Shown here: piece after piece, positions 1-64,000 of the stretch
Layout: each line of letters begins with the position of its first letter
Position numbering within the stretch: position 1 is the stretch's first letter
Source: an uncultured Dehalococcoidia bacterium
GTDB taxonomy: Bacteria > Chloroflexota > Dehalococcoidia > Lucifugimonadales > Australimonadaceae
Assembly: GCA_958295525.1 (NCBI GenBank)
Contig: OY282355.1
Location: 2,041,931 to 2,105,930, forward strand
DNA length: 64,000 bases
Direction: 5' to 3'
Notes under the pieces: generated by a model
What the model saw: the letters and a program-made list of their open reading frames with translations, nothing else
Database searches by the model: none
What the model was told of the DNA's origin: nothing
Made by a program: the position numbers and the translations under genes

Positions 1-825
1 CATCCCCTTGCCGCGCAGGCGAATGACGCGCCCGTTCTGCGTTCCCGGCGGAATCCGCACCGCGACGCTCTTGCCCCCCAGCGTGGGAACCGCGGCCTCG
101 CCCCCAAGCACTGCGTCCAGCATCGGAACGCGGGCCGCGCGGCGCAGGTCGTCGCCCGCGCGCTCGAATCCCGCGTGAGGCGCCACGGTAACGAGAAGAG
201 AAAAGCCCCCGCCTTCCGCGTCGACGCGAATGCGCTCGCCGCTCCTCACGCCCGGGGGAATGCGAACCTCCAAACGCTTGCCGCCGGAGACCTGCGCGAC
301 GCGGGACGTTCCGGCGTGCGCCTCCTCCAGCGTGATCGTGACCGGCGCGTCCGGCGCCGACTGACGCCTGCGCCCCTGCTCCTTGCCGCGCATCCCGCTC
401 CAAAAGTCTTCGAACGCCCCGCCGAATTCGCCCGCGCCGAACTCGACCTGCGGGCCGCCTCCGCCCCCTTGCGCGCCGCGGAAGAACGTGAACGGCGGCG
501 CTCCGCCCCCTTGCGCGTTCGGGCCGCCTCCGCCCCTCTGCGCGCTGCGGAAGAACGAAAACGGCGGCGCGCCGGAGCCTTGCCCGCCCTGGAACTCCCC
601 CGCATGCCGCCAGTCCGCCCCGAAGCGGTCGTACTTCTTGCGGGAGTCCGGGTCGGAGAGCGTCCGGTGCGCCTCGTTGATCTCCTTGAAGCGCGCCTCC
701 GCGTCCTCGTCGCCCGGATTGACGTCGGGGTGATGCTTGCGCGCGAGGCGGCGGTACGCGGAGCGAATCTCTTTCTCCGTCGCTCCCCGCGCCACTCCCA
801 GCGTCTCGTAGTAGTCTTTCGCCAT
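1..825 (-). CDS. dnaJ: DnaJ/CbpA-type Hsp40 co-chaperone, 3' end off the window
   Basis: Cytoplasmic co-chaperone expected to stimulate DnaK ATPase and hand it unfolded clients. The first ~70 residues are a J domain (start MAKDYYETLG, HPD triad at residues 32-34). A Gly/Phe-rich linker at ~75-135 contains two near-copies of a ~22-residue block (GAPPFSFFRSAQ and GAPPFTFFRGAQ). A C-terminal substrate-binding beta-sandwich follows. No CxxCxGxG zinc finger is visible, so this is the type II (CbpA-like) architecture rather than full DnaJ. 275 codons are present before the left edge, and the C-terminus is missing. The ATG is the natural J-domain start. The absence of grpE or dnaK alongside cannot be judged from this edge. 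Confidence 0.93.
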   Translation of the reverse strand, partial: MAKDYYETLGVARGATEKEIRSAYRRLARKHHPDVNPGDEDAEARFKEINEAHRTLSDPDSRKKYDRFGADWRHAGEFQGGQGSGAPPFSFFRSAQRGGGGPNAQGGGAPPFTFFRGAQGGGGGPQVEFGAGEFGGAFEDFWSGMRGKEQGRRRQSAPDAPVTITLEEAHAGTSRVAQVSGGKRLEVRIPPGVRSGERIRVDAEGGGFSLLVTVAPHAGFERAGDDLRRAARVPMLDAVLGGEAAVPTLGGKSVAVRIPPGTQNGRVIRLRGKGM

Positions 826-1004
826 CGCAGCCCGCCTCTGATGCGGCCCTTTCCTGCCGTCAGTATAGCAAACTTGAGCGGCGCATTGTCAAGTTTTAAT
901 GAACTGAGGCAGTTCGTCACGCGCCGCGAGATAAGAGGACATCTGCGAGGAGGCAGGGCAGGGCGGCGCCCCAATTCCGCCATCCCGCCCTCAATTCCGT
1001 CATT

Positions 1005-1175
1005 CCTGTAGATGTTAGGTAATTCGTTGACAGATCTTGCAGGGCTTGGAGGGGCGCCACTTTGGGGTGTAGTTGCGCTCGATGGTCCGGTCGTTGCGGT
1101 TGTCGCGCATGGTCGTCTCCAGATTGGCCTGTTCGCCGGGCCAATTCTGTCAACGAATTACCTAACATCTACAGG
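1005..1175. mobile_element. MITE-like element with 30-bp perfect terminal inverted repeats
   Basis: Positions 1005-1034 and 1146-1175 are perfect 30-base inverted repeats, A/T-richer than their surroundings, enclosing 111 bases. On the minus strand the core is open and reads into the terminal repeat, where a TAA stop lies. It ends in Lys/Arg/Cys-containing residues (KWRPSKPCKICQRIT), as expected if this were the last part of a transposase reading into its own inverted repeat. Seen: the repeats and the open core. Inferred: a non-autonomous, internally deleted insertion sequence. The parent family was not identified, and no clear target-site duplication is visible at the flanks. Confidence 0.7.
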
Positions 1176-1189
1176 TGGGGTGGTTTGGA

Positions 1190-1212
1190 GACGATGCGCT
1201 ACGCGCATCGTC
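1190..1212. repeat. dispersed hairpin repeat, copy 1
   Basis: A 10-bp-stem, 3-base-loop palindrome (GACGATGCGC/GCGCATCGTC) preceded by GGTTTGGA. The same block, in inverse orientation and with a 4-base loop, recurs at 6380-6403. The shared flank shows that they are copies of one element rather than chance palindromes. Confidence 0.6.
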
Positions 1213-1278
1213 CAGCGCTTGCGCGCCCCGTCGTTCCCGATCGCCCCAACCGCGCAGGCGGAGCCTGAGTATGGCGCC

Positions 1279-2418
1279 CTACTTCCCAAACTCCGGCATA
1301 ACGTGCTCCGCGAAGAGCGACAGTTGCCGCTTGAACTGCTCGGCGGGCATCCCTTCCGGCCAGCGGAACATCACCTGCTCAAGGCCGGGGAATTCCGCCT
1401 CGTAGGCTTTCAACTCGCGGATGACGAGTTCCGGCGGGCCGCACAGCCACGCGCGCTGCGCGACCCCGTCCTCGATCGTCGGAACCTTCGCGGGCGCGCC
1501 CGGCGTCCCCCACGGGCGGCCATCCTCGTCCGTGTAGCGCACGAACCCGAACGGCGCGAACCACTTGTACGCCTCGTCGTGATAAGGGCGGACGGCCTCC
1601 ATCGCCTCCTCTTGCGTCGGCGCGATGGACATCGCGACGCCGAGGCACAAGTCCTCGCCCAGTTCCAGGTTCCGCCCCGCCTTCGCCGCCTCTTCCCGGT
1701 AGGCGCGGAAAATCTCGCGGGCGAGTTTGTCGCCGTTCTGCGTGATCATTCCCTTGATGCCGTTGCGCGCCATATACGGGATAGACCTGCCGCTGGCGAT
1801 CGCCTGCCAAATCTCCACCGGCTGATGAACGGGGCGCGGCACGAGCGTGACCTCCTCCGGCTCGTAGCCTCGAAACGCCGCGGGCGCCGGAATCGTGTAA
1901 TGCTTCCCGCGATGGCTGAACGAGTCCTGATGGAACGCCTTCATTATGACCTCCATCTGCTCCTCGAACAGTTCGCGGTTCGCGTCCTGATCCAGCAGCG
2001 GAGCGCCGAGCGTCTCCACCTCTCGCGTCTGGTAGCCGCGCCCGACGCCGAAGACGATGCGCCCATCCGTCAGCGCGTCCGCGAGCGCGTAGTCCTCCGC
2101 CATGCGAATGGGATGCCAAATGGGGCTCACGTTGAACGCGCACCCGACCTTGAGCCGCTCCGTCCGCGCCGCGAGATAAGTCCCCCACAGGATGAGGTTG
2201 GGGATAACCTCGTAGCCCTCCCGCTGAAAGTGATGCTCCGCGCCCCAGAGCGTGTCGAACCCCAGCGCGTCCATATGCCGCGCCACGTCCAGCGACATCC
2301 CATACGCCTTGACGATCTGGTCGTTGGAGAGCCGCCGCTCGTCCGGCGGCGTGCCGCCAAGCCCAACGTTGTCCAATTCCGTGAAGCCGACGTAGAGGAC
2401 GGAGAACTTCGTGATCAT
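1279..2418 (-). CDS. LLM-class flavin-dependent monooxygenase/oxidoreductase
   Basis: 379-residue luciferase-like protein of the bacterial luciferase/alkanal monooxygenase superfamily, a TIM-barrel fold using FMN or F420. Family signatures include the early segment GFDTLWGAEHHF, the block around TERLKVGCAFNVSPIWHP, and GRIVFGVGRGYQ, a typical cofactor-side strand and loop. Length fits the long LLM subgroup. The substrate cannot be told from sequence; members oxidise aldehydes, sulfonates, heterocycles and other recalcitrant compounds. Paralogue expansion of this family is known from SAR202-type Chloroflexota, and a second, shorter member lies about 8 kb away. Single gene just downstream of rho on the same strand, 60 bases from it, so it could be read through from rho. 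Confidence 0.88.
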   Translation of the reverse strand: MITKFSVLYVGFTELDNVGLGGTPPDERRLSNDQIVKAYGMSLDVARHMDALGFDTLWGAEHHFQREGYEVIPNLILWGTYLAARTERLKVGCAFNVSPIWHPIRMAEDYALADALTDGRIVFGVGRGYQTREVETLGAPLLDQDANRELFEEQMEVIMKAFHQDSFSHRGKHYTIPAPAAFRGYEPEEVTLVPRPVHQPVEIWQAIASGRSIPYMARNGIKGMITQNGDKLAREIFRAYREEAAKAGRNLELGEDLCLGVAMSIAPTQEEAMEAVRPYHDEAYKWFAPFGFVRYTDEDGRPWGTPGAPAKVPTIEDGVAQRAWLCGPPELVIRELKAYEAEFPGLEQVMFRWPEGMPAEQFKRQLSLFAEHVMPEFGK

Positions 2419-2478
2419 CGCGCGGGGCCTCCCTGCAGGATGCGCGCAGGATAGCGCCCTCCCGCGCCATTCCCGCGC

Positions 2479-3747
2479 CTAGATCTCTTTCGTGAGGGTG
2501 GCGAGGAATTCCTTGTTGCTCTTCGTGCGGCTCATCCGCTCGATGATGCGCTCGGCGGCCTCGGCCGGGTTCATCGCGTCGGTCGAGATCATCGAACTCA
2601 TCCGGCGCAGCAAGTAGACCTGCCGCAGAGTGAGGTCGTCCAGCATCAGTTCCTCGCGGCGGGTTCCGCTGCGCTGAATGTCGATCGAGGGGAACGTGCG
2701 CCGCTCGGCGAGCCGCCGGTCGAGATGGAGTTCCATATTGCCCGTGCCCTTGAACTCCTCGTAGATCACGTCGTCCATTCGGCTGCCGGTCTCCACGAGG
2801 CAGGCCGCAAGCACGGTGAGGCTGCCCGCCTCCTCCGTGTTGCGCGCCGCGCCGAAGAACCGCTTGGGCGGGTAGAGCGCCACCGGGTCTATGCCGCCGG
2901 AGAGCGTCCGCCCGCTCGTGGGGACGGCGACGTTGTAGGCGCGGGTGAGCCGCGTGATGGAGTCGAGCAGCACCACGACGTCGCGCCCCTCCTCGACCAG
3001 GCGCTTGGCGCGCTCGAGGCAGAGTTCGGCGACGCGGCAATGGTCCTCGACGGGCTCGTCGAACGTGGCGCTGTAGACCTCGCCGTCCACCGAGCGCTTG
3101 ATGTCGGTGACTTCCTCCGGGCGCTCCCCAATGAGCGCGACCATAATGTAAAGGTCGCTGTAGTTCGCGGTGATGCCCGCCGCGATCTGCTTCAGAAGCG
3201 TCGTCTTTCCGGCTTTGGGCGGAGAGACGATGAGCCCGCGCTGCCCGCGTCCCACGGGCGAGAGGATGTCGATCATCCTGGTCGCCACTTCGGAGGACTT
3301 CGTCTCCAGTTTGATCTGGGCGTCGGGAAAGATGGGGGTGAGGCGCTCGAAAGTCTGGCGGCGGCGGGCGACCTCGGGATCCAGTCCGTTGACGGCTTCG
3401 ATGCGGGTGAGCCCGTTGTAGCGCTCCGACTCCTTCGGCGTTCGCACGTGGCCCAGCACGAGGTCGCCGGTGCGGAGTCCGTAGCGGCGCACCAGCGTTT
3501 GGGAGACGTAGGTGTCGGCGCGCCCGCGCGTGCGCCCGTTGTGCCGCAGGAAGCCGTAGCCGTCGGGCAGCGACTCCAGCACGCCGCTGGCCAGATTGCG
3601 CCCCTCGCGCTCAGCGTAGGAAGTGAGGACGTCGTGCATCAAGCCGTCGCGCGCCCGGGGGGGCGGCCCCTCGCGCTCCGGGTCGAGTTCGTCGAGGGCG
3701 GCGAGGAGTTCCTCCGGCGTTTTGGTTTGCAGTTCGGCGATGTTCAT
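2479..3747 (-). CDS. rho: transcription termination factor Rho
   Basis: 422-residue hexameric RNA-dependent ATPase/helicase that terminates untranslated transcripts. An N-terminal Rho domain (~1-48) is followed by the cold-shock-like RNA-binding domain with [16 protein letters not shown] (~53-68). The ATPase core has Walker [12 protein letters not shown] (~175-185), the Walker B run [11 protein letters not shown] and the Q/R-loop segment [20 protein letters not shown]. Ends [15 protein letters not shown], a typical C-terminus. No long N-terminal insertion is present, unlike many actinobacterial Rho proteins. Full length, apparently intact. Confidence 0.98.
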
Positions 3748-4308
3748 TTTGGGGACTGTCTCCGGTGGGATTCGGCGCGGATGCGCGGGCGCGTTGCGTA
3801 TATGCGAATAGACGAGTGGAGAAGCGGAATGTTCAGACGGAACGGGCGGGTTTGGCCTCGTCCTTATCGGGCATTGAAGCGCTGGGGTTGCGGCGGATGC
3901 CTTCTCTCAGTCCGAGCGGCGGCAAAATACCCAGAACAAAGCGTAAAGTCCGCGACGGCGGTTAGTCTACGCCTTCTCCAACGGGAATTCAAGCGCTTGC
4001 GCTCGTTCCATACGGAGGAATCCCTTTGGAACTTGGCTCCTCGCCACATGGATAACTCACCGGGGACGGCATGCGCTCGACGGTCGGGGCGAGGAAGCGG
4101 GTTGCGCTTTGTGGAGGTCGCGCATCGTCATTTCCACCTCATCGTCATTCCGCCCCCTTGCCCCGTCATTCCCGCGTAGGCGGGAACCCCGCCCCCTTGC
4201 CCCGCCCTGCCCGCGACGGCGGGAATCCAGCCCCCTTGTCCCGTCGTTCCCGCGTAGGCGGGAATCCCGCCCCTTGTCCCGCCCTGCCCGCGTAGGCGGG
4301 AACCAGCA
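3748..4308. other. intergenic region upstream of rho
   Basis: About 560 bases. The left two thirds contain the rho 5' flank, with only a weak TATACG-like -10 at about 3797-3802 on the minus strand and no convincing -35. No gene could be recognised. The right part is the four-copy palindrome array described separately. Confidence 0.5.
4161..4303. repeat. array of four dRS3-like palindromes
   Basis: Four tandem copies, spaced 38-39 bases, of a palindrome whose core is TTCCCGCGTAGGCGGGAA or CTGCCCGCGTAGGCGGGAA, each preceded by CCCCTTG(T)CCCG. Copies lie at about 4161-4188, 4201-4228, 4239-4267 and 4278-4303. They sit immediately downstream of the DUF262 nuclease gene. The repeat is the local family seen at seven further places in the window. 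Confidence 0.85.
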
Positions 4309-6261
4309 TCACGATGCGCCGGCGCCTTCCTCAGCCTCATCCACCTCGTCATTCGGCTGATCCTCGTCCGGCTCGACGTCTTGCGCGCCCGCGCCGTCCA
4401 AGTCGCTGAAGTCCACGCGCCACCGCTCCGCCGCCCACGCGAGCAACTTGGCGCGCCGTGCGTTGATCGACTCTTTCGTCCAGTCATCCTGCAGCGCGAG
4501 TTCCTGTTCTTGGCACAGGAGAGAGTTGGCGTAGCAGCGCGTCAGTTCTCCGTTCTCCGTTCTCGCGCCGAACTCGCCCTTCTTTTCAGGGAAGGGCTTG
4601 TTGCTGAAATGCGGGTTCCATTTGGTCAACGCCAAGTTGCCGACGTCGTGCACGTATTCCTCGTGCTCGGAAGCGGTGAACCGCTCTTGCCAGTACGGCC
4701 GGTCTCCGATGTACTGGGGAAGCACGTGCTCGATGCTGTCTTTGAGGCCGGCTTTGGCGATCTCCGAAAAGGAAATCTCTGGCGACGCGCCCTTCGCCTC
4801 CGCCAAGTCCTCTTCGTATTCGTAGAGGAAATATCCCAAGCCGCTCCACCCGTATCCGTAGTCAGGCGAAGGGTCGGGGGCGTTCGTGAATTCGCCGAAG
4901 TAGCGTCTCGCTTCCCTAGACCCATAGGCGCGCTTGATTTCGAGGACGGCTTCGCCGAACTCCATGCCATGCGCCACCTCGTAAGCGAGGTGGAACATCG
5001 CGGATTCCCTGTAGTTTGACTTGGCGCCCCAGATCCTATAGATGCGGAAGGCGAACGCTTCGCAGAGTTCGACCAACTCGACATACTTCTGCGGATCCGA
5101 AGGCCAGCGTTGCCTCGTCGCTATCAGCAGAGGCAAGAAGGCGCGGATTACGCCAATCCGCGTGAGTTTCGCGCTCCAGTAGCGCAAGTCGTTGCGAACG
5201 CCGTCAGGGAACGCGCCGAACGCGCCGGCCCAACGGGGGTTCCGTGCGTCGCAGAAGGCGGCGCTCGAGTCGCGGAGGTCTTCGACATACTCGCGCAGGG
5301 CGATCAGAAGGTCGGCGTGCCGTCCCGCGTACCTGCGCAAACCGAACTTCCCCTTGACGCTCTTAACACCGTCCCAATTCTTCGCTTGCGGATCGTACTG
5401 CTTGATCCAGTGCATTTGCAGCAACTGGTCTTCGTAGCCGCGCGAACCCAAGCCCGCGGCCATCAGGTTTTCCAAGATGACGCCCCAAGCGCGATTCACC
5501 GCATCGCCCAACCCGTCGCTCGCGGACTCTGCCACGTCGAGCGACCGCGAGGCGTAGAGCAAGTAGTTCTTCACTTTCTCCAATTCGGTCAGCGGCTTGC
5601 CCCGGTCGTTCATCACCTCGAAGATGATTCCAACCTCGGCCTCTTTTTCGACCTCGTAAAGGTTGAAATGGAGGAGTTGCGTCAGTTTGCCGTGCCACGC
5701 GGTCAGCAATTGCCGGTGTTCCTCTTCGGATTCATCCCCGCGCCGCAAGTAATCGGCGATCTGCTTCTTGGCGTCCCGAAGCCGCGCGGCGGCTCGCAAC
5801 TGCGGCTCCTCTACCCGTGGCGTCTCAGGCAGAATGCTGGCCTTGAAGAAATCGTCGGCCTTCCCGTTGAGCGACAACTTGTAGATTGACCATTTGTCGA
5901 GGCTTTTCGTCTCAACGTAGTTTTTCCTAATGCCTTGGGCGAGGTCGGCGAAGTCCGGGTAGGCTTCCAACGCCCGGCTCAGCTCGTTCAGCAGCAGCAC
6001 GATGGTCGTGAGCCGCTGCTGCCCGTCCACGACGGCGTGCGTAGCGTAGGTCGTTCCGTCGCTGCCCATTTCCACCGGCGCGTCGGGCAATTGGCAGAGG
6101 ACGATGGTGCCTGCGTAGTGGCGGCGCGGCGCGTTGAGCAGCCAGAGGTCCTCGAGGAGTTCGCCGACTTGCTCTTTCTCCCAAGCGTAGCCGCGCTGGT
6201 AGTCGGGGATTCGGAATATGCGCTGATTGAAGAGGGTCGGGAGCGACAGCGTGTTGTCCAT
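4309..6261 (-). CDS. GmrSD-like DUF262/DUF1524 nuclease (probable phage defence)
   Basis: 650-residue protein with both halves of the GmrSD type IV restriction architecture. The N-terminal DUF262 half has PDYQRGYAW (~19-27) and DGQQRLTT (79-86), the ParB/Srx-like nucleotide-hydrolysing motif. The C-terminal DUF1524 half has IEHVLPQ (~510-516), DVGNLALTKWN and FSNKPFPEKK (to ~561), the His-Me finger nuclease signature. The acidic last 30 residues (many Asp/Glu) are probably disordered. Characterised relatives cut glucosylated hydroxymethylcytosine DNA using NTP; the target of this one is unknown. It stands alone, with its own promoter, and is bracketed by palindromic repeats, in keeping with an acquired defence gene. 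All key residues appear intact. Confidence 0.88.
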   Translation of the reverse strand: MDNTLSLPTLFNQRIFRIPDYQRGYAWEKEQVGELLEDLWLLNAPRRHYAGTIVLCQLPDAPVEMGSDGTTYATHAVVDGQQRLTTIVLLLNELSRALEAYPDFADLAQGIRKNYVETKSLDKWSIYKLSLNGKADDFFKASILPETPRVEEPQLRAAARLRDAKKQIADYLRRGDESEEEHRQLLTAWHGKLTQLLHFNLYEVEKEAEVGIIFEVMNDRGKPLTELEKVKNYLLYASRSLDVAESASDGLGDAVNRAWGVILENLMAAGLGSRGYEDQLLQMHWIKQYDPQAKNWDGVKSVKGKFGLRRYAGRHADLLIALREYVEDLRDSSAAFCDARNPRWAGAFGAFPDGVRNDLRYWSAKLTRIGVIRAFLPLLIATRQRWPSDPQKYVELVELCEAFAFRIYRIWGAKSNYRESAMFHLAYEVAHGMEFGEAVLEIKRAYGSREARRYFGEFTNAPDPSPDYGYGWSGLGYFLYEYEEDLAEAKGASPEISFSEIAKAGLKDSIEHVLPQYIGDRPYWQERFTASEHEEYVHDVGNLALTKWNPHFSNKPFPEKKGEFGARTENGELTRCYANSLLCQEQELALQDDWTKESINARRAKLLAWAAERWRVDFSDLDGAGAQDVEPDEDQPNDEVDEAEEGAGAS

Positions 6262-6296
6262 AGATTGCCTCGACGGAGTCTTGATGCTCGGCGGTT

Positions 6297-6324
6297 ATTG
6301 TACCCGCTTGCCCGTTCCGCGCAA
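6297..6324 (-). promoter_or_regulatory. sigma70-type promoter of the DUF262 nuclease gene
   Basis: On the minus strand TTGCGC (6324-6319), 16-base spacer, TACAAT (6302-6297). The predicted start of transcription leaves a ~30-nt leader, with GAGG about 8 bases before the ATG. Confidence 0.6.
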
Positions 6325-6340
6325 CCTAACCCGCCCCCTG

Positions 6341-6544
6341 TCCCGTCATTCCCGCGCAGGCGGGAATCCAGGAATCCCGGACGATGCGCCGTAGCGCATC
6401 GTCTCCAAACCTCCCCACGCGCCACGTCATTCCCGCGAAAGCGGGAACCTACTGGGAGCGCCTCCTGCAAAGCAGGAACCACTGGAACCCATCCCCCGCC
6501 CCTTCCCGCCCCCATTCCCGCCCTGCCCGCGTAGGCGGGAATCT
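6341..6544. repeat. three dRS3-like palindromes upstream of ribE
   Basis: Copies at about 6341-6370 (GCGCAGGC centre), 6424-6452 (GCGAAAGC centre) and 6518-6544 (GCGTAGGC centre). Each has the ATTCCC/GGGAA arms of the family; the third has a decayed left arm. They surround the second hairpin-repeat copy. Confidence 0.8.
6380..6403. repeat. dispersed hairpin repeat, copy 2
   Basis: GACGATGCGC, loop CGTA, GCGCATCGTC, followed by TCCAAACC. It is the inverse-orientation partner of the copy at 1190-1212, sharing the flanking TTTGGA block. Confidence 0.6.
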
Positions 6545-6586
6545 CGCCCCGCCCACGAGCCCCGTTGCGCGGCGCTATGCGCTTTT

Positions 6587-6595
6587 TGCTACGAT
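6587..6595 (+). promoter_or_regulatory. extended -10 promoter of ribE-ribBA
   Basis: TGC followed by TACGAT, about 74 bases before the ribE start codon. A TTGCGC lies 19 bases upstream, a long spacer. The same TGnTACGAT form occurs ahead of the dienelactone hydrolase gene at 39328-39336, which supports it. Confidence 0.45.
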
Positions 6596-6668
6596 GGTCT
6601 GAGGCGCCGCCCCGGGCCGCGTAAGATGAATCCGCCGCCGGAGCTGCGGACGTAAGGAAGAGCGAAAC

Positions 6669-7262
6669 GTGTTCACGGGCATCGTCGAGGAAGTGGGCGA
6701 GATCGTCGAGGCGCGTCCGCACGCCCTGCGAATCGCGGGCGGAATCGCAATGGATGGCCTCGCCGCAGGCGACTCCATCGCCGTCAACGGCGTTTGCCTC
6801 ACCGTGACCGAGCGGAACGAAACCGCGTTCGCCGTGGACGTCTCGGAGGAAACACTGGCGCGGACGAACCTCGGCGCGCTCGCGCAGAGCGATCCGGTGA
6901 ACCTGGAGCGAGCGCTCACGCCAACGTCGCGGATGGGCGGGCACGTCGTGCAAGGGCACGTGGACGGAACGGGCGAGGTCATCGCGCTGAGCGGCCCGCC
7001 GGAGGAGCGAACGCTCCGCGTCAAGATTCCGCCGGAGATCGCGCGCTACGTCGTCCATAAGGGATTCGTCGCTGTGGACGGCGTCAGCCTGACCGTCGCG
7101 TCGGAAAACGGCGCGGAATTCTCCGTCGCCGTGATACCCTACACGGAGGCGCGCACCGTCCTGCGGGCGCGCAAGCCCGGCGACCGCGTGAACATCGAGG
7201 CCGACGTCCTCGCCAAGTACGTGGAGCGCCTGGCCCGGCGGGAAGCGCCCGGTCAGCCCTGA
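6669..7262 (+). CDS. ribE: riboflavin synthase, alpha subunit type
   Basis: Cytoplasmic enzyme that dismutates two 6,7-dimethyl-8-ribityllumazine molecules to riboflavin and a pyrimidinedione. 197 residues, with the family start MFTGIVEEVG and two lumazine-binding barrel repeats. Each repeat carries a matching pair: GDSIAVNGVCLTV then GHVVQGHVDGTG in the first, and GFVAVDGVSLTV in the second. Starts with GTG, supported by GGAAG about 10 bases upstream. Followed after 33 bases by ribBA, forming a two-gene flavin operon. ribD and ribH are not in the window. Confidence 0.97.
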   Translation: MFTGIVEEVGEIVEARPHALRIAGGIAMDGLAAGDSIAVNGVCLTVTERNETAFAVDVSEETLARTNLGALAQSDPVNLERALTPTSRMGGHVVQGHVDGTGEVIALSGPPEERTLRVKIPPEIARYVVHKGFVAVDGVSLTVASENGAEFSVAVIPYTEARTVLRARKPGDRVNIEADVLAKYVERLARREAPGQP

Positions 7263-7295
7263 CCGGAAGCGCCCGACGCCGAGCGGAGGCAAGGT

Positions 7296-8501
7296 ATGCC
7301 GCGCATCACGGCGGAGCAAGCGATAGAGGAGATCCGCGACGGAAAACTCCTCATCATCGTGGACGACGAAGATCGGGAGAACGAGGGCGACTTCGCCGTC
7401 GCCGCCGAGTGGGTCACGCCCGAGGTCATCAATCTGATGGCCACGCACGGGCGCGGCCTGATCTGCGTCCCGATGACCGCCGAGCGCCTCGCCGAACTCA
7501 ACCTCGACCTGATGGTCGCCCGCAACACGTCCAAGCACACCACCGCCTTCACCGTGTCGGTGGACGTGAACAACGGCGGCACCGGCATCTCCGCCCACGA
7601 CCGCGCCGCCACCGTCCGCGCCCTCATAGACCCCGCCGCCAAACCCGACGACCTCGCCCGGCCCGGCCATATGTTCCCTCTCCGCGCCCAGGACGGCGGC
7701 GTGCTCGTCCGCGCAGGGCAGACCGAGGCCAGCGTCGACCTCGCCAAAATGGCCGGCCTCCGACCCGCCGCCGTCGTCTGCGAAATTATGAACGAAGACG
7801 GCACAATGGCCAGAATGCCCCAACTCGAGAACGTGTCCGCCCAACTCGGCGTGAACATCGTCACCGTCGCCGACATCATCGCCTACCGCCTCGAGCACGA
7901 GCGCCTCATTGAGCGCGTCGCCGACGCCCGCCTCCCCACCCGCCACGGCTCCGCGCGCGCCGTCGCCTACCGCTCCGCCGTGGACTCCGCCGAGCACGTC
8001 GCCCTCGTGTTCGGCGACGTCGCCGGCGACGCGCCGGTCCTCGTGCGCGTCCACAGCGAATGCCTCACCGGCGACGTGTTCGGCAGCGTCCGCTGCGACT
8101 GCGGAACGCAGCGCGAAATGGCGATCCAAGCCATCGCCCAGGAAGGGCGCGGCGTGTTCCTCTATATGCGGCAGGAAGGGCGCGGCATCGGCCTCCACAA
8201 CAAGATCAAAGCCTACGCCCTGCAGGACAACGGCGCGGACACCGTCGAGGCGAACCGCCAACTGGGCTTCCCTCCCGACCTCCGGCACTACGGCGTCGGC
8301 GCGCAGATTCTCGTCGACCTCGGCGTCCGCGAAATGCGCCTGATGACGAACAACCCGCGAAAGATCGTCGGCCTCGAGAGTTACGGCCTCTCCATCACCG
8401 AGCGCGTCCCCATCGTCGCGCCCAGCAACGAGGAGAGCGCCTTCTACCTCCGCACCAAACAGGAGCGCCTGGGCCACCTCCTCGCCCCCGCCGCGGAGTA
8501 G
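7296..8501 (+). CDS. ribBA: bifunctional DHBP synthase / GTP cyclohydrolase II
   Basis: Supplies both committed precursors of riboflavin. The N-terminal RibB half (~1-203) makes 3,4-dihydroxy-2-butanone 4-phosphate from ribulose 5-phosphate and has the acidic active-site loop [10 protein letters not shown] (23-32), plus GHMFPLRA. The C-terminal RibA half (~205-401) opens GTP. It shows the zinc ligands Cys256, Cys267 and Cys269 within HSECLTG and VRCDCG, the RQEGRGIGL segment, and TNNPRK near the end. Both active sites look intact. With ribE directly upstream this is the flavin supply unit, relevant to the flavoenzymes elsewhere in the window. Confidence 0.97.
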
Positions 8502-8530
8502 CCCCCCTGTCTCCGTCATTCCCGCCCCTG

Positions 8531-8560
8531 CCCCGTCATTCCCGCGTAGGCGGGAATCTC
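8531..8560. repeat. dRS3-like palindrome
   Basis: One complete ATTCCC-N8-GGGAAT copy (centre GCGTAGGC), with half a further copy just to its left at about 8513-8524. It lies between the convergent ribBA and prmC genes. Confidence 0.8.
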
Positions 8561-8604
8561 GCCCCCGTTGACGGACTTTCGCGGCGCGCCGCTCATCCGC
8601 CTTC

Positions 8605-9450
8605 CTACGTCTGAACGACCAAAACGCGGTCGCGGCCTGCGAGGTCGCGCTCGATGCGGACATGCGCCGTGGGGAAGCAAGCGTGCGCGGCGGCCTGCGC
8701 GGCGGCGGCTTGCCGCGGGTCGATCTCAAGAACGAGCGCGCCCCCGGGCAGCAGGCGCTCCCCCGCCTCGGCGAGCAGCCGCCGCGCGAGGTCAAGGCCG
8801 TCCTCGCCGCCGTCCAGCGCCTCGCGCGGCTCGAAACGCGACACTTCCGGCTCCAGCAGAGGAATTTCGGCGGACGCGACGTAGGGGAGATTCGCGGCGA
8901 CGGCGTTGACGGCGCAAGGCAGCGCCGCGAGCAGATCGCTTTCGGCGACGCGGACGCGCTCGCTCACGCTATGCGCGGCGGCGTTGCGGGCGGTCAGCTC
9001 CAGCGCGCGCGGCGAGACGTCCAGCGCGTAGACGACGGCGTCGGGGCGCGCGACCGCGAGCGCGACGGCGATGGCGCCGCTCCCGCAGCCTGCGTCGGCG
9101 AGCGTAGGGGCGAGCGCGCCTTCCACGACGCGAAGCGTCTGCTCGACGACGGTCTCCGTCTCATGCCGCGGGATGAGAACGCCGGGGCCGACGGCGATGC
9201 GAAGGCCGTAGAACTCGCGCTCGCCCATCAGGTAGGCGATGGGCTCGCGGTTGAGGCGGCGTTCGCAGAGGGACTCGGCGCGGCGTTCCGCGCCGGGGGG
9301 CGGCGTTTCGGGGAACGCGGCGTAGAGCGCGGCGCGGTCTATGCCCAGGGCGGTCGTCCAGATGAGGTCGGCCTCGAGGCGGGCGTCGCCCACGCCCGCC
9401 GCCTCCAAGCGCCGCGCGGTTTTTTGGACGAGGGTTTTGATCTCGCGCAT
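8605..9450 (-). CDS. prmC: release factor glutamine N5-methyltransferase
   Basis: SAM-dependent enzyme that methylates the GGQ glutamine of RF1/RF2. 281 residues: N-terminal helical RF-binding domain (~1-75), then a Rossmann methyltransferase with motif I DAGCGSG (119-125) and the catalytic NLPY at 187-190, a standard variant of NPPY, followed by EPREALDGG. Last gene of a three-gene leftward operon, six bases after the dCTP-deaminase-like gene. prfA, the usual neighbour, is not adjacent. Confidence 0.95.
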   Translation of the reverse strand: MREIKTLVQKTARRLEAAGVGDARLEADLIWTTALGIDRAALYAAFPETPPPGAERRAESLCERRLNREPIAYLMGEREFYGLRIAVGPGVLIPRHETETVVEQTLRVVEGALAPTLADAGCGSGAIAVALAVARPDAVVYALDVSPRALELTARNAAAHSVSERVRVAESDLLAALPCAVNAVAANLPYVASAEIPLLEPEVSRFEPREALDGGEDGLDLARRLLAEAGERLLPGGALVLEIDPRQAAAAQAAAHACFPTAHVRIERDLAGRDRVLVVQT

Positions 9451-9456
9451 TCTTGG

Positions 9457-10023
9457 TTACGGCGCAGGCGGACTTTGTCTCATCCACTGGCTTTCGAGAG
9501 GTTCCAATGGCGGAACGGTTACGCGCTCGACGACGAGTTGGCAAATCTTCATACCGGGAACTAAGAGACAGGTGACCGGCCCGTGATTCGATATCTCCAA
9601 CACGAGATAGCCGGAGAAGGTCGCGTGGACTGTCGGAGCCGTGCTATGAATGGAAATGCCGAATCGGGCGATCGTGCTGCGTCCCTCGACCCTGGCGGCG
9701 AGGTGGGACGGAAGCGTCACCCATTCCCGTGTGAAAGCGAGGACGAACTGCCCGGGACGCAGCGGGCGCCCTTCCGGGGGGATGTCTTTCCATTCGACGA
9801 GACCTTCGCGCTGATGCCGCGGGGCAATCAGCCTCCCCACCTCTCGGCTGCTCAGATCCACCTGCATCCTGATCGCGTCATTGGGCGGCCTGAACGAGCC
9901 TATGGAATTGCCCAAATGAAGGTCTACCGCGGTCGTTGAGAAGTCATCGTCGCCTACGGAAGGGTTAAAGACGAGGTTGCCCGCGTCTATCTCCATTCGT
10001 ATCTCCCGGTCGCTGAGGATCAT
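9457..10023 (-). CDS. dcd: dCTP deaminase/dUTPase-fold protein
   Basis: 188 residues of the dUTPase superfamily. Dcd-like elements are RVEGRSTIARFGISIH (~111-126), the beta-barrel stretch ATFSGYLVLEISNHGP with Glu143 in the position of the catalytic glutamate, and LVPGMKICQLVVE. Expected reaction: dCTP to dUTP (or dUMP in bifunctional forms). Length matches Dcd. The segment around residue 130 (APTVHATFSG) is less canonical than the usual PGF/G form, so substrate choice is uncertain. Its ATG overlaps the stop of the preceding small gene (ATGA), showing coupled translation. Confidence 0.8.
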   Translation of the reverse strand: MILSDREIRMEIDAGNLVFNPSVGDDDFSTTAVDLHLGNSIGSFRPPNDAIRMQVDLSSREVGRLIAPRHQREGLVEWKDIPPEGRPLRPGQFVLAFTREWVTLPSHLAARVEGRSTIARFGISIHSTAPTVHATFSGYLVLEISNHGPVTCLLVPGMKICQLVVERVTVPPLEPLESQWMRQSPPAP

Positions 10024-10307
10024 GCGACCAGCGACCCTTCGACGAGAGACGCTCGCGGGACGCCGATCCTCTGGCCTGCGTTGAACGGCAGGTCGGGCAG
10101 GCTCACGAGCACGTTCGAGCCGTCCGTGGCGAGCGGGTAGACTCTCAAGAACGTCGTCTCGGGGTTGAAGTTCGCTTCGGACGTGATCAGCCCGACCTTC
10201 CCGTCAAGCGTCTCCACCTCGACATACCATTCGAAGGGACTCCACGGCGTGGAGTACACCGTTTTGACCTGCACGCGGGGCGGATCCAGGGGCTTCCAGT
10301 TCGGCAT
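10020..10307 (-). CDS. small hypothetical protein, coupled to dcd
   Basis: 95 residues, not recognised. It is aromatic-rich at its start (PWSPFEWYVEVE), with predicted beta strands throughout, and has no signal peptide, membrane segment or cysteine. First gene of the operon with dcd and prmC. Its ATG follows a good ribosome-binding site (GGGAGG, 9 bases) and a strong promoter, and its stop overlaps the dcd start by four bases. Coupled translation suggests it is made in step with the nucleotide enzyme, but no function is proposed. Confidence 0.75.
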   Translation of the reverse strand: MPNWKPLDPPRVQVKTVYSTPWSPFEWYVEVETLDGKVGLITSEANFNPETTFLRVYPLATDGSNVLVSLPDLPFNAGQRIGVPRASLVEGSLVA

Positions 10308-10343
10308 CGAGCGCTCCCTCCCAATTTTGGATGGCGCGCGTAT

Positions 10344-10372
10344 TCTATACAGTCAGGCGCAGGGCGGCGCAA
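10344..10372 (-). promoter_or_regulatory. promoter of the hypothetical-dcd-prmC operon
   Basis: Minus strand TTGCGC (10372-10367), 17-base spacer, TATAGA (10349-10344), about 37 bases ahead of the first start codon. The TTGCGC -35 is shared with other promoters here. Confidence 0.65.
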
Positions 10373-10384
10373 CGCATCCCTGTC

Positions 10385-10439
10385 GCATTCCCGCAAAAGC
10401 GGGACCTTAGTGGGGCATTCCCGCGTAGGCGGAGAATGC
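10385..10439. repeat. pair of dRS3-like palindromes
   Basis: Two imperfect copies (centres GCAAAAGC and GCGTAGGC), 28 bases apart, in the gap between the second LLM gene and the hypothetical-dcd-prmC operon. Confidence 0.75.
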
Positions 10440-10446
10440 TAAGGAT

Positions 10447-11262
10447 TCACGGCAGCAAGGCGCGGATTGCGGCGAGGTCGGGCGGCGACGCGCCGCGATG
10501 CACGACCACCGCGTCGTCAAAGCCGACGGCGGCGAGCCTCCGCAGGCGTTCGGCGGCGGCGTCCGGAGCGCACCGCAGGTGATACGCGCTCCCCGAATCG
10601 GCGAGCGGCTCCGTCGGCGCGGCGAGGTCGAGCGAGATGTTGGTTACGACGGCGCGCTGCCCTCCGGCGGCGCGGTACCGCTCGAGGCCGCTCTTCAGCG
10701 TGTCGAAGCCGGAGAAAAAGGCGGACGCCACCCAGCCGTCGCAGCCGCTCGCGGCGTCGGCGATCCAGCGCGGCCCGGCCCAACTGCCGATCAGCACCGG
10801 CGGCCCTCCCCGCACGGCGTCGACGGGCGTGAGATTCACGCCGTCCGCCGTCCCGCCGCTCCACAGCCGCCGCATGACGTCCAGCCCGTTCCGCAAGAGC
10901 GCCATCCTATCGGCGAACGCTTTGCCCACGGCGTCGAAATCGGCGGGAGTGGAGCCCGCCCCGACGCCGAGAAGCAGACGCCCCTCGCAGACGAGTTGCG
11001 CCGTCAGAACGCGCTGCGCGAGTTCGACGGGATGCCGCAGAGGGACTTGCAGAATCCCGATGCCGACTTCGACGCGCTCGGTCGCGGCCCCGGCGACGGC
11101 CGCCGCCGTGAGCGGGTCGAGCGACATCCGCCCGCGCCCGATGGAGTCGAAGAACCACACGCTGTCGAAGCCGCGCGCCTCCGCTTCGCGCGCGCCGGCG
11201 GAGATGACGTCGCCCGCGGGCTCGCCGCCGAAATCCAGGGGAAGCGCCACCCCAAGCCTCAT
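10447..11262 (-). CDS. LLM-class flavin-dependent oxidoreductase, short form
   Basis: 271-residue luciferase-like protein, about 100 residues shorter than the paralogue at the left of the window. Signatures are EARGFDSVWFFDS near the N-terminus, TERVEVGIGILQVPLRHP, and EGRLLLGVGAGS. The size and the GIGILQVPLRHP block resemble F420-dependent subfamilies, but FMN use cannot be excluded. The next gene upstream on the same strand, 13 bases away, is the racemase-fold protein, so the two probably form an operon for one catabolic step. Substrate unknown. Confidence 0.85.
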   Translation of the reverse strand: MRLGVALPLDFGGEPAGDVISAGAREAEARGFDSVWFFDSIGRGRMSLDPLTAAAVAGAATERVEVGIGILQVPLRHPVELAQRVLTAQLVCEGRLLLGVGAGSTPADFDAVGKAFADRMALLRNGLDVMRRLWSGGTADGVNLTPVDAVRGGPPVLIGSWAGPRWIADAASGCDGWVASAFFSGFDTLKSGLERYRAAGGQRAVVTNISLDLAAPTEPLADSGSAYHLRCAPDAAAERLRRLAAVGFDDAVVVHRGASPPDLAAIRALLP

Positions 11263-11275
11263 CGCGCCTCGCTCC

Positions 11276-11995
11276 TCACGGCAGCGGCGGCCACTCGCGC
11301 GTCAGCCGCCCCTTGTCCGCAATGCTGAACGTCCGCCCCAGTTCCGACGCGACCGCCCAGAGCATCGCGGGGTTGCTCGCGATCACGGGCAGGCCGAACT
11401 CGCGCTCCATAGCGTCCACCACCGGCAACGGGTTGAGCACGGCGCCCTGAAAGTAGAGCGCCTGGACGCCGGACGCCGCCTCGACCGCGCCCCGCGCAAG
11501 ATCGAACACGACTCCCGCGTCGAGATCGACCGCCTCCTGCTCGCTGCCGAAGCCCAAGTCGGCGAGTTGCACGTCAAATCCCCGCGCCGTCAGATGCGGA
11601 ACGACGAGCGAATTCATATGCGCGTCGAACGGCGTGAGCAACAGAATGCGGCTTGCGCCGAAGGCGCGGAGGGCGCGCTCGCCCGCGCCCAGCGCCGTCG
11701 TGAACGGCACGCCCAGCGCGTCCGCGAGCCGCTCGCGCAGCCCCGGATTCTGCACTTCGACCGGCGCGCCCGGGACGATCACGCCCTCCCAGCCGGCCTC
11801 GCGGGTCAGCGCGGCGGCGCGCTCGACGATGGCGTCGGCCCGCCCCGCGAAGTCCGTGAGCGCGGTGCGGAGAACGCCGAGTTCCCGCATATCCAAGTCA
11901 ACGCCCGGCGGCACCATCGCCGCGAACTCGTCGTAGTGCGTATTGCCCGCGCCGGGCCTGAGGAACCCGATCTTCAACGGCGACTCGTCGGTCAT
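11276..11995 (-). CDS. Asp/Glu racemase-superfamily protein (maleate isomerase/AMDase-like) lacking cysteines
   Basis: 239 residues. The C-terminal block ALYFQGAVLNPLPVVD followed by EREFGLPVIASNPAMLW matches the maleate cis-trans isomerase/arylmalonate decarboxylase branch, as does ILLLTPFDAHMN in the middle. Family enzymes use one or two cysteines; this protein contains no cysteine at all, with Gly or Ala at the usual places (VPGAPVE, YFQGAV). Either the chemistry differs or it has become non-catalytic. The start is chosen at the ATG preceded by AAGGAG with an 8-base spacing. Probably co-transcribed with the short LLM oxidoreductase just downstream. Confidence 0.78.
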   Translation of the reverse strand: MTDESPLKIGFLRPGAGNTHYDEFAAMVPPGVDLDMRELGVLRTALTDFAGRADAIVERAAALTREAGWEGVIVPGAPVEVQNPGLRERLADALGVPFTTALGAGERALRAFGASRILLLTPFDAHMNSLVVPHLTARGFDVQLADLGFGSEQEAVDLDAGVVFDLARGAVEAASGVQALYFQGAVLNPLPVVDAMEREFGLPVIASNPAMLWAVASELGRTFSIADKGRLTREWPPLP

Positions 11996-12146
11996 GCGCT
12001 CGTCTCCTTCCGTCCGCCGCGCACTATACGCTACGCGGGCGGCTCGGCGATAGGGAGGCTGTTCGGGGTGAGGAAGCAGGCGCTGCTGACTCTGCGCGAG
12101 CGCGCGGGAATGACGGCGTCTGTCTCCTTCGCAGGCGCCGCCCCTC

Positions 12147-14606
12147 TTACCCAACCCCGGCGGGCTCGTCGGCGGGGACGGGGCCCTTCCAAACGCAGTT
12201 CGAGCAGCGCGCCTGGCCCTGCGCCGCGGCGACGAGCAGTCCGTCGCACTCGGGGCACGGCTGCTGCAGCGGCGGACGGTTCACGAGAAAGCCGCACGCC
12301 GGATAGTTGGAGCAGCCGTAGAAGGGGCCGCGCTTGCTGCGCCGCTCCACGAGGCTTCCGCCGCACTTCGGGCACGCGGCACCCGTCTCCTTGCGAATGT
12401 TCTTCCGGTTCTTGCAGTCCGGGTAGCCGGTGCAGGAGAGGAAAGGCCCGTAGCGCCCGCGCTTGACCGCCATCGGCTTGCCGCACTCCCCGCAGACTTC
12501 GTCGGTCGTCTCCTCGTTCTGCTCGCCGGACTCGCCCCCGGCTTTGGGGATGTCCTTGCTGTTCTTGCAATCGGGGTAGCCCGAGCAGGCGAGGAAGGGG
12601 CCGTAGCGCCCCATTTTGACCACCATCGGCCTGCCGCAGAGGCCGCAGGGTTCGGCGGAGGGCTCGTTCGCGGCCTCCGCGTTCGCTTCCTTGATCGCTT
12701 GCCGCGCCTTGTCCAAGTCCGCGCTGAACGGGCCGTAGAAGCCGCGCAGCAGATCAACCCACTCCTGCTTGCCGTTGGCCACCTCGTCCAAACGCTCTTC
12801 CATCCGTTTGGTGAACCGGACGTCCATAATGTCGGGGAAGTGCGCGACGAGTTGCCTGCAGACGAGTTTGCCGAGGTCGGTCGACCGCAGGACGCGGCGC
12901 TCGCGGGTGACGTACTTTCGCTGGACGATGGTGTTGATGGTGGCGGCGTAGGTGCTTGGGCGGCCAATGCTCTGCTCCTCGAGCGCGCGCACGAGGCTGG
13001 CCTCCGTGTAGCGCGGCGGAGGCTGCGTGAAATGCTGCGCGGGCGTGAGTTCCCTGCAGTCGAGCGTCTCCCCCTGCGCGAGCGGAGGCAGCGCGCGCTG
13101 ATCGCCCGCGTCGTCTTCCGCGCCGCCGGATTCGGATTCGTCCCGCTGCTCGGCGTAGAGCGCACGGAAACCCGCGAACCGCAGAACCGAGCCGGACGCG
13201 CGGAAGAGGTAGGCCGGCTTGTCCGGCGCGGCGGCGTCCACGTCCACGCGGGTGGAGTCGAGCACGGCGTCCGCCATCTGGCTGGCGACCATCCGGTTCC
13301 AGACCAATTCGTAGAGGCGCGCCTGATCGGAGGAGAGGTAGGGGCGGACGGCGTCGGGCGCGCGGCGTATGGCGGTGGGCCTAATGGCCTCGTGCGCCTC
13401 CTGCGCGACGGCGGAGCGCGCCGTGTAGCGGCGGGGCGTTTTCGGCAGGTAGTCCTTTCCCCAGCGCTCCTCGATGTACCGCCGCGTCTCCGCGACGGCG
13501 CTCGGCGCGACCTGCGGGGAGTCCGTCCGCATATACGTGATGAGCCCCTGCTGGCCCTCGGCCCCGACCGCGACGCCTTCGTACAGTTGCTGGGCGACGC
13601 TCATCGTTCGGGTCGCGGAGAAGCCGAGCCTGCGGGACGCCTCCTGCTGAAGCGTGCTCGTGATGAAGGGCGGGGCGGGCCGCCGGTTCACCTGCCGCCG
13701 CGTTACGGATGCGACGCTGTAGGCCGCGCCGTCGAGGTCGCGGAGAACCGCGTCGGCGGACGCTTCGTCCGGCAGAGCGATCTCGTCCGCCTCGCCGGCC
13801 CGGCGGTTCAATGTCGCGGTGAACGAGGCGCGTTCGCTCGTGGCCAGGTTCGCCTTGATCGACCAGTACTCGACGGGGACGAAAGCGTCTATCTCGTTGT
13901 CGCGCTCCGCGACGAGCCGCAAGGCGACCGATTGCACGCGCCCGGCGGAGAGGGCGGAGCCTGCGTCGATGTCCACGGTCTCCAGTTCGTTGTTCCGGAC
14001 GAGGCGGTTGAGTTCCTGCCCGACGAGCGGCCTGAGGAGGGGGCTGAGTTTGAAGCCGACGAGGCGGTCCTCGATGCGTCGCGCCTGTTGCGCGTTGACG
14101 AGTTCCATATCTATGGCGCGCTCGTTCTCGAACGCCTCTTTGACCGCTTCCTCCGTGATGGAATGGAAGACGACGCGGCGCACGGGTTTGCTTCGCAAGT
14201 CCGCCGCCTCGACGACGTGCCAGGCGATCGCCTCGCCCTCGCGGTCGGGGTCGGTCGCCAGGTAGATGGCGTCGGCCTGCTCTCCGGCGGCCTTGATCTC
14301 GCCGATGACTTTGCGCTTGTCTTGCAGCGCCTCGTACCACGGCTTGAAGTCCTGCTCGGTGTTCACGCCGAGTTTGTGCTGCGGGAGGTCGCGCACGTGC
14401 CCCATCGAGGCTTTGACGGCGTAGTCCCGTCCGAGGAACCTTCCGATGGTGCTCGCCTTCGCGGGCGACTCGACGATGACGAGGTTGCGCGCGTTCGAGC
14501 CTCCCCCGGCGCGGGCCGGCTGCCGCGCGGACTGCGCGGAGCGGGCGGCGCCTCGGGAGGCGGTCTTGCGGGATGCGGGTTTTTTTGCGGGGGTTTTCGT
14601 CGCCAT
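12147..14606 (-). CDS. topA: DNA topoisomerase I (type IA)
   Basis: 819-residue enzyme relaxing negative supercoils. A Lys/Ala/Arg-rich N-terminal extension (~1-39) precedes the Toprim domain (NLVIVESPAKA with Glu46; DPDREGEA at 119-126). The catalytic tyrosine is Tyr358 in ITYMRTDS. The C-terminus has four Cys4 zinc-ribbon units starting at ~640 (CGLCGRP, CGECGKP, CPKCGGS, CPECDG), the middle two each with a YGPFLxC(S/T)GYPDC block. Complete. The ATG lies only seven bases after a -10-like element, with no Shine-Dalgarno sequence, suggesting a leaderless message. Confidence 0.98.
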   Translation of the reverse strand: MATKTPAKKPASRKTASRGAARSAQSARQPARAGGGSNARNLVIVESPAKASTIGRFLGRDYAVKASMGHVRDLPQHKLGVNTEQDFKPWYEALQDKRKVIGEIKAAGEQADAIYLATDPDREGEAIAWHVVEAADLRSKPVRRVVFHSITEEAVKEAFENERAIDMELVNAQQARRIEDRLVGFKLSPLLRPLVGQELNRLVRNNELETVDIDAGSALSAGRVQSVALRLVAERDNEIDAFVPVEYWSIKANLATSERASFTATLNRRAGEADEIALPDEASADAVLRDLDGAAYSVASVTRRQVNRRPAPPFITSTLQQEASRRLGFSATRTMSVAQQLYEGVAVGAEGQQGLITYMRTDSPQVAPSAVAETRRYIEERWGKDYLPKTPRRYTARSAVAQEAHEAIRPTAIRRAPDAVRPYLSSDQARLYELVWNRMVASQMADAVLDSTRVDVDAAAPDKPAYLFRASGSVLRFAGFRALYAEQRDESESGGAEDDAGDQRALPPLAQGETLDCRELTPAQHFTQPPPRYTEASLVRALEEQSIGRPSTYAATINTIVQRKYVTRERRVLRSTDLGKLVCRQLVAHFPDIMDVRFTKRMEERLDEVANGKQEWVDLLRGFYGPFSADLDKARQAIKEANAEAANEPSAEPCGLCGRPMVVKMGRYGPFLACSGYPDCKNSKDIPKAGGESGEQNEETTDEVCGECGKPMAVKRGRYGPFLSCTGYPDCKNRKNIRKETGAACPKCGGSLVERRSKRGPFYGCSNYPACGFLVNRPPLQQPCPECDGLLVAAAQGQARCSNCVWKGPVPADEPAGVG

Positions 14607-14613
14607 AGATGCA

Positions 14614-14643
14614 ACCTAACGGCAAAGATGGGTGTTTTGTCAA
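14614..14643 (-). promoter_or_regulatory. topA promoter, start-proximal
   Basis: Minus strand TTGACA (14643-14638), 18-base spacer, TTAGGT (14619-14614). The -35 overlaps the last codons of dprA. The -10 ends seven bases before the topA ATG, so transcription would begin at or next to the start codon. Confidence 0.55.
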
Positions 14644-15764
14644 GAGCGCTGGGCCGGCGGCGGCGTCCGGGCGCGAATGTAGTGCATCCGCCCGACCTGC
14701 AGCGCGGAGCCCTTCATCTCCATCAGCGCGAGCGCGCTCGTCGCCTGCACGATGGGCACGCCGGTCGCCCGGCTCAGTTCGTCTATATGCTGCGGCTCGT
14801 GCGCGAGGGCTTCCAAAAGGCGCGCTTCCTCCTCGGAGTCGGGCGCGGGCGAAAACCCGGGAAGCGGCTCCGGCGGCGCGGCGGCGCGAACGTTGATTTC
14901 ATCGAGCACGTCCTCGACGCACATTACGAGTTTCGCGCCTTCCCTGATGAGGCGGTTGACGCCGGCGCTGGTGGGCGCGTAGATGCTGCCGGGCACGCAC
15001 AGCACTTCCCTGTTCTGATCCAGCGCCGCCTTCACGGTGGAGAGAGCCCCGCTGTCGTCCGGCGCTTCGATGACGAGCGTGGCGAGGCTGAGCCCGCTGA
15101 TCAGCCGGTTGCGCCGCGGAAAGTTCCGCGCGTCCGGTTTCGCTCCGAGCGGGCATTCGGACAGCGCCGCGCCGTTCTCCAACACGCGCTCCAGCAGCAG
15201 CCGGTGCTCCGGCGGGTAGACGACGTCCAGGCCGGAGCCCATCACGGCGAGCGTTCTGCCTCCGGCGTCCAGCGCCGCCTGATGCGCGACGCCGTCTATC
15301 CCGCGCGCCAGCCCGCTGACGACGGTCAGCCCTGAGCGCGCCAAGTCCCCGGCGAGGTGCTTCGCGGCCTGCCTGCCGTAGGAGGTTGCGCGGCGCGTCC
15401 CCACGACGGCGACGCTCAAGTCGTCCGACGGGTCGAGCGTTCCTTTCACGTAGAGCACCGGCGGCGGGTCGCCGATGTCGCGCAGCAAGCGCGGGTAGCC
15501 CGGATTATGCCACGTAAGCGCCGCGACGCCCGCGCTCAGCGTCCGCTCCATCTCCCGCTCCGGCTCCACCACTTTCCGAACCTGCGCGATGGCGTCCACG
15601 ACCCCGGACGTCAGGCCGGCCGCCGTCAGTTCGCTCTCCGCCGCTCCCCACGCCGCCTCCAGCGCGCCGAACCGCTCCTCCAGCAGGCCGACGCGCACCG
15701 GCCCCACCGTCGGCACGAGGGAGAAGGCTATCCAATACGGCAGGTCTTGGCGGTCGGGCGTCAC
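14640..15764 (-). CDS. dprA: DNA-processing protein DprA/Smf
   Basis: Loads RecA on incoming single-stranded DNA during natural transformation. 374 residues from the GTG that overlaps the MOSC stop codon (GTGA). An N-terminal SAM-like helical region (~1-75) is followed by the Rossmann DNA-binding core with VAVVGTRRATSYG, VVSGLARGIDGVAHQAAL, NFPRRNRLISGLS and VPGSIYAPTSAGVNRLI. A C-terminal winged-helix domain follows (EEEARLLEALAHEPQHIDEL onwards). No com genes are visible nearby. topA follows directly, an arrangement common in many bacteria. Confidence 0.96.
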   Translation of the reverse strand: MTPDRQDLPYWIAFSLVPTVGPVRVGLLEERFGALEAAWGAAESELTAAGLTSGVVDAIAQVRKVVEPEREMERTLSAGVAALTWHNPGYPRLLRDIGDPPPVLYVKGTLDPSDDLSVAVVGTRRATSYGRQAAKHLAGDLARSGLTVVSGLARGIDGVAHQAALDAGGRTLAVMGSGLDVVYPPEHRLLLERVLENGAALSECPLGAKPDARNFPRRNRLISGLSLATLVIEAPDDSGALSTVKAALDQNREVLCVPGSIYAPTSAGVNRLIREGAKLVMCVEDVLDEINVRAAAPPEPLPGFSPAPDSEEEARLLEALAHEPQHIDELSRATGVPIVQATSALALMEMKGSALQVGRMHYIRARTPPPAQRS

Positions 15765-16423
15765 TGCGAACGCCGCCTGCGGATCCGCTCCATGCGGCGG
15801 AGCGCGTAGCCCCGTTGCGCGTCGGGGAGGCCGTCCACAGCGAGCACGCGCTCGACGTCCTCCGCCGTCACGCGGGAGGAGTGGCGCACGTCGCTCATCA
15901 AGCGGATGCTCACGCGCGCCGGGTGCGGCTCGACGAGCGCGGCTTCGTCTCCGGCCTGCACCGGGCCCTCTTGCAGGACGCGGTTGTAGAAGCCGACGCG
16001 CCCGCTCCGCCGGAACCGGGCGGCGAAGTTGCGCTCGCCGATCTTCCGGTCGAGTTTGTAGCAGGGAGAGCGCGGTTTGGTGACTTGCAGCGTCGCCCCG
16101 CCGACGCGCCACACGTCGCCGAAGCACATCGCGTCCGACGACGCGCCCTCCACCGTGAGGTTCTCGCCGAACCATCCGCAGGAAGGCGGGTCGCGGCGCA
16201 ACTGCTCCGCCCAGAAAGCGTAATCCTCGTAGGCGTAGACGTAGACCGCCTGGTCGGGGCCGCCGTGCGCCGTGAGGTCGCCCTGGGCGTCGCCGTCCAA
16301 GTTGAGGCGGCGCGCCATCACGGGGCCCTCCTGGGGAATCTTGTGAATCGCCGACAGGACGTCGCCCCTGGCGGTTCCTGTCAGGAGTTGGGGCATAGCG
16401 GTGTTCACGGAGACGAGTCGCAT
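15761..16423 (-). CDS. MOSC-domain protein (YiiM-like)
   Basis: 220 residues. MOSC beta-barrel related to the molybdenum-cofactor sulfurase C-terminus and to E. coli YiiM, which helps reduce N-hydroxylated bases. The diagnostic cysteine sits in TKPRSPCYKLD, and family hallmarks AHGGPDQAVYVYAYEDY and GWFGENLTVEG precede it. Length matches YiiM. The C-terminal tail is Arg-rich (RRMERIRRRRSQ). The start is the ATG giving MRLVSVNTAMP; further upstream the frame runs into tRNA genes. Coupled to dprA by a four-base overlap. Confidence 0.9.
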   Translation of the reverse strand: MRLVSVNTAMPQLLTGTARGDVLSAIHKIPQEGPVMARRLNLDGDAQGDLTAHGGPDQAVYVYAYEDYAFWAEQLRRDPPSCGWFGENLTVEGASSDAMCFGDVWRVGGATLQVTKPRSPCYKLDRKIGERNFAARFRRSGRVGFYNRVLQEGPVQAGDEAALVEPHPARVSIRLMSDVRHSSRVTAEDVERVLAVDGLPDAQRGYALRRMERIRRRRSQ

Positions 16424-16495
16424 AAGTCTTGCCGTTCGCGGCGGGGCTATTGTTGCGGTTGGGCGCGAGGACGGCAAGGGGGAAATGTCGCAGTC

Positions 16496-16585
16496 TGGCG
16501 GAGAGGGCGGGATTCGAACCCGCGAGAGACTTGCATCCCTACACGATTTCCAGTCGTGCCCGTTCGGCCGCTCCGGCACCTCTCC
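16496..16585 (-). tRNA. tRNA-Ser (GGA)
   Basis: Cloverleaf with 7-bp acceptor stem (GGAGAGG/CCTCTCC), anticodon GGA in an ACTGGAAAT loop context, a long class II variable arm, and the TpsiC arm GGGTTCGAATCCC. CCA is encoded. Reads UCC/UCU serine codons. Confidence 0.95.
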
Positions 16586-16651
16586 TTTTCTGGGGCGCGC
16601 CCGCGCCGAGCCGCGGACGGCGCCGCGTTCGGCGGGCAGCGTATGAGGGTT

Positions 16652-16742
16652 TGGCGGAGAGAGTGGGATTCGAACCCACGGTGGAGGAGACCCCCACAAC
16701 GGTTTTCGAGACCGCCGCCTTAAACCGCTCAGCCATCTCTCC
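16652..16742 (-). tRNA. tRNA-Ser (CGA)
   Basis: Acceptor stem GGAGAGA/TCTCTCC, D-loop AGCGGTTTAAGGC, anticodon CGA (loop CTCGAAA), long variable arm (GGGGGTCTCCTCC region), TpsiC arm GGGTTCGAATCCC, encoded CCA. Reads UCG, a common serine codon in such GC-rich genomes. Lies 66 bases upstream of the other tRNA-Ser on the same strand. Confidence 0.95.
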
Positions 16743-16820
16743 GCGCCGTCCAATTCTATCACACCTTCCCTGATAGGAGACAATTGCGGCGCGTCCCGCC
16801 TGCGCGGGGAGGCGCTTCCT

Positions 16821-16942
16821 AGTAGGTTCCCGCACGCACGGGCAGGGCGTGGCGCATCCAGTAGGTTCCCGCTTTCGCGGGCAGGGCGGTGAAAGCGGTG
16901 CTTGCGCGCCGACTGGATTCCCGCCTACGCGGGAATGACGGG
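16821..16942. repeat. three dRS3-like palindromes, reverse orientation
   Basis: Copies at about 16821-16848, 16859-16888 and 16911-16942, with centres GCACGCAC, GCTTTCGC and GCCTACGC. The third is a complete ATTCCC-N8-GGGAAT unit followed by GACGGG; the first two carry a variant GGGCAGGGCG right flank. Confidence 0.8.
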
Positions 16943-16997
16943 ATCAGGGGCGGGAACGACGGTGGGGGCGGAAGGGCAGGAAGTTAGGCGGACGGAT

Positions 16998-17039
16998 AGC
17001 AAGAGAGTCCGCCCCCTGACGGGGGCGGACTCTCTTGCT
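16998..17039 (-). terminator. terminator-like hairpin after the ribosomal cluster
   Basis: Perfect 19-bp stem with a TGAC loop, 52 bases past the rpsI stop codon. No T-run follows on either strand, so it may act as a 3'-stabilising structure or with Rho rather than as a classic intrinsic terminator. Confidence 0.65.
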
Positions 17040-17091
17040 GTTGCGGCGGTTGGCGGCGGGCTAGCGCTTGGTGCACGGCGATGGGCGGCGG

Positions 17092-17496
17092 CTAGCGCTT
17101 GGTGTACTGCGGGGCGCGGCGGGCGCGCTTGAGGCCGTACTTCTTGCTCTCTTTGATGCGGGAGTCGCGGGTGAGGTAGCCGCGCTTGCGGAGTTCGGAC
17201 TTGAGGTTGGGGTCGGCGACGAGGAGCGCACGGGCGATGCCGTGGCGCAGGGCGTCGGCCCACGAGGAGACGCCGCCGCCCTGGATCTTGGCCACGACGT
17301 TGAAGCGGTTGGCGGCGGCGGCGATCGTCTCGAAGGGCTGCATCGCGCGCTTGCGCCAGTCGAGCCAGGGGAGCGCTTCCTCGAGCGGTTTGCCGTTGAT
17401 GATGACGGCTCCCGCGCCGCCGGGGTAGAGCCGCACGCGGGCGATGGCGGACTTCCGCTTGCCCGTTCCGTAGTAGTAACTCTCCTGCGTCGTCAT
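17092..17496 (-). CDS. rpsI: 30S ribosomal protein S9
   Basis: 134 residues. Family features are YYYGTGKRKSAIARVRL at the N-terminus, GGGVSSWADALRHGIARAL in the centre, and the basic C-terminal tail KKYGLKRARRAPQYTKR, whose end contacts P-site tRNA. Last gene of the long ribosomal cluster, directly after rplM with no intervening bases. The final bases of the gene are partly duplicated just downstream of its stop. Confidence 0.98.
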   Translation of the reverse strand: MTTQESYYYGTGKRKSAIARVRLYPGGAGAVIINGKPLEEALPWLDWRKRAMQPFETIAAAANRFNVVAKIQGGGVSSWADALRHGIARALLVADPNLKSELRKRGYLTRDSRIKESKKYGLKRARRAPQYTKR

Positions 17497-18486
17497 CTAC
17501 TTCCTCTCTCCCTCGGGCTGTTCCGTCCGCGCGTCGGCGGCGGCGGATTCCGGCTCTTCGGCGACTGCCTCAGCCTGCTCCGTCTCAGCGTCCGCGTTGT
17601 CGGAACGCTCGGCGGCGGCGGATTCGGATTGCTCTTCGGCGACTGCCTCAGCCTGCTCCGTCTCAGCGTCCGCGTTGTCGGAACGCTCAGCGGCGGCGGA
17701 TTCGGATTGCTCTTCGGCGACTGCCTCAGCCTGCTCCGTCTCAGCGTCCGCGTTGTCGGAACGCTCAGCGGCGGCGGATTCGGATTGCTCCGTCTCAGCG
17801 TCCGCGTTGTCGGAACGTTCATCAGCGGCGGATTCGGATTGCTCTTGTTCCGCGTCGGCGGCGGCCTCTTCAGGCTCGCCTTGAGCGGGCTCTTGCTCTG
17901 CGGCGGTCTGGGGCCCTTCCGCAGCGAGGGTTTGCTCTTCGGCGGTTTCGGTTTCGGCTTCCGGCGCATCCGACGGCGGCGCTTCGGGTTCCGTAGAGGC
18001 GGGGCGGCGCCTTCGGGAGGGGGCGGGGGCGGCGGGCGCTTGCTTCGGTTTGCCCATTCCGATGCGAACCTGCGCCTCGTGGGGGTGCGCGGCGTCCGCG
18101 TAGACCTTGAGGCGGCGCAGCATTCTGCGACCGAGCCGGTTGCGCGGGAGCATACCTTTGACGGCGAGTTCGACGACGCGAGCGGGGAAGCGGGCGAGCA
18201 TCTCTTCGAGCGTTCGCGTCCGCATTCCGCCGGGGTAGCCGGAGTGGCGGTGATAGACCTTCTGCGCCATCTTGGCGCCGGAGACGCCGATCTTCGCGGC
18301 GTTCACCACGATGACGAAGTCCTCGGACAACTGGTGGCGGCTGTAGTCCGGGCGGTGCTTGCCTTGCAGCAGTCCCGCGACTTTCGTGGCGAGGCGTCCG
18401 AGGCGTTCGCCTTCGGCGTCCACGACGTGCCACTTTTCGCGGCGCGCCGAGGGGTTTGTGTGTTTTGTGATGCGCTGCAGTTCCAT
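17497..18486 (-). CDS. rplM: 50S ribosomal protein L13 with a ~184-residue acidic repetitive C-terminal tail
   Basis: Residues ~1-146 are a normal L13 ([47 protein letters not shown]), an early 50S assembly protein. The reading frame then continues for about 184 residues of Glu/Ala/Ser/Thr/Gln-rich sequence, beginning with a basic patch (SRRRRP) and then three to four tandem copies of a 26-residue unit containing [17 protein letters not shown]. At DNA level the unit is 78 bases and nearly identical between copies (17581, 17659, 17737). No stop or frame break separates core and tail, and rpsI follows immediately, so the tail appears translated. It is predicted to be disordered and strongly negative overall. 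L13 is normally about 145 residues. Confidence 0.95.
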
Positions 18487-18487
18487 T

Positions 18488-19243
18488 TCACTTATGCGGG
18501 AATCCCGCGTATCTCACTTCCTGAAGGGTTAGGCCGCGGGCGGGAAAGACCTTATCCGCCGCGCCCTGCGCTCCGCTGTTCGCCAATCGCTCGAAATCGC
18601 TCACGCTCGCTTTGCTTGCGCCCACTTCAACGAGGGCGCCGACCGTTCGTCTGACCTGCTGGGGGAGGAAGGCGTTCGCCTCCAACTCCACCACGAGTTC
18701 GTCCCCTTCCCGCCGCGCCTCGGCTCTCGCCATCCGCCGGATGAACGTCTTGCCCTCCGGCAGCGGCCCGCTGAAGGCGCGGAAATCGCGCTCGCCAGGG
18801 AGGCAGTCCGCCGCCGCTTGCATCGCGTCCGCGTCCAGCCTTCGGGGAAGGCGGTGGGCGACCCTGCGGCGCAGGGGCGAGGGCGGGGCGCCGTCCAGCA
18901 GGCGGTAGCGGTAGACCCGGGCCGCCGCGTCTCTGCGCGGGTCGAACGACAGGGGAACGTCGTAGGCCGCGCGGACCGCGATTCGCTCGCCGAGGTAGTG
19001 GTTCAGCCCTGCGGCGACGCGCTCGACGGGGATTCGGCTGGGGGTGTCGAACGCCGCGACTTGGCCAACGGCGTGGACTCCGGCGTCGGTGCGCCCCGCT
19101 CCGCGGACGACGGATCGGACCGTCGTGAGCGATTCTATTGCGTTTTCTATTTCCTCCTGCACCGTGGGTTGGCGGGGCTGGCGTTGGAAGCCGGCGTAGC
19201 CTGTTCCCTCGTATTCGACGACGAGCGCGATTCGTCTCGTCAC
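18488..19243 (-). CDS. truA: tRNA pseudouridine(38-40) synthase
   Basis: 251 residues. Converts uridines 38-40 of the anticodon stem to pseudouridine. The catalytic Asp53 is in [11 protein letters not shown]; the family start [18 protein letters not shown] and the later block [19 protein letters not shown] are present. Located between rplQ and rplM, its usual position in the alpha-operon extension of many Gram-positive-like genomes; one base separates its stop from the rplM start. Confidence 0.97.
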
Positions 19244-19258
19244 GGCCGTCCTCGTTGT

Positions 19259-19612
19259 CTATTCCACCAACTCCAGCAAGGCCATTGGGGCGGCGTCGCC
19301 TTTGCGGGGCATCAGTTTGATCATGCGGGTGTAGCCGCCGGGCCGGTTGGCGTAGCGGGGCCCGATCTCGTCGAAGAGGCGTTTGACGACGCGCTTGTCG
19401 GGGAGGGCGGCGAGCGCGATGCGGCGGTTGCCGAGGGTGGCGTCGCGGCCTTTGCTGATGATTTTCTCCGCGATGGGCTGGACCGCGCGGGCTTTCGCCT
19501 CGGTGGTGGTGATGCGCTCGTGGCGGAGCAGTTGGGAGACGAGGTTGCTCATCAGCGCCTCACGGCTCTCGGTGCGGCGGCCCAGTTTGCGGCCTGATAC
19601 GCGGTGGCGCAT
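19259..19612 (-). CDS. rplQ: 50S ribosomal protein L17
   Basis: 117 residues, starting MRHRVSGRKLGRRTESREAL. The basic N-terminus, LVSQLLRHERITTTEAKA and the C-terminal TRMIKLMPRKGDAAPMALLEL block define L17, which sits near the peptide exit. Directly downstream of rpoA, as is usual. Confidence 0.98.
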   Translation of the reverse strand: MRHRVSGRKLGRRTESREALMSNLVSQLLRHERITTTEAKARAVQPIAEKIISKGRDATLGNRRIALAALPDKRVVKRLFDEIGPRYANRPGGYTRMIKLMPRKGDAAPMALLELVE

Positions 19613-19616
19613 CGTC

Positions 19617-20663
19617 TTACTCCTCCTCGCTCTCGGTTGGGGCTTGGGCCGCGCCGACGGGCTCCTTCGCTTCGGAGGGGGCGTCGTCGAGGCGCAGGCC
19701 GGGGTGGATGATGCCGATCTCGCGGAGCCGCTCGTCGAGTTCGTCGAGCGACTTCTCGCCGAAGTTGCGGATGCGGAGGAGTTCGTCGCGGCTCTTCTCC
19801 AGCGCTTCGCCGACTTTGTAGATGGCGGCGCGCTTGAGGCAGTTGAGCGTCCGCATCGAGAGGTTGAGTTTGTCGACGTCCATATTGCGCTGGGACGCGG
19901 GAATGGCGGCTATCCAGACGAGGCCGCTTCCGTCTTCCTGGCCGGAGTCGGAGACCATCGAGAAGAAGGAGAAGTATTCGACGAGGCTGCCGCCGGCCTG
20001 CTTCATCGCCTCGACGGGGGAGACGGCGCCGTTGGTCCAGACCTCCACGATGAGGCGCTCGTAGTCGGTGCGCTGGCCGACGCGGGCGAACTCGCGTTTG
20101 TAGTTGACTTTGTGGACGGGGGTGTAGACGGCGTCCACGGGGATTTCGCCGATGGGCCGGCCTTCGCCGGAGGAGGCGGGCTTGTAGCCGTGGTCTATCT
20201 CGACGTCCATATCCATATCGAGGCGGGAGTCCGGGCCGTCGAGCGTGGCGATGTGGAGTTCCGGGTTCACGATCTCGAAGTCCGGGGACATAATGACGTC
20301 GCCGGCCTTGACCTCGCCGGGGCCTTCGACGCGAAGGCGCAACTTGCCTGGCCGCTTCGCGTTGGCGCGGATGCTGATGGCTTTGACGTTGAGGAGGATG
20401 TCGACGACGTCTTCCTTGACGTTGGGGATGGTGGAGTATTCGTGCTCCACGCCCTCGATTTTGACGGAGTTGACGGCGGCTCCGGCGATGGAGCTGAGGA
20501 GCACGCGGCGCAAGGGGTTGCCGAGCGTGTCGCTGTAGCCCTGCGGGAGGGGTTCGATGATGAACCTTCCGTAGGTTTCGTCCGCTTCCGCCGTTCTGAT
20601 CTGGGGCCTGGGGGCGGCGTCGAGTTTCGAGTCACGCGGCTCGTCGTAGCCGTAGTCCAACAT
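19617..20663 (-). CDS. rpoA: RNA polymerase alpha subunit
   Basis: 348 residues. The N-terminal dimerisation domain (YGRFIIEPLPQGYSDTLGNPLRRVLLSSI) organises core polymerase assembly. The C-terminal domain (~255-325; LNCLKRAAIYKVGEAL, IRNFGEKSLDEL) binds UP elements and activators. The last 20 residues are acidic. The usual order rpsM-rpsK-rpsD-rpoA-rplQ is kept. Confidence 0.98.
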   Translation of the reverse strand: MLDYGYDEPRDSKLDAAPRPQIRTAEADETYGRFIIEPLPQGYSDTLGNPLRRVLLSSIAGAAVNSVKIEGVEHEYSTIPNVKEDVVDILLNVKAISIRANAKRPGKLRLRVEGPGEVKAGDVIMSPDFEIVNPELHIATLDGPDSRLDMDMDVEIDHGYKPASSGEGRPIGEIPVDAVYTPVHKVNYKREFARVGQRTDYERLIVEVWTNGAVSPVEAMKQAGGSLVEYFSFFSMVSDSGQEDGSGLVWIAAIPASQRNMDVDKLNLSMRTLNCLKRAAIYKVGEALEKSRDELLRIRNFGEKSLDELDERLREIGIIHPGLRLDDAPSEAKEPVGAAQAPTESEEE

Positions 20664-20728
20664 CTTTCGTCACGTCCTTCGTGCAACACGTCCGCTCCCG
20701 TTGGGGGGAGCGGGCGAGCCGATTCCCG

Positions 20729-21355
<627 letters not shown>

Positions 21356-21368
21356 CTGCCTCTGTCTC

Positions 21369-21761
21369 CTAGACGCGCCGCCGTTTGGGGGGGCGGCAGC
21401 CGTTGTGGGGAATTGGGGTGACGTCGCGGATGCTGGTCACCGTGAGACCCGCGCCTTGCAAGGCGCGTATCGCGGACTCGCGCCCCGCGCCGGGGCCGCG
21501 GACATAGACCTCGACTTGGCGCAAGCCGAACTCCATCGCCTTGCGCGCCGCGGTTTCGGAGACGCGCTGGGCGGCGAACGCCGTGCTTTTGCGCGCGCCC
21601 TTGAAGCCGACGCCGCCCGCCGAGCCCCAGGAGACGACGTTGCCTTCCGGGTCGGTGAGCGAGACGAGGGTGTTGTTGAAGGTCGAGGTGATGAACACCT
21701 TGCCGCGGGGAACGAACTTGCGCTCCCGCCGCCTTGTCCGCGTTCTGTTGGCTCTTGCCAA
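21369..21761 (-). CDS. rpsK: 30S ribosomal protein S11
   Basis: 130 residues. Platform protein. Shows [37 protein letters not shown] and the end [12 protein letters not shown]. The N-terminus ([17 protein letters not shown]) is Arg-rich. Confidence 0.98.
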
Positions 21762-21791
21762 GACGTTATCCTCCGTCCTGTTTCTTTGGCG

Positions 21792-22172
21792 CTACTTCTT
21801 CATCACGCGGCGCTTGCCGGCGACGGTGCGGCGCCCGCTGCGCTTGGTGCGGGCGTTGGTGCGGGTGCGCTGGCCATGCACGGGCAAGCCCCGGCGGTGG
21901 CGCAGCCCCCGGTAGGTTCCGATGTCTATGAGACGGCGGACGTTGTCGTTGACCTCGCGCTTGAGGTCGCCTTCGACGGTGTAGTCGTGGTCGACGATCT
22001 CGCGGACGCGGGCCATGCGGTCGTCGGGGACGTCGCGCACTTTGGGATTGCCGGAGAGGTCGGCCTGCGCCGCGATTTTCCGCGCGAGCGTGGGGCCGAT
22101 GCCGTGGATGCGCCTGAGCGCGATCTCGATGCGCTTGTTGTCGGGTATGTCGACGCCTGCTACGCGAGCCAT
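21792..22172 (-). CDS. rpsM: 30S ribosomal protein S13
   Basis: 126 residues. Head protein making bridges to L5. [20 protein letters not shown] start, helix-two-turns-helix region, [25 protein letters not shown]-like C-terminal half ([16 protein letters not shown] seen) and a basic tail. Confidence 0.98.
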   Translation of the reverse strand: [126 protein letters not shown]

Positions 22173-22176
22173 AGCC

Positions 22177-22290
22177 TTACCCCTGCTTCTGGTTGTGGCG
22201 GGAGATGGAGCAGATGATCCGCACCGTCCGCCCGCGCCGAATCTGGCGGCACTTGTCGCACCGAGGTTTGACGGACGCCGACACTTTCAT
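22177..22290 (-). CDS. rpmJ: 50S ribosomal protein L36
   Basis: 37 residues. [14 protein letters not shown] start, zinc ligands Cys11, Cys14, Cys27 and His32, ending RHNQKQG. Sits between infA and rpsM as in most bacteria. The complete zinc-binding form. Confidence 0.97.
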
Positions 22291-22337
22291 GCTCTCGCTC
22301 CTTGTTCCTTGCTCCAACGGGCTCCGCCGAAGCCGGC

Positions 22338-22556
22338 CTATTTGAACCGGTAGGTGATGCGCCCGCGGGTGAGGTCGTAGGGCGACAACTCCACGAGCAC
22401 GCGGTCTCCCGGGAGGACGCGGATGAAGTGCATCCGCATTTTGCCGGACACGTGGGCGAGCACCGCGTGCCCGTTCGCCAGTTCGGCGCGGAACGTCGCG
22501 TTGGGCAACGCCTCCGTCACCGTCGCTTCGACCTCTATGGATTCTTTTTTCGCCAT
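22338..22556 (-). CDS. infA: translation initiation factor IF-1
   Basis: 72-residue S1/OB-fold protein that occupies the A site during initiation. [20 protein letters not shown], the [18 protein letters not shown] strand and [15 protein letters not shown] end are all standard. Lies between map and rpmJ. Confidence 0.98.
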
Positions 22557-22574
22557 GCGGCTTCGCGCAATCTC

Positions 22575-23387
22575 CTATTCGCCGACCCGGGTCGTAATGA
22601 TCGGGTCCCCTTCGGTGATGATGATCGTGTGCTCGTAATGGACGGAGACCGTTCCGTCGGACGTGACGACCGTCCAGCCGTCGTCGAGGACGGCGGTGTC
22701 GTCGCCCCCGAAGTTGACCATCGGCTCGATGGCGATGGCCATGCCGGGCCGGAGCGCCGCTCCGCGCCCGCCGGGGCCAAAGTTCGGAATGGACGGCTCT
22801 TCGTGCAACTGCGTTCCGATGCCGTGCCCGGTGTAGCCGCGCACGATGCCGTAAGGGCCGCGCCGCAGGATTTCTTGCTCGACGGCGTTCGAAACGTCGC
22901 CGACGCGGTTGCCTGCGCGCGCCTGCGCGATGCCTGCGAACAGGGCGGCGCGCCCGGTTTCCATTTGCTCCCGCGCGCCGCAGCCCACCTCTCCGACGGC
23001 GACGGTCACCGCCGAATCGCCGTAGAGCCCGTCCACGACCGCGCCGAGGTCCATTCCGACGACGTCGCCCTCCTTGATGCGGCGGCGTCCCGGGATGCCG
23101 TGAACGATCTCGTCGTTGACGGAGATGCAGAGGGAGGCGGGAAAGCCGCGGTAGCCCTTGAACGCGGGAACGGCGCCGCGCGCGCGTATCTCCCGCTCGG
23201 CGAGCGCGTCCAATTCCCGCGTCGTCACGCCCGGGGCGATGGCCTCGCTGAGCGCGGCGAGCGTTTCGCCGGTTATGCGGCCGGCTTCGCGCATCCGGTC
23301 GAGTTCGCGCGAACTCTTGACCGTGATGCCTTCACGCCGGCCGCTTGCGCCCAAGCCGCGCAGGACTGCTTTCGTTTTCGTCTTCAT
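22575..23387 (-). CDS. map: methionine aminopeptidase, type I
   Basis: 270 residues. Removes initiator methionine. The five metal ligands are Asp113, Asp124, His188, Glu221 and Glu252, with catalytic His96; all are present. A ~22-residue N-terminal extension precedes the usual start region (ITVKSSREL), and no better start codon exists there, so the extension stands. The ATG is only 12 bases from a strong -10 element, with no Shine-Dalgarno sequence, giving a very short or absent leader. Confidence 0.97.
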
Positions 23388-23399
23388 CCGTAAACGCCT

Positions 23400-23428
23400 A
23401 TTGTACGCCGCGCGATGCCAAAACGCAA
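23400..23428 (-). promoter_or_regulatory. internal promoter for map-infA-alpha genes
   Basis: Minus strand TTGCGT (23428-23423), 17-base spacer, TACAAT (23405-23400), in the 48-base gap between adk and map. It would let map, infA and the alpha set be transcribed independently of the upstream S10/spc genes. Confidence 0.65.
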
Positions 23429-23435
23429 AGCCGCC

Positions 23436-24086
23436 TCACGCGCCAATGGCCGCCTCCAAGTCGGCGGTGACTTGCTCGACGCTTCGCTGGCCGTTCACGC
23501 GCCTGAGTTTCCCTTGCGCTTCGTAGTATGCGATCAGCGGAGCGGTCTGCCGCTCGTAGGTCTCCAGCCGGGCGCGCACGACTTCGGGTTTGTCGTCGTC
23601 GCGTTGATAGAGGCCGCCGCCGCAGGCGTCGCACAGGCCCGCAGTTCGCGGGGGACTGAACGCCTCGTGGTAGGGCGTCTGGCAACTGCGGCATATCCAG
23701 CGTCCGGCGAGGCGGCGCACCAACTCCTCGGGTTCCACCTCGATCAGGGGAGCGGACGCTATCCGCTCTCCTTGCTCCTCGAGCGCGGCGTCGAGGGCTT
23801 TCGCCTGCTCCATCGTGCGGGGGAAGCCGTCGAGAACGCATCCCGCCCGCGCGTCGGGCTCGGCCATGCGCTCCAGCGCCATGCGGATCGTGACGTCGTC
23901 CGGCACGAGTTCGCCTTTGTCCATATAGGTCTTGGCGAGCGCGCCGAGTTCGGTGCCTTCGCTCAGGTGCTTGCGGAAGAGATCGCCGGAGGCGACGTGG
24001 GCGACGGACATGCGCTCGGCGATGAGCGCCGCCTGGGTGCCCTTTCCGGCGCCGGGAGGGCCGAGCAGCACGACGCGGGCGCTCAT
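23436..24086 (-). CDS. adk: adenylate kinase, long zinc-LID form
   Basis: 216 residues. Interconverts 2 ADP and ATP+AMP. P-loop GPPGAGKGTQ (~9-18), AMP-binding GDLFRKHL and DGFPRTMEQA, and a long LID containing four cysteines in CRSC and CDAC pairs, hence zinc-stabilised. The ATG overlaps the secY stop (ATGA), so the two are translationally coupled, the normal spc-operon order. Confidence 0.98.
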   Translation of the reverse strand: MSARVVLLGPPGAGKGTQAALIAERMSVAHVASGDLFRKHLSEGTELGALAKTYMDKGELVPDDVTIRMALERMAEPDARAGCVLDGFPRTMEQAKALDAALEEQGERIASAPLIEVEPEELVRRLAGRWICRSCQTPYHEAFSPPRTAGLCDACGGGLYQRDDDKPEVVRARLETYERQTAPLIAYYEAQGKLRRVNGQRSVEQVTADLEAAIGA

Positions 24087-25429
24087 CGGAGGAATCCTTC
24101 GTAGTTTCGCATCAGGAGTTGCGCCTCTAACTGGCGCATAAAGTCGAGCGCGACGGAGACGATGATGAGCAGGCTTGTGCTGCCCAGCGTCAACGCCTCG
24201 ACGCCGGTTACCCGCGTGAAAACGAAGGGGAGGATGGACACCAAGCCCAAGAAGAGCGCGCCGCCCCAAGTGATGCGGAGAATCACGCGGTTCAGGTATT
24301 GCTGCGTCGGGACGCCGGGGCGGATGCCCGGGACGAAGCCTCCGTTCTTCTGGAGGTTTTCCGCGAGTTGCTGCTGCTGGAACACGACGAGCGTGTAGAA
24401 GAAGGTGAAGATGACGACCAGCACGAACACGGCCGCCCAGTACCAGACGGAGGTGGGCGCGAGCGTCCGCACGATGAAGCCCGCCATGCTGGAGAGGAAG
24501 CCCGTGCTCGACGGGTTGTAGATGAAGCCCGCCACGGTGCCCGGCAGCACCATAATGGCGAAAGCGAAGATGAGCGGGATCATTCCCGCCGAGTTGACGC
24601 GCAGCGGGAGATGCGTCGCGCCTGATTGCCGGTACATACGGCCTCCCCGGAAGACGCTCCGCCCGTATTGCACGGGAATGCGGCGCTGGGCCTCGTTGAA
24701 GACGACGATGAAGAAGACGAGGATGAGGCCGCCAATGACGAGCGTCAGGAGCCCGGTCGCGTTGTCGCGCGCGAGGAATCCCTGCCCCAACAGGTTGGGC
24801 AGCCCGGCGACGATTCCGGCGAAGATGATGAGGGATATGCCGTTGCCGACGCCGCGCTCCGTGATGAGTTCGCCCATCCATACGAGAAGCATCGTGCCGC
24901 CGACGAAACTAATGACGATGGTGAGCGTCTCGAACGACCCGTCGCCGATGAAACTGATGGGGTGGGTGAACACGCCGGCGCGGGAGAAGAGGATGAGTTG
25001 GCCGTAGCCGGAGAAGAACGCGATGGGCACCGTGAGCCAGTGCGTAATCTGATTGATCCGCTGCCGACCGCTGTCGCCCTCTTTGGAGAGCGCTTGCAAT
25101 TGGGGCAGCACGGGCGTCAGCACCTGAATGACGATGGATGCGGTGATGTAGGGGAACACGCCGAGCGCGGCGATGCTCATATTCCGCAAGCCGCCGCCGC
25201 TGAACAGGTCGAAGAGGGGGACGAGCGGGTTGTTCTGGAACAGGTTGCCCAGGGCGGAGCGCTCGACGCCGGGAACCGGCACGTGCGCGAGCAGGCGGAA
25301 GATGACGAGCATCCCCAGCACGAACAGGATGCGGGCCCGGAGGTCCGGCGTCCTGAAGGCGTCGATCATCGCTTGGATGAGCGCGGGCCTGCCCGGCTGC
25401 TCGCGCGATGCGGTTTGGGCGGCGCGCAC
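24083..25429 (-). CDS. secY: preprotein translocase subunit SecY
   Basis: 448-residue channel protein of the Sec translocon, with ten predicted membrane helices beginning ARILFVLGMLVIFRLLAHVP; the plug-side segment DLFSGGGLRNMSI, cytoplasmic SKEGDSGRQRINQ and TSLLIIVSVALDF near the end are characteristic. The GTG start three bases after rplO is used here. An internal ATG 21 codons later (MIDAFRTPDL) matches the usual SecY N-terminus almost as well, so the first ~20 residues are uncertain. Confidence 0.97.
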   Translation of the reverse strand: MRAAQTASREQPGRPALIQAMIDAFRTPDLRARILFVLGMLVIFRLLAHVPVPGVERSALGNLFQNNPLVPLFDLFSGGGLRNMSIAALGVFPYITASIVIQVLTPVLPQLQALSKEGDSGRQRINQITHWLTVPIAFFSGYGQLILFSRAGVFTHPISFIGDGSFETLTIVISFVGGTMLLVWMGELITERGVGNGISLIIFAGIVAGLPNLLGQGFLARDNATGLLTLVIGGLILVFFIVVFNEAQRRIPVQYGRSVFRGGRMYRQSGATHLPLRVNSAGMIPLIFAFAIMVLPGTVAGFIYNPSSTGFLSSMAGFIVRTLAPTSVWYWAAVFVLVVIFTFFYTLVVFQQQQLAENLQKNGGFVPGIRPGVPTQQYLNRVILRITWGGALFLGLVSILPFVFTRVTGVEALTLGSTSLLIIVSVALDFMRQLEAQLLMRNYEGFLR

Positions 25430-25432
25430 TTG

Positions 25433-25876
25433 CTACGCCTCCACGACCACGCCGCCCGCGGCTTCTATCGCGGCTTTGGCGGACGCCGTAACCTTCACGC
25501 CTTGCACGGCGAAGGCGCGGGTCAACTCGCCGCCGCCCAGCAACTTCACGGGCTTGTCGGCGTGGCGCACCATGCGGCGCTCCTTGAGCGTTTGGGGCGT
25601 GACGTCGGCGACGTCGTCGGGCAGCGCGGCCAGCCTGCCGACGTTCACCACTTGGTATTCCACGCGGAACGGGTTGCGGAACCCGCGCAGCATCGGCAAG
25701 CCTTTGATGAGCGGGTTCTGTCCGCCTTCGAAGCCTGGGCGCACTCCGCCGCCGGAGCGGGCTTTCTGGCCCTTCATCCCGCGCCCGGAGTACGTGCCCT
25801 TCCCTGATCCGTCGCCCCGGCCTACGCGCTTCCGCTTGGGGCGCGCGTGGGCGGACCGCACGGTGTGCGCTTGCAT
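25433..25876 (-). CDS. rplO: 50S ribosomal protein L15
   Basis: 147 residues. N-terminal basic Gly-rich extension with KRVGRGDGSGKGTYSGRG and KGQKARSGGGVRPGFEGGQ, penetrating the 23S core; globular C-terminal domain ending AAIEAAGGVVVEA. Two bases after rpmD. Confidence 0.98.
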   Translation of the reverse strand: MQAHTVRSAHARPKRKRVGRGDGSGKGTYSGRGMKGQKARSGGGVRPGFEGGQNPLIKGLPMLRGFRNPFRVEYQVVNVGRLAALPDDVADVTPQTLKERRMVRHADKPVKLLGGGELTRAFAVQGVKVTASAKAAIEAAGGVVVEA

Positions 25877-25878
25877 TG

Positions 25879-26067
25879 CTAGCCCTCCTCTCCCGCGCTC
25901 ACGGAGACCAGGTGGCGCACTTTGTGCACCATCCCGCGAATCGTCGGGCTGTCCTCGCGCACGACCTCGTGCTGGAGGCGCCTGAGCCCCAGAGCCTTGA
26001 TGGTGCGGCGCTGGCTGCGCTCGTAGCCGATGCCGCTCCGCACCCATTTGATCCGCAATTTCGCCAT
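25879..26067 (-). CDS. rpmD: 50S ribosomal protein L30
   Basis: 62 residues. MAKLRIKWVRSGIGYERSQR start and TIKALGLRRLQHEVVREDSP block are diagnostic of L30. The start is the ATG giving this standard N-terminus, though the frame is open further upstream within rpsE. In the normal slot between S5 and L15. Confidence 0.97.
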   Translation of the reverse strand: MAKLRIKWVRSGIGYERSQRRTIKALGLRRLQHEVVREDSPTIRGMVHKVRHLVSVSAGEEG

Positions 26068-26080
26068 CTCTTCCCGCTTC

Positions 26081-26839
26081 CTACTGCGCGGCCGCCGGAG
26101 CGCCGGCCGCTGCGGGCGCAGGCGCGGATTCGGCCGCTCGCCGCTCGCCGCGGTCGCCTCTGTCCCGGTCGCCGCCGCCGCGGTCGCCGCCGCCTCTGTC
26201 GCCTCTGTCGCGGTCGCCTCTGTCGCGGTCTCCGCGGTAGCCGCCCCTGTCTCTGTCGCCGCGTTCGCCTCTGTCACGGTCGCGCCGTGGGCTCGCCTCG
26301 CGGCGGAGGGGCGCCCGGCGGTCGGGCGCAGGGGGCAGCGACGCTCGCTGCGGCGCCTCTTCGCCGTCCGTCGGCGCGCCTTGCAACTGGCGCAGCCCCT
26401 GCAGCGCGGCTTGCACGACGTTGATCGGATTGCGGCTGCCCAACGCCTTGGCGACGACGTCTTTGGCGCCAAGCGCCTCCATTACCGCCCGAACCGCGCC
26501 TCCGGCCTTGATGCCCGCTCCCGGCTGGGCCGGACGCAGCAGCACCGTGGACGCGCGGAACTTGGTTGTCACCGCATACGGAATCGTCGAGCCGTTCAGC
26601 GCGATCGCCGTCATATCCTTGCGCGCGGTCGCCGCTCCCTTGCGGATGGCGTCCGGCACGGCTTTGCCTTTGCCGAAGCCGACGCCGACGCTGCCCTCGC
26701 CGTCTCCGACGACGACGACCGCGTTGAAGGTCAGGTTCCGTCCGCCCTTGACGACTTTGGCCACGCGGCGGATGTGCACGACCTTCTCTTGGAGGTCGGG
26801 CTGCTCTTCGTTGGAACGCTCCCGTTCGCTCGTCACCAT
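26081..26839 (-). CDS. rpsE: 30S ribosomal protein S5 with Arg/Asp/Gly-rich C-terminal tail
   Basis: Residues ~14-156 are S5 (LQEKVVHIRRVAKVVKGGR, VGDGEGSVGVGFGKGKAVP, AGGAVRAVMEALGAKDVVAK), at the mRNA entrance and involved in accuracy. A ~95-residue tail follows. Residues ~180-233 are short repeats of Arg, Asp and Gly such as [19 protein letters not shown], ending in an Ala/Pro stretch. Such RG-type repeats are typical of RNA-binding disordered regions. Normal S5 is about 165 residues. The frame is continuous to a single stop just before rpmD. Confidence 0.95.
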   Translation of the reverse strand: MVTSERERSNEEQPDLQEKVVHIRRVAKVVKGGRNLTFNAVVVVGDGEGSVGVGFGKGKAVPDAIRKGAATARKDMTAIALNGSTIPYAVTTKFRASTVLLRPAQPGAGIKAGGAVRAVMEALGAKDVVAKALGSRNPINVVQAALQGLRQLQGAPTDGEEAPQRASLPPAPDRRAPLRREASPRRDRDRGERGDRDRGGYRGDRDRGDRDRGDRGGGDRGGGDRDRGDRGERRAAESAPAPAAAGAPAAAQ

Positions 26840-26843
26840 ACGC

Positions 26844-27200
26844 CTACAACACCAGCCCTTCTTCCCGAGCGCCGTCGGCCAGCGCTTTCACGCGCCCGTG
26901 GTACTGATACCCGCCCCGGTCGAACACGACCGCCGACACGCCTTTCGCTTTGGCGCGCTCGGCGACCATCTTGCCCACTTGCTTGGCGGCGTCCGACTTG
27001 CGGGACTCGCCCTTGGGCAATTCCCGCGAACTCGCCGCCGCGATGGTGCGCCCCGAAGCGTCGTCTATCACCTGCGCGTAGGTGAACCGCGCGCTGCGGA
27101 ACACATTGAGCCTCGGACGCTCGCCCGTGCCGGACAACCGCCTCCGCAACCTGCGGTGGCGCGTGAGCCGCGCCGCCCGGCGTGTCTTGACTTTCGCCAT
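26844..27200 (-). CDS. rplR: 50S ribosomal protein L18
   Basis: 118 residues. 5S rRNA-binding protein. [41 protein letters not shown] and [20 protein letters not shown] are all family-typical. Spc-operon order kept. Confidence 0.98.
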
Positions 27201-27204
27201 TTCG

Positions 27205-27744
27205 CTAAGCCCTCTTGCCTGCGGACTTCCCGGGCTTCAGACGGATCTGCTCGCCCGCGTACCGCACTCCTTTGCCTTTGTAGGCGTCCGGGGGGCGCAG
27301 GCGCCGTATGCGCGCCGCCTGTTCCCCGACCGCCTGCTTGTCTATGCCGCGCACGTGCACGCGGTTGTTCCCCTCCACCACGAACTCCACCCCTTCCATC
27401 GGGTCGATCACGACCGGATGGCTGAACCCCAACTGCAAGTTGACGGCGCGGCCTTGCGCTTGCACGCGGTAGCCGACGAGCTCCAGCGTCCGGGTGAAGC
27501 CGTCGCTCACGCCGGCGACCATATTGGCGACCAGCGCGCGCGTCAGCCCGTGCAGGGCGCGGTGGCGGCGTTCGTCCGTCGCTCGGGCGACCACGATTGC
27601 GCCGTCCTCTTCCCGCACCGTGATGCCGGGGCTGACGGTTTGGCGCAACTCGCCTTTCGCGCCCTTCACCACCACCTCATCGCCGGTCGCCTCCACTGAG
27701 ACGCCGCTGGGAATGGGAATGGGCTTTTTGCCGATTCGGGACAC
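27205..27744 (-). CDS. rplF: 50S ribosomal protein L6
   Basis: 179 residues, two tandem alpha/beta domains. [19 protein letters not shown] start and [16 protein letters not shown] close to the C-terminus mark L6, near the stalk base and sarcin-ricin loop. Confidence 0.98.
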
Positions 27745-27753
27745 TTTGCGCTC

Positions 27754-28152
27754 CTACCAGACGTAGGCCATGAGTTCGCCGCCGATGCCCCGGCGGAACG
27801 CCTCGCGGCCCGTCATTATTCCCTGCGAGGTCGAGACGATGGAGATGCCGATGCCCCCGAAGGCGCGCGGCGCTTCCTTCTTCTGGACGTGGATCCGCAG
27901 ACCGGGCTTGCTCACGCGCTTCAGCCCCGCAATCGCGGGCTCCTGGTTCGCGTTGTAGCGCAACTGCAGGCGCAGCGAACTCTGCGGCGCCCGCTGCGTC
28001 ACGCTGTAGTCGGCGATGTAGCCTTCCCGTTTCAGGATCTCGGCGATGGACGCCTTCACCCTGGAGGAAGGCACGTCGACGTCGGGGTGACGGACGAGCA
28101 GTCCGTTCCGTATCCGGGTCAGCATATCCGCGATGGGGTCGGTCATCGTCAT
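27754..28152 (-). CDS. rpsH: 30S ribosomal protein S8
   Basis: 132 residues. MTMTDPIADMLTRIRNG start; the C-terminal SIVSTSQGIMTGREAFRRG block is the RNA-binding S8 signature. Two in-frame ATGs two codons apart exist; the first has a GAGG about nine bases ahead and gives the usual MTMTDP start. Confidence 0.98.
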   Translation of the reverse strand: MTMTDPIADMLTRIRNGLLVRHPDVDVPSSRVKASIAEILKREGYIADYSVTQRAPQSSLRLQLRYNANQEPAIAGLKRVSKPGLRIHVQKKEAPRAFGGIGISIVSTSQGIMTGREAFRRGIGGELMAYVW

Positions 28153-28162
28153 AGCGCTCGCC

Positions 28163-28348
28163 TCACCAACTCGCCTTCCGGACGCCCGGCAGGTGGCCGT
28201 TAAGCGCCATCTGGCGGAAGCAGACGCGGCACAGGCCCGCGAACCGTATGTACGCACGCGGCCTGGCGCAGCGGTTGCACCTGTTCATCGCGCGCGCCTT
28301 GTAGGGCGACGTCCGCTTCCACTTCGCAATTTTGCTCTTCTTCGCCAA
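28163..28348 (-). CDS. rpsN: 30S ribosomal protein S14, type Z
   Basis: 61-residue zinc form with ligands Cys24, Cys27, Cys40 and Cys43 (CNRC and CRVC), end GVRKASW. The short C+ type found in Gram-positives and Chloroflexota rather than the ~100-residue C- type. Confidence 0.98.
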   Translation of the reverse strand: MAKKSKIAKWKRTSPYKARAMNRCNRCARPRAYIRFAGLCRVCFRQMALNGHLPGVRKASW

Positions 28349-28362
28349 GGTTCCTCCGTCCC

Positions 28363-29208
28363 TTAGTTCGCCGCCGGGCGGGCGAACGGCATCCCCATTA
28401 ACTCGAGGAGCCGGAATCCCTCCGCGTCGGTGCGGGCGCTGGTGGCGATCACCACCTGGAATCCGCGCACGCGGTCAACGCTCCCGTAATCTATCTCAGG
28501 GAACACGATCTGCTCCCGAAAGCCGAGCGAGTAGTTTCCCCGCCCGTCGAAGGAATTCCGCGGCACGCCGCGAAAGTCTCTGATGCGCGGGAGCGCCGTC
28601 GAGATCATTCTGTCGAGGAACTCGTACATTCGCTTTCCGCGCAGCGTAACCATCACGCCAATGGATTGCCCCTCCCGAACCTTGAATCCCGCGACCGACT
28701 TGCTCGCTTTGGTGATGACGGGCTTCTGGCCGGTGATGACGGCTATGTGCTCCGGCGTCGTCTCGAGCGCGCGGCTGTTGGTCAGCCCTTCGCCGAGCCC
28801 GACGTTCAGAACGACCTTCTTCACCTCCGGCGCCTGCATCGGGCTCGCGTAGCCGAACTCGCGGATCATCTGGCCGCGAATCTCGGCGCGGTAGCGCTCC
28901 ATCAACCGGGGCGCCGCAGCGCGCTGGGGCGGGGCGGGTTCCGCTTGCTTCGGCGCGGCGCGGCGCGCGCGCGTCCGTCCCGCAGCGGGAGCGGCATCGC
29001 TCGCGTCCGGCGGCGCGGCATCGGCGGCGACCTCGACCGGCTGACCGGCGGCGGCGGCCCGGCTTCGGCGCGCCCGAGGCGCGGCGGCAGGAGCGGCAGG
29101 GGCGGCCTCGCCCGCCGCGCTGCGCTTGGGGCGCGCGGCCCGCTTCGGCTTCTCTTCGGCTGCCGCCCGCTCGGGGGCGGCTTCGGCGCTTTCGGCGTCT
29201 GTCGTCAA
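28363..29208 (-). CDS. rplE: 50S ribosomal protein L5 with ~98-residue N-terminal extension
   Basis: The C-terminal ~180 residues are L5 (RLMERYRAEIRGQMIREFGY, KVVLNVGLGEG, GQKPVITKASKSVAGFKVRE, RNSFDGRGNYSLG), which binds 5S rRNA in the central protuberance. In front lie about 98 residues rich in Ala, Arg, Pro and Glu. The chosen start is a TTG overlapping the rplX stop (TTGA), with GAGGGG eight bases ahead. An internal ATG at the core boundary (MERYRAE) could make a normal-length L5, but would leave a ~300-base untranslated gap in an otherwise tightly packed cluster. Confidence 0.9.
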   Translation of the reverse strand: MTTDAESAEAAPERAAAEEKPKRAARPKRSAAGEAAPAAPAAAPRARRSRAAAAGQPVEVAADAAPPDASDAAPAAGRTRARRAAPKQAEPAPPQRAAAPRLMERYRAEIRGQMIREFGYASPMQAPEVKKVVLNVGLGEGLTNSRALETTPEHIAVITGQKPVITKASKSVAGFKVREGQSIGVMVTLRGKRMYEFLDRMISTALPRIRDFRGVPRNSFDGRGNYSLGFREQIVFPEIDYGSVDRVRGFQVVIATSARTDAEGFRLLELMGMPFARPAAN

Positions 29209-29525
29209 CTGAACATCCCCTCGCACTTCTTGCACATACGCGACTTCCTGCCGTCCTCCAGCGCTTTGATCGCTATGCGCGTCGGCTTCGCGCAGGCTGG
29301 GCAGACCGGCATCAGTTTCGCGGCGTGGATAGGCATCTCTTTCTCGATGATGCCCGCTTGCCGCGCGCCCTCCGCGCCTGCGCGCAGGTGACGCTTCACG
29401 ACGTTCACGCCCTCCACCAGCGCTTTGCCGCTGTCCGGCAGCATACGCTGAATCTTGCCGCGCTTACCCTTGTCGCGCCCGGCGATCACCATCACTTCGT
29501 CGTCGCGCTGCAGCCGCGCCGTCAT
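29205..29525 (-). CDS. rplX: 50S ribosomal protein L24 with zinc-ribbon C-terminus
   Basis: 106 residues. KOW domain start (QRDDEVMVIAGRDKGKRGKI), a primary assembly initiator at the tunnel exit. The C-terminal half has two CxxC pairs (CPAC and CKKC), i.e. a probable zinc site. Overlaps rplN by one base (TAATG). Confidence 0.97.
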   Translation of the reverse strand: MTARLQRDDEVMVIAGRDKGKRGKIQRMLPDSGKALVEGVNVVKRHLRAGAEGARQAGIIEKEMPIHAAKLMPVCPACAKPTRIAIKALEDGRKSRMCKKCEGMFS

Positions 29526-29893
29526 TACAGCACCTCCGGGGCTAGGGAGACGATCCGCATAAAGTTGCGCTCGCGCAACTCGCGGGCCACCGGGCCGAAG
29601 ATCCGCGTTCCGCGCGGCGTCTCCGCTTGCGTCAGGATAACCGCCGCGTTGTCGTCAAAGCGAATGGTGGAGCCGTCGGGCCGCTTGGTGACCGCGCTCG
29701 TCCGAACGACCACGGCGCGGACAATTTCGCCCTTCTTCACCGCGCTGTTGGGCTGCGCGTGCTTCACCGACGCGACGATCACATCGCCCACCCGGGCGTA
29801 GCGCCTGCGCGTCCCGCCCGGGATGTTGAAGCACATAATCTCTTTGGCGCCGGAGTTGTCGGCCACGTTGAGGCGCGTCTGCGGCTGAATCAC
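29525..29893 (-). CDS. rplN: 50S ribosomal protein L14
   Basis: 122 residues. [20 protein letters not shown] start, [20 protein letters not shown] and [10 protein letters not shown] are diagnostic; L14 contributes to inter-subunit bridges. Begins with GTG overlapping the S17 stop (GTGA), so its translation is coupled to ribosomes that have read the whole acidic S17 tail. Confidence 0.98.
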
Positions 29894-30882
29894 GACGTCT
29901 TCTCCGCGCTTTGCGACTCCGCGCCGGCCCCCGGCTCCGCAGCCGTTCCGCCGTCGGCGGCTTCTTCCGCCGGCTCCGCAGCCGCGAGGTCAGTCTCCGC
30001 GTCGGTCTCTTCCGCAACGGGCTCCGCCGCGGCTTCCGGCTCATCCGCCTCTTCCTGCGCGACGGGCTCCTCGGCGGCGGATTCGGCCTCGCCAGCCGCG
30101 TCATCCGCAACGGCCTCAGCCTCCTCGGCTACGGATTCTTCTTGCGCGACGGGCTCCTCGGCGGCGGATTCGGCCTCGCCAGCCGCGTCATCCGCAACGG
30201 CCTCAGCCTCCTCGGCTACGGACTCTTCTTGCGCGACGGACTCCTCGGCGGCGGGCTCGGCTTCGCCAGCCGCATTACCCGCGTCGGCCTCAGCCTCAGG
30301 CGCCTCGGCGGCGGCTTCCGGTTCGCCGCCTGCGTCATCGCCAGGAGATTCCACCGCTAGCGCTTCCTCGTCCGCGGATTCTTCCGCAACGGCCTCTTCC
30401 GGCGCGGCTTCCTCGGCAGCGGGCTCTTCTTCCTGCGTCTCCGGTTCGTCAGCCGTTTCCCCGGCGGCGGGCGCAATCTCCTCGACGGCGTCCGTCTCCC
30501 CGCCGGTTTGCGGCTCGCCGGCGCCGACGGCGACCGCCGCCGCGACCACGGCCTCGACCGCAGGCTCGGGTTCCGGCGCGGGTTCGGGTTCCGGCTCGAC
30601 CACCGCCAGCGCCGCCACGACCTCTTCGCGCTGGAGGAGTTCGGCGACGCGCCAGCGTTTCGTGCGCGAGAGCGGGCGCGTTTCGATCAGCCGCACCACG
30701 TCGCCCACTTGGTAGGCGTTGCCCTCGTCGTGCGCCTTGAACTTTTTCACGCGGCGCACGGACTTGTGGTAGAGCGGATGGGGAACGCGGCGCTCTATGG
30801 CGACCACGACGGTTTTGTCCATCGCGTCGCTCACCACGCGCCCGACGCGGCTTTTGCGGCGGGCTTCAAGGTCGGTTGTCAT
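29890..30882 (-). CDS. rpsQ: 30S ribosomal protein S17 with a ~240-residue acidic repetitive tail
   Basis: Residues ~8-88 are S17 ([54 protein letters not shown]), a primary 16S-binding protein of the body. From ~90 to 330 the frame runs on into Glu/Ala/Val/Asp-rich sequence with one lysine near its end and no arginine. It includes a [11 protein letters not shown] stretch and three tandem copies of a 29-residue unit (87 bases; period seen at 30061, 30148 and 30235). Normal S17 is about 85 residues, so this protein is nearly four times the usual length. No frame break separates the parts, and rplN starts within its stop codon. Confidence 0.95.
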
Positions 30883-31088
30883 AGCCCGCCCTCCCGGAGT
30901 TCGCGCTCACGCGCCACCGTCAGAATGTGCGCCAAGCGGCGCTTCGCGTTCCGCAACTCCGACGGATCGGAGAGCTGCCGCGTGGCCACCTTGAAGCGCA
31001 GGTTCATCAGTTCCAAGCGCGTGTTGAACTCCTCCTCTTTGAGGCGTTCGTCCGACAGCGCGCGCGCCGTTTCGATCTTCGGTCTCAT
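30879..31088 (-). CDS. rpmC: 50S ribosomal protein L29
   Basis: 69-residue helical hairpin. [23 protein letters not shown] then [20 protein letters not shown] are diagnostic. Next to the tunnel exit with L23. Its stop overlaps the rpsQ start by four bases. Confidence 0.97.
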
Positions 31089-31102
31089 CGCTTCCCACGC
31101 CG

Positions 31103-31528
31103 CTAGTTGACGACCAGCGGCTCCTCTCTGCTGACCATTCGCGTCTGCACCGGCATCTTCTGGGCGGCGCGGGACAGCGCCGCTTTCGCCAGTTCCGCCG
31201 ACACGCCCCCAACCTCGTACATTACGCGCCCGGGCTTGACCAGCGCGACCCAGGCGTCCACGGGCCCCTTGCCGCCGCCCTGCCGCGTCTCCGCAGGCTT
31301 GCGGGTGATCGGCTTGGCCGGAAACACCCGAATCCAAACCTGCCCGCCTCGCCGGAGGTGGCGCGTGATGGCGCGGCGGCCCGCCTCGATCTGGCGCGCC
31401 GTAACCCACCCCGCGTCCAGCGACTTCAATCCGAAGTCGCCGAACCGCACGGAACTGCCGCGCGTCGCGACGCCGCGCATCCGGCCCCGGTGCTGCTTGC
31501 GGTATTTCGTCCGCTTAGGCTGAAGCAT
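31103..31528 (-). CDS. rplP: 50S ribosomal protein L16
   Basis: 141 residues. [19 protein letters not shown] start, [18 protein letters not shown] and [16 protein letters not shown]. Near the A-site tRNA elbow. Its start lies 14 bases inside the end of rpsC. Confidence 0.98.
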
Positions 31529-32396
31529 TCGCCGCCTCCTCGCCGTCCGCGTTCGCCGATCCCGTATGCGCGTTCGCGCCGTCTCCGGCGTCCGCCGCGA
31601 CGTTCGCAGGCGCGCTTTCCGTCGCGGCGGGGGGAGCCTCCGCCCCCGGCGCCGCTATGGATGGGGCCGGAGGGGCGGCGGCCTGCGCCGCGAGGGCCTC
31701 TTGCGCCGCCGCGACGACCTCCGCCGAAACCTCAGGCGCCGCCGGTTGCGGGCGCTCCGGCTCCTTGAGCACGTCGCCCCGGTAAATCCAAACCTTCACG
31801 CCGATGCGCCCCATTGTCGTGTTCGCTTCGGCGAGCCCGTAGTCTATGTCGGCGCGGAGCGTGTGGAGGGGCACGCGCCCGTCCATCACCTTCTCGCGCC
31901 GCGCGATTTCGGCGCCGCCCAAGCGTCCGGACACCATCACCTTGATGCCCCGCGCGCCCGCTTGCATCGAGCGCATCACGGCCTGCCGCGTCGCCCGGCG
32001 GTACATCACGCGCCGCTCCAGTTGGTCGGCCACGCTGCGCGCCACCAGGAAGGCGTCCAACTCCGGCTGGCGTATCTCCAGCACGTTCAGGCGCACGCGC
32101 TTGCCTCCCGCGGCCTTCTCGATGACTTTCCGCAACTCGTCCACGCGCTGCCCGCCACGCCCGATCACGATGCCGGGACGCGCCGTGTGCACGTTGACCG
32201 TCAGGTCCTGCGAACTGCGCTCGATCTCCACCCGGGAGATGCCCGCCTCGACGTACTGCTTGCGGATCACCTCGCGGATGTTCCAGTCCTCGATGACGTT
32301 GGCCGAGTACTGTTTCGCGCTCCCCGCGAACCAGCGCGACTGCCACTCCCGGATAACGCCCAGGCGGAAACCGATCGGATGCGTCTTGTGTCCCAC
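31515..32396 (-). CDS. rpsC: 30S ribosomal protein S3 with Ala-rich C-terminal tail
   Basis: Residues ~1-213 are S3: [18 protein letters not shown] start, KH domain with [17 protein letters not shown], and [14 protein letters not shown]3 lines the mRNA entrance. About 79 further residues follow, rich in Ala, Pro, Glu and Asn, mildly acidic and without clear unit repeats. S3 is normally ~215-230 residues. The final 14 bases overlap rplP. Confidence 0.96.
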
Positions 32397-32398
32397 GC

Positions 32399-32737
32399 CT
32401 AGTCTCCCTGCTCGTCCACGACGATGGTGATGTGGCTCGCCTGCCGCCGAACGCGGCCCATCCTGCCCCGCGAGCGGGCGCGCATACGCCGCGCCTGCAC
32501 CGCCTGGTTGGCGAACGCCGAAACCACCACAAGCCGCGTCGGGTCCATCCCCTCGTTGTTCTCGGCGTTGGCCGCCGCCGACTTCAGCAACTTCCGCACC
32601 TGCTCGGCGGTCGGCCCCGGCTGAAACCGCAACTCGTCTATCGCGGCCTGCGCCGGGCGGCCTTGCAGCGCCCGCAGCAACGGGCGCACCCGCTTCGGCG
32701 ATATGCCGATCTGTTTCCCCAGCGCGCGAACCGCCAT
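32399..32737 (-). CDS. rplV: 50S ribosomal protein L22
   Basis: 112 residues. [20 protein letters not shown], then the beta-hairpin region [19 protein letters not shown] that reaches into the exit tunnel. Ends [11 protein letters not shown]. Tightly packed between rpsS and rpsC. Confidence 0.98.
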
Positions 32738-32740
32738 CGC

Positions 32741-33028
32741 CTACCGCCTCACCGACGACTGCCGCTCGGACTTCGAGATGTGCCCCCGGAACGTCCGCGT
32801 CGGCGCGAACTCGCCCAACTTGTGCCCCACCATGTTCTCCGTCACGAACACCGGGATGTGGCGCCTGCCGTCGTGCACCGCGATCGTCATGCCGAGCATA
32901 TCCGGCATAATCGTGGAGGCGCGCGACCAGGTGCGGATCACGACCTTCGACTCGGTGTGCTGCGCCCGCGTAACCTTCTTGGCCAGTTTCGGATGCACGT
33001 AGGGGCCCTTCTTCACGGAACGGGACAT
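32741..33028 (-). CDS. rpsS: 30S ribosomal protein S19
   Basis: 95 residues. [19 protein letters not shown] start; [19 protein letters not shown] and [20 protein letters not shown] are canonical. Binds the 30S head with S13. Start chosen for the standard N-terminus; it lies two bases after rplB. Confidence 0.98.
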
Positions 33029-33030
33029 AA

Positions 33031-33861
33031 CTACCGCTTCCTCCTGTCGCGCGCGATGAACACGTCCGTGTGCATCCGGCGGCGCGTCTTCGGTCCCAGC
33101 GCGGGCTTGCCCCACGGCGTCTTCGGATGCGTCATCCCAATGCCTGCGCGGCCTTCGCCGCCGCCGTGCGGGTGATCGCTCGGGTTCATCGCGGTTCCCC
33201 GCGTGTGCGGACGCTTCCCCTTATGGCGGTTCCGCCCGGCCTTGCCGAGCGAGGCGTTCTTGTGCTCGGGATTCCCCACTTGCCCTATCGTTGCGAACCC
33301 TGCGCTCGGCACGCGCCGAATCTGGCCGGACGGCAGCCGCAGCAGCGCGAAACGCTCGTCCCGCGCCAGCAACTGCGCTCCCGTCCCCGCGCCGCGGCAC
33401 ATTTGGCCGCCGCGGCCCGGTTGCAACTCGATGTTGTGCACTTGCGTGCCCGTCGGAATCGCCGAAAGCGGCAGCGCGTTCCCCACTTTGATCTCCGCGC
33501 CCGGCCCCGACATCAGCCGGTCGTTCACCTTCACCCCGTTCGGGGCGAGAATGTAGCGCCGCTCGCCGTCCGCGTACACCAGCAGCGCGATGCGCGCCGA
33601 GCGGTTCGGGTCGTACTCGATGGACTCGACCCGGCAGGGAATCCCCGCCTTGTCGCGTTTGAAGTCCACGTCGCGCCAGGCGCGCTTCGCCCCGCCTCCG
33701 CGGTGGCGGACGGTCATCTTGCCGCGAGCGTTCCGCCCCCCGCTCTTCCGAAGCCCCTTCGTCAGCGGCTTGTGAGGCGCGCGGCGCGTCACCTCCGAAA
33801 AGTCGGGGCGCACCGCCGCGCGGACTCCCGCGCTTGTTGGCCGCAGTCGCTTCAACGGCAT
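33031..33861 (-). CDS. rplB: 50S ribosomal protein L2
   Basis: 276 residues. Essential for subunit association and the peptidyl transferase centre. Central RNA-binding fold ([34 protein letters not shown]) and the C-terminal [15 protein letters not shown] carrying the conserved histidine, ending in a basic tail. Confidence 0.98.
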
Positions 33862-33863
33862 CG

Positions 33864-34151
33864 CTACGCTCCCTCGAACAACTGGATCGTTCCGCCTGCG
33901 GCGAGGGTCACGATCGCTTTCTTCGTCGCGGGCGTGCGAAGCCAGCGACCGTTCCGCAAACGCCGGTTCTCGCCCGGGGTATGCACGATGTTCACGCTCT
34001 TGACCTTCACTTCGTAAGCCCGCTGCACCGCCTCCCGCACCTGCGCCTTGTTCGCGGTCGGCAGCACCTCGAAGACGTACTTGTTCTGCTCTTGCAGCAG
34101 CGTGGACTTCTCCGTTATCAGCGGGCGCTTCAGCGCCTGAAAGACGTGCAT
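33864..34151 (-). CDS. rplW: 50S ribosomal protein L23
   Basis: 95 residues. [22 protein letters not shown] start and [20 protein letters not shown] region are L23, the docking site for trigger factor and SRP. ATG overlaps the rplD stop by one base. Confidence 0.98.
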
Positions 34152-34801
34152 TACGCGGCCTCCGCTTTCCGCACGCGCCGCGTGTCCGACCAGATTTCGC
34201 CGGCCCGCCGCGCCGCTTCCGGGCTGATCAGCACCGCGTCGTAGCGCAGCAGATCCAGCGTGTTCAGCAGATCGGCGCGAATCGCCTTGACGCGGTTGAT
34301 GTTCCGCGCCGCGAGCCCCGCCTGCGACTCCGCTCCCGTCACGACGAGCGCGGACCCTGTCACGCCGAACGCCGCGAGCGTCTCCGCCATCGCGCGCGTC
34401 TTCTTCTCGATTTCGTCCAAGCCTTCCACGACGAACAGCCGCTCCGCCGACGCCTTGCCGGAAAGCGCCGCGCGAATCGCCTGCCGGCGCATGCGCTTCG
34501 GCATACGCTGCCGGTGCGAGCGCGGCGACGGCCCGAAAGCCACCCCGCCCCCGCGATGGTGCGGCGACTTCCACGAACCTTGCCGCGCGCGCCCCGTCCC
34601 CTTCTGCGAAAACGGCTTCCGCCCGGTTCCGCTCACCTGCCCCCGCGTCAGCGTGCTGCTGGAGCCCCGCCGCTGATTCGCCCGGTGATACACGAGCGCC
34701 TGATGCAGCAACTCCGCGTTCTCCGGCGCGCCGAAAACGACGTCGCTGACCTCCAGCGTCCCCGTCTCGCTCGCATTCAGATCGTATTGCGGCAACTGCA
34801 T
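34151..34801 (-). CDS. rplD: 50S ribosomal protein L4
   Basis: 216 residues. The loop extending into the tunnel is seen as [19 protein letters not shown] and [17 protein letters not shown]. The C-terminal alpha/beta domain is typical. In E. coli L4 represses the S10 operon; no matching leader was recognised here. Confidence 0.98.
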
Positions 34802-35697
34802 TAGGAGCGCTCCCCTTCCCCGCCTGCGCCATCGCTGGAAGGCGCCCCCTCTTCCGCGGCAGGCTCCTCGGCGGCGTCCGCCGCCGCACCAGACTCCGCC
34901 TCGCCCGCAGGCTCTTCGGCAACATCCGCCTCCGCCGCAGGCTCCTCGACCGCATCAGCCTCGGCGGCGGGCTCGGGCTCAACGGCGACGGCGGACTCTT
35001 CCGGTTTCGCCGCGACCGCCGACCCCAGCATCTCCACGATCTCAGGCTCGATGCGCTCCGACACCGGAACGCCGTGCGCGTAGCGAATCATCACCATCGT
35101 ATTGCGCGAGCCCGGAACGGGGCCGCGCACGAACAGCAAGTTGCGCTCCGCATCCACCAACTCCACCCGCAACTTGCGGACCGTCTTGCGCTTGTTCCCC
35201 ATATGCCCGGGCATTTTCTTGCCCTTCAGCACGCGCCCGGGATACGTTCCCGCTCCGATGGAGCCGACCGCCCGTCCGCGGTCGCCCTGTCCGTGCGTCT
35301 TCTGTCCGCCCCCGAAGCCGTGGCGTTTCATCGCGCCCTGGAAGCCGCGCCCTTTCGTCGTGGACACCACGTCCACGAAGTCGCCGGACTGGAACAGGCT
35401 GACGCGCAGCCGCTGCCCGACCCGGTAGGCCGAGACGTCGTCCGCCTCGAACTCGCGCAACCGCCGAACCCGCGCGCCGGACGCCGCGAGGTGCCCCGCC
35501 GCAGGCTTGTTCAACTGCTTCACGTCGCCGTAGCCGATCTGCACGGCCTCGTACCCGTCCCGCGCCTTCGTCCGAATCTGCGTAACCACGCACGGCCCGA
35601 CTTCCAGCGCCGTAACGGGAACGACCCGCGCCTCCGCCCCGAAGAGGTGCGTCATCCCGATCTTTTTGCCAAGCAACCCTTCGATCATCGCGCTCAC
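34801..35697 (-). CDS. rplC: 50S ribosomal protein L3 with ~70-residue acidic C-terminal tail
   Basis: Residues ~5-227 are L3 ([53 protein letters not shown]), a primary assembly protein near the peptidyl transferase centre. From ~228 to 298 a Glu/Ala/Asp-rich tail follows, with imperfect repeats of EEPAAEAD-like blocks. The start is a GTG overlapping the rpsJ stop (GTGA); the ATG three codons later (MIEGLLG) is an equally good alternative, since it gives the commonest L3 N-terminus. Confidence 0.96.
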
Positions 35698-36047
35698 AAC
35701 TTAATGGAAATGTCCACGCCCGCCGGCATCTGCAGCCGGGTCAGCGCGTCTATCGTCTTGGAGTTCGGCTCGAGAATGTCCACCAGCCGCTTGTGCGTCC
35801 GCAATTCGAAATGCTCCCGCGAGTCCTTGTCGATGTGCGGGGAGCGAATCACGCAAAACCGCTTGATCCGCGTCGGCAACGGCACCGGCCCCGCCGCCGC
35901 CGCGCCTGTCCGCTCCGCGGCCTCCACGATCTGCGCCGACGACTGGTCAACCAGTTTGTGGTCGAACGCGCGCAGAATGATGCGCACCTTCTGCCCGGCC
36001 CCGGCCGATTGGCCGGCTCGCGCCCGCGGAATTGCCTGTTCCACCAC
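35694..36047 (-). CDS. rpsJ: 30S ribosomal protein S10 (NusE)
   Basis: 117 residues. Core [22 protein letters not shown], then [21 protein letters not shown] and the end [16 protein letters not shown]. Also the NusG partner in antitermination. A ~17-residue Ala/Arg/Gly N-terminal extension precedes the usual start. Begins with GTG (AGGGA upstream), and a second GTG follows directly. Confidence 0.97.
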
Positions 36048-36060
36048 GATCCCTAGTCTC

Positions 36061-38127
36061 CTACGCGCTCCGCGCGACCGCTTGCGCCGTCGACTCCGGC
36101 GCCTTCTCGTACCGCCCGAACTCCATCGTGTAGTTCGCGCGCCCCTGCGTCAGCGAGCGCAAGTCCGTCGCGTAGCCGAACATCTCCACTAGCGGAGCGT
36201 CCGCCTCGACCACCTGCGTGTCGCCGTGCCCTTCCATAGATCGTATCCGCCCGCGCCGACTGTTCAGATCCGCAAGCGCTTCGCCCAGATATTCCCCGGG
36301 CGTCACCACTTGCAACTCCATCACCGGCTCCAGCAGAACCGGCCCCGCCTTCGCCAGCGCGTCCTTGATCGCCATGCTCGAGGCGATCTTGAACGCCATC
36401 TCCGAAGAGTCCACCGCGTGAAATGAGCCGTCCACCACCGCGACCTTCACGTCCATCACCGGATACCCCGCGATGACGCCGTTCCGCAGCGCTTCCTCCG
36501 CCCCTTTGCTCACCGCCGGAATGTACTCGCGCGGGATGGCCCCGCCCACGATGCGGTTCTCGAACACGAACCCTGTCCCCTGGTCGCCCGGCTCGATCTC
36601 CAGCGCGCAGTCGCCGAATTGGCCGCGTCCGCCCGTCTGCCGCACGAACCGCCCGCGCGCCCTCGCCGGACGGGTGATCGCCTCGCGGTACGCCACTTGC
36701 GGGCGGCCAACCGCCGCCCCCACGTTGAATTCCCGCTTCAGACGGTCGACCAGAATCTCCAAGTGCAACTCGCCCATCCCCGACATCACCGTCTGCCCTG
36801 TTTCCTGATCGTACCGCACGCGGAACGTAGGATCCTCCTCCGCCAGTTTGATCAGCGAGTCCGTCAGTTTGTCTTGCTCCGCCCGCGTGGACGGCTCGAT
36901 CGCTACTGAAATCACCGGCTCCGCAAAGCGGATCGTCTCCAGAACGACCGGCTGCTTCTCGTCGCAGATCGTCTCTCCGGTGAAGGTGTTCTTCAGCCCC
37001 ACCGCCGCCCCGATCTCCCCCGCCGAAATGCTCTCCGCGTCCTCGCGGTGATTCGCGTGCATAAACATAATGCGGCCCATCCGCTCGCGCGCGCCCTTCG
37101 TCGGGTTGTACACGCTCGCCCCGGCTTTCATAGAGCCCGAGTACACGCGGAAATACACCAGCCGCCCCGCGTAAGGGTCGGAAACCACCTTGAACGCCAG
37201 CGCCGCGAACGGCTCGTCCGCGTCCGCCCGCCGCTCCGCTTCCCCGTCCCCGCTCAACGTCTTCCCCACGACCGCCGGAACGTCCAGCGGCGACGGGAGA
37301 TAGTCCAGCACGGCGTCCAGCACGAGTTGCACGCCCAAACTCTGCAGCGCGGAGCCGCACACCACGGGCACGGCCTGGTTCGCTATCGTCGCGCGCCGCA
37401 GCGCCGCCTTGATCTCGTCCGGCGCCGGCGTCTCCCCCGCCAGGAACTGCTCGAGCACGCTGTCGTCGTTCTCCGCGATGCGCTCGATCATCTCCTCCCG
37501 AACCCGCGCCGTCTCTCCGCGCAACTCCGGCGGAATCTCCCCCTCCCGCATCTCGCCCGACGCGCCCCCGCGCTCGAAGAACCACGCCTTCTCCTCAACG
37601 AGGTCCACCACTCCGTGGAACTGGTCCTCCGCCCCAATCGGATGCTGCACCGGAACCGGAACCGCCTTCAGCCGGCGCCTGATGGACGCCATCGTCTTAT
37701 CGAAGTCCGCCCCGATCCGGTCCATCTTGTTCACGAAACAAATCCGCGGCACCCTGTAGCGGTCGGCCTGACGCCAAACCGTCTCCGACTGCGGCTGCAC
37801 GCCGGCGACCGCGTCGAACACCACCACGCCGCCGTCCAAAACGCGCAGGCTGCGCTCCACCTCCGCCGTAAAGTCCACGTGGCCCGGCGTGTCAATGATG
37901 TTGATCCGATGGCCCTTCCAACTCGCGCGCGTGGCCGCCGACGTGATCGTGATGCCGCGCTCGCGCTCCTGCGCCATCCAGTCCATCACCGCCGTCCCCT
38001 CGTGCACCTCCCCCAACTTGTACGTCCGGCCCGTGAAGAACAACGCCCGTTCCGTCACCGTCGTTTTGCCGGCGTCTATGTGGGCGATGAACCCAATGTT
38101 GCGGACTTTTCGCAGATCGACCGTCAT
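36061..38127 (-). CDS. fusA: elongation factor G
   Basis: 688-residue translocase GTPase. G1 AHIDAGKTT (~14-22), G3 DTPGHVDF, G4 NKMDR, then domains II-V including domain [15 protein letters not shown] and the domain [22 protein letters not shown]. Full length. In most genomes tuf lies between fusA and rpsJ; here rpsJ follows after 13 bases and tuf is absent. Confidence 0.98.
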
Positions 38128-38143
38128 CTCGAACTCTTCCGAA

Positions 38144-38614
38144 TCACCAGCGGTAGTGGACGAACGCCCGGTTCGCCTCGGCCATGCGGTGCATCTCCTC
38201 GCGCCGCCGCGCCGCCGCCCCTTGCCCCCGCGATGCGTCTACGATCTCGCTCGCCAGCCGCGACCGCATCGGCTGCCCTGTCCGCGCCCGCGCGAACCGG
38301 ATCAGCCAGCGCATCGCCAGCGCGTTCCGCCGGCGCTCCGGCACCTCCACCGGCACCTGATACGTCGCTCCGCCCACCCGCCGCGGCTTCACCTCCACCA
38401 TCGGCGTAACGTTCCGAAGCGCCGTCTGGAACACCTCCATCGCGTCGCGGTTCGTGTCCCGCTCCACTTGCTCCAGCGCCTGATACACCGCGCGCTGCGC
38501 CACGGTTTTCTTCCCGTTCAGCATCACGCGGTTGATGAAACTGGCGAGCGTAACGCTCCCGTAGCGCGGATCCGCCACAGGCGCGCGACGCTCAGCCCGA
38601 CGTCGGCGAGACAT
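38144..38614 (-). CDS. rpsG: 30S ribosomal protein S7
   Basis: 156 residues. [19 protein letters not shown] start, [36 protein letters not shown] and the end [13 protein letters not shown]. Organises the 30S head and E-site. Separated from rpsL by ~130 bases, the widest gap in this part of the cluster, which holds nothing recognisable. Confidence 0.98.
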
Positions 38615-38743
38615 CTATCCTGTTCCCCTTCCTCCGCGCGTCAAGCGCGCAAATCACACGGACGCCAGCCCTCGCGCCGCGCCGCAGGCAGGCTCGCGCC
38701 GTCGCCAATCAGCAACCGTGAGGACGGAGACCCCGACGGGGCG

Positions 38744-39154
38744 CTAGCCCCGCTTGGTCCCGTACTTGCTCCGCCCCTGCTTCCGCCCGTTCACCCCGGT
38801 GGCGTCCAGCGCCCCCCGGATAATGTGATACCGGACGCCCGGCAAGTCCTTCACGCGGCCCCCGCGTATCAGAACGACGGAGTGCTCCTGCAGCGTGTGC
38901 CCCTCGCCCGGAATGTAGGCCGTAACCTCCATCCCGTTCGTCATTCGCACCCGGGCCACCTTCCGCAGAGCCGAATTCGGCTTCTTCGGCGTAACCGTCC
39001 GCACCTGAACGCAGACGCCCAACTTCTGCGGGCTCCCGCCTCCCCGGTACACCCGGTTCCGAAGGCTGTTCCGCACGAACCGAAGCGCAGGCGCCTTGGT
39101 CTTCTTCACCACGCGCTTGCGCCCCTGGCGCACCAACTGATTCACCGTCGGCAT
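38744..39154 (-). CDS. rpsL: 30S ribosomal protein S12
   Basis: 136 residues. [15 protein letters not shown] start; decoding-centre loops [17 protein letters not shown] and [20 protein letters not shown] with the lysines where streptomycin-resistance mutations map. Carries the longer N-terminal loop ([17 protein letters not shown]) of the Gram-positive type. First gene of the whole cluster, ~70 bases after its predicted transcription start, with AGGGAG ahead of the ATG. Confidence 0.98.
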
Positions 39155-39231
39155 CGTGCGGACTCCCTTGCGCTCGCGGCCAGCCTTCCGCCGTCCGCGC
39201 CCATTCGCGCCCATTTCGGGCGCAAAAAGCA

Positions 39232-39260
39232 ATGTTACACATCCCCCGCCCCGTTGTCAA
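39232..39260 (-). promoter_or_regulatory. main promoter of the str-S10-spc-alpha cluster
   Basis: Minus strand TTGACA (39260-39255), exact 17-base spacer, TAACAT (39237-39232). A small palindrome (GCGCCC, 5-base loop, GGGCGC) lies in the leader. The best sigma70-type match found in the window, as expected for ribosomal genes. Confidence 0.8.
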
Positions 39261-39327
39261 ACATCGCCGCCGCCCAATTCCGCAACGAACGGGCTGAGCG
39301 CGGGTCCCGCCGACCTACTTGACCCTC

Positions 39328-39336
39328 TGTTACGAT
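39328..39336 (+). promoter_or_regulatory. extended -10 promoter of the dienelactone hydrolase gene
   Basis: TGT followed by TACGAT, ~62 bases before the start codon. Same form as the ribE promoter element; no consensus -35 at the right distance. Confidence 0.4.
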
Positions 39337-39397
39337 GGCCTGCGGGCCCCCGAACGTTCCCTCGTTGGGGCGATAGAACGAAGCGCAGGAGAATCCC

Positions 39398-40132
39398 ATG
39401 GACACGGTGGACGAAATCATCGACGCGCAGACGCCCGACGGCCCGATGGCGATGCCGTTCTCACGCCCTGCGGACGGCGGAGCGCGCCCCGGCGTCATCG
39501 TCGTTATGGAGGCGTTCGGCGTGAACCTCAATATCGTCGGCGTCGTCCGGCGATTCGCGCAGGAAGGCTACGCCGCCGCCGCGCCCGACCTCTTCCACCG
39601 CTCGGGGCGCCTCCGCTTCGCTCCCTACGACAAACTCCAAGAGATGCGCGAAGACCTCCGCTCCGGCGGTTTCGGCGACGCCTCCATAGACGCCGACGTC
39701 CAAGCCGCCGTTGACCGCTTGCGCGCCGAGCCTGGCGTCGGCCCGATCGGCATCGTCGGCTTCTGCCTCGGCGGGCGCGTGGCGATGCAGTCCGCCGTCC
39801 GCGCCAGCGGCTTGTCGGCGGCCGCCGTCTACTACGGCGGCTTTATGTTCCCCGGCGACGACGCGCCCGGCGCCTTCTCCGCGATGCGCGAGGCCGACCG
39901 GCTGGCGATTCCTCTCATCGGCTTCTTCGGCGAGGACGATCAGAACCCGACGCCGGAACAGGCGCGCGCGCTCGGCGAGCGGCTGACCGCGCTCGGCAAA
40001 GATCACGCCTTCCACTACTACGAGGGCGCGGGGCACGGCTTCTTCTGCGACGACCGCGCAAGCCATCGCCCGGAGGCGGCAGCCGACGCCTGGGAAAAGA
40101 CGCTCGCTTTCTTCGCGGAGCATCTGCGCTGA
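39398..40132 (+). CDS. dienelactone hydrolase family protein
   Basis: 244-residue alpha/beta hydrolase of the carboxymethylenebutenolidase type. The nucleophile is Cys123 in GFCLGG, the acid Asp180 or 181 in GEDDQN, and the base His213 in GAGHGFF, the Cys-Asp-His triad of the family. Classical members open dienelactone in chloroaromatic breakdown, but many homologues act on other esters, so the substrate is open. A reductase gene follows on the same strand after 32 bases and may be co-transcribed. Confidence 0.92.
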   Translation: MDTVDEIIDAQTPDGPMAMPFSRPADGGARPGVIVVMEAFGVNLNIVGVVRRFAQEGYAAAAPDLFHRSGRLRFAPYDKLQEMREDLRSGGFGDASIDADVQAAVDRLRAEPGVGPIGIVGFCLGGRVAMQSAVRASGLSAAAVYYGGFMFPGDDAPGAFSAMREADRLAIPLIGFFGEDDQNPTPEQARALGERLTALGKDHAFHYYEGAGHGFFCDDRASHRPEAAADAWEKTLAFFAEHLR

Positions 40133-40164
40133 ACAGCGCCGCAACCACTCATCAGGAGCGCGCG

Positions 40165-41553
40165 ATGCCCGACATCTACGACGTCATTATCATCGGCGGA
40201 GGCGCCGCAGGCGAGAACGTCGCCGGACGCACCGCTCCCGCCGGGCTCAGCACGGCCATCGTCGAAGACGAACTCGTCGGCGGCGAGTGCACCTACTGGG
40301 CGTGTATGCCCAGCAAAGCGCTTCTCCGCCCCGGCGAGGCGCTCGCCGCCGCGCGCCGCGTTCCCGCCGCCCGCGGCGCCGTAACCGGCGAGGCGGACGC
40401 CGCCCGCGCCCTCCGCGCCCGCGACGCTTTCGCAAGCCACTGGAACGACGAGCCCCAAGCCCGATGGGTGGCGTCCGTCGGCGCGACGCTCATCCGCGGC
40501 AAAGGCAAACTCGCCGGAGAGCGCCGCGTCGACGTCGAAACGGCGGACGGCGGGAGCATAGAACTCGAGGCGCGCAAGGCCGTCGTGCTCGCCACCGGCT
40601 CCGCCGCGTTCATTCCGCCCATCGAGGGGCTCGCGGAAGCCGCGCCCTGGACGAGCCGCGAGGCGACCTCCGCTAAGAGCGTTCCCGAAAGCCTCATCAT
40701 CATCGGCGGAGGCGTCGTCGGGTTGGAGATGGCGCAGGCGTGGAAATCGCTCGGAACGGCGGAGGTGACCGTTTTGGAGCGCCGGACGCCGGAGGAATCC
40801 GTCGTTTTCGAGCCGTTCGCCCTTCGCGCCGTCATCGAATCGCTGGAGGAGCAAGGCGTCGTCTTCCGGCTGGGCTGCGTCGTGGCGTCCGCAAGCCGCG
40901 ACGGCGCGGGCGTCAGCGTCGTGATGGACAACGGCGAAACGCTGCGCGCCGCCGAACTGCTCGTCGCGGCGGGGCGAACCGGCGTCGTGGAGGGGATCGG
41001 CCTGGAGAGCGTCGGCGCCGCCGCGGAGCGTTTCGTCCGCGTGAACGATCATCTGCAAGTAGAGGGCGTGGAAGGCGGCTGGCTCTACGCCGTCGGCGAC
41101 GTGAACGGGCGCGCCCTCCTCACGCATCAAGGGAAGTATCAGGCGCGGCAGGCGGGCGACCACATACGCGGGCTGGACGCCTCCGCCTGGGCGGACGCTT
41201 TCGGCGCGCCCTCCGTCGTGTTCACCGACCCGCAATTGGGCAGCGTCGGCCTCACGGAGCGCGCCGCCCGCGAGCGGGGATTGAACGTCCGCGCCGTCGA
41301 ATTCGGCTGGCTGGTCGCCGCGGCCCCGCTGCATGGCGAGAACTTTCGCGGCGGCGTCAAGTTCGTCGTGGACGAAGACCGCCGCGTCCTCGTCGGCGCG
41401 ACGTTCGCGGGACCTGAGGTCGGCGAACTCACGCACGCCGCGACCATCGCCATCGTGGGCGAGGTGACGCTCGACCGCCTCTGGCACGCGACGCCCTCGT
41501 TCCCCACTCTCAGCGAGGTTTGGCTCCGCTTCCTCGAATCTTACGGCCTCTAG
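40165..41553 (+). CDS. pyridine nucleotide-disulfide oxidoreductase (LPD/mercuric reductase-like)
   Basis: 462-residue class I flavoprotein. FAD-binding IIIGGGAAGENVA (~8-20), redox pair Cys42/Cys47 in ECTYWACMPSK, NAD(P)-binding SLIIIGGGVVGLEMA, second FAD motif YAVGDVNG, and the C-terminal dimer base His441/Glu451 (HATPSFPTLSE). The CxxxxC pair has aromatic Tyr-Trp inside it, unlike LPD (LNVG) or glutathione reductase (VNVG). No mercury-binding N-terminal domain or C-terminal Cys pair is present. No dehydrogenase-complex genes adjoin. Exact substrate undetermined. Confidence 0.88.
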   Translation: MPDIYDVIIIGGGAAGENVAGRTAPAGLSTAIVEDELVGGECTYWACMPSKALLRPGEALAAARRVPAARGAVTGEADAARALRARDAFASHWNDEPQARWVASVGATLIRGKGKLAGERRVDVETADGGSIELEARKAVVLATGSAAFIPPIEGLAEAAPWTSREATSAKSVPESLIIIGGGVVGLEMAQAWKSLGTAEVTVLERRTPEESVVFEPFALRAVIESLEEQGVVFRLGCVVASASRDGAGVSVVMDNGETLRAAELLVAAGRTGVVEGIGLESVGAAAERFVRVNDHLQVEGVEGGWLYAVGDVNGRALLTHQGKYQARQAGDHIRGLDASAWADAFGAPSVVFTDPQLGSVGLTERAARERGLNVRAVEFGWLVAAAPLHGENFRGGVKFVVDEDRRVLVGATFAGPEVGELTHAATIAIVGEVTLDRLWHATPSFPTLSEVWLRFLESYGL

Positions 41554-41604
41554 TCCGCCGCTCTCCTGCAGGGGGCCCGCGCAGGCGGAAACCGCGCCCC
41601 TCCT

Positions 41605-41630
41605 CCCGTCATTCCCTCGTAGGCGGGAGC
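41605..41630. repeat. dRS3-like palindrome, degenerate
   Basis: CCCGTCATTCCCTCGTAGGC followed by GGGAGC. Lies between the oxidoreductase gene and the promoter of the Tat-signal gene; a further half-copy is visible at about 41574-41592. Confidence 0.7.
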
Positions 41631-41639
41631 GCCGTCCCT

Positions 41640-41668
41640 TTGCAAATCGCAGCGCGCGCGCCTACAAT
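41640..41668 (+). promoter_or_regulatory. promoter of the Tat-signal mini-protein gene
   Basis: TTGCAA (41640-41645), 17-base spacer, TACAAT (41663-41668); the start codon is 45 bases further on, with AGGAG about 12 bases ahead. Confidence 0.65.
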
Positions 41669-41712
41669 AGGAGCGTCGCATCGGAGCATATCCGCAGGAG
41701 CAACGCCGAACG

Positions 41713-41925
41713 ATGGCCGGCCAATCGCAGACCAAAGAGAACGCAGTCACCCGTCGGGGGTTCCTCAAGCGCGCCGCGCTCGCGGGCGCGGCGGCGTCCG
41801 CGCTCGGCATTCTTGCGCGGGGGCGCGCCGCCGGCGTCGGCAAGCAAGGGCGCTCGACGCCCGCCGGCCTTCCCGGCGCGGGCTCGATCTTCCAGCCGCG
41901 CGGCGACGCCCGCATTCAGCGCTAG
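41713..41925 (+). CDS. 70-residue Tat-signal protein
   Basis: Very short protein dominated by a twin-arginine signal: TRRGFLKRAALAGAAASALG, with Arg14-Arg15 and a following Ala-rich hydrophobic run. The ~30 residues after it (GKQGRSTPAGLPGAGSIFQP onwards) are polar and contain no cofactor motif. Small Tat-only proteins are sometimes chaperone or assembly partners that carry another subunit through the Tat pathway; no such partner gene adjoins here. It has its own promoter. No function is assigned. Confidence 0.75.
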   Translation: MAGQSQTKENAVTRRGFLKRAALAGAAASALGILARGRAAGVGKQGRSTPAGLPGAGSIFQPRGDARIQR

Positions 41926-42088
41926 CGGCGGCGGACGCGCGATTGCGTCCCCGCGCGGCCCCCGGTTCCCGCCGTCGCGCCGGATTGCCCGCCGGTCCCC
42001 TCGAATCGGATAAGATTGAGCGAGCGCCGGTTCCTTGCGCCCCGTCAATTCCTCACAATGGGCGCGGCCCGGGCTCAGGAGGAGCACG

Positions 42089-42532
42089 ATGGACGACATA
42101 GATCGGAAGGTCATCGCATGCCTCCGCGAGGACGGGCGCGCCTCTCACGCCCAACTGGGCCGCGACCTCGGCCTGAGCGAGGGAACCGCCCGCCGGCGCC
42201 TCAACAAACTGCTCCAAGACAAGATCATCCGCGTCACCGCCGTCTCTGACCCCGAACGGCTGGGCTACCACACCTCCGCCTTCATCGGCTTGCAGGTCGA
42301 CCCGTCGCGGGTCGAGTCCGTCGCCGACGAACTGGCCGCGTTCCCGGAAGCCGAGCACGTCTCCATCACGACCGGCAGTTACGACATCTTCATCTGGGTG
42401 AACCTTGCGAATTCCGAGGCGCTCGCCTCTTTCCTGCACCACCGCGTCGGTCTCATAGAGGGCGTCCGCCACACGGAGACGTTTATGAGTTTGGAGACGC
42501 GCAAGCGCACTTGGGGCGGCGGCGTCCTGTAG
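42089..42532 (+). CDS. Lrp/AsnC-family transcriptional regulator
   Basis: 147 residues. N-terminal winged helix (MDDIDRKVIACLREDGRASH, GLSEGTARRRLNKL) and C-terminal RAM/AsnC ligand-binding domain (VESVADELAAFPEAEHVSIT, GSYDIFIWVN). The start is the ATG directly after a strong AGGAGGAG. Members sense amino acids or related metabolites and usually regulate nearby genes; the neighbours here (Tat mini-protein upstream, mfd opposite) do not reveal the target. Confidence 0.92.
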   Translation: MDDIDRKVIACLREDGRASHAQLGRDLGLSEGTARRRLNKLLQDKIIRVTAVSDPERLGYHTSAFIGLQVDPSRVESVADELAAFPEAEHVSITTGSYDIFIWVNLANSEALASFLHHRVGLIEGVRHTETFMSLETRKRTWGGGVL

Positions 42533-42539
42533 AGGTCCT

Positions 42540-42570
42540 GCGCAGCGAGGCGCGCTCCTCTTCGCTGCGC
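42540..42570. terminator. hairpin between convergent Lrp and mfd genes
   Basis: GCGCAGCGA (42540-42548) and TCGCTGCGC (42562-42570), 9-bp stem with a 13-base loop. No T-run follows, so termination activity is unproven. Confidence 0.4.
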
Positions 42571-42639
42571 CTCACTGCTCGCCTAGATAAAGATGGCGCG
42601 GACTGCTCTCCCACTCCTCCCCTTCCCCTAACCCCTTCG

Positions 42640-45600
42640 TCACTCCCACTGATCGCGGAACTCCCGCAGCGCCTGCAAGACCTCCAGCAGCGCTTGGCCC
42701 CACGGCGTCCGGCCCTGATCCAGCGGGATATGCACTTGCTGATTGCCGACCGTCGCGTTGCGCCCGAGCGCGCGCTCGAGGGCGAAGCGCGCTCCGCCCG
42801 CCTCGTCCACCAGTTTCAGCGTCACCCGGTCTTTCCGGCGCGTCACGGACTCCACGCCCGCCGCTTTCGCCAGCACGCGCACGCGCACGCCGAAGAGGAG
42901 ATTGTGCAACTCGTCGGGGAGCGTCCGCCCAAAGCGCTCGCGGAACTCGCGCGGCAAATCGTCCACTTCTTCCGGCGTCTCGGCGCGGGCGAGCCGCTGA
43001 TACATCGCCATTCGCGCCGGCGTGTGAGGAACGAGGTCTTCCGGCACCGCGGCCGGCAGCCCGAGGTCCACCACCGGATCGGGGGCTGATGGGGCGGGCG
43101 GGGGCGCGCCGCTCGCGGCGGCCCGCGCCTCGGCGACGGCTTCCGACAGCAGCCGCGCGTACAGGTCGAACCCGATGGCGTGAATGTGGCCGCTCTGCTC
43201 GCCGCCCAGCAGATTGCCCGCGCCGCGTATCTCCAAGTCTTTCATTGCGATGCGGAAGCCGGCGCCGAGTTCGGTGGCGGCCATAATCGTCTCCAGCCTG
43301 CGGCGCGCCGTGTCCGTCAACCTGCGTCCGCGCTCCACGAGCAGGTAAGCGTAGGCGCGCTGCGAGCGCCGCCCGATGCGCCCGCGCAACTGATGCAACT
43401 GCGCCAGCCCGAATCTGTCGGCGCGGTCCACAATGAGCGTGTTGACGTTCGGAATGTCCAGCCCCGACTCGATGATCGTCGTGCAGACGAGGACGTCGCC
43501 CTCGCCGTCGGCGAATCGCTCCATCTGCTCCGCGAGTTCGTCCTCATGCATTTGACCGTGCGCGACGAGCGTGCGGGCCTCGGGGACGAGTTCGCGGAGA
43601 TTGGACGCCGCCAAATGAATCGTCTTGACGCGGTTGTGCAGAAAGAACACCTGCCCGCCCCGGTCGAGTTCGCGCTGAACCGCCTCTTTCACGAGGTCGT
43701 CCGAGCGCTCCGCGAGATACGTCTTGATCGGCAGCCGCTCTTCCGGCGGCGTTTCGATCGTGGATATGTCTCGGATGCCGGACATCGCCATATGCAGCGT
43801 GCGCGGAATCGGCGTCGCCGTCAGCGCGAGGACGTCCACCTCGCTCCGCAACTCCCGCAGCCGCTCCTTATGCCCCACGCCGAAGCGATGCTCCTCGTCT
43901 ATGATCACGATGCCCAAGTCGTTGAACGCGACGTCCTTCTGCACGAGGCGGTGCGTTCCGATGACGACGTCCACGTCGCCGGAGCGCAACCCGCGCACGA
44001 CCTCCTCCTGATCCTTCGGCGCGCGGAACCGGCTCAGCATCTCCACCCGCGCCGGAAACGGCCCCATCCGCTCCGCGAAGTTGTAGTAGTGCTGCTGCGC
44101 CAGCACCGTCGTCGGCACGAGAACGGCGGCTTGCTTTCCGCTCATCACCGCCTTGAACGCCGCCCGCAGCGCGACTTCCGTCTTCCCGTAGCCCACGTCG
44201 CCGCACACCAGCCGGTCCATCGGGCGCGCCGTCTCCATATCCCCTTTAACGTCGTCTATCGCGCGCTGCTGATCGCCCGTCTCGACGAACGGGAAGGAGT
44301 CCTCCATCTCCCGCTGCCACGGCGTGTCCGTTCCGTGGGGAAAGCCTTCGGACGACTCCCGGCGGGCGTAGAGCGCGAGGAGGTCGACGGCGAGCCGTTT
44401 CGTGGACGCCCGCGCCCGCGCCACGGCCCGCGTCCACTCTTGCCCGCCCAGCCGCGTCGGCGACGGCGGAGTCTCGTCGCCGCCCGCGTAAGGGGAGAGC
44501 CGCGCGAGGTGCTCCATCGGCACGTGAAGGCGGTCGCCGCCCGCGTACTCCAAAACGAAGTACTCCCGCCCGCCCTGCTCGCCGTCCTCGCCGGAGCGCA
44601 GCGCCGTGCCGATGAACTTGCCGACTCCGTGATCCACGTGCACGACGTAGGAGCCGGGCGTCAACTCCTCCACTGTCGCGGCGCGGAACCGCTGCGCGTG
44701 ACGCCGGGGGCGCGACGCCTCGCGCTTCCGCGTTCCGAAAACCTCCGCGTCCGACAGCAGCGTCGCCACCGGCGGGCCGCCGTCCTCCGCCGCAAGCGTC
44801 CAGCCTCCCTCGATCCCGGTATGGACGATGGTCACGCCTTCCTGCGGGGAAGAGGCCAGTTCCCGCGTCTCCGCCGCGCCGACGCCCTCCTCCTCGAGCA
44901 ACTCGCGCAAGCGCTGCGAATGCCGCGTTGCGATCACCACCGCTCCGCGCTTACCGCTCCGCGCCGCCTCCGCCAAGCCGGCGACCGCTCCCTCGTAGGC
45001 TGGCGCGGCCTCGAACGGCAGGGCCAGCGCGGAGCCTCCTTCCCCCGTCTCCGCATGGTGGTAGCGGCTGAGCGTCAACCGGCGCGGGAGCGCCTCCAGC
45101 GTCCGCGACGCGCTGTCCCAATCCGCGAGCGGCGGCGGAAATCCCATCGGCAAACTGCCGCGCTCCTCTTTGGCGAGCCGCAGCCGCTCGGCGTTTCCCT
45201 CGACGCGCCTCGCGGCTTCCGCAGTCTCGAACGGCTCGTCCACGATCACGAGCGCGTCGTCCGGCAGATGGTCGAGCAGCGTATGCCGCAGCAGAAAGCC
45301 CGCGTAGAGCGCGGCGTTGTCGAGGGAAACGCCCGACAGTAGGTCGGCGAGTTCGTCCTGAACGCGTCCGCGCTCGCCCTCGCCTGTGTTCGTGAAGTCC
45401 AGCCCCCGCGTGAGTTCGTCCATAAGGTTCCGGTCGGCCAGCGCGGGGAGCGCCTCGCCTGCGGGAAGCACGGTTACGGATTCCGCCGGCTCCGCCGACC
45501 GCTGAGTGTTCGGATCGAAGAAGCGGATGGAGTCCACCTCGTCGCCCCAGAGGTCTATCCGCGCCGGACGCTCGCTGCCCGCGCCGTAGACGTCCAAGAT

Positions 45601-46146
45601 TCCCCCGCGCCGCGCCGCCGTTCCCGGATGGTCCACCATCGGCCCGACGGCGTACCCCATCCGCGCCCAGTGGATCAGCAGCGCCTCGACTGCGATGCGG
45701 TCGCCGCGGCGAATCGTCCGCGCTCCCTCGCGCAGCGCCTCAGGGCTCAGCGTCTTCTGCAGCGCGCCGGTGACGGAGGCCACGACGACCGGCGGCGCGC
45801 CTTCTCCGCCGCCCAGCGCCCACAGCGCACGGACGCGCTCGTGCACCGTGCCGGACTCCACCGACAGGCGCTCGTAAGGCAGAACCTCCGCCTCCGCGAA
45901 GTGCAGCACAGGCGTCTCCGCGTCGCAATACGCCTCCAACTGCGCCAGCAGACGGCGCGCGTCGTCGGGATGCGGGCAGAGGACGAGCGTCGGGCGCCCC
46001 AAATCGCGCCGCAGCCCCGCGATCACGAGAGCCTTCGCCGCGTCGGGCGCGGTCGCCGCGTGAACGCCCGGACGCGCCAGCGCATCCGCCGTCCGCCGGT
46101 AGGCGGACGACCGCCCTAGCATATCGAGCAATCCCGTGAGGCTCAC
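42640..46146 (-). CDS. mfd: transcription-repair coupling factor Mfd
   Basis: 1168-residue ATP-dependent translocase that removes stalled RNA polymerase and recruits UvrA. UvrB-like N-terminal modules are followed by the RNAP-interacting domain (GSYVVHVDHGVGKFIG) and the RecG-like motor with Walker A CGDVGYGKTE, DEEHRFGV, TATPIPRTLHMA and RGRIGRRSQRAYAYLL. The C-terminal D7 domain covers roughly the last 130 residues. The preferred start is GTG, preceded by GGAGGG; an in-frame ATG ten codons earlier exists but lacks such a site. Confidence 0.97.
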   Translation of the reverse strand: MSLTGLLDMLGRSSAYRRTADALARPGVHAATAPDAAKALVIAGLRRDLGRPTLVLCPHPDDARRLLAQLEAYCDAETPVLHFAEAEVLPYERLSVESGTVHERVRALWALGGGEGAPPVVVASVTGALQKTLSPEALREGARTIRRGDRIAVEALLIHWARMGYAVGPMVDHPGTAARRGGILDVYGAGSERPARIDLWGDEVDSIRFFDPNTQRSAEPAESVTVLPAGEALPALADRNLMDELTRGLDFTNTGEGERGRVQDELADLLSGVSLDNAALYAGFLLRHTLLDHLPDDALVIVDEPFETAEAARRVEGNAERLRLAKEERGSLPMGFPPPLADWDSASRTLEALPRRLTLSRYHHAETGEGGSALALPFEAAPAYEGAVAGLAEAARSGKRGAVVIATRHSQRLRELLEEEGVGAAETRELASSPQEGVTIVHTGIEGGWTLAAEDGGPPVATLLSDAEVFGTRKREASRPRRHAQRFRAATVEELTPGSYVVHVDHGVGKFIGTALRSGEDGEQGGREYFVLEYAGGDRLHVPMEHLARLSPYAGGDETPPSPTRLGGQEWTRAVARARASTKRLAVDLLALYARRESSEGFPHGTDTPWQREMEDSFPFVETGDQQRAIDDVKGDMETARPMDRLVCGDVGYGKTEVALRAAFKAVMSGKQAAVLVPTTVLAQQHYYNFAERMGPFPARVEMLSRFRAPKDQEEVVRGLRSGDVDVVIGTHRLVQKDVAFNDLGIVIIDEEHRFGVGHKERLRELRSEVDVLALTATPIPRTLHMAMSGIRDISTIETPPEERLPIKTYLAERSDDLVKEAVQRELDRGGQVFFLHNRVKTIHLAASNLRELVPEARTLVAHGQMHEDELAEQMERFADGEGDVLVCTTIIESGLDIPNVNTLIVDRADRFGLAQLHQLRGRIGRRSQRAYAYLLVERGRRLTDTARRRLETIMAATELGAGFRIAMKDLEIRGAGNLLGGEQSGHIHAIGFDLYARLLSEAVAEARAAASGAPPPAPSAPDPVVDLGLPAAVPEDLVPHTPARMAMYQRLARAETPEEVDDLPREFRERFGRTLPDELHNLLFGVRVRVLAKAAGVESVTRRKDRVTLKLVDEAGGARFALERALGRNATVGNQQVHIPLDQGRTPWGQALLEVLQALREFRDQWE

Positions 46147-46215
46147 GAACCCTCCGCGCCGCATTCGGACGCGCAAACGAGCGCCCCTCGCGCAATGCGG
46201 GGACGCCTCTCTATG

Positions 46216-46224
46216 AGTGTAGCA
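46216..46224 (-). promoter_or_regulatory. extended -10 promoter of mfd
   Basis: Minus strand TGC followed by TACACT, giving a leader of about 60 bases before the GTG start. The TGC prefix matches the other extended elements found here. Confidence 0.45.
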
Positions 46225-46398
46225 GGCGGCGCGGGCGGGGATCGGTCTGCCGAGGAGTCCGTCCCAGGAGATCCCCTCCTATGCGGGCAGCGAGGCGGCA
46301 GCCCTATGGGGTTCGCGCGACACGCGCCCCTTGCGCGACGCGGCGGGCGGATTGGTAGACTCCCGCCTACCTTATCCTGACGCTCGTTGAGGGAGGAA

Positions 46399-46503
46399 AT
46401 GCCGTCGCCGTTGGAAAAACGCTTCCTCGCTGCGATGCGGGGCATAGGGCGCTTCTTTCCAAACATCAGCCGCCGCATCAAGTTGCGGCATCACAGCCCA
46501 TGA
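46399..46503 (+). CDS. 34-residue ORF translationally coupled to the methyltransferase
   Basis: Short frame MPSPLEKRFLAAMRGIGRFF then NISRRIKLRHHSP, strongly basic. GGGAGGA directly precedes its ATG, and its TGA overlaps the methyltransferase ATG (ATGA). It could be a leader peptide coupling translation, or the remnant of a larger partner. Not recognised; coding status rests on the ribosome-binding site and the overlap. Confidence 0.5.
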   Translation: MPSPLEKRFLAAMRGIGRFFPNISRRIKLRHHSP

Positions 46504-48026
46504 CGGCGCAGGCCGCATCCGTCCGCAAGCGGCACGGGGTGGTGTACACGCCGGAGTGGGTCGCGTCGCTGATCTTGGACAACGCGCTGCCAGCGGATCC
46601 GGGCGCACTAGCGGCGGCGGCTATTTGCGATCCGGCGTGCGGCGACGGGGCGTTTCTCGTTCCCGCGGCGGAGCGGCTGCTCGCGTCGCTGGAGCGGGAC
46701 GAGGCGCTGGGCGCGCTGCGGCGAATGGCGGGCTACGACATTGACGGCGAGGCGGTCGCGCGCTGCCGGGCGCGGTTGGACGCGGCGCTGGAGGCGCGGC
46801 ATCCGGGCGAGCGGGTCGAGTGGAACGTGAAGCGGCGCGACGCCTTCGACCGCGCGGCGTTCCGGGGCGACCGCGGACGGTTCACGCACGTGGTCGGCAA
46901 TCCGCCGTACATCCGGGTGCAGCATCTGGAGGCGGCGCGCCGGAGGCGCCTCGCGGGGCAATGGGAGACGCTGCGCGGCGCGACGGACTCGTATCTGATC
47001 TTCTACGAGTTGGGGCTCGACCTGCTCGCCGAGGGCGGGACGCTCGCGTACATCACGCCGTCCAGTTGGCTGCGCTCCGATTCGGGGTCGCGGCTCCGCA
47101 ATCTGCTCGCGGCGTCGCACGAAGTCGCGCGGATTCTGGATTTCTCGGCGCATCAGGTGTTCGCGGACGTCACGACCTACACGGCGATAGCGGTGATTCG
47201 GAAGGGCGGGCGGGCGCAGGCGATCCCTGTCGAGAAGTACGACGGGGGCGCGTTCCGCAAGGCAGGGCGCATCGCGGTCGACCCGGCGCGTCCGTCGGCG
47301 CCGTGGGCCGCGGCGCTGCCGTCCGACCGGGCGCGCTTGCGGAAATTGGCCAAGCGCGGGCCGAAGTTGGGGGAAGTCGCGGCGATTCACGTCGGGATTC
47401 AGACGCTCGCCGACGGCGTTTTCATTCTGCGGCTGGCGGATGAGGAGACCGACGGGGCGTCGGCGGACGCCGACTACGCGCTCTGCCGCGCGAACGGGGA
47501 GACGCTGCGCTTGGAGCGCCGGATGCTGCGGCCTATCGTCAAGGCGTCGGTGATGAAGAACGGGCGCGACCCTGCGCGTCGCGTCGTGATCTTCCCTTAC
47601 GACGAATCGGGCGCGCCGCTGCCGGAGGAGCGCGTGCGGGAAGAGGCGCCGCGGGTCTACGCATGGCTGCTGCGGAACAAGGCGCGGCTGCTTTCGCGCG
47701 ACAAGGGGAACGCGGATCCGCGGCGGTGGCACGCCTTCGGCAGGCGCGTCTCCATCACGTCGGGGTTCGGCGACAAGATACTGACAGCGGGAATGAACCT
47801 CCGCCCGGACTTCCAGCGCTGCCCTGACCCTGCGGCGACGTTCTACTCGGGATACTGCGTGAAGCCGTTCCCCAACGTGGACGGAGAGCGGCTGCTGGAG
47901 GCGTTGAACTCGCCGGAGATAGAGTTCTTCATCGGCCAGACGAGTCGCCCCTACCAGGGCAATTGGATGTCTTACGCTAAGTCGTTCATTAAGGATTTTC
48001 CCGTGCCGCAGCGCGCGCTCCGGTAA
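46500..48026 (+). CDS. Eco57I/TaqI-like N6-adenine DNA methyltransferase
   Basis: 508 residues. Gamma-type amino-methyltransferase order: motif X VVYTPEWVA (~14-22), SAM-binding motif I DPACGDGAF (44-52), catalytic NPPYIRVQ with NPPY at 134-137, then a C-terminal target-recognition region (~290-500) like the TaqI specificity domain, ending NWMSYAKSFIKDFPVP. No restriction nuclease is fused or adjacent, and it is too short for a type IIG enzyme with its own nuclease domain. It may be an orphan methyltransferase used in regulation or self-protection, or part of a split system elsewhere. Confidence 0.9.
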   Translation: MTAQAASVRKRHGVVYTPEWVASLILDNALPADPGALAAAAICDPACGDGAFLVPAAERLLASLERDEALGALRRMAGYDIDGEAVARCRARLDAALEARHPGERVEWNVKRRDAFDRAAFRGDRGRFTHVVGNPPYIRVQHLEAARRRRLAGQWETLRGATDSYLIFYELGLDLLAEGGTLAYITPSSWLRSDSGSRLRNLLAASHEVARILDFSAHQVFADVTTYTAIAVIRKGGRAQAIPVEKYDGGAFRKAGRIAVDPARPSAPWAAALPSDRARLRKLAKRGPKLGEVAAIHVGIQTLADGVFILRLADEETDGASADADYALCRANGETLRLERRMLRPIVKASVMKNGRDPARRVVIFPYDESGAPLPEERVREEAPRVYAWLLRNKARLLSRDKGNADPRRWHAFGRRVSITSGFGDKILTAGMNLRPDFQRCPDPAATFYSGYCVKPFPNVDGERLLEALNSPEIEFFIGQTSRPYQGNWMSYAKSFIKDFPVPQRALR

Positions 48027-48069
48027 GCGGCGTCTCGCCGCGCAGGTGGGGAGGGGGGTGGGGGTTGAC

Positions 48070-48117
48070 ACGCTGCGCGCCGCACCTTACAGGTGCGGCG
48101 CGCAGCGTCGGATTTTT
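48070..48117 (+). terminator. intrinsic terminator after the methyltransferase gene
   Basis: 17-bp perfect stem (48070-48086 with 48092-48108), TTACA loop, followed by CGGATTTTT. A TTGACA at 48065-48070 runs into its left arm, so a promoter for the next gene may overlap it. Confidence 0.8.
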
Positions 48118-48225
48118 CGTGAAATTCACCCCCTCACGAATGCTGCGCCCGCCGCCGCGCCTTCCGCGCGCGGATTTCGACGGAACGCTCGGCGCATGCC
48201 TCGACCCCAGGAGGAACCGAACGTT

Positions 48226-49920
48226 ATGCTGACCAGAATGCTCGCAGTCTTCGCCGTGGCGCTGGCCGTCATCGGCCTCGCCGCCGCCGCCCCAATGATC
48301 GCCCTCGCGCAGTCCAGCGGCGACGCGACCGCAACCGCCACGGCAACCCCCACCCCGGCGGCGACGCCGTCGCCCGGGCCCACGTCCTTCGCGCTCAAGC
48401 CGCACACCAGCGCACTGAAGCCCCGAGGCCTCACACGCATCGGCGACAAGTGGCACGTCGCCGGCTTCAACGCCGGCTACATCCACATCTTCAACGACAA
48501 CGGAACCTACGCGCGCCGCATCAAAGCCCCACCCGTGAGCATTCGCGGCCTCACCACCGACGGAACTAACCTCATCGCCGTCTCAGGCGGCGTCCCCAGC
48601 GTCTACACATGGCCGCCCCAAGCAAACGACGCAACCGTCCCAACGCCTGCCTCCCGAGCGCTGCATTCGCCGCCTGGCGGCGGGACATACCTCGCACAAG
48701 GCATCGCGCACGACGGCGCGAACACCTGGGTCGCCGTCCAGTGGCCGCGCGGGGGCAGCGCCTCCTCCAAAAAATACGGCTTGCTCAAAATCAACGCCAC
48801 ACAAACCATCCTCCACCGCACAAACAAGCCCGTCTCCGGACTAACCTACCAGAACAACTACTTATACGGACTCCTCGGCGTGGACATCCCAAACAGCAGC
48901 AGCAGCGAAAACCCAGACCTCGCCCGCATCAGCACAACCGCCACCGCCTTGCAACCCTACACGGCAGCCGCCTTGGTGCACGACACCATAGAGCCCCCCA
49001 TGAACAACTGGGAGGTCACAAGACGAACTGTCGGAATCCGAGGCGGCCTCGACTTCCGCAACAGCACAGCCTACGGATTCAATAACGCCTACGACGAAGT
49101 CCGCCAAGCAAGGCAGCCTTCCCCCGAGCGGCTGTTTAGCCTCACGCCCCACATCAGCACGCTCAACCCCCGAGGCCTCACACGCATCGGCGACAAGTGG
49201 CACGTCGCCGGCTTCAACGCCGGCTACATCCACATCTTCAACGACAACGGAACCTACGCGCGCCGCATCAAAGCCCCACCCGTGAGCATTCGCGGCCTCA
49301 CCACCGACGGAACTAACCTCATCGCCGTCTCAGGCGGCGTCCCCAGCGTCTACACATGGCCGCCCCAAGCAAACGACGCAACCGTCCCAACGCCTGCCTC
49401 CCGAGCGCTGCATTCGCCGCCTGGCGGCGGGACATACCTCGCACAAGGCATCGCGCACGACGGCGCGAACACCTGGGTCGCCGTCCAGTGGCCGCGCGGG
49501 GGCAGCGCCTCCTCCAAAAAATACGGCTTGCTCAAAATCAACGCCACACAAACCATCCTCCACCGCACAAACAAGCCCGTCTCCGGACTAACCTACCAGA
49601 ACAACTACTTATACGGACTCCTCGGCGTGGACATCCCAAACAGCAGCAGCAGCGAAAACCCAGACCTCGCCCGCATCAGCACAACCGCCACCGCCTTGCA
49701 ACCCTACACGGCAGCCGCCTTGGTGCACGACACCATAGAGCCCCCCATGAACAACTGGGAGGTCACAAGACGAACTGTCGGAATCCGAGGCGGCCTCGAC
49801 TTCCGCAACAGCACAGCCTACGGATTCAATAACGCCTACGACGAAGTCCGCCAAGCAAGGGCGGCCGCGACAACCACCGCCGCGCCCGCCGCCGCTACGA
49901 CCACCGCCTCTTCGAACTAA
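48226..49920 (+). CDS. secreted beta-propeller-like protein with two identical 231-residue units
   Basis: 564 residues. Sec signal peptide (MLTRMLAVFAVALAVIGLAA then AAPMIALAQS), then a Thr/Ala/Pro linker (SSGDATATATATPTPAATPS) of a kind often glycosylated or wall-spanning. Next come two copies of a ~231-residue unit that are identical in protein and, as far as compared, in DNA, then a Thr/Ala-rich end (AAATTTAAPAAATTTASSN). Each unit repeats a pattern GL/GIxxxGxxxxVA (GLTRIGDKWHVAG, GLTTDGTNLIAVS, GIAHDGANTWVAV, GLTYQNNYLYGL) that looks like successive beta-propeller blades. No anchor or enzyme motif was found. A/C-rich codon choice differs from its neighbours, hinting at transfer. The ATG follows AGGAGG by 11 bases. 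Confidence 0.82.
   Translation: MLTRMLAVFAVALAVIGLAAAAPMIALAQSSGDATATATATPTPAATPSPGPTSFALKPHTSALKPRGLTRIGDKWHVAGFNAGYIHIFNDNGTYARRIKAPPVSIRGLTTDGTNLIAVSGGVPSVYTWPPQANDATVPTPASRALHSPPGGGTYLAQGIAHDGANTWVAVQWPRGGSASSKKYGLLKINATQTILHRTNKPVSGLTYQNNYLYGLLGVDIPNSSSSENPDLARISTTATALQPYTAAALVHDTIEPPMNNWEVTRRTVGIRGGLDFRNSTAYGFNNAYDEVRQARQPSPERLFSLTPHISTLNPRGLTRIGDKWHVAGFNAGYIHIFNDNGTYARRIKAPPVSIRGLTTDGTNLIAVSGGVPSVYTWPPQANDATVPTPASRALHSPPGGGTYLAQGIAHDGANTWVAVQWPRGGSASSKKYGLLKINATQTILHRTNKPVSGLTYQNNYLYGLLGVDIPNSSSSENPDLARISTTATALQPYTAAALVHDTIEPPMNNWEVTRRTVGIRGGLDFRNSTAYGFNNAYDEVRQARAAATTTAAPAAATTTASSN
48421..49113 (+). repeat. intragenic 693-bp direct repeat, unit 1
   Basis: Starts at CCCCGAGGCCTCACACGC. 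Matches the second unit at a constant offset of 747 bases with no difference found by eye. The flanking coding sequence is homologous but diverged (FALKPHTSALK against FSLTPHISTLN). Confidence 0.9.
49168..49860 (+). repeat. intragenic 693-bp direct repeat, unit 2
   Basis: Second copy, ending at GTCCGCCAAGCAAGG, after which the two sequences diverge. Separated from unit 1 by 54 bases. The sharp ends of identity point to recent duplication or gene conversion. Confidence 0.9.
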
Positions 49921-49929
49921 TCGCTGGAG

Positions 49930-49964
49930 CGCCTGCGCGACCCAATTATTGGGTCGCGCAGGCG
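49930..49964. terminator. terminator hairpin between convergent genes
   Basis: 16-bp perfect stem with a TTA loop, followed on the plus strand by GTTTCCTCT. It begins ten bases after the stop of the secreted protein and could serve the convergent FmdB gene too. Confidence 0.7.
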
Positions 49965-50055
49965 GTTTCCTCTCTCGAGAGCGAGGAAGCGCGTGGAGCG
50001 GGGCGCCTTCGGCGGGCGGAGGCGCGTGGGGATGCGGGGCAGGAGGCGCGGAGCG

Positions 50056-50280
50056 CTAGCCGCAGCCGCAGCCTCCGCCGCAGCAGGCGCCGCCGGAGAC
50101 GGGGCCGACGGGCGAGGGGCCCGCGCCAACGCCAACGGCGACGGGGGCGGCGAAGACGGAGAGGACGCGCTTCGCGGGGAGGCCGCACCTCGGGCAGTCG
50201 GACTCGCGGGCGGCGGACATCGGCTGCAGGCGCTCGAAGCGCGCGCCGCAAGGGTTGCAGGCGTATTCGTAGAGCGGCAT
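50056..50280 (-). CDS. FmdB-family zinc-ribbon protein
   Basis: 74 residues. MPLYEYACNPCGARFERLQ followed by CPRCG makes the two CxxC knuckles of the FmdB putative regulatory family. The rest is Gly/Val/Pro-rich and ends in a cysteine cluster (GGACCGGGCGCG), as in many members. Proposed small nucleic-acid-binding or regulatory protein; target unknown. Single gene. Confidence 0.88.
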   Translation of the reverse strand: MPLYEYACNPCGARFERLQPMSAARESDCPRCGLPAKRVLSVFAAPVAVGVGAGPSPVGPVSGGACCGGGCGCG

Positions 50281-50631
50281 TTTCTCCCTCCCGCGCCATA
50301 GAACGCGGCCTGCGGCCTATGGTACACGAAACGAGGGAAGGCATTTTCCGCGAGGCAGGCTCCCGCCTCCGGCGGGAGCGGGCGGCAAGGGCAGCGGGGC
50401 AAACGGCGGCGCTCGGGCGGCGCGGCTCCGGCATCGCGCGGGCAGGATCGGCGAATGAGAGCGCGGACAGGCGGCGATGGGGACGCGGGCAGGATCGGCG
50501 AATGGGGGCGCGGGCAGAGGCGGCGACGGGGACGCAGGCAGAGGCGGCGATGGGGACGCAGGCAGAGGCGGCGAATGAGAGCGCGGACGGGCGGACGGGG
50601 ACGCGGGCAGAGGCGGCGATGGGGACGCGGG
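50281..50631. other. gene-free, low-complexity region
   Basis: About 350 bases very rich in G on the plus strand. The left third has an imperfect palindrome (CTCCCGCCTCCGGCGGGAG, about 50359-50377); the right part is the minisatellite. I see no gene. Confidence 0.6.
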
Positions 50632-50632
50632 T
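50440..50632. repeat. minisatellite of about eight 20-25-base units
   Basis: Tandem variants of GGGCAGAGGCGGCGATGGGG followed by ACGC, with two alternating subtypes (one ending GATCGGCGAATGAGAGCGC). The array ends directly at the stop codon of the regulator gene. Strand-asymmetric: almost all purine-rich on plus. Confidence 0.8.
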
Positions 50633-51318
50633 CAGTCTTTGAAGCGGTAGCCGACGTTCCAGACGGTCTCGATGAAGGTGTGGGCGGCGTCCTCGATTTT
50701 GCTGCGGAGGCGGCGGATATGCACGTCCACGGTGCGGGCGCCTCCGAAGTATTGATAGCCCCAAACCTGCTCGAGCAGGGCCTCGCGGGTGAAGACGCGC
50801 CCCGGTTTAGCGGCGAGCGTTTTGAGCAGTTCGTATTCCTTGAAGGCGAGCAGGACGGCCTTGCCGGCGAGGCGGACCTCGTAGCGGCTGGGGTTGATCA
50901 CGAGGTCGCCGGCGCGGATGACGCCGGGCTCGTCGGCGGGCTGAGCGCGCTCGAGTTGCTTGCTGATCCGGAGCGCGAGTTCGCCTATCCGCCAGGGGAC
51001 TGCGATGAAGTCGTCGGCGGCGATGCTCAGATTGGGGGCTTGGAGATGCTCGAGGGAGAGAGCGGCGATGACGGGGCGCGCGCCGTTCGCGTTCGCCCGG
51101 GCGAGGGATTCGGCGCGGCGGCGGTCGGCCTCCACGAGGTCGAGGACGATGGCGTCGGGCTCGTCGGCGGCCTCGGCGGGAGCGAATTGCGCGCCCTCGC
51201 GGCGCAGGCACTCGACGAGGGCCGGGCTGGGGGCGCGCGACTCGGAGACGACGCCGACGGAGAATTCGGCGCGCCAGGCGGCGGCGCGGTCGTCGGGGAG
51301 CGGGCTCGCGTCTACCAC
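50632..51318 (-). CDS. OmpR/PhoB-type regulator with degenerate receiver domain
   Basis: 228 residues from a GTG that overlaps the cysM stop. The C-terminal ~100 residues form a complete winged helix (AFKEYELLKTLAAKPGRVFT, REALLEQVWGYQYFGGARTV, DVHIRRLRSKIED, VGYRFKD). The N-terminal half has a receiver-like fold, with DAIVLDL possibly holding the phospho-acceptor. The paired acidic residues of strand 1 and the lysine of strand 5 are not evident (VGVVSES; AVPWRIGEL). No histidine kinase is adjacent. It probably works without phosphorylation. Co-transcribed with cysM and the moeB-like gene. Confidence 0.85.
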   Translation of the reverse strand: MVDASPLPDDRAAAWRAEFSVGVVSESRAPSPALVECLRREGAQFAPAEAADEPDAIVLDLVEADRRRAESLARANANGARPVIAALSLEHLQAPNLSIAADDFIAVPWRIGELALRISKQLERAQPADEPGVIRAGDLVINPSRYEVRLAGKAVLLAFKEYELLKTLAAKPGRVFTREALLEQVWGYQYFGGARTVDVHIRRLRSKIEDAAHTFIETVWNVGYRFKD

Positions 51319-52247
51319 CAGACTTTGCCCTCCGCTTTTTCGCGCAAGGCTTCGGCGCCGTCCGTCCATAAGCCCGCGCTGAGGTATTTCCATCCGCCGT
51401 CGGCGAAGAGGCAGACGATGTTGGCCTCGCTCACGCGGGATGCGACGCGCTGGGCGGCGGCGAGCGCCGCGCCGGACGAGACGCCCGCGAAGACGCCTTC
51501 TTTTTGGAGCAGTTCGGCGGTTTTGCGGAAACTCTCCTCGCCGCTCACCATAATCCGCCCGTCGAGCAGCGACAGATCGAGGATCGGGGGAACGAATCCT
51601 TCCTCGAGGCTTCGCAGGCCCTGAATGCGGTCGTCCAGTTCGGGGGCGGCGGCGATGATCTGCACGGCGGGGTTGAACTCGCGCAGGCGGCGGCCCGTTC
51701 CCATGAGCGTGCCTCCGGTGCCGAGTCCCGCGACGAAGTGGGTCACCTCCGGCAAGTCGCGGATGATCTCCGGGCCGGTCGTTTCGTAGTGCGCCTGGGG
51801 GTTGGCGGCGTTGCCGTACTGATAGAGCATCAGGTAGCGGTCGTCGCGGGCGGCCATTTCCTGCGCGGCTTCTATCGCGCCGTTGGAGCCTTTCTCGCCG
51901 GGGGAGTAGACGATTTCGGCGCCGTAGGCGGCGAGCAACTGGCCGCGCTCCGGGCTTACGTTGTCGGGCATCACGGCGGTGAAAGGGAAGCCGAGCCGTC
52001 CGGCGACCATCGCCAGGGATATGCCGGTGTTGCCGCTCGTGGGCTCTAGGATCGTCCTGCCGGCGGACAGCGCGCCGTCGTCGAGGGCGGCCAGCGCCAT
52101 CGCCCGGGCGATCCGGTCTTTCACGGATCCCGTGGGGTTGTTCCCCTCGAGTTTGGCGAAGAGCCGGACGGAAGGGGACGGGCTGAGCGCCGGCAGTTCG
52201 ACGAGGGGGGTGTCGCCGATCGCCTCGATGAGGTTGCCGCTTCGCAT
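51312..52247 (-). CDS. cysM: cysteine synthase (CysM/CysK family)
   Basis: 311-residue PLP enzyme forming cysteine from O-acetyl- or O-phosphoserine and a sulfur donor. PLP lysine Lys43 in NPTGSVKDR; substrate loop EPTSGNTGISLA; phosphate-binding GLGTGGTLMGTG. The neighbouring moeB-like E1 enzyme suggests a sulfur-carrier route, as in the actinobacterial CysM/CysO pathway, although no carrier protein gene is seen. CysK and CysM cannot be told apart with certainty. Confidence 0.93.
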   Translation of the reverse strand: MRSGNLIEAIGDTPLVELPALSPSPSVRLFAKLEGNNPTGSVKDRIARAMALAALDDGALSAGRTILEPTSGNTGISLAMVAGRLGFPFTAVMPDNVSPERGQLLAAYGAEIVYSPGEKGSNGAIEAAQEMAARDDRYLMLYQYGNAANPQAHYETTGPEIIRDLPEVTHFVAGLGTGGTLMGTGRRLREFNPAVQIIAAAPELDDRIQGLRSLEEGFVPPILDLSLLDGRIMVSGEESFRKTAELLQKEGVFAGVSSGAALAAAQRVASRVSEANIVCLFADGGWKYLSAGLWTDGAEALREKAEGKVWW

Positions 52248-52263
52248 AGCCGTGAACGGCCCG

Positions 52264-53112
52264 CTAGGCCGCGGCGTTCTCCTGGTTTTCGGGGGGCGGC
52301 GCGAGCCCGCAGAAGACCTCGTAGTCTATGAGTTCGGTGACGGTGGGCGCGTCTCCGCAGAGCGGGCAGGCCGGGTTGCGGCGGGCGCGGACGACGCGGA
52401 ACTCCATACTGAGCGCGTCCACGAGCAGGAGGCGCCCGGCGAGGGATTCGCCGATGCCGAGGATGAGTTTGACGGCTTCGGTCGCCTGCATGCTGCCGAC
52501 CATTCCGGTGAGCGCGCCGAGCACGCCGGCTTCCGCGCAGTTGGGGACGAGGCCCGGGGGCGGCGGCTCGGGGAAAACGCAGCGGTAGCAGCCTTTGCCG
52601 GGCTCGTAGACGGAGACCTGGCCGTCGAAGATGAGGATGCTGCCGTCCACGACGGGCTTGCCGCTGAGGTAGGCGGCGTCGTTCACGAGGTAGCGGGTGG
52701 CGAAGTTGTCGGCGCCGTTGATCACGAGGTCGTACTGCGCGATGAGGTCCATAGCGTTTTCGGAGTTGATGGGGAACTCGTGGGGAACGACGCGGACTTC
52801 CGGGTTGTAGCGGCTCAGCGTTCGGATGGCCGACTCCACTTTCGGGACGCCGACGGTCTCGCTGTTGTGGAGCACTTGCCGCTGCAAGTTGCTGAGGTCG
52901 ACGACGTCGAAGTCCACTATGCCGATCGTCCCGACGCCCGCGAGCGCGAGGTAGAGGGCGGCGGGCCCGCCAAGCCCTCCCGCGCCGACGACGAGGACCT
53001 TCGCGTCCATCAACTTGCGCTGCCCCCGGCTGCCGATTTGCTGCATAATGATGTGGCGGCTGTACCGCTTCACCTGATCCGGCGTCAATTGCGCCGACGC
53101 TGCCGTCGTCAT
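52264..53112 (-). CDS. moeB: MoeB/ThiF-family sulfur-carrier adenylyltransferase
   Basis: 282 residues. Activates the C-terminal Gly-Gly of a ubiquitin-like sulfur carrier by adenylation. Nucleotide-binding VLVVGAGGLGGPAALYLA, DFDVVDLSNLQRQ, and zinc-ligating CYRC and CPLC pairs. There is no C-terminal rhodanese domain, so MoeB/ThiF rather than MoeZ. The start is the ATG after GGAGGAACG. Directly upstream of cysM, which points to a role in cysteine or cofactor sulfur transfer. Confidence 0.92.
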   Translation of the reverse strand: MTTAASAQLTPDQVKRYSRHIIMQQIGSRGQRKLMDAKVLVVGAGGLGGPAALYLALAGVGTIGIVDFDVVDLSNLQRQVLHNSETVGVPKVESAIRTLSRYNPEVRVVPHEFPINSENAMDLIAQYDLVINGADNFATRYLVNDAAYLSGKPVVDGSILIFDGQVSVYEPGKGCYRCVFPEPPPPGLVPNCAEAGVLGALTGMVGSMQATEAVKLILGIGESLAGRLLLVDALSMEFRVVRARRNPACPLCGDAPTVTELIDYEVFCGLAPPPENQENAAA

Positions 53113-53150
53113 CGTTCCTCCTTCTGGCACTCGCCGCCCGATTTCAATGA

Positions 53151-53480
53151 TCAGCGGACGCTCGCCGCGTCCGCAGGCTTGCGCCGCGCTCCGGCCAAGT
53201 CCGCGATGGCGGCCGTGGTCAGCGCGCGGCGTATCGCATCCTCCACGGCGCGCCGGACGTCGCGCGGGGCGCAGCAGCCCGATAGGGCGCAGCCTGCGGC
53301 GCCGTCTATGCGCTCCAACGGAGGGTCGCTCCCGAGCGCGCCGGCGACCTCCTCGAGCGTGATGGCGCCGACGTTCCGCGCCAGCCCGTGTCCGCCTTGC
53401 GGCCCTCTCCCGCTCGCCGCCGCCCTATCGGAATATGATACCGCGTCCGCAGGCGCAAAGTCCAGCGCGGCGGGCAACAA
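53151..53480 (-). pseudogene. Rrf2-family regulator remnant lacking the N-terminal helix-turn-helix
   Basis: Only the C-terminal half of an Rrf2/IscR-like protein is recognisable: GPQGGHGLARNVGAITLEEV, then a cysteine cluster (CALSGCC) in the FeS-ligand region and a helix ending AIADLAGARRK. The first ~28 residues do not resemble the winged helix that should precede the GPxGG loop, and no match was found in the other frames of the short upstream gap. Upstream of moeB-cysM, where an Rrf2-type sulfur regulator would be expected. A TATCAT-like -10 overlaps it at about 53434-53439. Probably decayed, though a short product cannot be excluded. Confidence 0.55.
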
Positions 53481-53529
53481 TGCCCGGCCAGGGCGGGGCC
53501 CGGCGATGGCGGGCTTTGCGGCGTTCCGC

Positions 53530-53535
53530 TATACT
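53530..53535 (+). promoter_or_regulatory. candidate -10 element of rplY
   Basis: TATACT 78 bases before the rplY start codon, in a region otherwise very GC-rich. No good -35 is seen. Confidence 0.35.
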
Positions 53536-53612
53536 TGGGCTCAAGACACCTGGACTCAAGACTGGGACCCCGCCCGTTGCGCGACGGGGCGCGTTCCGAG
53601 GGAAGGCGGATC

Positions 53613-54218
53613 ATGGCGGAAACGCAGATAGAGGCAGAGCCGCGCGTTGCGCTCGGCAAGAAGGTCAAGGCGCTGCGGCGCTCGGGCATCACGCCCATTC
53701 ACGTGTACGGACGCAGCGAGGAGCCGCTGTCGCTGCAGGCGGAGACGCACGCGCTCGCGCGGGCGCTGGGCGCCGCCGGGCAGACGAGCCCTCTCACCGT
53801 GAAGGTCGGCGGGCAAGAGCACTTCGTGATGGCGCAGCACGTCCAGCGGCATCCCGTGAGCGAGCGGCTGCTGCACGTGGATCTGATTCGCGTGTCCCGC
53901 ACCGAGCGGGTACAGGCCGCCGTGCCCTTGCGCTTCGAGGGGGAGTCGCTGGGGGCGCGCGCGGAAGGCGCGTCGCTCTCCGAAGACTTGCACGAGATCC
54001 TCGTGGAGGCGCTCCCGACCGACATTCCGCACGCGCTCATCGTTGACCTCTCCGCGCTCGAATCGCCGGACTCCGCGATCCTCGCGGGCGACTTGCCGCT
54101 TCCTCCCGGAGCGACGCTGCTCACGGACGCGGCGGCCTACGTCGCGCGGGTGACGCAGCGCGGCGCAGGGGCGGAGCAGGGCGCCGAGGGCGACGCGGAA
54201 GGCGGCGGGGCTTCCTAG
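53613..54218 (+). CDS. rplY: 50S ribosomal protein L25, CTC/TL5 type
   Basis: 201 residues. 5S rRNA-binding N-terminal domain (GKKVKALRRSGITPIHVYGR, HPVSERLLHVDLIRV) followed by the second beta domain of the general-stress CTC form (LRFEGESLGARAEG, LVEALPTDIPHALIVDLSAL). Acidic Gly/Ala end. The start is the ATG with GGAAGG upstream. Single gene; pth, the common partner, is not next to it. Confidence 0.96.
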   Translation: MAETQIEAEPRVALGKKVKALRRSGITPIHVYGRSEEPLSLQAETHALARALGAAGQTSPLTVKVGGQEHFVMAQHVQRHPVSERLLHVDLIRVSRTERVQAAVPLRFEGESLGARAEGASLSEDLHEILVEALPTDIPHALIVDLSALESPDSAILAGDLPLPPGATLLTDAAAYVARVTQRGAGAEQGAEGDAEGGGAS

Positions 54219-54228
54219 CGCTCCGCCG

Positions 54229-55179
54229 CTACGACGGCAGCAGCGCGTCCGCGAACGACGGGCGTCCCCGCAAGAAGGCGGCGGCGTCCATCTCCGCGCC
54301 GCCTTCCGGCTTCACGCGCAGCAAGCGCAGCGCGCCCTCTCCCGTCCCCACGAGAACGGAGTCTCCTTCGCGGCGCGTCCGCCCCGGTTCGAGGCCGGCG
54401 GCGTCCGACGCGGCGCTCGCGGCGGTCACCGCGAGGCGCCGCCCTTCCCAGCGCGTCGCCGCGCCCGGCCAGGGATCGTAGGCGCGCGTCTTCCGCTCGA
54501 TCAGAGCGGCGGACTCCGTCCAGGCGATCTCGCCGTCCGCTTTCGTCATTCGGGGCGCGTAGGCCGCGCCTTCCTGCCTCTGCGGGGCGGGTTCGATCTC
54601 TCCGGCGACGTAACGGGGCAGCGTCTCCGCCAGCATTTCCGCGCCGAGCGCGAACAGGCGCGCCGTCAACTCCGGGGTCCTTTCGCCGCCGGAGAGCGCG
54701 ACGCTGCGCTGCGCGAGCACGGGGCCGGTGTCGAGTCCCTCGTCCATTAGCATCAGCGTCGTCCCCGTCTCCGCGTCGCCCGCGAGGATCGCCGCGGCGG
54801 CGGGAGAGGCTCCGCGGTGGCGCGGCAGCAGCGACGGGTGGACGTTCACGGCGCCGAAGCGCGGCTCGAAGAGGAACGGCGGAGGCAGCAGCAGGCCGTA
54901 GGCGGCGAGCACGACGAGATCAGGGCGCAGCGCGCGGAACCGGACGGCCTCCTCGGGCGGCGTCAGACGGCTTGGCGTGAGCGCCGGAATCCCGAGTTCC
55001 CCGGCCTGCCGCCGGACGGGGGAGGGCGTCAACCGCCTGCCCCGCCCCTCGGGCTTGTCCGGAGCCGCGTAGACGGCGGCGACCGCCCAGCCGTTCGCGG
55101 CGGCGATGCGGACGGTCGAGGTCAGCAAGGCCGCGGCGGGCTCCGGCGAGCCCATAAAGACGATTCGCAAGGATTCCAC
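54229..55179 (-). CDS. fmt: methionyl-tRNA formyltransferase
   Basis: 316 residues. Formylates initiator Met-tRNA. Formyl-transferase core with NVHPSLLPRHRGASP (catalytic Asn and His) and the catalytic Asp in DEGLDTGPVL; C-terminal OB-like tRNA-binding domain from ~205. def, the usual companion, is not adjacent. Faces away from dnaA across a ~245-base gap. Confidence 0.96.
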   Translation of the reverse strand: MESLRIVFMGSPEPAAALLTSTVRIAAANGWAVAAVYAAPDKPEGRGRRLTPSPVRRQAGELGIPALTPSRLTPPEEAVRFRALRPDLVVLAAYGLLLPPPFLFEPRFGAVNVHPSLLPRHRGASPAAAAILAGDAETGTTLMLMDEGLDTGPVLAQRSVALSGGERTPELTARLFALGAEMLAETLPRYVAGEIEPAPQRQEGAAYAPRMTKADGEIAWTESAALIERKTRAYDPWPGAATRWEGRRLAVTAASAASDAAGLEPGRTRREGDSVLVGTGEGALRLLRVKPEGGAEMDAAAFLRGRPSFADALLPS

Positions 55180-55303
55180 CCGGCCATAGTAGCGCCTCGC
55201 GGCTAGGCCGTTGCGCCTCCGCCGCAGGCGGGCAGGCCAGCATGGGATTGCCGCCCGCTCCCCGATTTTGCAAGGGGGGATGAGCGCAATTTCTAGGGGA
55301 ATC

Positions 55304-55366
55304 GGGACGCCCCTGCCCTGAGCCGGTCTGCTAAGGTGAAGCCCGCCCTACCGGCAGGGCGTCCCC
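55304..55366. repeat. inverted repeat in the fmt-dnaA gap
   Basis: Arms GGGACGCCCCTGCC (55304-55317) and GGCAGGGCGTCCCC (55353-55366), one mismatch or bulge. A second, shorter pair (CCCGATT and AATCGGG) lies just to the left, sharing bases with the first arm. A candidate extended -10 (TGC-TAAGGT, 55329-55337) for dnaA sits inside the loop. Confidence 0.5.
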
Positions 55367-55424
55367 AGCGGAGTCTGGCGCCCCTCTCCGATCATCCGCA
55401 CGCCGGCCTCATCTCGCTACGAGG

Positions 55425-56795
55425 ATGCGCTGCCTTTTGTCGCCCGCCGATTCCGCCCGCCGAGTTTGGGAAGCCGCCTTAGGCCGCCTGCAACTGCAGA
55501 CGCCGAAGACGGCCTTTGACACGTGGCTCGCCGGAACGGTCGGCGAACGCCTCTCCGGCGACACGCTGATCGTCTCCACGCCGACGTCGTTCGGCGTCGC
55601 CTGGCTGGAGCGGCGGATGCCGGAGCCGGCGGCGACCGCGGCGACCGCCGCCGCCGGAAGGCCGCTCGCGGTCGCGTTCGAGATACGCGGGGCGCAGTCC
55701 GCGGCTCCGCCCGCCGCGCAGCCCGCGCGCGACCGCGCTCCCGCCGCCGCAAGCGGCCTCCTGCCCGGCGCGACGTTCGCCGCGTTCGTGCAAACGCCCG
55801 AGAACCGCCTCGCGCTCGCGGCGGCGCTCGCGGCGGCCCGGTCGCCGGGAGCCGCCTACAACCCTCTCCTCATCTACGGGGGCGTCGGGCTCGGCAAAAG
55901 CCACCTCCTGCAGGCCGTCGCGCGCCACGCCGCCGACGCGGGGCTCTCGGTTCTCTACACCACCACGGAAGACCTCACCTCCGCCTACCTCAAAGCAATG
56001 CGCGAGAAGCGCACGGGCGCGTTCCGCGAGCGGTTCTGGAGCCCGGACGTCTTCCTCCTCGACGACGCGCACGCGCTGGCCAATAAAAGCGGTCGCGTGC
56101 AGGAGGGGCTGCTTCACGGCCTCGACACGCTTCGCCGGAAGGGAAGCCAGATCGTGCTCGCCAGCGACCGCCCCGCGCTCGCGATACCCGTGGAAGACCG
56201 CCTGCGCTCGCGGCTGGCGGGCGGCCTGCAAGCCGACCTCTCCACGCCAGGCCTCGAGTCTCGGCTGATCCTGCTCACCGCTTTCGCCAGCGAGGCGAAG
56301 GCCCCGGTCAGCGACGACGTTCTGGAGTTCCTCGCGGAGCACACGGCCGGCGACGTCCAGATCATCAAAGGATCACTCACGCGCTTGCTCGCGCTCGCCG
56401 ACCTCACGGGACAAGCGATCACCCACGACTTGGCCCGCCAAGCGCTCGGCGCGCAATTCTCCCCAGCGCATCCCCAAGTTTCAACAGAATCAATAATCGC
56501 GGCGGTCGCCCGGCGCTACGGCGCACCTGCCGCCACGCTTGCGGGGCCGCGGCGGGACAAAGAAACGTCGGCGGCGCGGCAAGTTGCGATGCACTTGCTG
56601 CATACGCTGCTCGGCCTCTCCGCCGAGGAGATCGGCGCGGCGCTTGGGGGGAGAGACCGCACAACTATCCTCTACGGCCTGCGGAGAACCGCCGAACGGC
56701 TGCAGCAAGGCGGCGACGCGGCGAACGCTATCTTGGAGATTCGCGCCGACCTCAGCGCGGAGCCTTCCCTGCAGGACGTTTCAACATCCGCCTAG
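55425..56795 (+). CDS. dnaA: chromosomal replication initiator DnaA, divergent
   Basis: 456 residues with all four DnaA domains: domain I (~10-75; TAFDTWLAGTV, LIVSTPTSFGVAWLERRM), an Ala/Pro linker, and the AAA+ domain with Walker A GGVGLGKSHLLQA, Walker B VFLLDDAH and arginine finger TPGLESRLILL. Domain IV holds SAARQVAMHLLHTLLGLSAE and GGRDRTTILYGLRR. Domain IV has Arg where nearly all DnaA proteins have the base-contacting His (GRDHTT). The initiator segment is also altered (VQEGLLHGLDTL for the usual EEFFHTFN form). It may be the main initiator or a divergent paralogue. dnaN does not follow; obg does. Confidence 0.88.
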   Translation: MRCLLSPADSARRVWEAALGRLQLQTPKTAFDTWLAGTVGERLSGDTLIVSTPTSFGVAWLERRMPEPAATAATAAAGRPLAVAFEIRGAQSAAPPAAQPARDRAPAAASGLLPGATFAAFVQTPENRLALAAALAAARSPGAAYNPLLIYGGVGLGKSHLLQAVARHAADAGLSVLYTTTEDLTSAYLKAMREKRTGAFRERFWSPDVFLLDDAHALANKSGRVQEGLLHGLDTLRRKGSQIVLASDRPALAIPVEDRLRSRLAGGLQADLSTPGLESRLILLTAFASEAKAPVSDDVLEFLAEHTAGDVQIIKGSLTRLLALADLTGQAITHDLARQALGAQFSPAHPQVSTESIIAAVARRYGAPAATLAGPRRDKETSAARQVAMHLLHTLLGLSAEEIGAALGGRDRTTILYGLRRTAERLQQGGDAANAILEIRADLSAEPSLQDVSTSA

Positions 56796-56875
56796 CGCGC
56801 CGTCGTGCAAGAGAAGCGGGCTTTCCCCAGTGGTTATCCCGCCTGCGGATTCCCTCACTGCTGCGGCTTTTCCTC

Positions 56876-56881
56876 TATAAT
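56876..56881 (+). promoter_or_regulatory. -10 element of obg, leaderless arrangement
   Basis: Consensus TATAAT in a short A/T-rich patch, ten bases before the obg ATG. No recognisable -35 and no Shine-Dalgarno sequence. Confidence 0.6.
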
Positions 56882-56891
56882 TAATAATCCT

Positions 56892-58148
56892 ATGATAGAT
56901 AGGAAGAGACTGACTATCGCAGGCGGACGCGGGGGAAACGGCGCAGTATCGCTGCTGCATGAAAAGTTCCGTCCACGCGGAGGCCCCGACGGAGGCGACG
57001 GAGGGAGCGGCGGCGCGGTCGTTTTCAGGGCTGCAGCGAACGTTCGGACCCTGGGGCATTTGGAGGGGACGCGCCGGGTAGCAGGAGAGCCGGGGCAGCC
57101 TGGGCGGGGCAAACAGCGCACCGGCGCGAACGGGAAGCGCGCGGTGACGCAAGTTCCCGTGGGGACGGTCATTTGGGAGATCGAGGAGGGCGAGCGGCGC
57201 TTTCTCACGGAGTTGACGTTCGACCGCGCGGAGGCTGTCGCCGCCTATGGAGGAGAAGGCGGGCTCGGCAACACGCGGTTCGTCTCTCCGGCGAATCAGT
57301 CGCCTCGGATAGGATTGGGCGGCGAACCCGGGGAGGAGCGGGAGATCGAGTTGGAGGTGAAACTGCTTGCCGACGTCGCGCTCGTGGGCGCGCCGAACGC
57401 GGGCAAGTCCACGCTCCTCAGCGTGGTCTCAAGGGCAAAACCGAAGATCGCGGATTATCCTTTCACGACGCTCGAGCCGAACTTCGGAGTGGCGCGGGTC
57501 GGCGATAAGGACATCATCGTCTTGGACGTTCCGGGGCTGATAGAAGATGCGAGCAAAGGGAAGGGGTTAGGGTTGGAGTTCCTGCGGCATTGCGAGCGCG
57601 CCAGCGCGCTGGCGCACTTGGTGGACGGCATGGCGGATGACTTGGCGGCGGAGCGCGCCCGCGTTCGGCGAGAGGTCGAGGCTTACGGCGCGGGGCTTGC
57701 TGAGAAGCCGGAGGTCGTCGTCGTAACGAAAATGGACGCCCCCGAGGCGAGGGAGCGTTTCCGGCGCGAGAGGAAGCGGTTGGCGTCCGCCGCCGGGGCC
57801 CCGGTTATGGCGATCTCGTCCGCAACCGGCGAAGGAGTCGCGGAACTCACGGCGAGCCTCGCGGCGCTCGTTCCCGCGCCGGAGGCCGATGCTCAGCCTG
57901 CCCGGGTGGTTCCGCGAAAGCCGAAGCCGCCCAAGGGGCCTTTCGTGCGGCGCGAGGGTGAGGCGTTCGTCGTCTCCTGCCCCCTCGCCGAGCGGATGTT
58001 CGAAGCGTCGGACGTATTCAACTGGAGGGGGCGAGCGCAGATGCATCACCAACTCACGCGGCTCGGCGTCATCGAGGCGCTGGAGCAAGCGGGAGCCTCC
58101 GCAGGCGATTCGGTGTACGTCGGCCGGCATGAAATGGTCTGGGGGTAG
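56892..58148 (+). CDS. obg: GTPase ObgE/CgtA
   Basis: 418-residue ribosome-assembly and stress GTPase. Glycine-rich Obg fold (GGRGGNGAVSL, RPRGGPDGGDGGSGGAVVF), G domain with P-loop GAPNAGKST, switch II DVPGLIEDAS and TKMD, then a C-terminal OCT domain (residues ~345-418; RREGEAFVVSCPLAERM, FNWRGRAQMHHQL). The ATG giving MIDRKRLTIAG matches the family N-terminus. First of a run obg-nadD-pyrE. Confidence 0.97.
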   Translation: MIDRKRLTIAGGRGGNGAVSLLHEKFRPRGGPDGGDGGSGGAVVFRAAANVRTLGHLEGTRRVAGEPGQPGRGKQRTGANGKRAVTQVPVGTVIWEIEEGERRFLTELTFDRAEAVAAYGGEGGLGNTRFVSPANQSPRIGLGGEPGEEREIELEVKLLADVALVGAPNAGKSTLLSVVSRAKPKIADYPFTTLEPNFGVARVGDKDIIVLDVPGLIEDASKGKGLGLEFLRHCERASALAHLVDGMADDLAAERARVRREVEAYGAGLAEKPEVVVVTKMDAPEARERFRRERKRLASAAGAPVMAISSATGEGVAELTASLAALVPAPEADAQPARVVPRKPKPPKGPFVRREGEAFVVSCPLAERMFEASDVFNWRGRAQMHHQLTRLGVIEALEQAGASAGDSVYVGRHEMVWG

Positions 58149-58151
58149 CCG

Positions 58152-58784
58152 GTGCGGAGAGGCATCTTGGGCGGCACGTTCGATCCGGTGCATACGGGGC
58201 ACTTGATCCTCGCGCAGGAAGCCCTGTGGCGGCTGCGGCTGGACGAGGTGTGGTTCATCCCGACGGGGAGCCCGTGGATGAAGCGCGGCGAGCCCGTAAC
58301 CGACCGGGCGCACCGCCGCCGCATGGTCGAACTCGCGATAGCGGACAATCCCGCGTTCCGCTTCTCGCCTATCGAACTCGACCGCCCGGGCGAGACGTAC
58401 ACCGTGGATACGCTTAACGCGCTCCGCGCAGGGGAAATGGCGGGCGACGAGGCGCTTTTCATTATGGGCGTGGATACGCTCCGCGCAATGCACCGCTGGA
58501 AGTCGACGAAGCGCATATTGGAACTTGTCCGCGTGGTCGTCGCGTTGCGCCCGGGGCACGGCGAGCCCGATCTGAGCAGGCTTGAGGAAGTCGACCCGGC
58601 CGCGGCGGAGCGCGTGATGACCGTGCGCGCGCCGCTCATCGAGATCAGCGGCACGGAACTGCGCCGCCGGATAAGCAGCGGCGAGCCTATGCGCTACCTC
58701 GTGCCCGACGCCGTCGGCGCGTACATAGCGGAGCACAACTTGTACCGGGGCGCGCCGCCCGCGCAGTCCCGCGATGGAGGATGA
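58152..58784 (+). CDS. nadD: nicotinate-nucleotide adenylyltransferase
   Basis: 210 residues. Adds AMP to nicotinate mononucleotide in NAD synthesis. Nucleotidyltransferase motif GGTFDPVHTGHLI (~7-19) and the C-terminal ISGTELRRRI, equivalent to the ISST signature. Begins with GTG three bases after the obg stop; obg-nadD is a frequent pairing in bacteria. Confidence 0.96.
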   Translation: MRRGILGGTFDPVHTGHLILAQEALWRLRLDEVWFIPTGSPWMKRGEPVTDRAHRRRMVELAIADNPAFRFSPIELDRPGETYTVDTLNALRAGEMAGDEALFIMGVDTLRAMHRWKSTKRILELVRVVVALRPGHGEPDLSRLEEVDPAAAERVMTVRAPLIEISGTELRRRISSGEPMRYLVPDAVGAYIAEHNLYRGAPPAQSRDGG

Positions 58785-59367
58785 GCAAGTGGCGTCCAAC
58801 GAAGCGGCGAAGCGGCTGGCGGGGGAGATTCTGGCGCAGGCCGAGGACTTGGGCGCGCTCCTCTTCGGCGAGTTCGTCTTGGCGTCCGGGCAAACGAGTT
58901 CCTACTACTTCGATGGGCGGCTCCTAACGCTCTCGCCAAAGGGGGGCGCTCTCGCGGCGCAGGCGCTGCTGCCCGCCATCCGCGAGGCGGGAGCGCAAGC
59001 CGTGGGCGGGCCCGCCGTGGGCGCGGTGCCCCTCGTCGCCGCGGTGGCGATGCTCAGCGGACAGGACGGCGGCGCTCCGGTTCCGGGGTTCTTCGTCCGC
59101 AAGGAGGCGAAAGACCACGGCGCGGGCAAGGCGATCGAGGGCCCGCTTGCGCCCGGCGCGCGCGTCGCCGTCGTGGACGACGTCTGCTCGACCGCCGGGT
59201 CGCTCTATATGGCGATCGAGGCCGCCGAGGCCGCTGGGCACGAGGTCGTGCTCGCCGCCTGCATCCTCGACCGCGCGCAAGGAGGCGCCGACCGCCTCCG
59301 CGCCGACGGCTACCGCTTTCACGCCGTCCTCGCCGCCGACGCGCAGGGCCGCGTCAGCGCCGCGTAG
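58774..59367 (+). CDS. pyrE: orotate phosphoribosyltransferase
   Basis: 197 residues. Converts orotate and PRPP to OMP. PRPP-binding motif VAVVDDVCSTAGSL; GEFVLASGQTSSYYFDGR at the orotate end; loop FVRKEAKDHGAGKAIEG. Its ATG lies 11 bases inside nadD. pyrD lies two genes further on, on the opposite strand. Confidence 0.95.
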   Translation: MEDEQVASNEAAKRLAGEILAQAEDLGALLFGEFVLASGQTSSYYFDGRLLTLSPKGGALAAQALLPAIREAGAQAVGGPAVGAVPLVAAVAMLSGQDGGAPVPGFFVRKEAKDHGAGKAIEGPLAPGARVAVVDDVCSTAGSLYMAIEAAEAAGHEVVLAACILDRAQGGADRLRADGYRFHAVLAADAQGRVSAA

Positions 59368-59405
59368 CGGCCCCGCTCCTCCCTCCCCCTGCTATCCTGC
59401 GAGGC

Positions 59406-60626
59406 GTGACTACGGAACTTCCCCCGCGCCCCGTCCAGTGGAAGGCGAACCTCATCGCGCTGTGGGTCGCGCAGGTGGGGACGACGCTGGGGTTCTCGTT
59501 CACTTTCCCCTTCTACCCGCTCTTCTTCGAGGAGTTGGGCGGCCTGACGGAGGAGCGCGCGGCTTTCTGGGCGGGCGTCGCGGGGTGGGTGTTCGGCGTG
59601 GGGATGGGGCTGTTCAGCCCGATCTGGGGCGTGCTCGGCGACCGCTACGGCCGGAAGTTGAACGTATTGCGGGCGCTGGGGCTCGGCGGCCTGTTCCTCG
59701 CGCTCTCCGGCTTCGCGGAGACGCCGATGCAGTTGCTCGCCTCGCGCTTCGTCATCGGCGCGACGAGCGGCGTCGTGCCGACGATTATGGCGCTTGTCGC
59801 CGCCCACACCCCGCGGGAGCGGCTGACGTTCGCCTCGGGGATGATCCAATCCGGCCTGTTCCTCGGGATCGCGCTCGGGCCGCTCTTCGGCGGCCTCATC
59901 TACGACGCGCTCGGCATTCGGGCGGCGTTCCTCGCGACGGGCGGAGCGTTGTGGGCGTCGGCGGGCGTCGTCATTCTCCTCGTGCGGGAGGACTTCCGCC
60001 CTCCGCAAGCGGCCTCGAGTTTCGCGCAGCCGTTCGTCACGCTTTGGCGTCTGGGGACGTCGCGCGACCTGCTGCCGCTCTACGCGGTCGTCTTCCTCGT
60101 GCTGGCGGCGAACTTGGTCATTCAGCCCGCCGTGCCGGGACTCGTGGAGCGCGTCGAGGGAGGCTCCGGCACGGGGACGGCCTCCGGCGTCGTGTTCGCG
60201 GGGATGGGCGCGGCGTCGGCGGCGTCGGCCGTCGCGATGGGATGGATCGCGGGGTGGATGGGCGTGCAGCGCGTCTTGGCTATTTCCGCCGCCCTCGCCG
60301 CTTGCGCCGCGCTCATCCCGTACTTCGCGCAGGACTACCTGACGCTGGGGCTTGGGCTTGCGGCGATCGCGCTTTTCGCGGGAGGCTTGTCGGGCCTCGT
60401 GAACGGCCTCATCGCGCTTCGCGCTCCGGCGGGGCGGCACGGCGCGGCGTTCGGCACGGCGCAACTCTCGCACGCCTTCGGCGTCGCGCTGGGCCCGCTC
60501 GTGGGCGGCGCGGCGGTCATCGGCTGGGGGCTCCGCAGCGTGTTTCTGCTCGACGTCGCCGCGTTCGCGCTCGTGCTGGTGGTGGTCGCCGCGCTGCTCG
60601 GCGGCGCGCAGGGCAGGAGGGAGTAG
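59406..60626 (+). CDS. major facilitator superfamily transporter
   Basis: 406 residues, about 12 membrane helices in two halves. The MFS loop 2-3 signature is GDRYGRK, followed by FVIGATSGVVPTIMALVAAH. The overall shape is like drug/proton antiporters of the 12-helix type (TetA/MdtG-like). Starts with GTG. It follows pyrE by 38 bases, but no link to pyrimidine transport is indicated. Substrate unknown. Confidence 0.9.
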   Translation: MTTELPPRPVQWKANLIALWVAQVGTTLGFSFTFPFYPLFFEELGGLTEERAAFWAGVAGWVFGVGMGLFSPIWGVLGDRYGRKLNVLRALGLGGLFLALSGFAETPMQLLASRFVIGATSGVVPTIMALVAAHTPRERLTFASGMIQSGLFLGIALGPLFGGLIYDALGIRAAFLATGGALWASAGVVILLVREDFRPPQAASSFAQPFVTLWRLGTSRDLLPLYAVVFLVLAANLVIQPAVPGLVERVEGGSGTGTASGVVFAGMGAASAASAVAMGWIAGWMGVQRVLAISAALAACAALIPYFAQDYLTLGLGLAAIALFAGGLSGLVNGLIALRAPAGRHGAAFGTAQLSHAFGVALGPLVGGAAVIGWGLRSVFLLDVAAFALVLVVVAALLGGAQGRRE

Positions 60627-60685
60627 CGCGCCGCTAGGCCCGCAAGGGGTGCGAGCGCGCATAATCGTCGGTCATACGCCGCTCA

Positions 60686-61750
60686 TCAAGCAATGGCTGC
60701 GCGGGGCTCGGCGCTGACTGCGGGCTTGGCCTGCAATCCCGCGCATATCTCTTCAACCAGAGCCGGGCCATGGAAAATGAGCGCCGTGTAGAGTTGCACG
60801 GTATTCGCGCCCGCGGCCAACGCTCTCCGCGCATCGTCCGCCGAGGCGACGCCGCCGCAAGCGTTCAGCCCGACGTCGTTCCCTAACTCCGAGCGGACTT
60901 CAGGCAGCATCGCCAGCATGTTCTCTAGGATTGGGCGACCGCTCAGGCCGCCGCGCCCCGTCGCCAGGCGGGCGTCCTCGACGGGAATCGTGTTCGCCGC
61001 CGTAACCGCGTCCACGCCCTCCTCACGGCACACTCTTACGAGGCGTAAGACGCGCTCGCGCTCCTCGTCGTCGTCGGTCTTGTACGGCGGAATCTTCACG
61101 AACAGCGGCTTCTCGCGGACGGCGTTGAGCGAGCCGATCAATCCGCGCAGAGCCTCCGGCTCGTGAAAGCGGCGGAGACCCTCCGTGTTCGGCGAACTGA
61201 CGTTGATCTCCACGCCGTCCACGACCGGCTCCAAGCGCGAGAGGCAATCCGCGGCCTCTTGCTCCTCTAGCGCGGCGATGCTGACGAGGATGCGGGCGCC
61301 CGTTCGGGGCAGCCGCTCGAGACGGCGCAGCGCGGCGTCAAGGCCGTCGCCGGGGAAGCCCAGCGCGTTGATCACGGACTCGCGCTCCCTGAGCCTGAGC
61401 ACGCGGGGCTTCGGGTTGCCGGGACGCGGCCCCGCAGTCACCGTTCCGCCGACCACGTACCCGAAGCCGAGCGCGGCGAGGCTGCCGAGGTAGGCGCATC
61501 GCTTGTCGAGCCCGGCGGCGAGGCCGACCGGATTCCGCAGCGCGAGACCGCCTACGGACGCGGGAGCGCTGATCTCGGCGGAGGACGGCGCGAGGGCGCG
61601 CCAGAGGATGCGGGGCGCGAGGGCGCGCTCGCCGACGGTCATCGCCGTCTCCGGCGGAAGCGTGAACAGCAGCGGCCTCGCCAAGCGGCGGTACGCCCAG
61701 CCCCAGAGGAGTCTGCGGGCGCGCTTGCGGAGCGAGCGGAACAGCGGCAA
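60686..61750 (-). CDS. pyrD: dihydroorotate dehydrogenase (quinone), class 2
   Basis: 354 residues. Oxidises dihydroorotate to orotate at the membrane, feeding quinone. Class 2 mark: a basic/amphipathic N-terminal helix region (PLFRSLRKRARRLLWGWAYR). FMN barrel with NPVGLAAGLDK, GGTVTAGPRPGNPKPRVLRL, catalytic Ser in EINVSSPNTEGL, and LVEEICAGL near the end. Begins with TTG, with GAGGG upstream. Confidence 0.95.
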   Translation of the reverse strand: MPLFRSLRKRARRLLWGWAYRRLARPLLFTLPPETAMTVGERALAPRILWRALAPSSAEISAPASVGGLALRNPVGLAAGLDKRCAYLGSLAALGFGYVVGGTVTAGPRPGNPKPRVLRLRERESVINALGFPGDGLDAALRRLERLPRTGARILVSIAALEEQEAADCLSRLEPVVDGVEINVSSPNTEGLRRFHEPEALRGLIGSLNAVREKPLFVKIPPYKTDDDEERERVLRLVRVCREEGVDAVTAANTIPVEDARLATGRGGLSGRPILENMLAMLPEVRSELGNDVGLNACGGVASADDARRALAAGANTVQLYTALIFHGPALVEEICAGLQAKPAVSAEPRAAIA

Positions 61751-61769
61751 CGGCGCCCTCGGAGCCTAA

Positions 61770-61799
61770 CCCGTCATTCCCGCGCAGGCGGGAGTCCGG
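61770..61799. repeat. dRS3-like palindrome
   Basis: CCCGTCATTCCCGCGCAGGC followed by GGGAGTCCGG, between pyrD and the greA-like gene. Confidence 0.75.
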
Positions 61800-61872
61800 A
61801 GGCGTGAAACGCCGTCGGAGCGGCGGATAAGGCGCTCCAACGGGAAGCGGATGAGGCTACGCATAGCGGGAC

Positions 61873-62706
61873 TCAGAACGAGACGGCGTCTATGCGGTAG
61901 CGGCGCTCGCCCTTCGGCGTCTCGACCTTGACCGTCTGGCCCTTGGACTTGCCCGCCACGGCCTTCCCCACGGGCGACAAGACGGAAATCTTGCTCTCGC
62001 TGGGGTTGGCCTCGACCGGATCGACGAGCGTGTACGACGCGGTCGCGCCGCCGTCCAATGCGGATATCGAAACGGTCGCGCCCACGCCGGCGCGGGAGCC
62101 GCCGGACGTCTCGACCACCTCGGCTCGGCGGATCTCTTCTTCGAGTTCGCGGATGCGGGCTTCGACTTTGCCCTGCTCCTCGCGGGCGGCGTCGAGCGGG
62201 GCGTTCTCCCGGTAGTCCTTGTCGGCGGCGGCGGTGCGGATGGCGGCGATGATCTCCGGGCGCTGCGCCTTCAGGTCGGCGAGTTCCTTCTCGCGCGCTT
62301 CCAAGCCGCTCTCGGTCACCTCCACGGTTTGGAAGCCGACGGTGGGCGTTTGCTTCTCGCCCTTGGGAACCGCCGGGCGCGGGATCTTCACGTGAACGGA
62401 AAGGCTGTCCTTGTGCCAGCCCTTCTTTTTCAGGTAGGCGAGAAAGTCTTTGACGGGGCGGAGACGGGCTTCGAAGTCGCCGCCCTTGCGGACTTCCCCC
62501 GCTCCGTAGTCGGCGGCGTCGGGGGCTTTCAATTGAGCCACCGTCTTCTCGTGGCCGATAGACCGGGCGAAGCGGTGCAACTCCTCGGTGGCGCGGGAGT
62601 AGAGTTGCGCCGCTTCGGCGCTGGTCTTCGTCTTGGCGTTGGGCGCGCGCTCCGCGAGGTAGCCCTCGACGGCGCTCAAGACGGTTGGCGTGTGCTCAGT
62701 TTCCAA
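61873..62706 (-). CDS. greA: GreA-type transcript cleavage factor with an extra N-terminal domain
   Basis: 277 residues; normal GreA is ~158. The C-terminal part (~120-277) is a full GreA: coiled-coil hairpin (LEAREKELADLKAQRPEIIA) with Asp and Glu kept at its tip in KDYRENAPLDAAREEQG, then the FKBP-like domain ending RYRIDAVSF. It rescues backtracked RNA polymerase. The first ~115 residues form a separate helical domain (AQLYSRATEELHRFARSIGH, FEARLRPVKDFLAYLKKKGW), whose pattern resembles the SAM-like core-binding domain of tyrosine recombinases. Its role is unknown; it might bind DNA. Confidence 0.88.
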   Translation of the reverse strand: METEHTPTVLSAVEGYLAERAPNAKTKTSAEAAQLYSRATEELHRFARSIGHEKTVAQLKAPDAADYGAGEVRKGGDFEARLRPVKDFLAYLKKKGWHKDSLSVHVKIPRPAVPKGEKQTPTVGFQTVEVTESGLEAREKELADLKAQRPEIIAAIRTAAADKDYRENAPLDAAREEQGKVEARIRELEEEIRRAEVVETSGGSRAGVGATVSISALDGGATASYTLVDPVEANPSESKISVLSPVGKAVAGKSKGQTVKVETPKGERRYRIDAVSF

Positions 62707-62752
62707 GCGCTTTTCCTCTCCGCGCCGCCGCAGGCGGCGGATGCTGCCGACG

Positions 62753-63223
62753 CTACCGCCCCGCCCTTGCCGCGTGCAGCGCCTCTTGCGCTTGCCGGTG
62801 GGCGTGGCGGTTCCTGTAGCGCCGCTCGGTTGGCCCCGCCGCGTCGCGGGGCAGTTGGGAGTTGGCTTTCTTGAGGAAGGCCAGGAGTTCTTTCGCGGAG
62901 GCGCGCCGCGCCTTGATGTCCTCCACCGGATACACGTCCGTGTAGTAGTTCCGATGCAAGTCCTCGACGTCGTCGAACTGCTTGACGGCCTTGTAGTTCT
63001 CCGTCAGGTCGGCGATATGCTTGATGATGACTTTGGCGTCCGCGTGCCCCGCGTAGGGCCAGTTGCGCCGTTCCGCGACGATCTTCAGGGCGTGCGCGAC
63101 CGCTCCCCAGACTTTCTCGGACGCTTGGAGCCTGTCCCCGTCCCGAACCATCTTGCCGGAATGGGAATAGAGCCTGTCTCTGTGCTCCGCGTGGGGGGCG
63201 ATGGGTTTCTCTGCGATGACCAT
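62753..63223 (-). CDS. PaREP1/HEPN-like helical protein
   Basis: 156 residues, all-helical. The block GDRLQASEKVWGAVAHALKI, a later H near KHIADLTENY, and LHRNYYTDVYPVEDI fit the PaREP1/PaREP8 group of HEPN-like proteins (A/S-EK-WGA ... LHxNfY). HEPN domains often pair with nucleotidyltransferases or act as RNases; the catalytic RxxxxH motif is not evident here. The C-terminus is basic (RRYRNRHAHRQAQE). It lies 46 bases upstream of the greA-fusion gene on the same strand. Confidence 0.6.
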   Translation of the reverse strand: MVIAEKPIAPHAEHRDRLYSHSGKMVRDGDRLQASEKVWGAVAHALKIVAERRNWPYAGHADAKVIIKHIADLTENYKAVKQFDDVEDLHRNYYTDVYPVEDIKARRASAKELLAFLKKANSQLPRDAAGPTERRYRNRHAHRQAQEALHAARAGR

Positions 63224-63261
63224 TCGGCGCGCCTCTTGCTAACCATCCTACCACAAACGTC

Positions 63262-63287
63262 GGGGGCTCCGGCGCGCCGGAGCCCCC
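63262..63287 (-). terminator. perfect palindrome after the solute-binding protein gene
   Basis: 26-base perfect palindrome (arms GGGGGCTCCGGCG), 41 bases past the stop codon of the binding-protein gene, followed on the minus strand by GACGTTTGTGG. Likely terminator or RNA-stabilising hairpin. Confidence 0.55.
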
Positions 63288-63327
63288 GATTCGTCCGTTC
63301 CCTGTTCCGTTCCAGGATTCTCGAACG

Positions 63328-64000
63328 CTAGCGGTCGAGCCAGGCGTTCTCGAAGACCTGGTGGTACATCTTGTTCGTGCCGCGCCAGCCGACGTCGCGC
63401 ACCTCCGGCCGGGCCACGATGCCGTTGCCCCAGACGGGGCTCGTCACGCGGTACGACTGATCGGCGACGTAGACCTGCAGTTCGCGCAGCACGTCCTCGC
63501 GGTTGGAGTCGTCCGACGCCCAGAGGTTGGCGACGATGGCGTTGAGTTCGGCGTCGGGCGCAAGGCTGAGCGTGTTGCGCGGCTGCACCTCGCTCCAGTA
63601 GTAGGTGGAGGCGAGGTCGTTGAAGTCGAACGAGTTCGTCCAGCCGAAGTAGAGGTCGTCGTAGGCTTGCTGCGACCCCGCGCCGAGGAACGGGCCGTAC
63701 TCCTGAATGTTGAACGAGGCGTTGATCCCGACGGCGCGCAGCATCGTCAGGACGGTCTCCGCGACCTCCTGCCACGGCGAGCCGTACTGCCCCGTCCACA
63801 TTACGGTGGTGTCGAACCCGTCGGGGTAGCCGGCCTCGGTCAGCATCTGCTTGGCGAGGTCGGGGTTGTACTGCATATAGCGGGCGACGTCGTCCGGGTA
63901 GTCGCCGAGTTCGAGCGCCTCGGGGTCGAGCGGCCACCCTTGCAGCACGGGCTGGCCGTCGCCGCGCAAGGCGGTTGCGACGATGGCGTCGCGGTCGAGC
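63328..64000 (-). CDS. ABC transporter substrate-binding protein, family 5 (C-terminal part)
   Basis: About 224 residues of the C-terminal lobe of an OppA/DppA-type periplasmic or lipid-anchored binding protein for peptides, nickel or related solutes. Typical features are RYMQYNPDLAKQMLTEAGYP, the strand pair around LRAVGINASFNIQEYGPF, and the segment TYYWSEVQPRNT. The 5' end with the signal peptide lies beyond the right edge, so ligand class cannot be suggested. Permease genes, if present, must be outside the window. Confidence 0.9.
   Translation of the reverse strand, partial: LDRDAIVATALRGDGQPVLQGWPLDPEALELGDYPDDVARYMQYNPDLAKQMLTEAGYPDGFDTTVMWTGQYGSPWQEVAETVLTMLRAVGINASFNIQEYGPFLGAGSQQAYDDLYFGWTNSFDFNDLASTYYWSEVQPRNTLSLAPDAELNAIVANLWASDDSNREDVLRELQVYVADQSYRVTSPVWGNGIVARPEVRDVGWRGTNKMYHQVFENAWLDR

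Follow-up and report, generated by a model that had tools for sequence, protein, structure and literature searches.

Near-identical repeats have been described in bacterial proteins of more than one kind. In the highly repetitive β-propellers (Front Mol Biosci 2022, PMC9218822), which carry near-identical propeller-type repeats and whose listed phyla include the Chloroflexi, amplification affects the single blades of a ring. The Periscope proteins (PNAS 2021, PMC8201768) are secreted by bacteria, and their domain repeats, very highly identical in DNA, are thought to recombine; they are rods of many copies that carry a ligand domain at the N-terminus, and their length varies among strains. In the case of sponge Chloroflexi, eukaryote-like repeat proteins (ankyrin, TPR, LRR) have been reported, and the words NHL, WD40 and beta-propeller are absent from the main text of that study (Bayer et al. 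2018, PMC6306507). The gene analyzed here (48226..49920, + strand) lies in a 64-kb stretch of DNA, hereafter the window, which corresponds to positions 2041931-2105930 of a genome consisting of one 2.51-Mb contig with 96.5% completeness; the source organism belongs to the SAR202/Dehalococcoidia lineage and is of the sponge type. Its open frame encodes a secreted protein of 564 aa with twin β-propeller-like units. As in the highly repetitive β-propellers, the propeller-type repeats are near-identical, but the blades are diverged and it is the whole five-blade unit that appears duplicated. The very high DNA identity of the repeats is shared with the Periscope proteins, if the repeats fold as domains; neither the surface anchor nor the distal ligand-binding domain of the Periscope type was seen on reading the translation of the twin-unit protein. 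The recently homogenized repeat is real, and repeats of this kind are already known from bacterial surface proteins.

Self-comparison demonstrated that positions 48421-49113 and 49168-49860 coincide over 693 bp (231 codons), with 0 mismatches at an offset of 747 bp, as the first-pass annotation had stated for two 231-residue units identical in DNA. A chance origin of this identity is excluded, and the 0/693 differences set the divergence of the core at no more than about 0.4% at the 95% level (rule of three). The same annotation had described the bordering coding sequence as homologous but diverged, which proved correct only on the 5′ side, where the 36 bp preceding each copy (48385-48420 and 49132-49167) are homologous, with 22/36 bases identical and 14 different, and translate as SFALKPHTSALK in unit 1 and LFSLTPHISTLN in unit 2, with 6/12 residues identical. 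On the 3′ side, the borders of the two copies are unrelated, reading QPSPER... and AAATTTAAP..., respectively. The description was right in kind, the diverged border being one short segment, probably a closing strand, and not a long flank as implied. A direct-repeat scan of the 64-kb window revealed no second direct repeat of comparable size. Shorter repeats occur at other loci of the window: the ribosomal protein S17 and L13 genes (29890-30882 and 17497-18486, both on the − strand) encode long acidic tails rich in Ala and Glu, in which near-identical tandem repeats of 87 and 78 bp keep the reading frame, and short direct repeats, rich in G and ~24 bp long, are found at 50465-50631, between a zinc-ribbon gene and a response regulator. 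Similar Ala/Glu-rich tails are visible on L3 as well as on further ribosomal proteins of this cluster, and the S17 open frames are also long, with 273-386 aa, in 5/5 congeners.

A perfect identity of 693 bp is also what collapsed reads would yield, and the source genome was probably assembled from a metagenome, so that the true locus could hold one unit, or two similar units equalized by short-read polishing. However, between the copies lies a unique, diverged 54-bp linker that keeps the frame and that a copying error would not create, and the frame is intact over both units, with a start, a ribosome-binding site, a stop and a terminator-like hairpin. In addition, since the genome is a single contig of 2.51 Mb and of the completeness given above, gross misassembly is less likely. 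An assembly or polishing artefact is accordingly regarded as quite unlikely.

The ribosome-binding site AGGAGGAA (48209-48216, + strand) lies nine bases before the ATG at 48226. The translation starts with a signal peptide, MLTRMLAVFAVALAVIGLAAAAPMIALA, followed by Q (48226..48309), which displays a positive N-terminus, a hydrophobic core and an A-x-A site, and continues with a Thr/Ala/Pro-rich linker (48310..48384) and the proposed closing strand of unit 1 (48385..48420). The core of unit 1 (48421..49113), with five blade-like motifs, is followed by the inter-unit linker QPSPER and the proposed closing strand of unit 2 (together 49114..49167), the identical core of unit 2 (49168..49860) and the Ala/Thr tail AAATTTAAPAAATTTASSN (49861..49917). 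Thus, the signal peptide bears out the secretion that had been claimed at first, and both the Thr/Pro linker and the Thr/Ala tail then reported are present. Reading of the translation detected no sorting motif, C-terminal transmembrane segment or extra domain. The product is regarded as a secreted, probably cell-surface or matrix protein of the SAR202 bacterium, with a presumed surface location. A hairpin scan identified two terminator-like structures flanking the gene, a perfect 18-bp hairpin with a T-rich tail upstream (48070..48108) and a perfect 17-bp hairpin directly past the stop codon (49930..49964), which could alternatively be repeated intergenic elements. A linker of the same type occurs in another secreted gene of this genome (L002, G000:C1 near 1.997 Mb), in which a long Thr/Pro linker precedes RCC1-like 'HSCGLRPDGS-VCWG' repeats; it represents a second propeller type in the genome and its codon use is normal. 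The weak DNA matches to the twin-unit gene elsewhere in the genome corresponded to this Thr/Pro linker or to short unrelated stretches (L003, L004) and were discarded.

The genomes searched (six from the genus, 250 from the order and 400 from the phylum) contained no close homologue of the twin-unit protein, nor did IMG/VR, phages or plasmids, and class-level matches appeared only at E 0.003-0.009, approximately the chance expectation for that many genomes. A search of the order with a single unit returned two weak matches (L043, E 1e-4; L045, E 1e-3), both in very large open frames that encode giant proteins built of tandem units of ~225-250 aa. Homologues with one or three near-identical units were not found, the distant relatives carrying 4-8 diverged units. 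Ten of these giants (L128, L129 and L160-L167, from genomes G441, G040, G050, G430, G016, G053, G017, G583, G525 and G039) are secretion-type proteins of 1,200-2,700 aa with 4-8 tandem propeller units and a common N-terminal β-domain bearing a motif like YLLGE/ILGQ-V-F-G. A profile search located the family in 17 other genomes of the 250 in the order and in none of the rest of the source organism's genus. It is essentially unannotated in Pfam, one member matching the PQQ β-propeller model at 31.2 bits against a cutoff of 26.7; the giants are called propellers on their motif and on this one match, and the blade profiles used below derive from them. Eight giants (L128, L129 and L160-L165, ~2,100-2,700 aa) resemble the twin-unit protein in the secretion-type N-terminus and possibly in the tandem units and their order of motifs, and in several a segment like the start strand precedes the first unit, as VLFAVPQVVGGT or SLAFPIPLD among L128, L129 and L160. 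On the other hand, they combine 4-8 diverged units with other N- and C-terminal domains, whereas the twin-unit protein has two identical units, falls far below the size of more than ~1,200 aa, and carries the Thr/Pro linker directly before unit 1 in place of the long N-terminal β-domain; the similarity is distant, about 25-30% over aligned stretches, and the twin-unit protein is at most a candidate member of the family.

Five blade-like motifs were recognized in each unit, G-L-T-R-I-G-D, G-L-T-T-D-G-T, G-I-A-H-D-G-A, G-L-T-Y-Q-N-N and G-L-D-F-R-N, starting at residues 5, 45, 96, 142 and 211, respectively. The unit length of 249 aa compares with 224-258 in L128 and L129, with G-L/I motifs at matching spacing. 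As profile A1 contains the twin-unit protein itself, its matches to this protein are circular, and the independent test was a tandem-unit profile built from two giant SAR202 proteins without it. This profile scored 67.7 bits, a value that counts two identical units, and the highest score among 200 shuffles was 6.1; when the profile was widened to 56 units, drawn from ten proteins, the score was 46.1 bits and that of the shuffles 7.2. With a profile of the giants' blade 1, one unit reached 22.0 bits at three blade positions, the best of 1000 shuffles being 5.6. Additionally, hhalign returned E 1e-6 with a probability of 91%, the alignment staying in register across unit residues 3-109, while shuffled and reversed controls gave E 0.19 or worse. 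Both units are in register with the giants over blades 1-2, and blades 3-4 match blades 1-2 of the profile, some matches being shifted by two blades, as propeller repeats would give; profile matches cover mainly blades 1-4, the position of blade 5 coming from alignment alone. Since the profile scores are far above shuffles, homology to propeller blades at the sequence level is taken as shown. Each unit probably adopts a five-bladed propeller fold, in line with the four or five blades first supposed. The rival view, a β-rich secreted repeat protein with another fold, draws on the prediction by AlphaFold without homologues, which gave no confident fold (pLDDT 39 for the whole protein and 38 for one unit), and on the fact that no Pfam, NCBIfam, PHROG or PDB family exceeded its threshold. 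The best curated match, the Vps41 β-propeller of Pfam (E 4.6e-4, 20 bits, cutoff 33), weakly favours propellers. The rival view is at odds with the blade-level scores and with the PQQ match of the giant relative, and we consider it quite unlikely.

In the proposed order, the signal peptide and the Thr/Pro linker lead into two five-bladed β-propeller-like units in tandem, with the Ala/Thr tail at the end. A short strand at the start of a unit, strand d of blade 5, would close the ring of that unit, and blades 1-5 would come after it; the diverged 36 bp probably sit at the position expected for this closing ('velcro') strand. The segment ahead of blade 1 has its counterpart in the giants in the final strand of the unit before; because the core ends with blade 5 and unit 2 directly joins the Ala/Thr tail, both units are considered to begin with a closing strand of their own. 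The arrangement points to two separate rings of five blades each, and one ten-bladed ring may be the alternative to 2 x 5 blades. Closed five-bladed rings with velcro closure and a role in ligand or matrix binding are presumed. A secreted or surface twin five-bladed propeller in which intragenic recombination has recently equalized the two units is, in our assessment, the probable reading of the locus.

Regarding its history, an older duplication would have produced the two units, with 14/36 bases of the start strands still different, and the 693-bp core would have been equalized recently by gene conversion, or by unequal crossover and subsequent loss. A core diverging like the 36-bp border would practically never keep 693 identical bases; the older duplication with a homogenized core, anticipated by the first-pass annotation, agrees with this pattern. 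The same identical core would result from any single recent tandem duplication of a one-unit gene in which the second start was replaced or rewritten and an ancient stage with two units never existed, and the genus holds no relative with two diverged units. However, the start strands look like old homologues, which a single recent event would not yield, and the distant relatives are old diverged arrays, making this scenario unlikely. An old two-unit gene with recently equalized cores would be the simplest history. Given that the giants have no exact unit-to-unit DNA repeat longer than 26 bp, the longer repeats of L128 and L165 being short-period and near the C-terminus, and that units within L128 and L129 are 18-53% identical to each other, the recent homogenization is a feature of this gene and not of the family as a whole. 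Identical units would permit further recombination, as has been suggested for the Periscope proteins (PMC8201768), and a capacity to change unit number is plausible, as is the surface-variation reading of the first-pass annotation.

The deviating codon use reported at first was confirmed at fourfold-degenerate sites, where the share of A is 0.19 in the twin-unit gene, compared with 0.02-0.07 across 16 further genes in the window. GC is 60-65% compared with ~70% around, with a GC skew of about -0.3 and an AT skew of about +0.35. Such codon use is compatible with a horizontal origin, composition alone being no proof; a phage or plasmid origin was considered and found nothing in its support. The cysK (82-84%) and response-regulator (68-69%) genes are conserved in 5/5 congeners and the genes after them differ. 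The twin-unit gene is absent near that locus in the five congeners (12-14 kb covered in four, 4 kb in the fifth), which identifies it as an accessory gene. An Eco57I-type N6-adenine methylase gene (46500-48026, + strand; Pfam E 4e-24), with no restriction partner seen beside it, adjoins the twin-unit gene and is likewise absent beside cysK in those congeners. The neighbouring response regulator matches at 68-69% the MAGs SAR202 cluster bacterium bin16, Chloroflexi SB0664_bin_11, RHO1_bin_8 and similar ones, which assigns the genome to SAR202/Dehalococcoidia. Several of these MAGs presumably come from sponges. The fullest reading, a lineage-specific and possibly transferred twin-propeller surface protein with active intragenic conversion and variable unit number, facing host or phage in SAR202 symbionts, appears improbable as a whole.

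The locus offers a clean case of whole propeller domains recently homogenized, with the border where the ring-closing strand is expected. The unannotated giant tandem-propeller family may be a more interesting lead than the twin-unit protein itself. If the unit number varies in nature, the gene would be a locus of surface variation in bacteria that are uncultured and probably associated with sponges.
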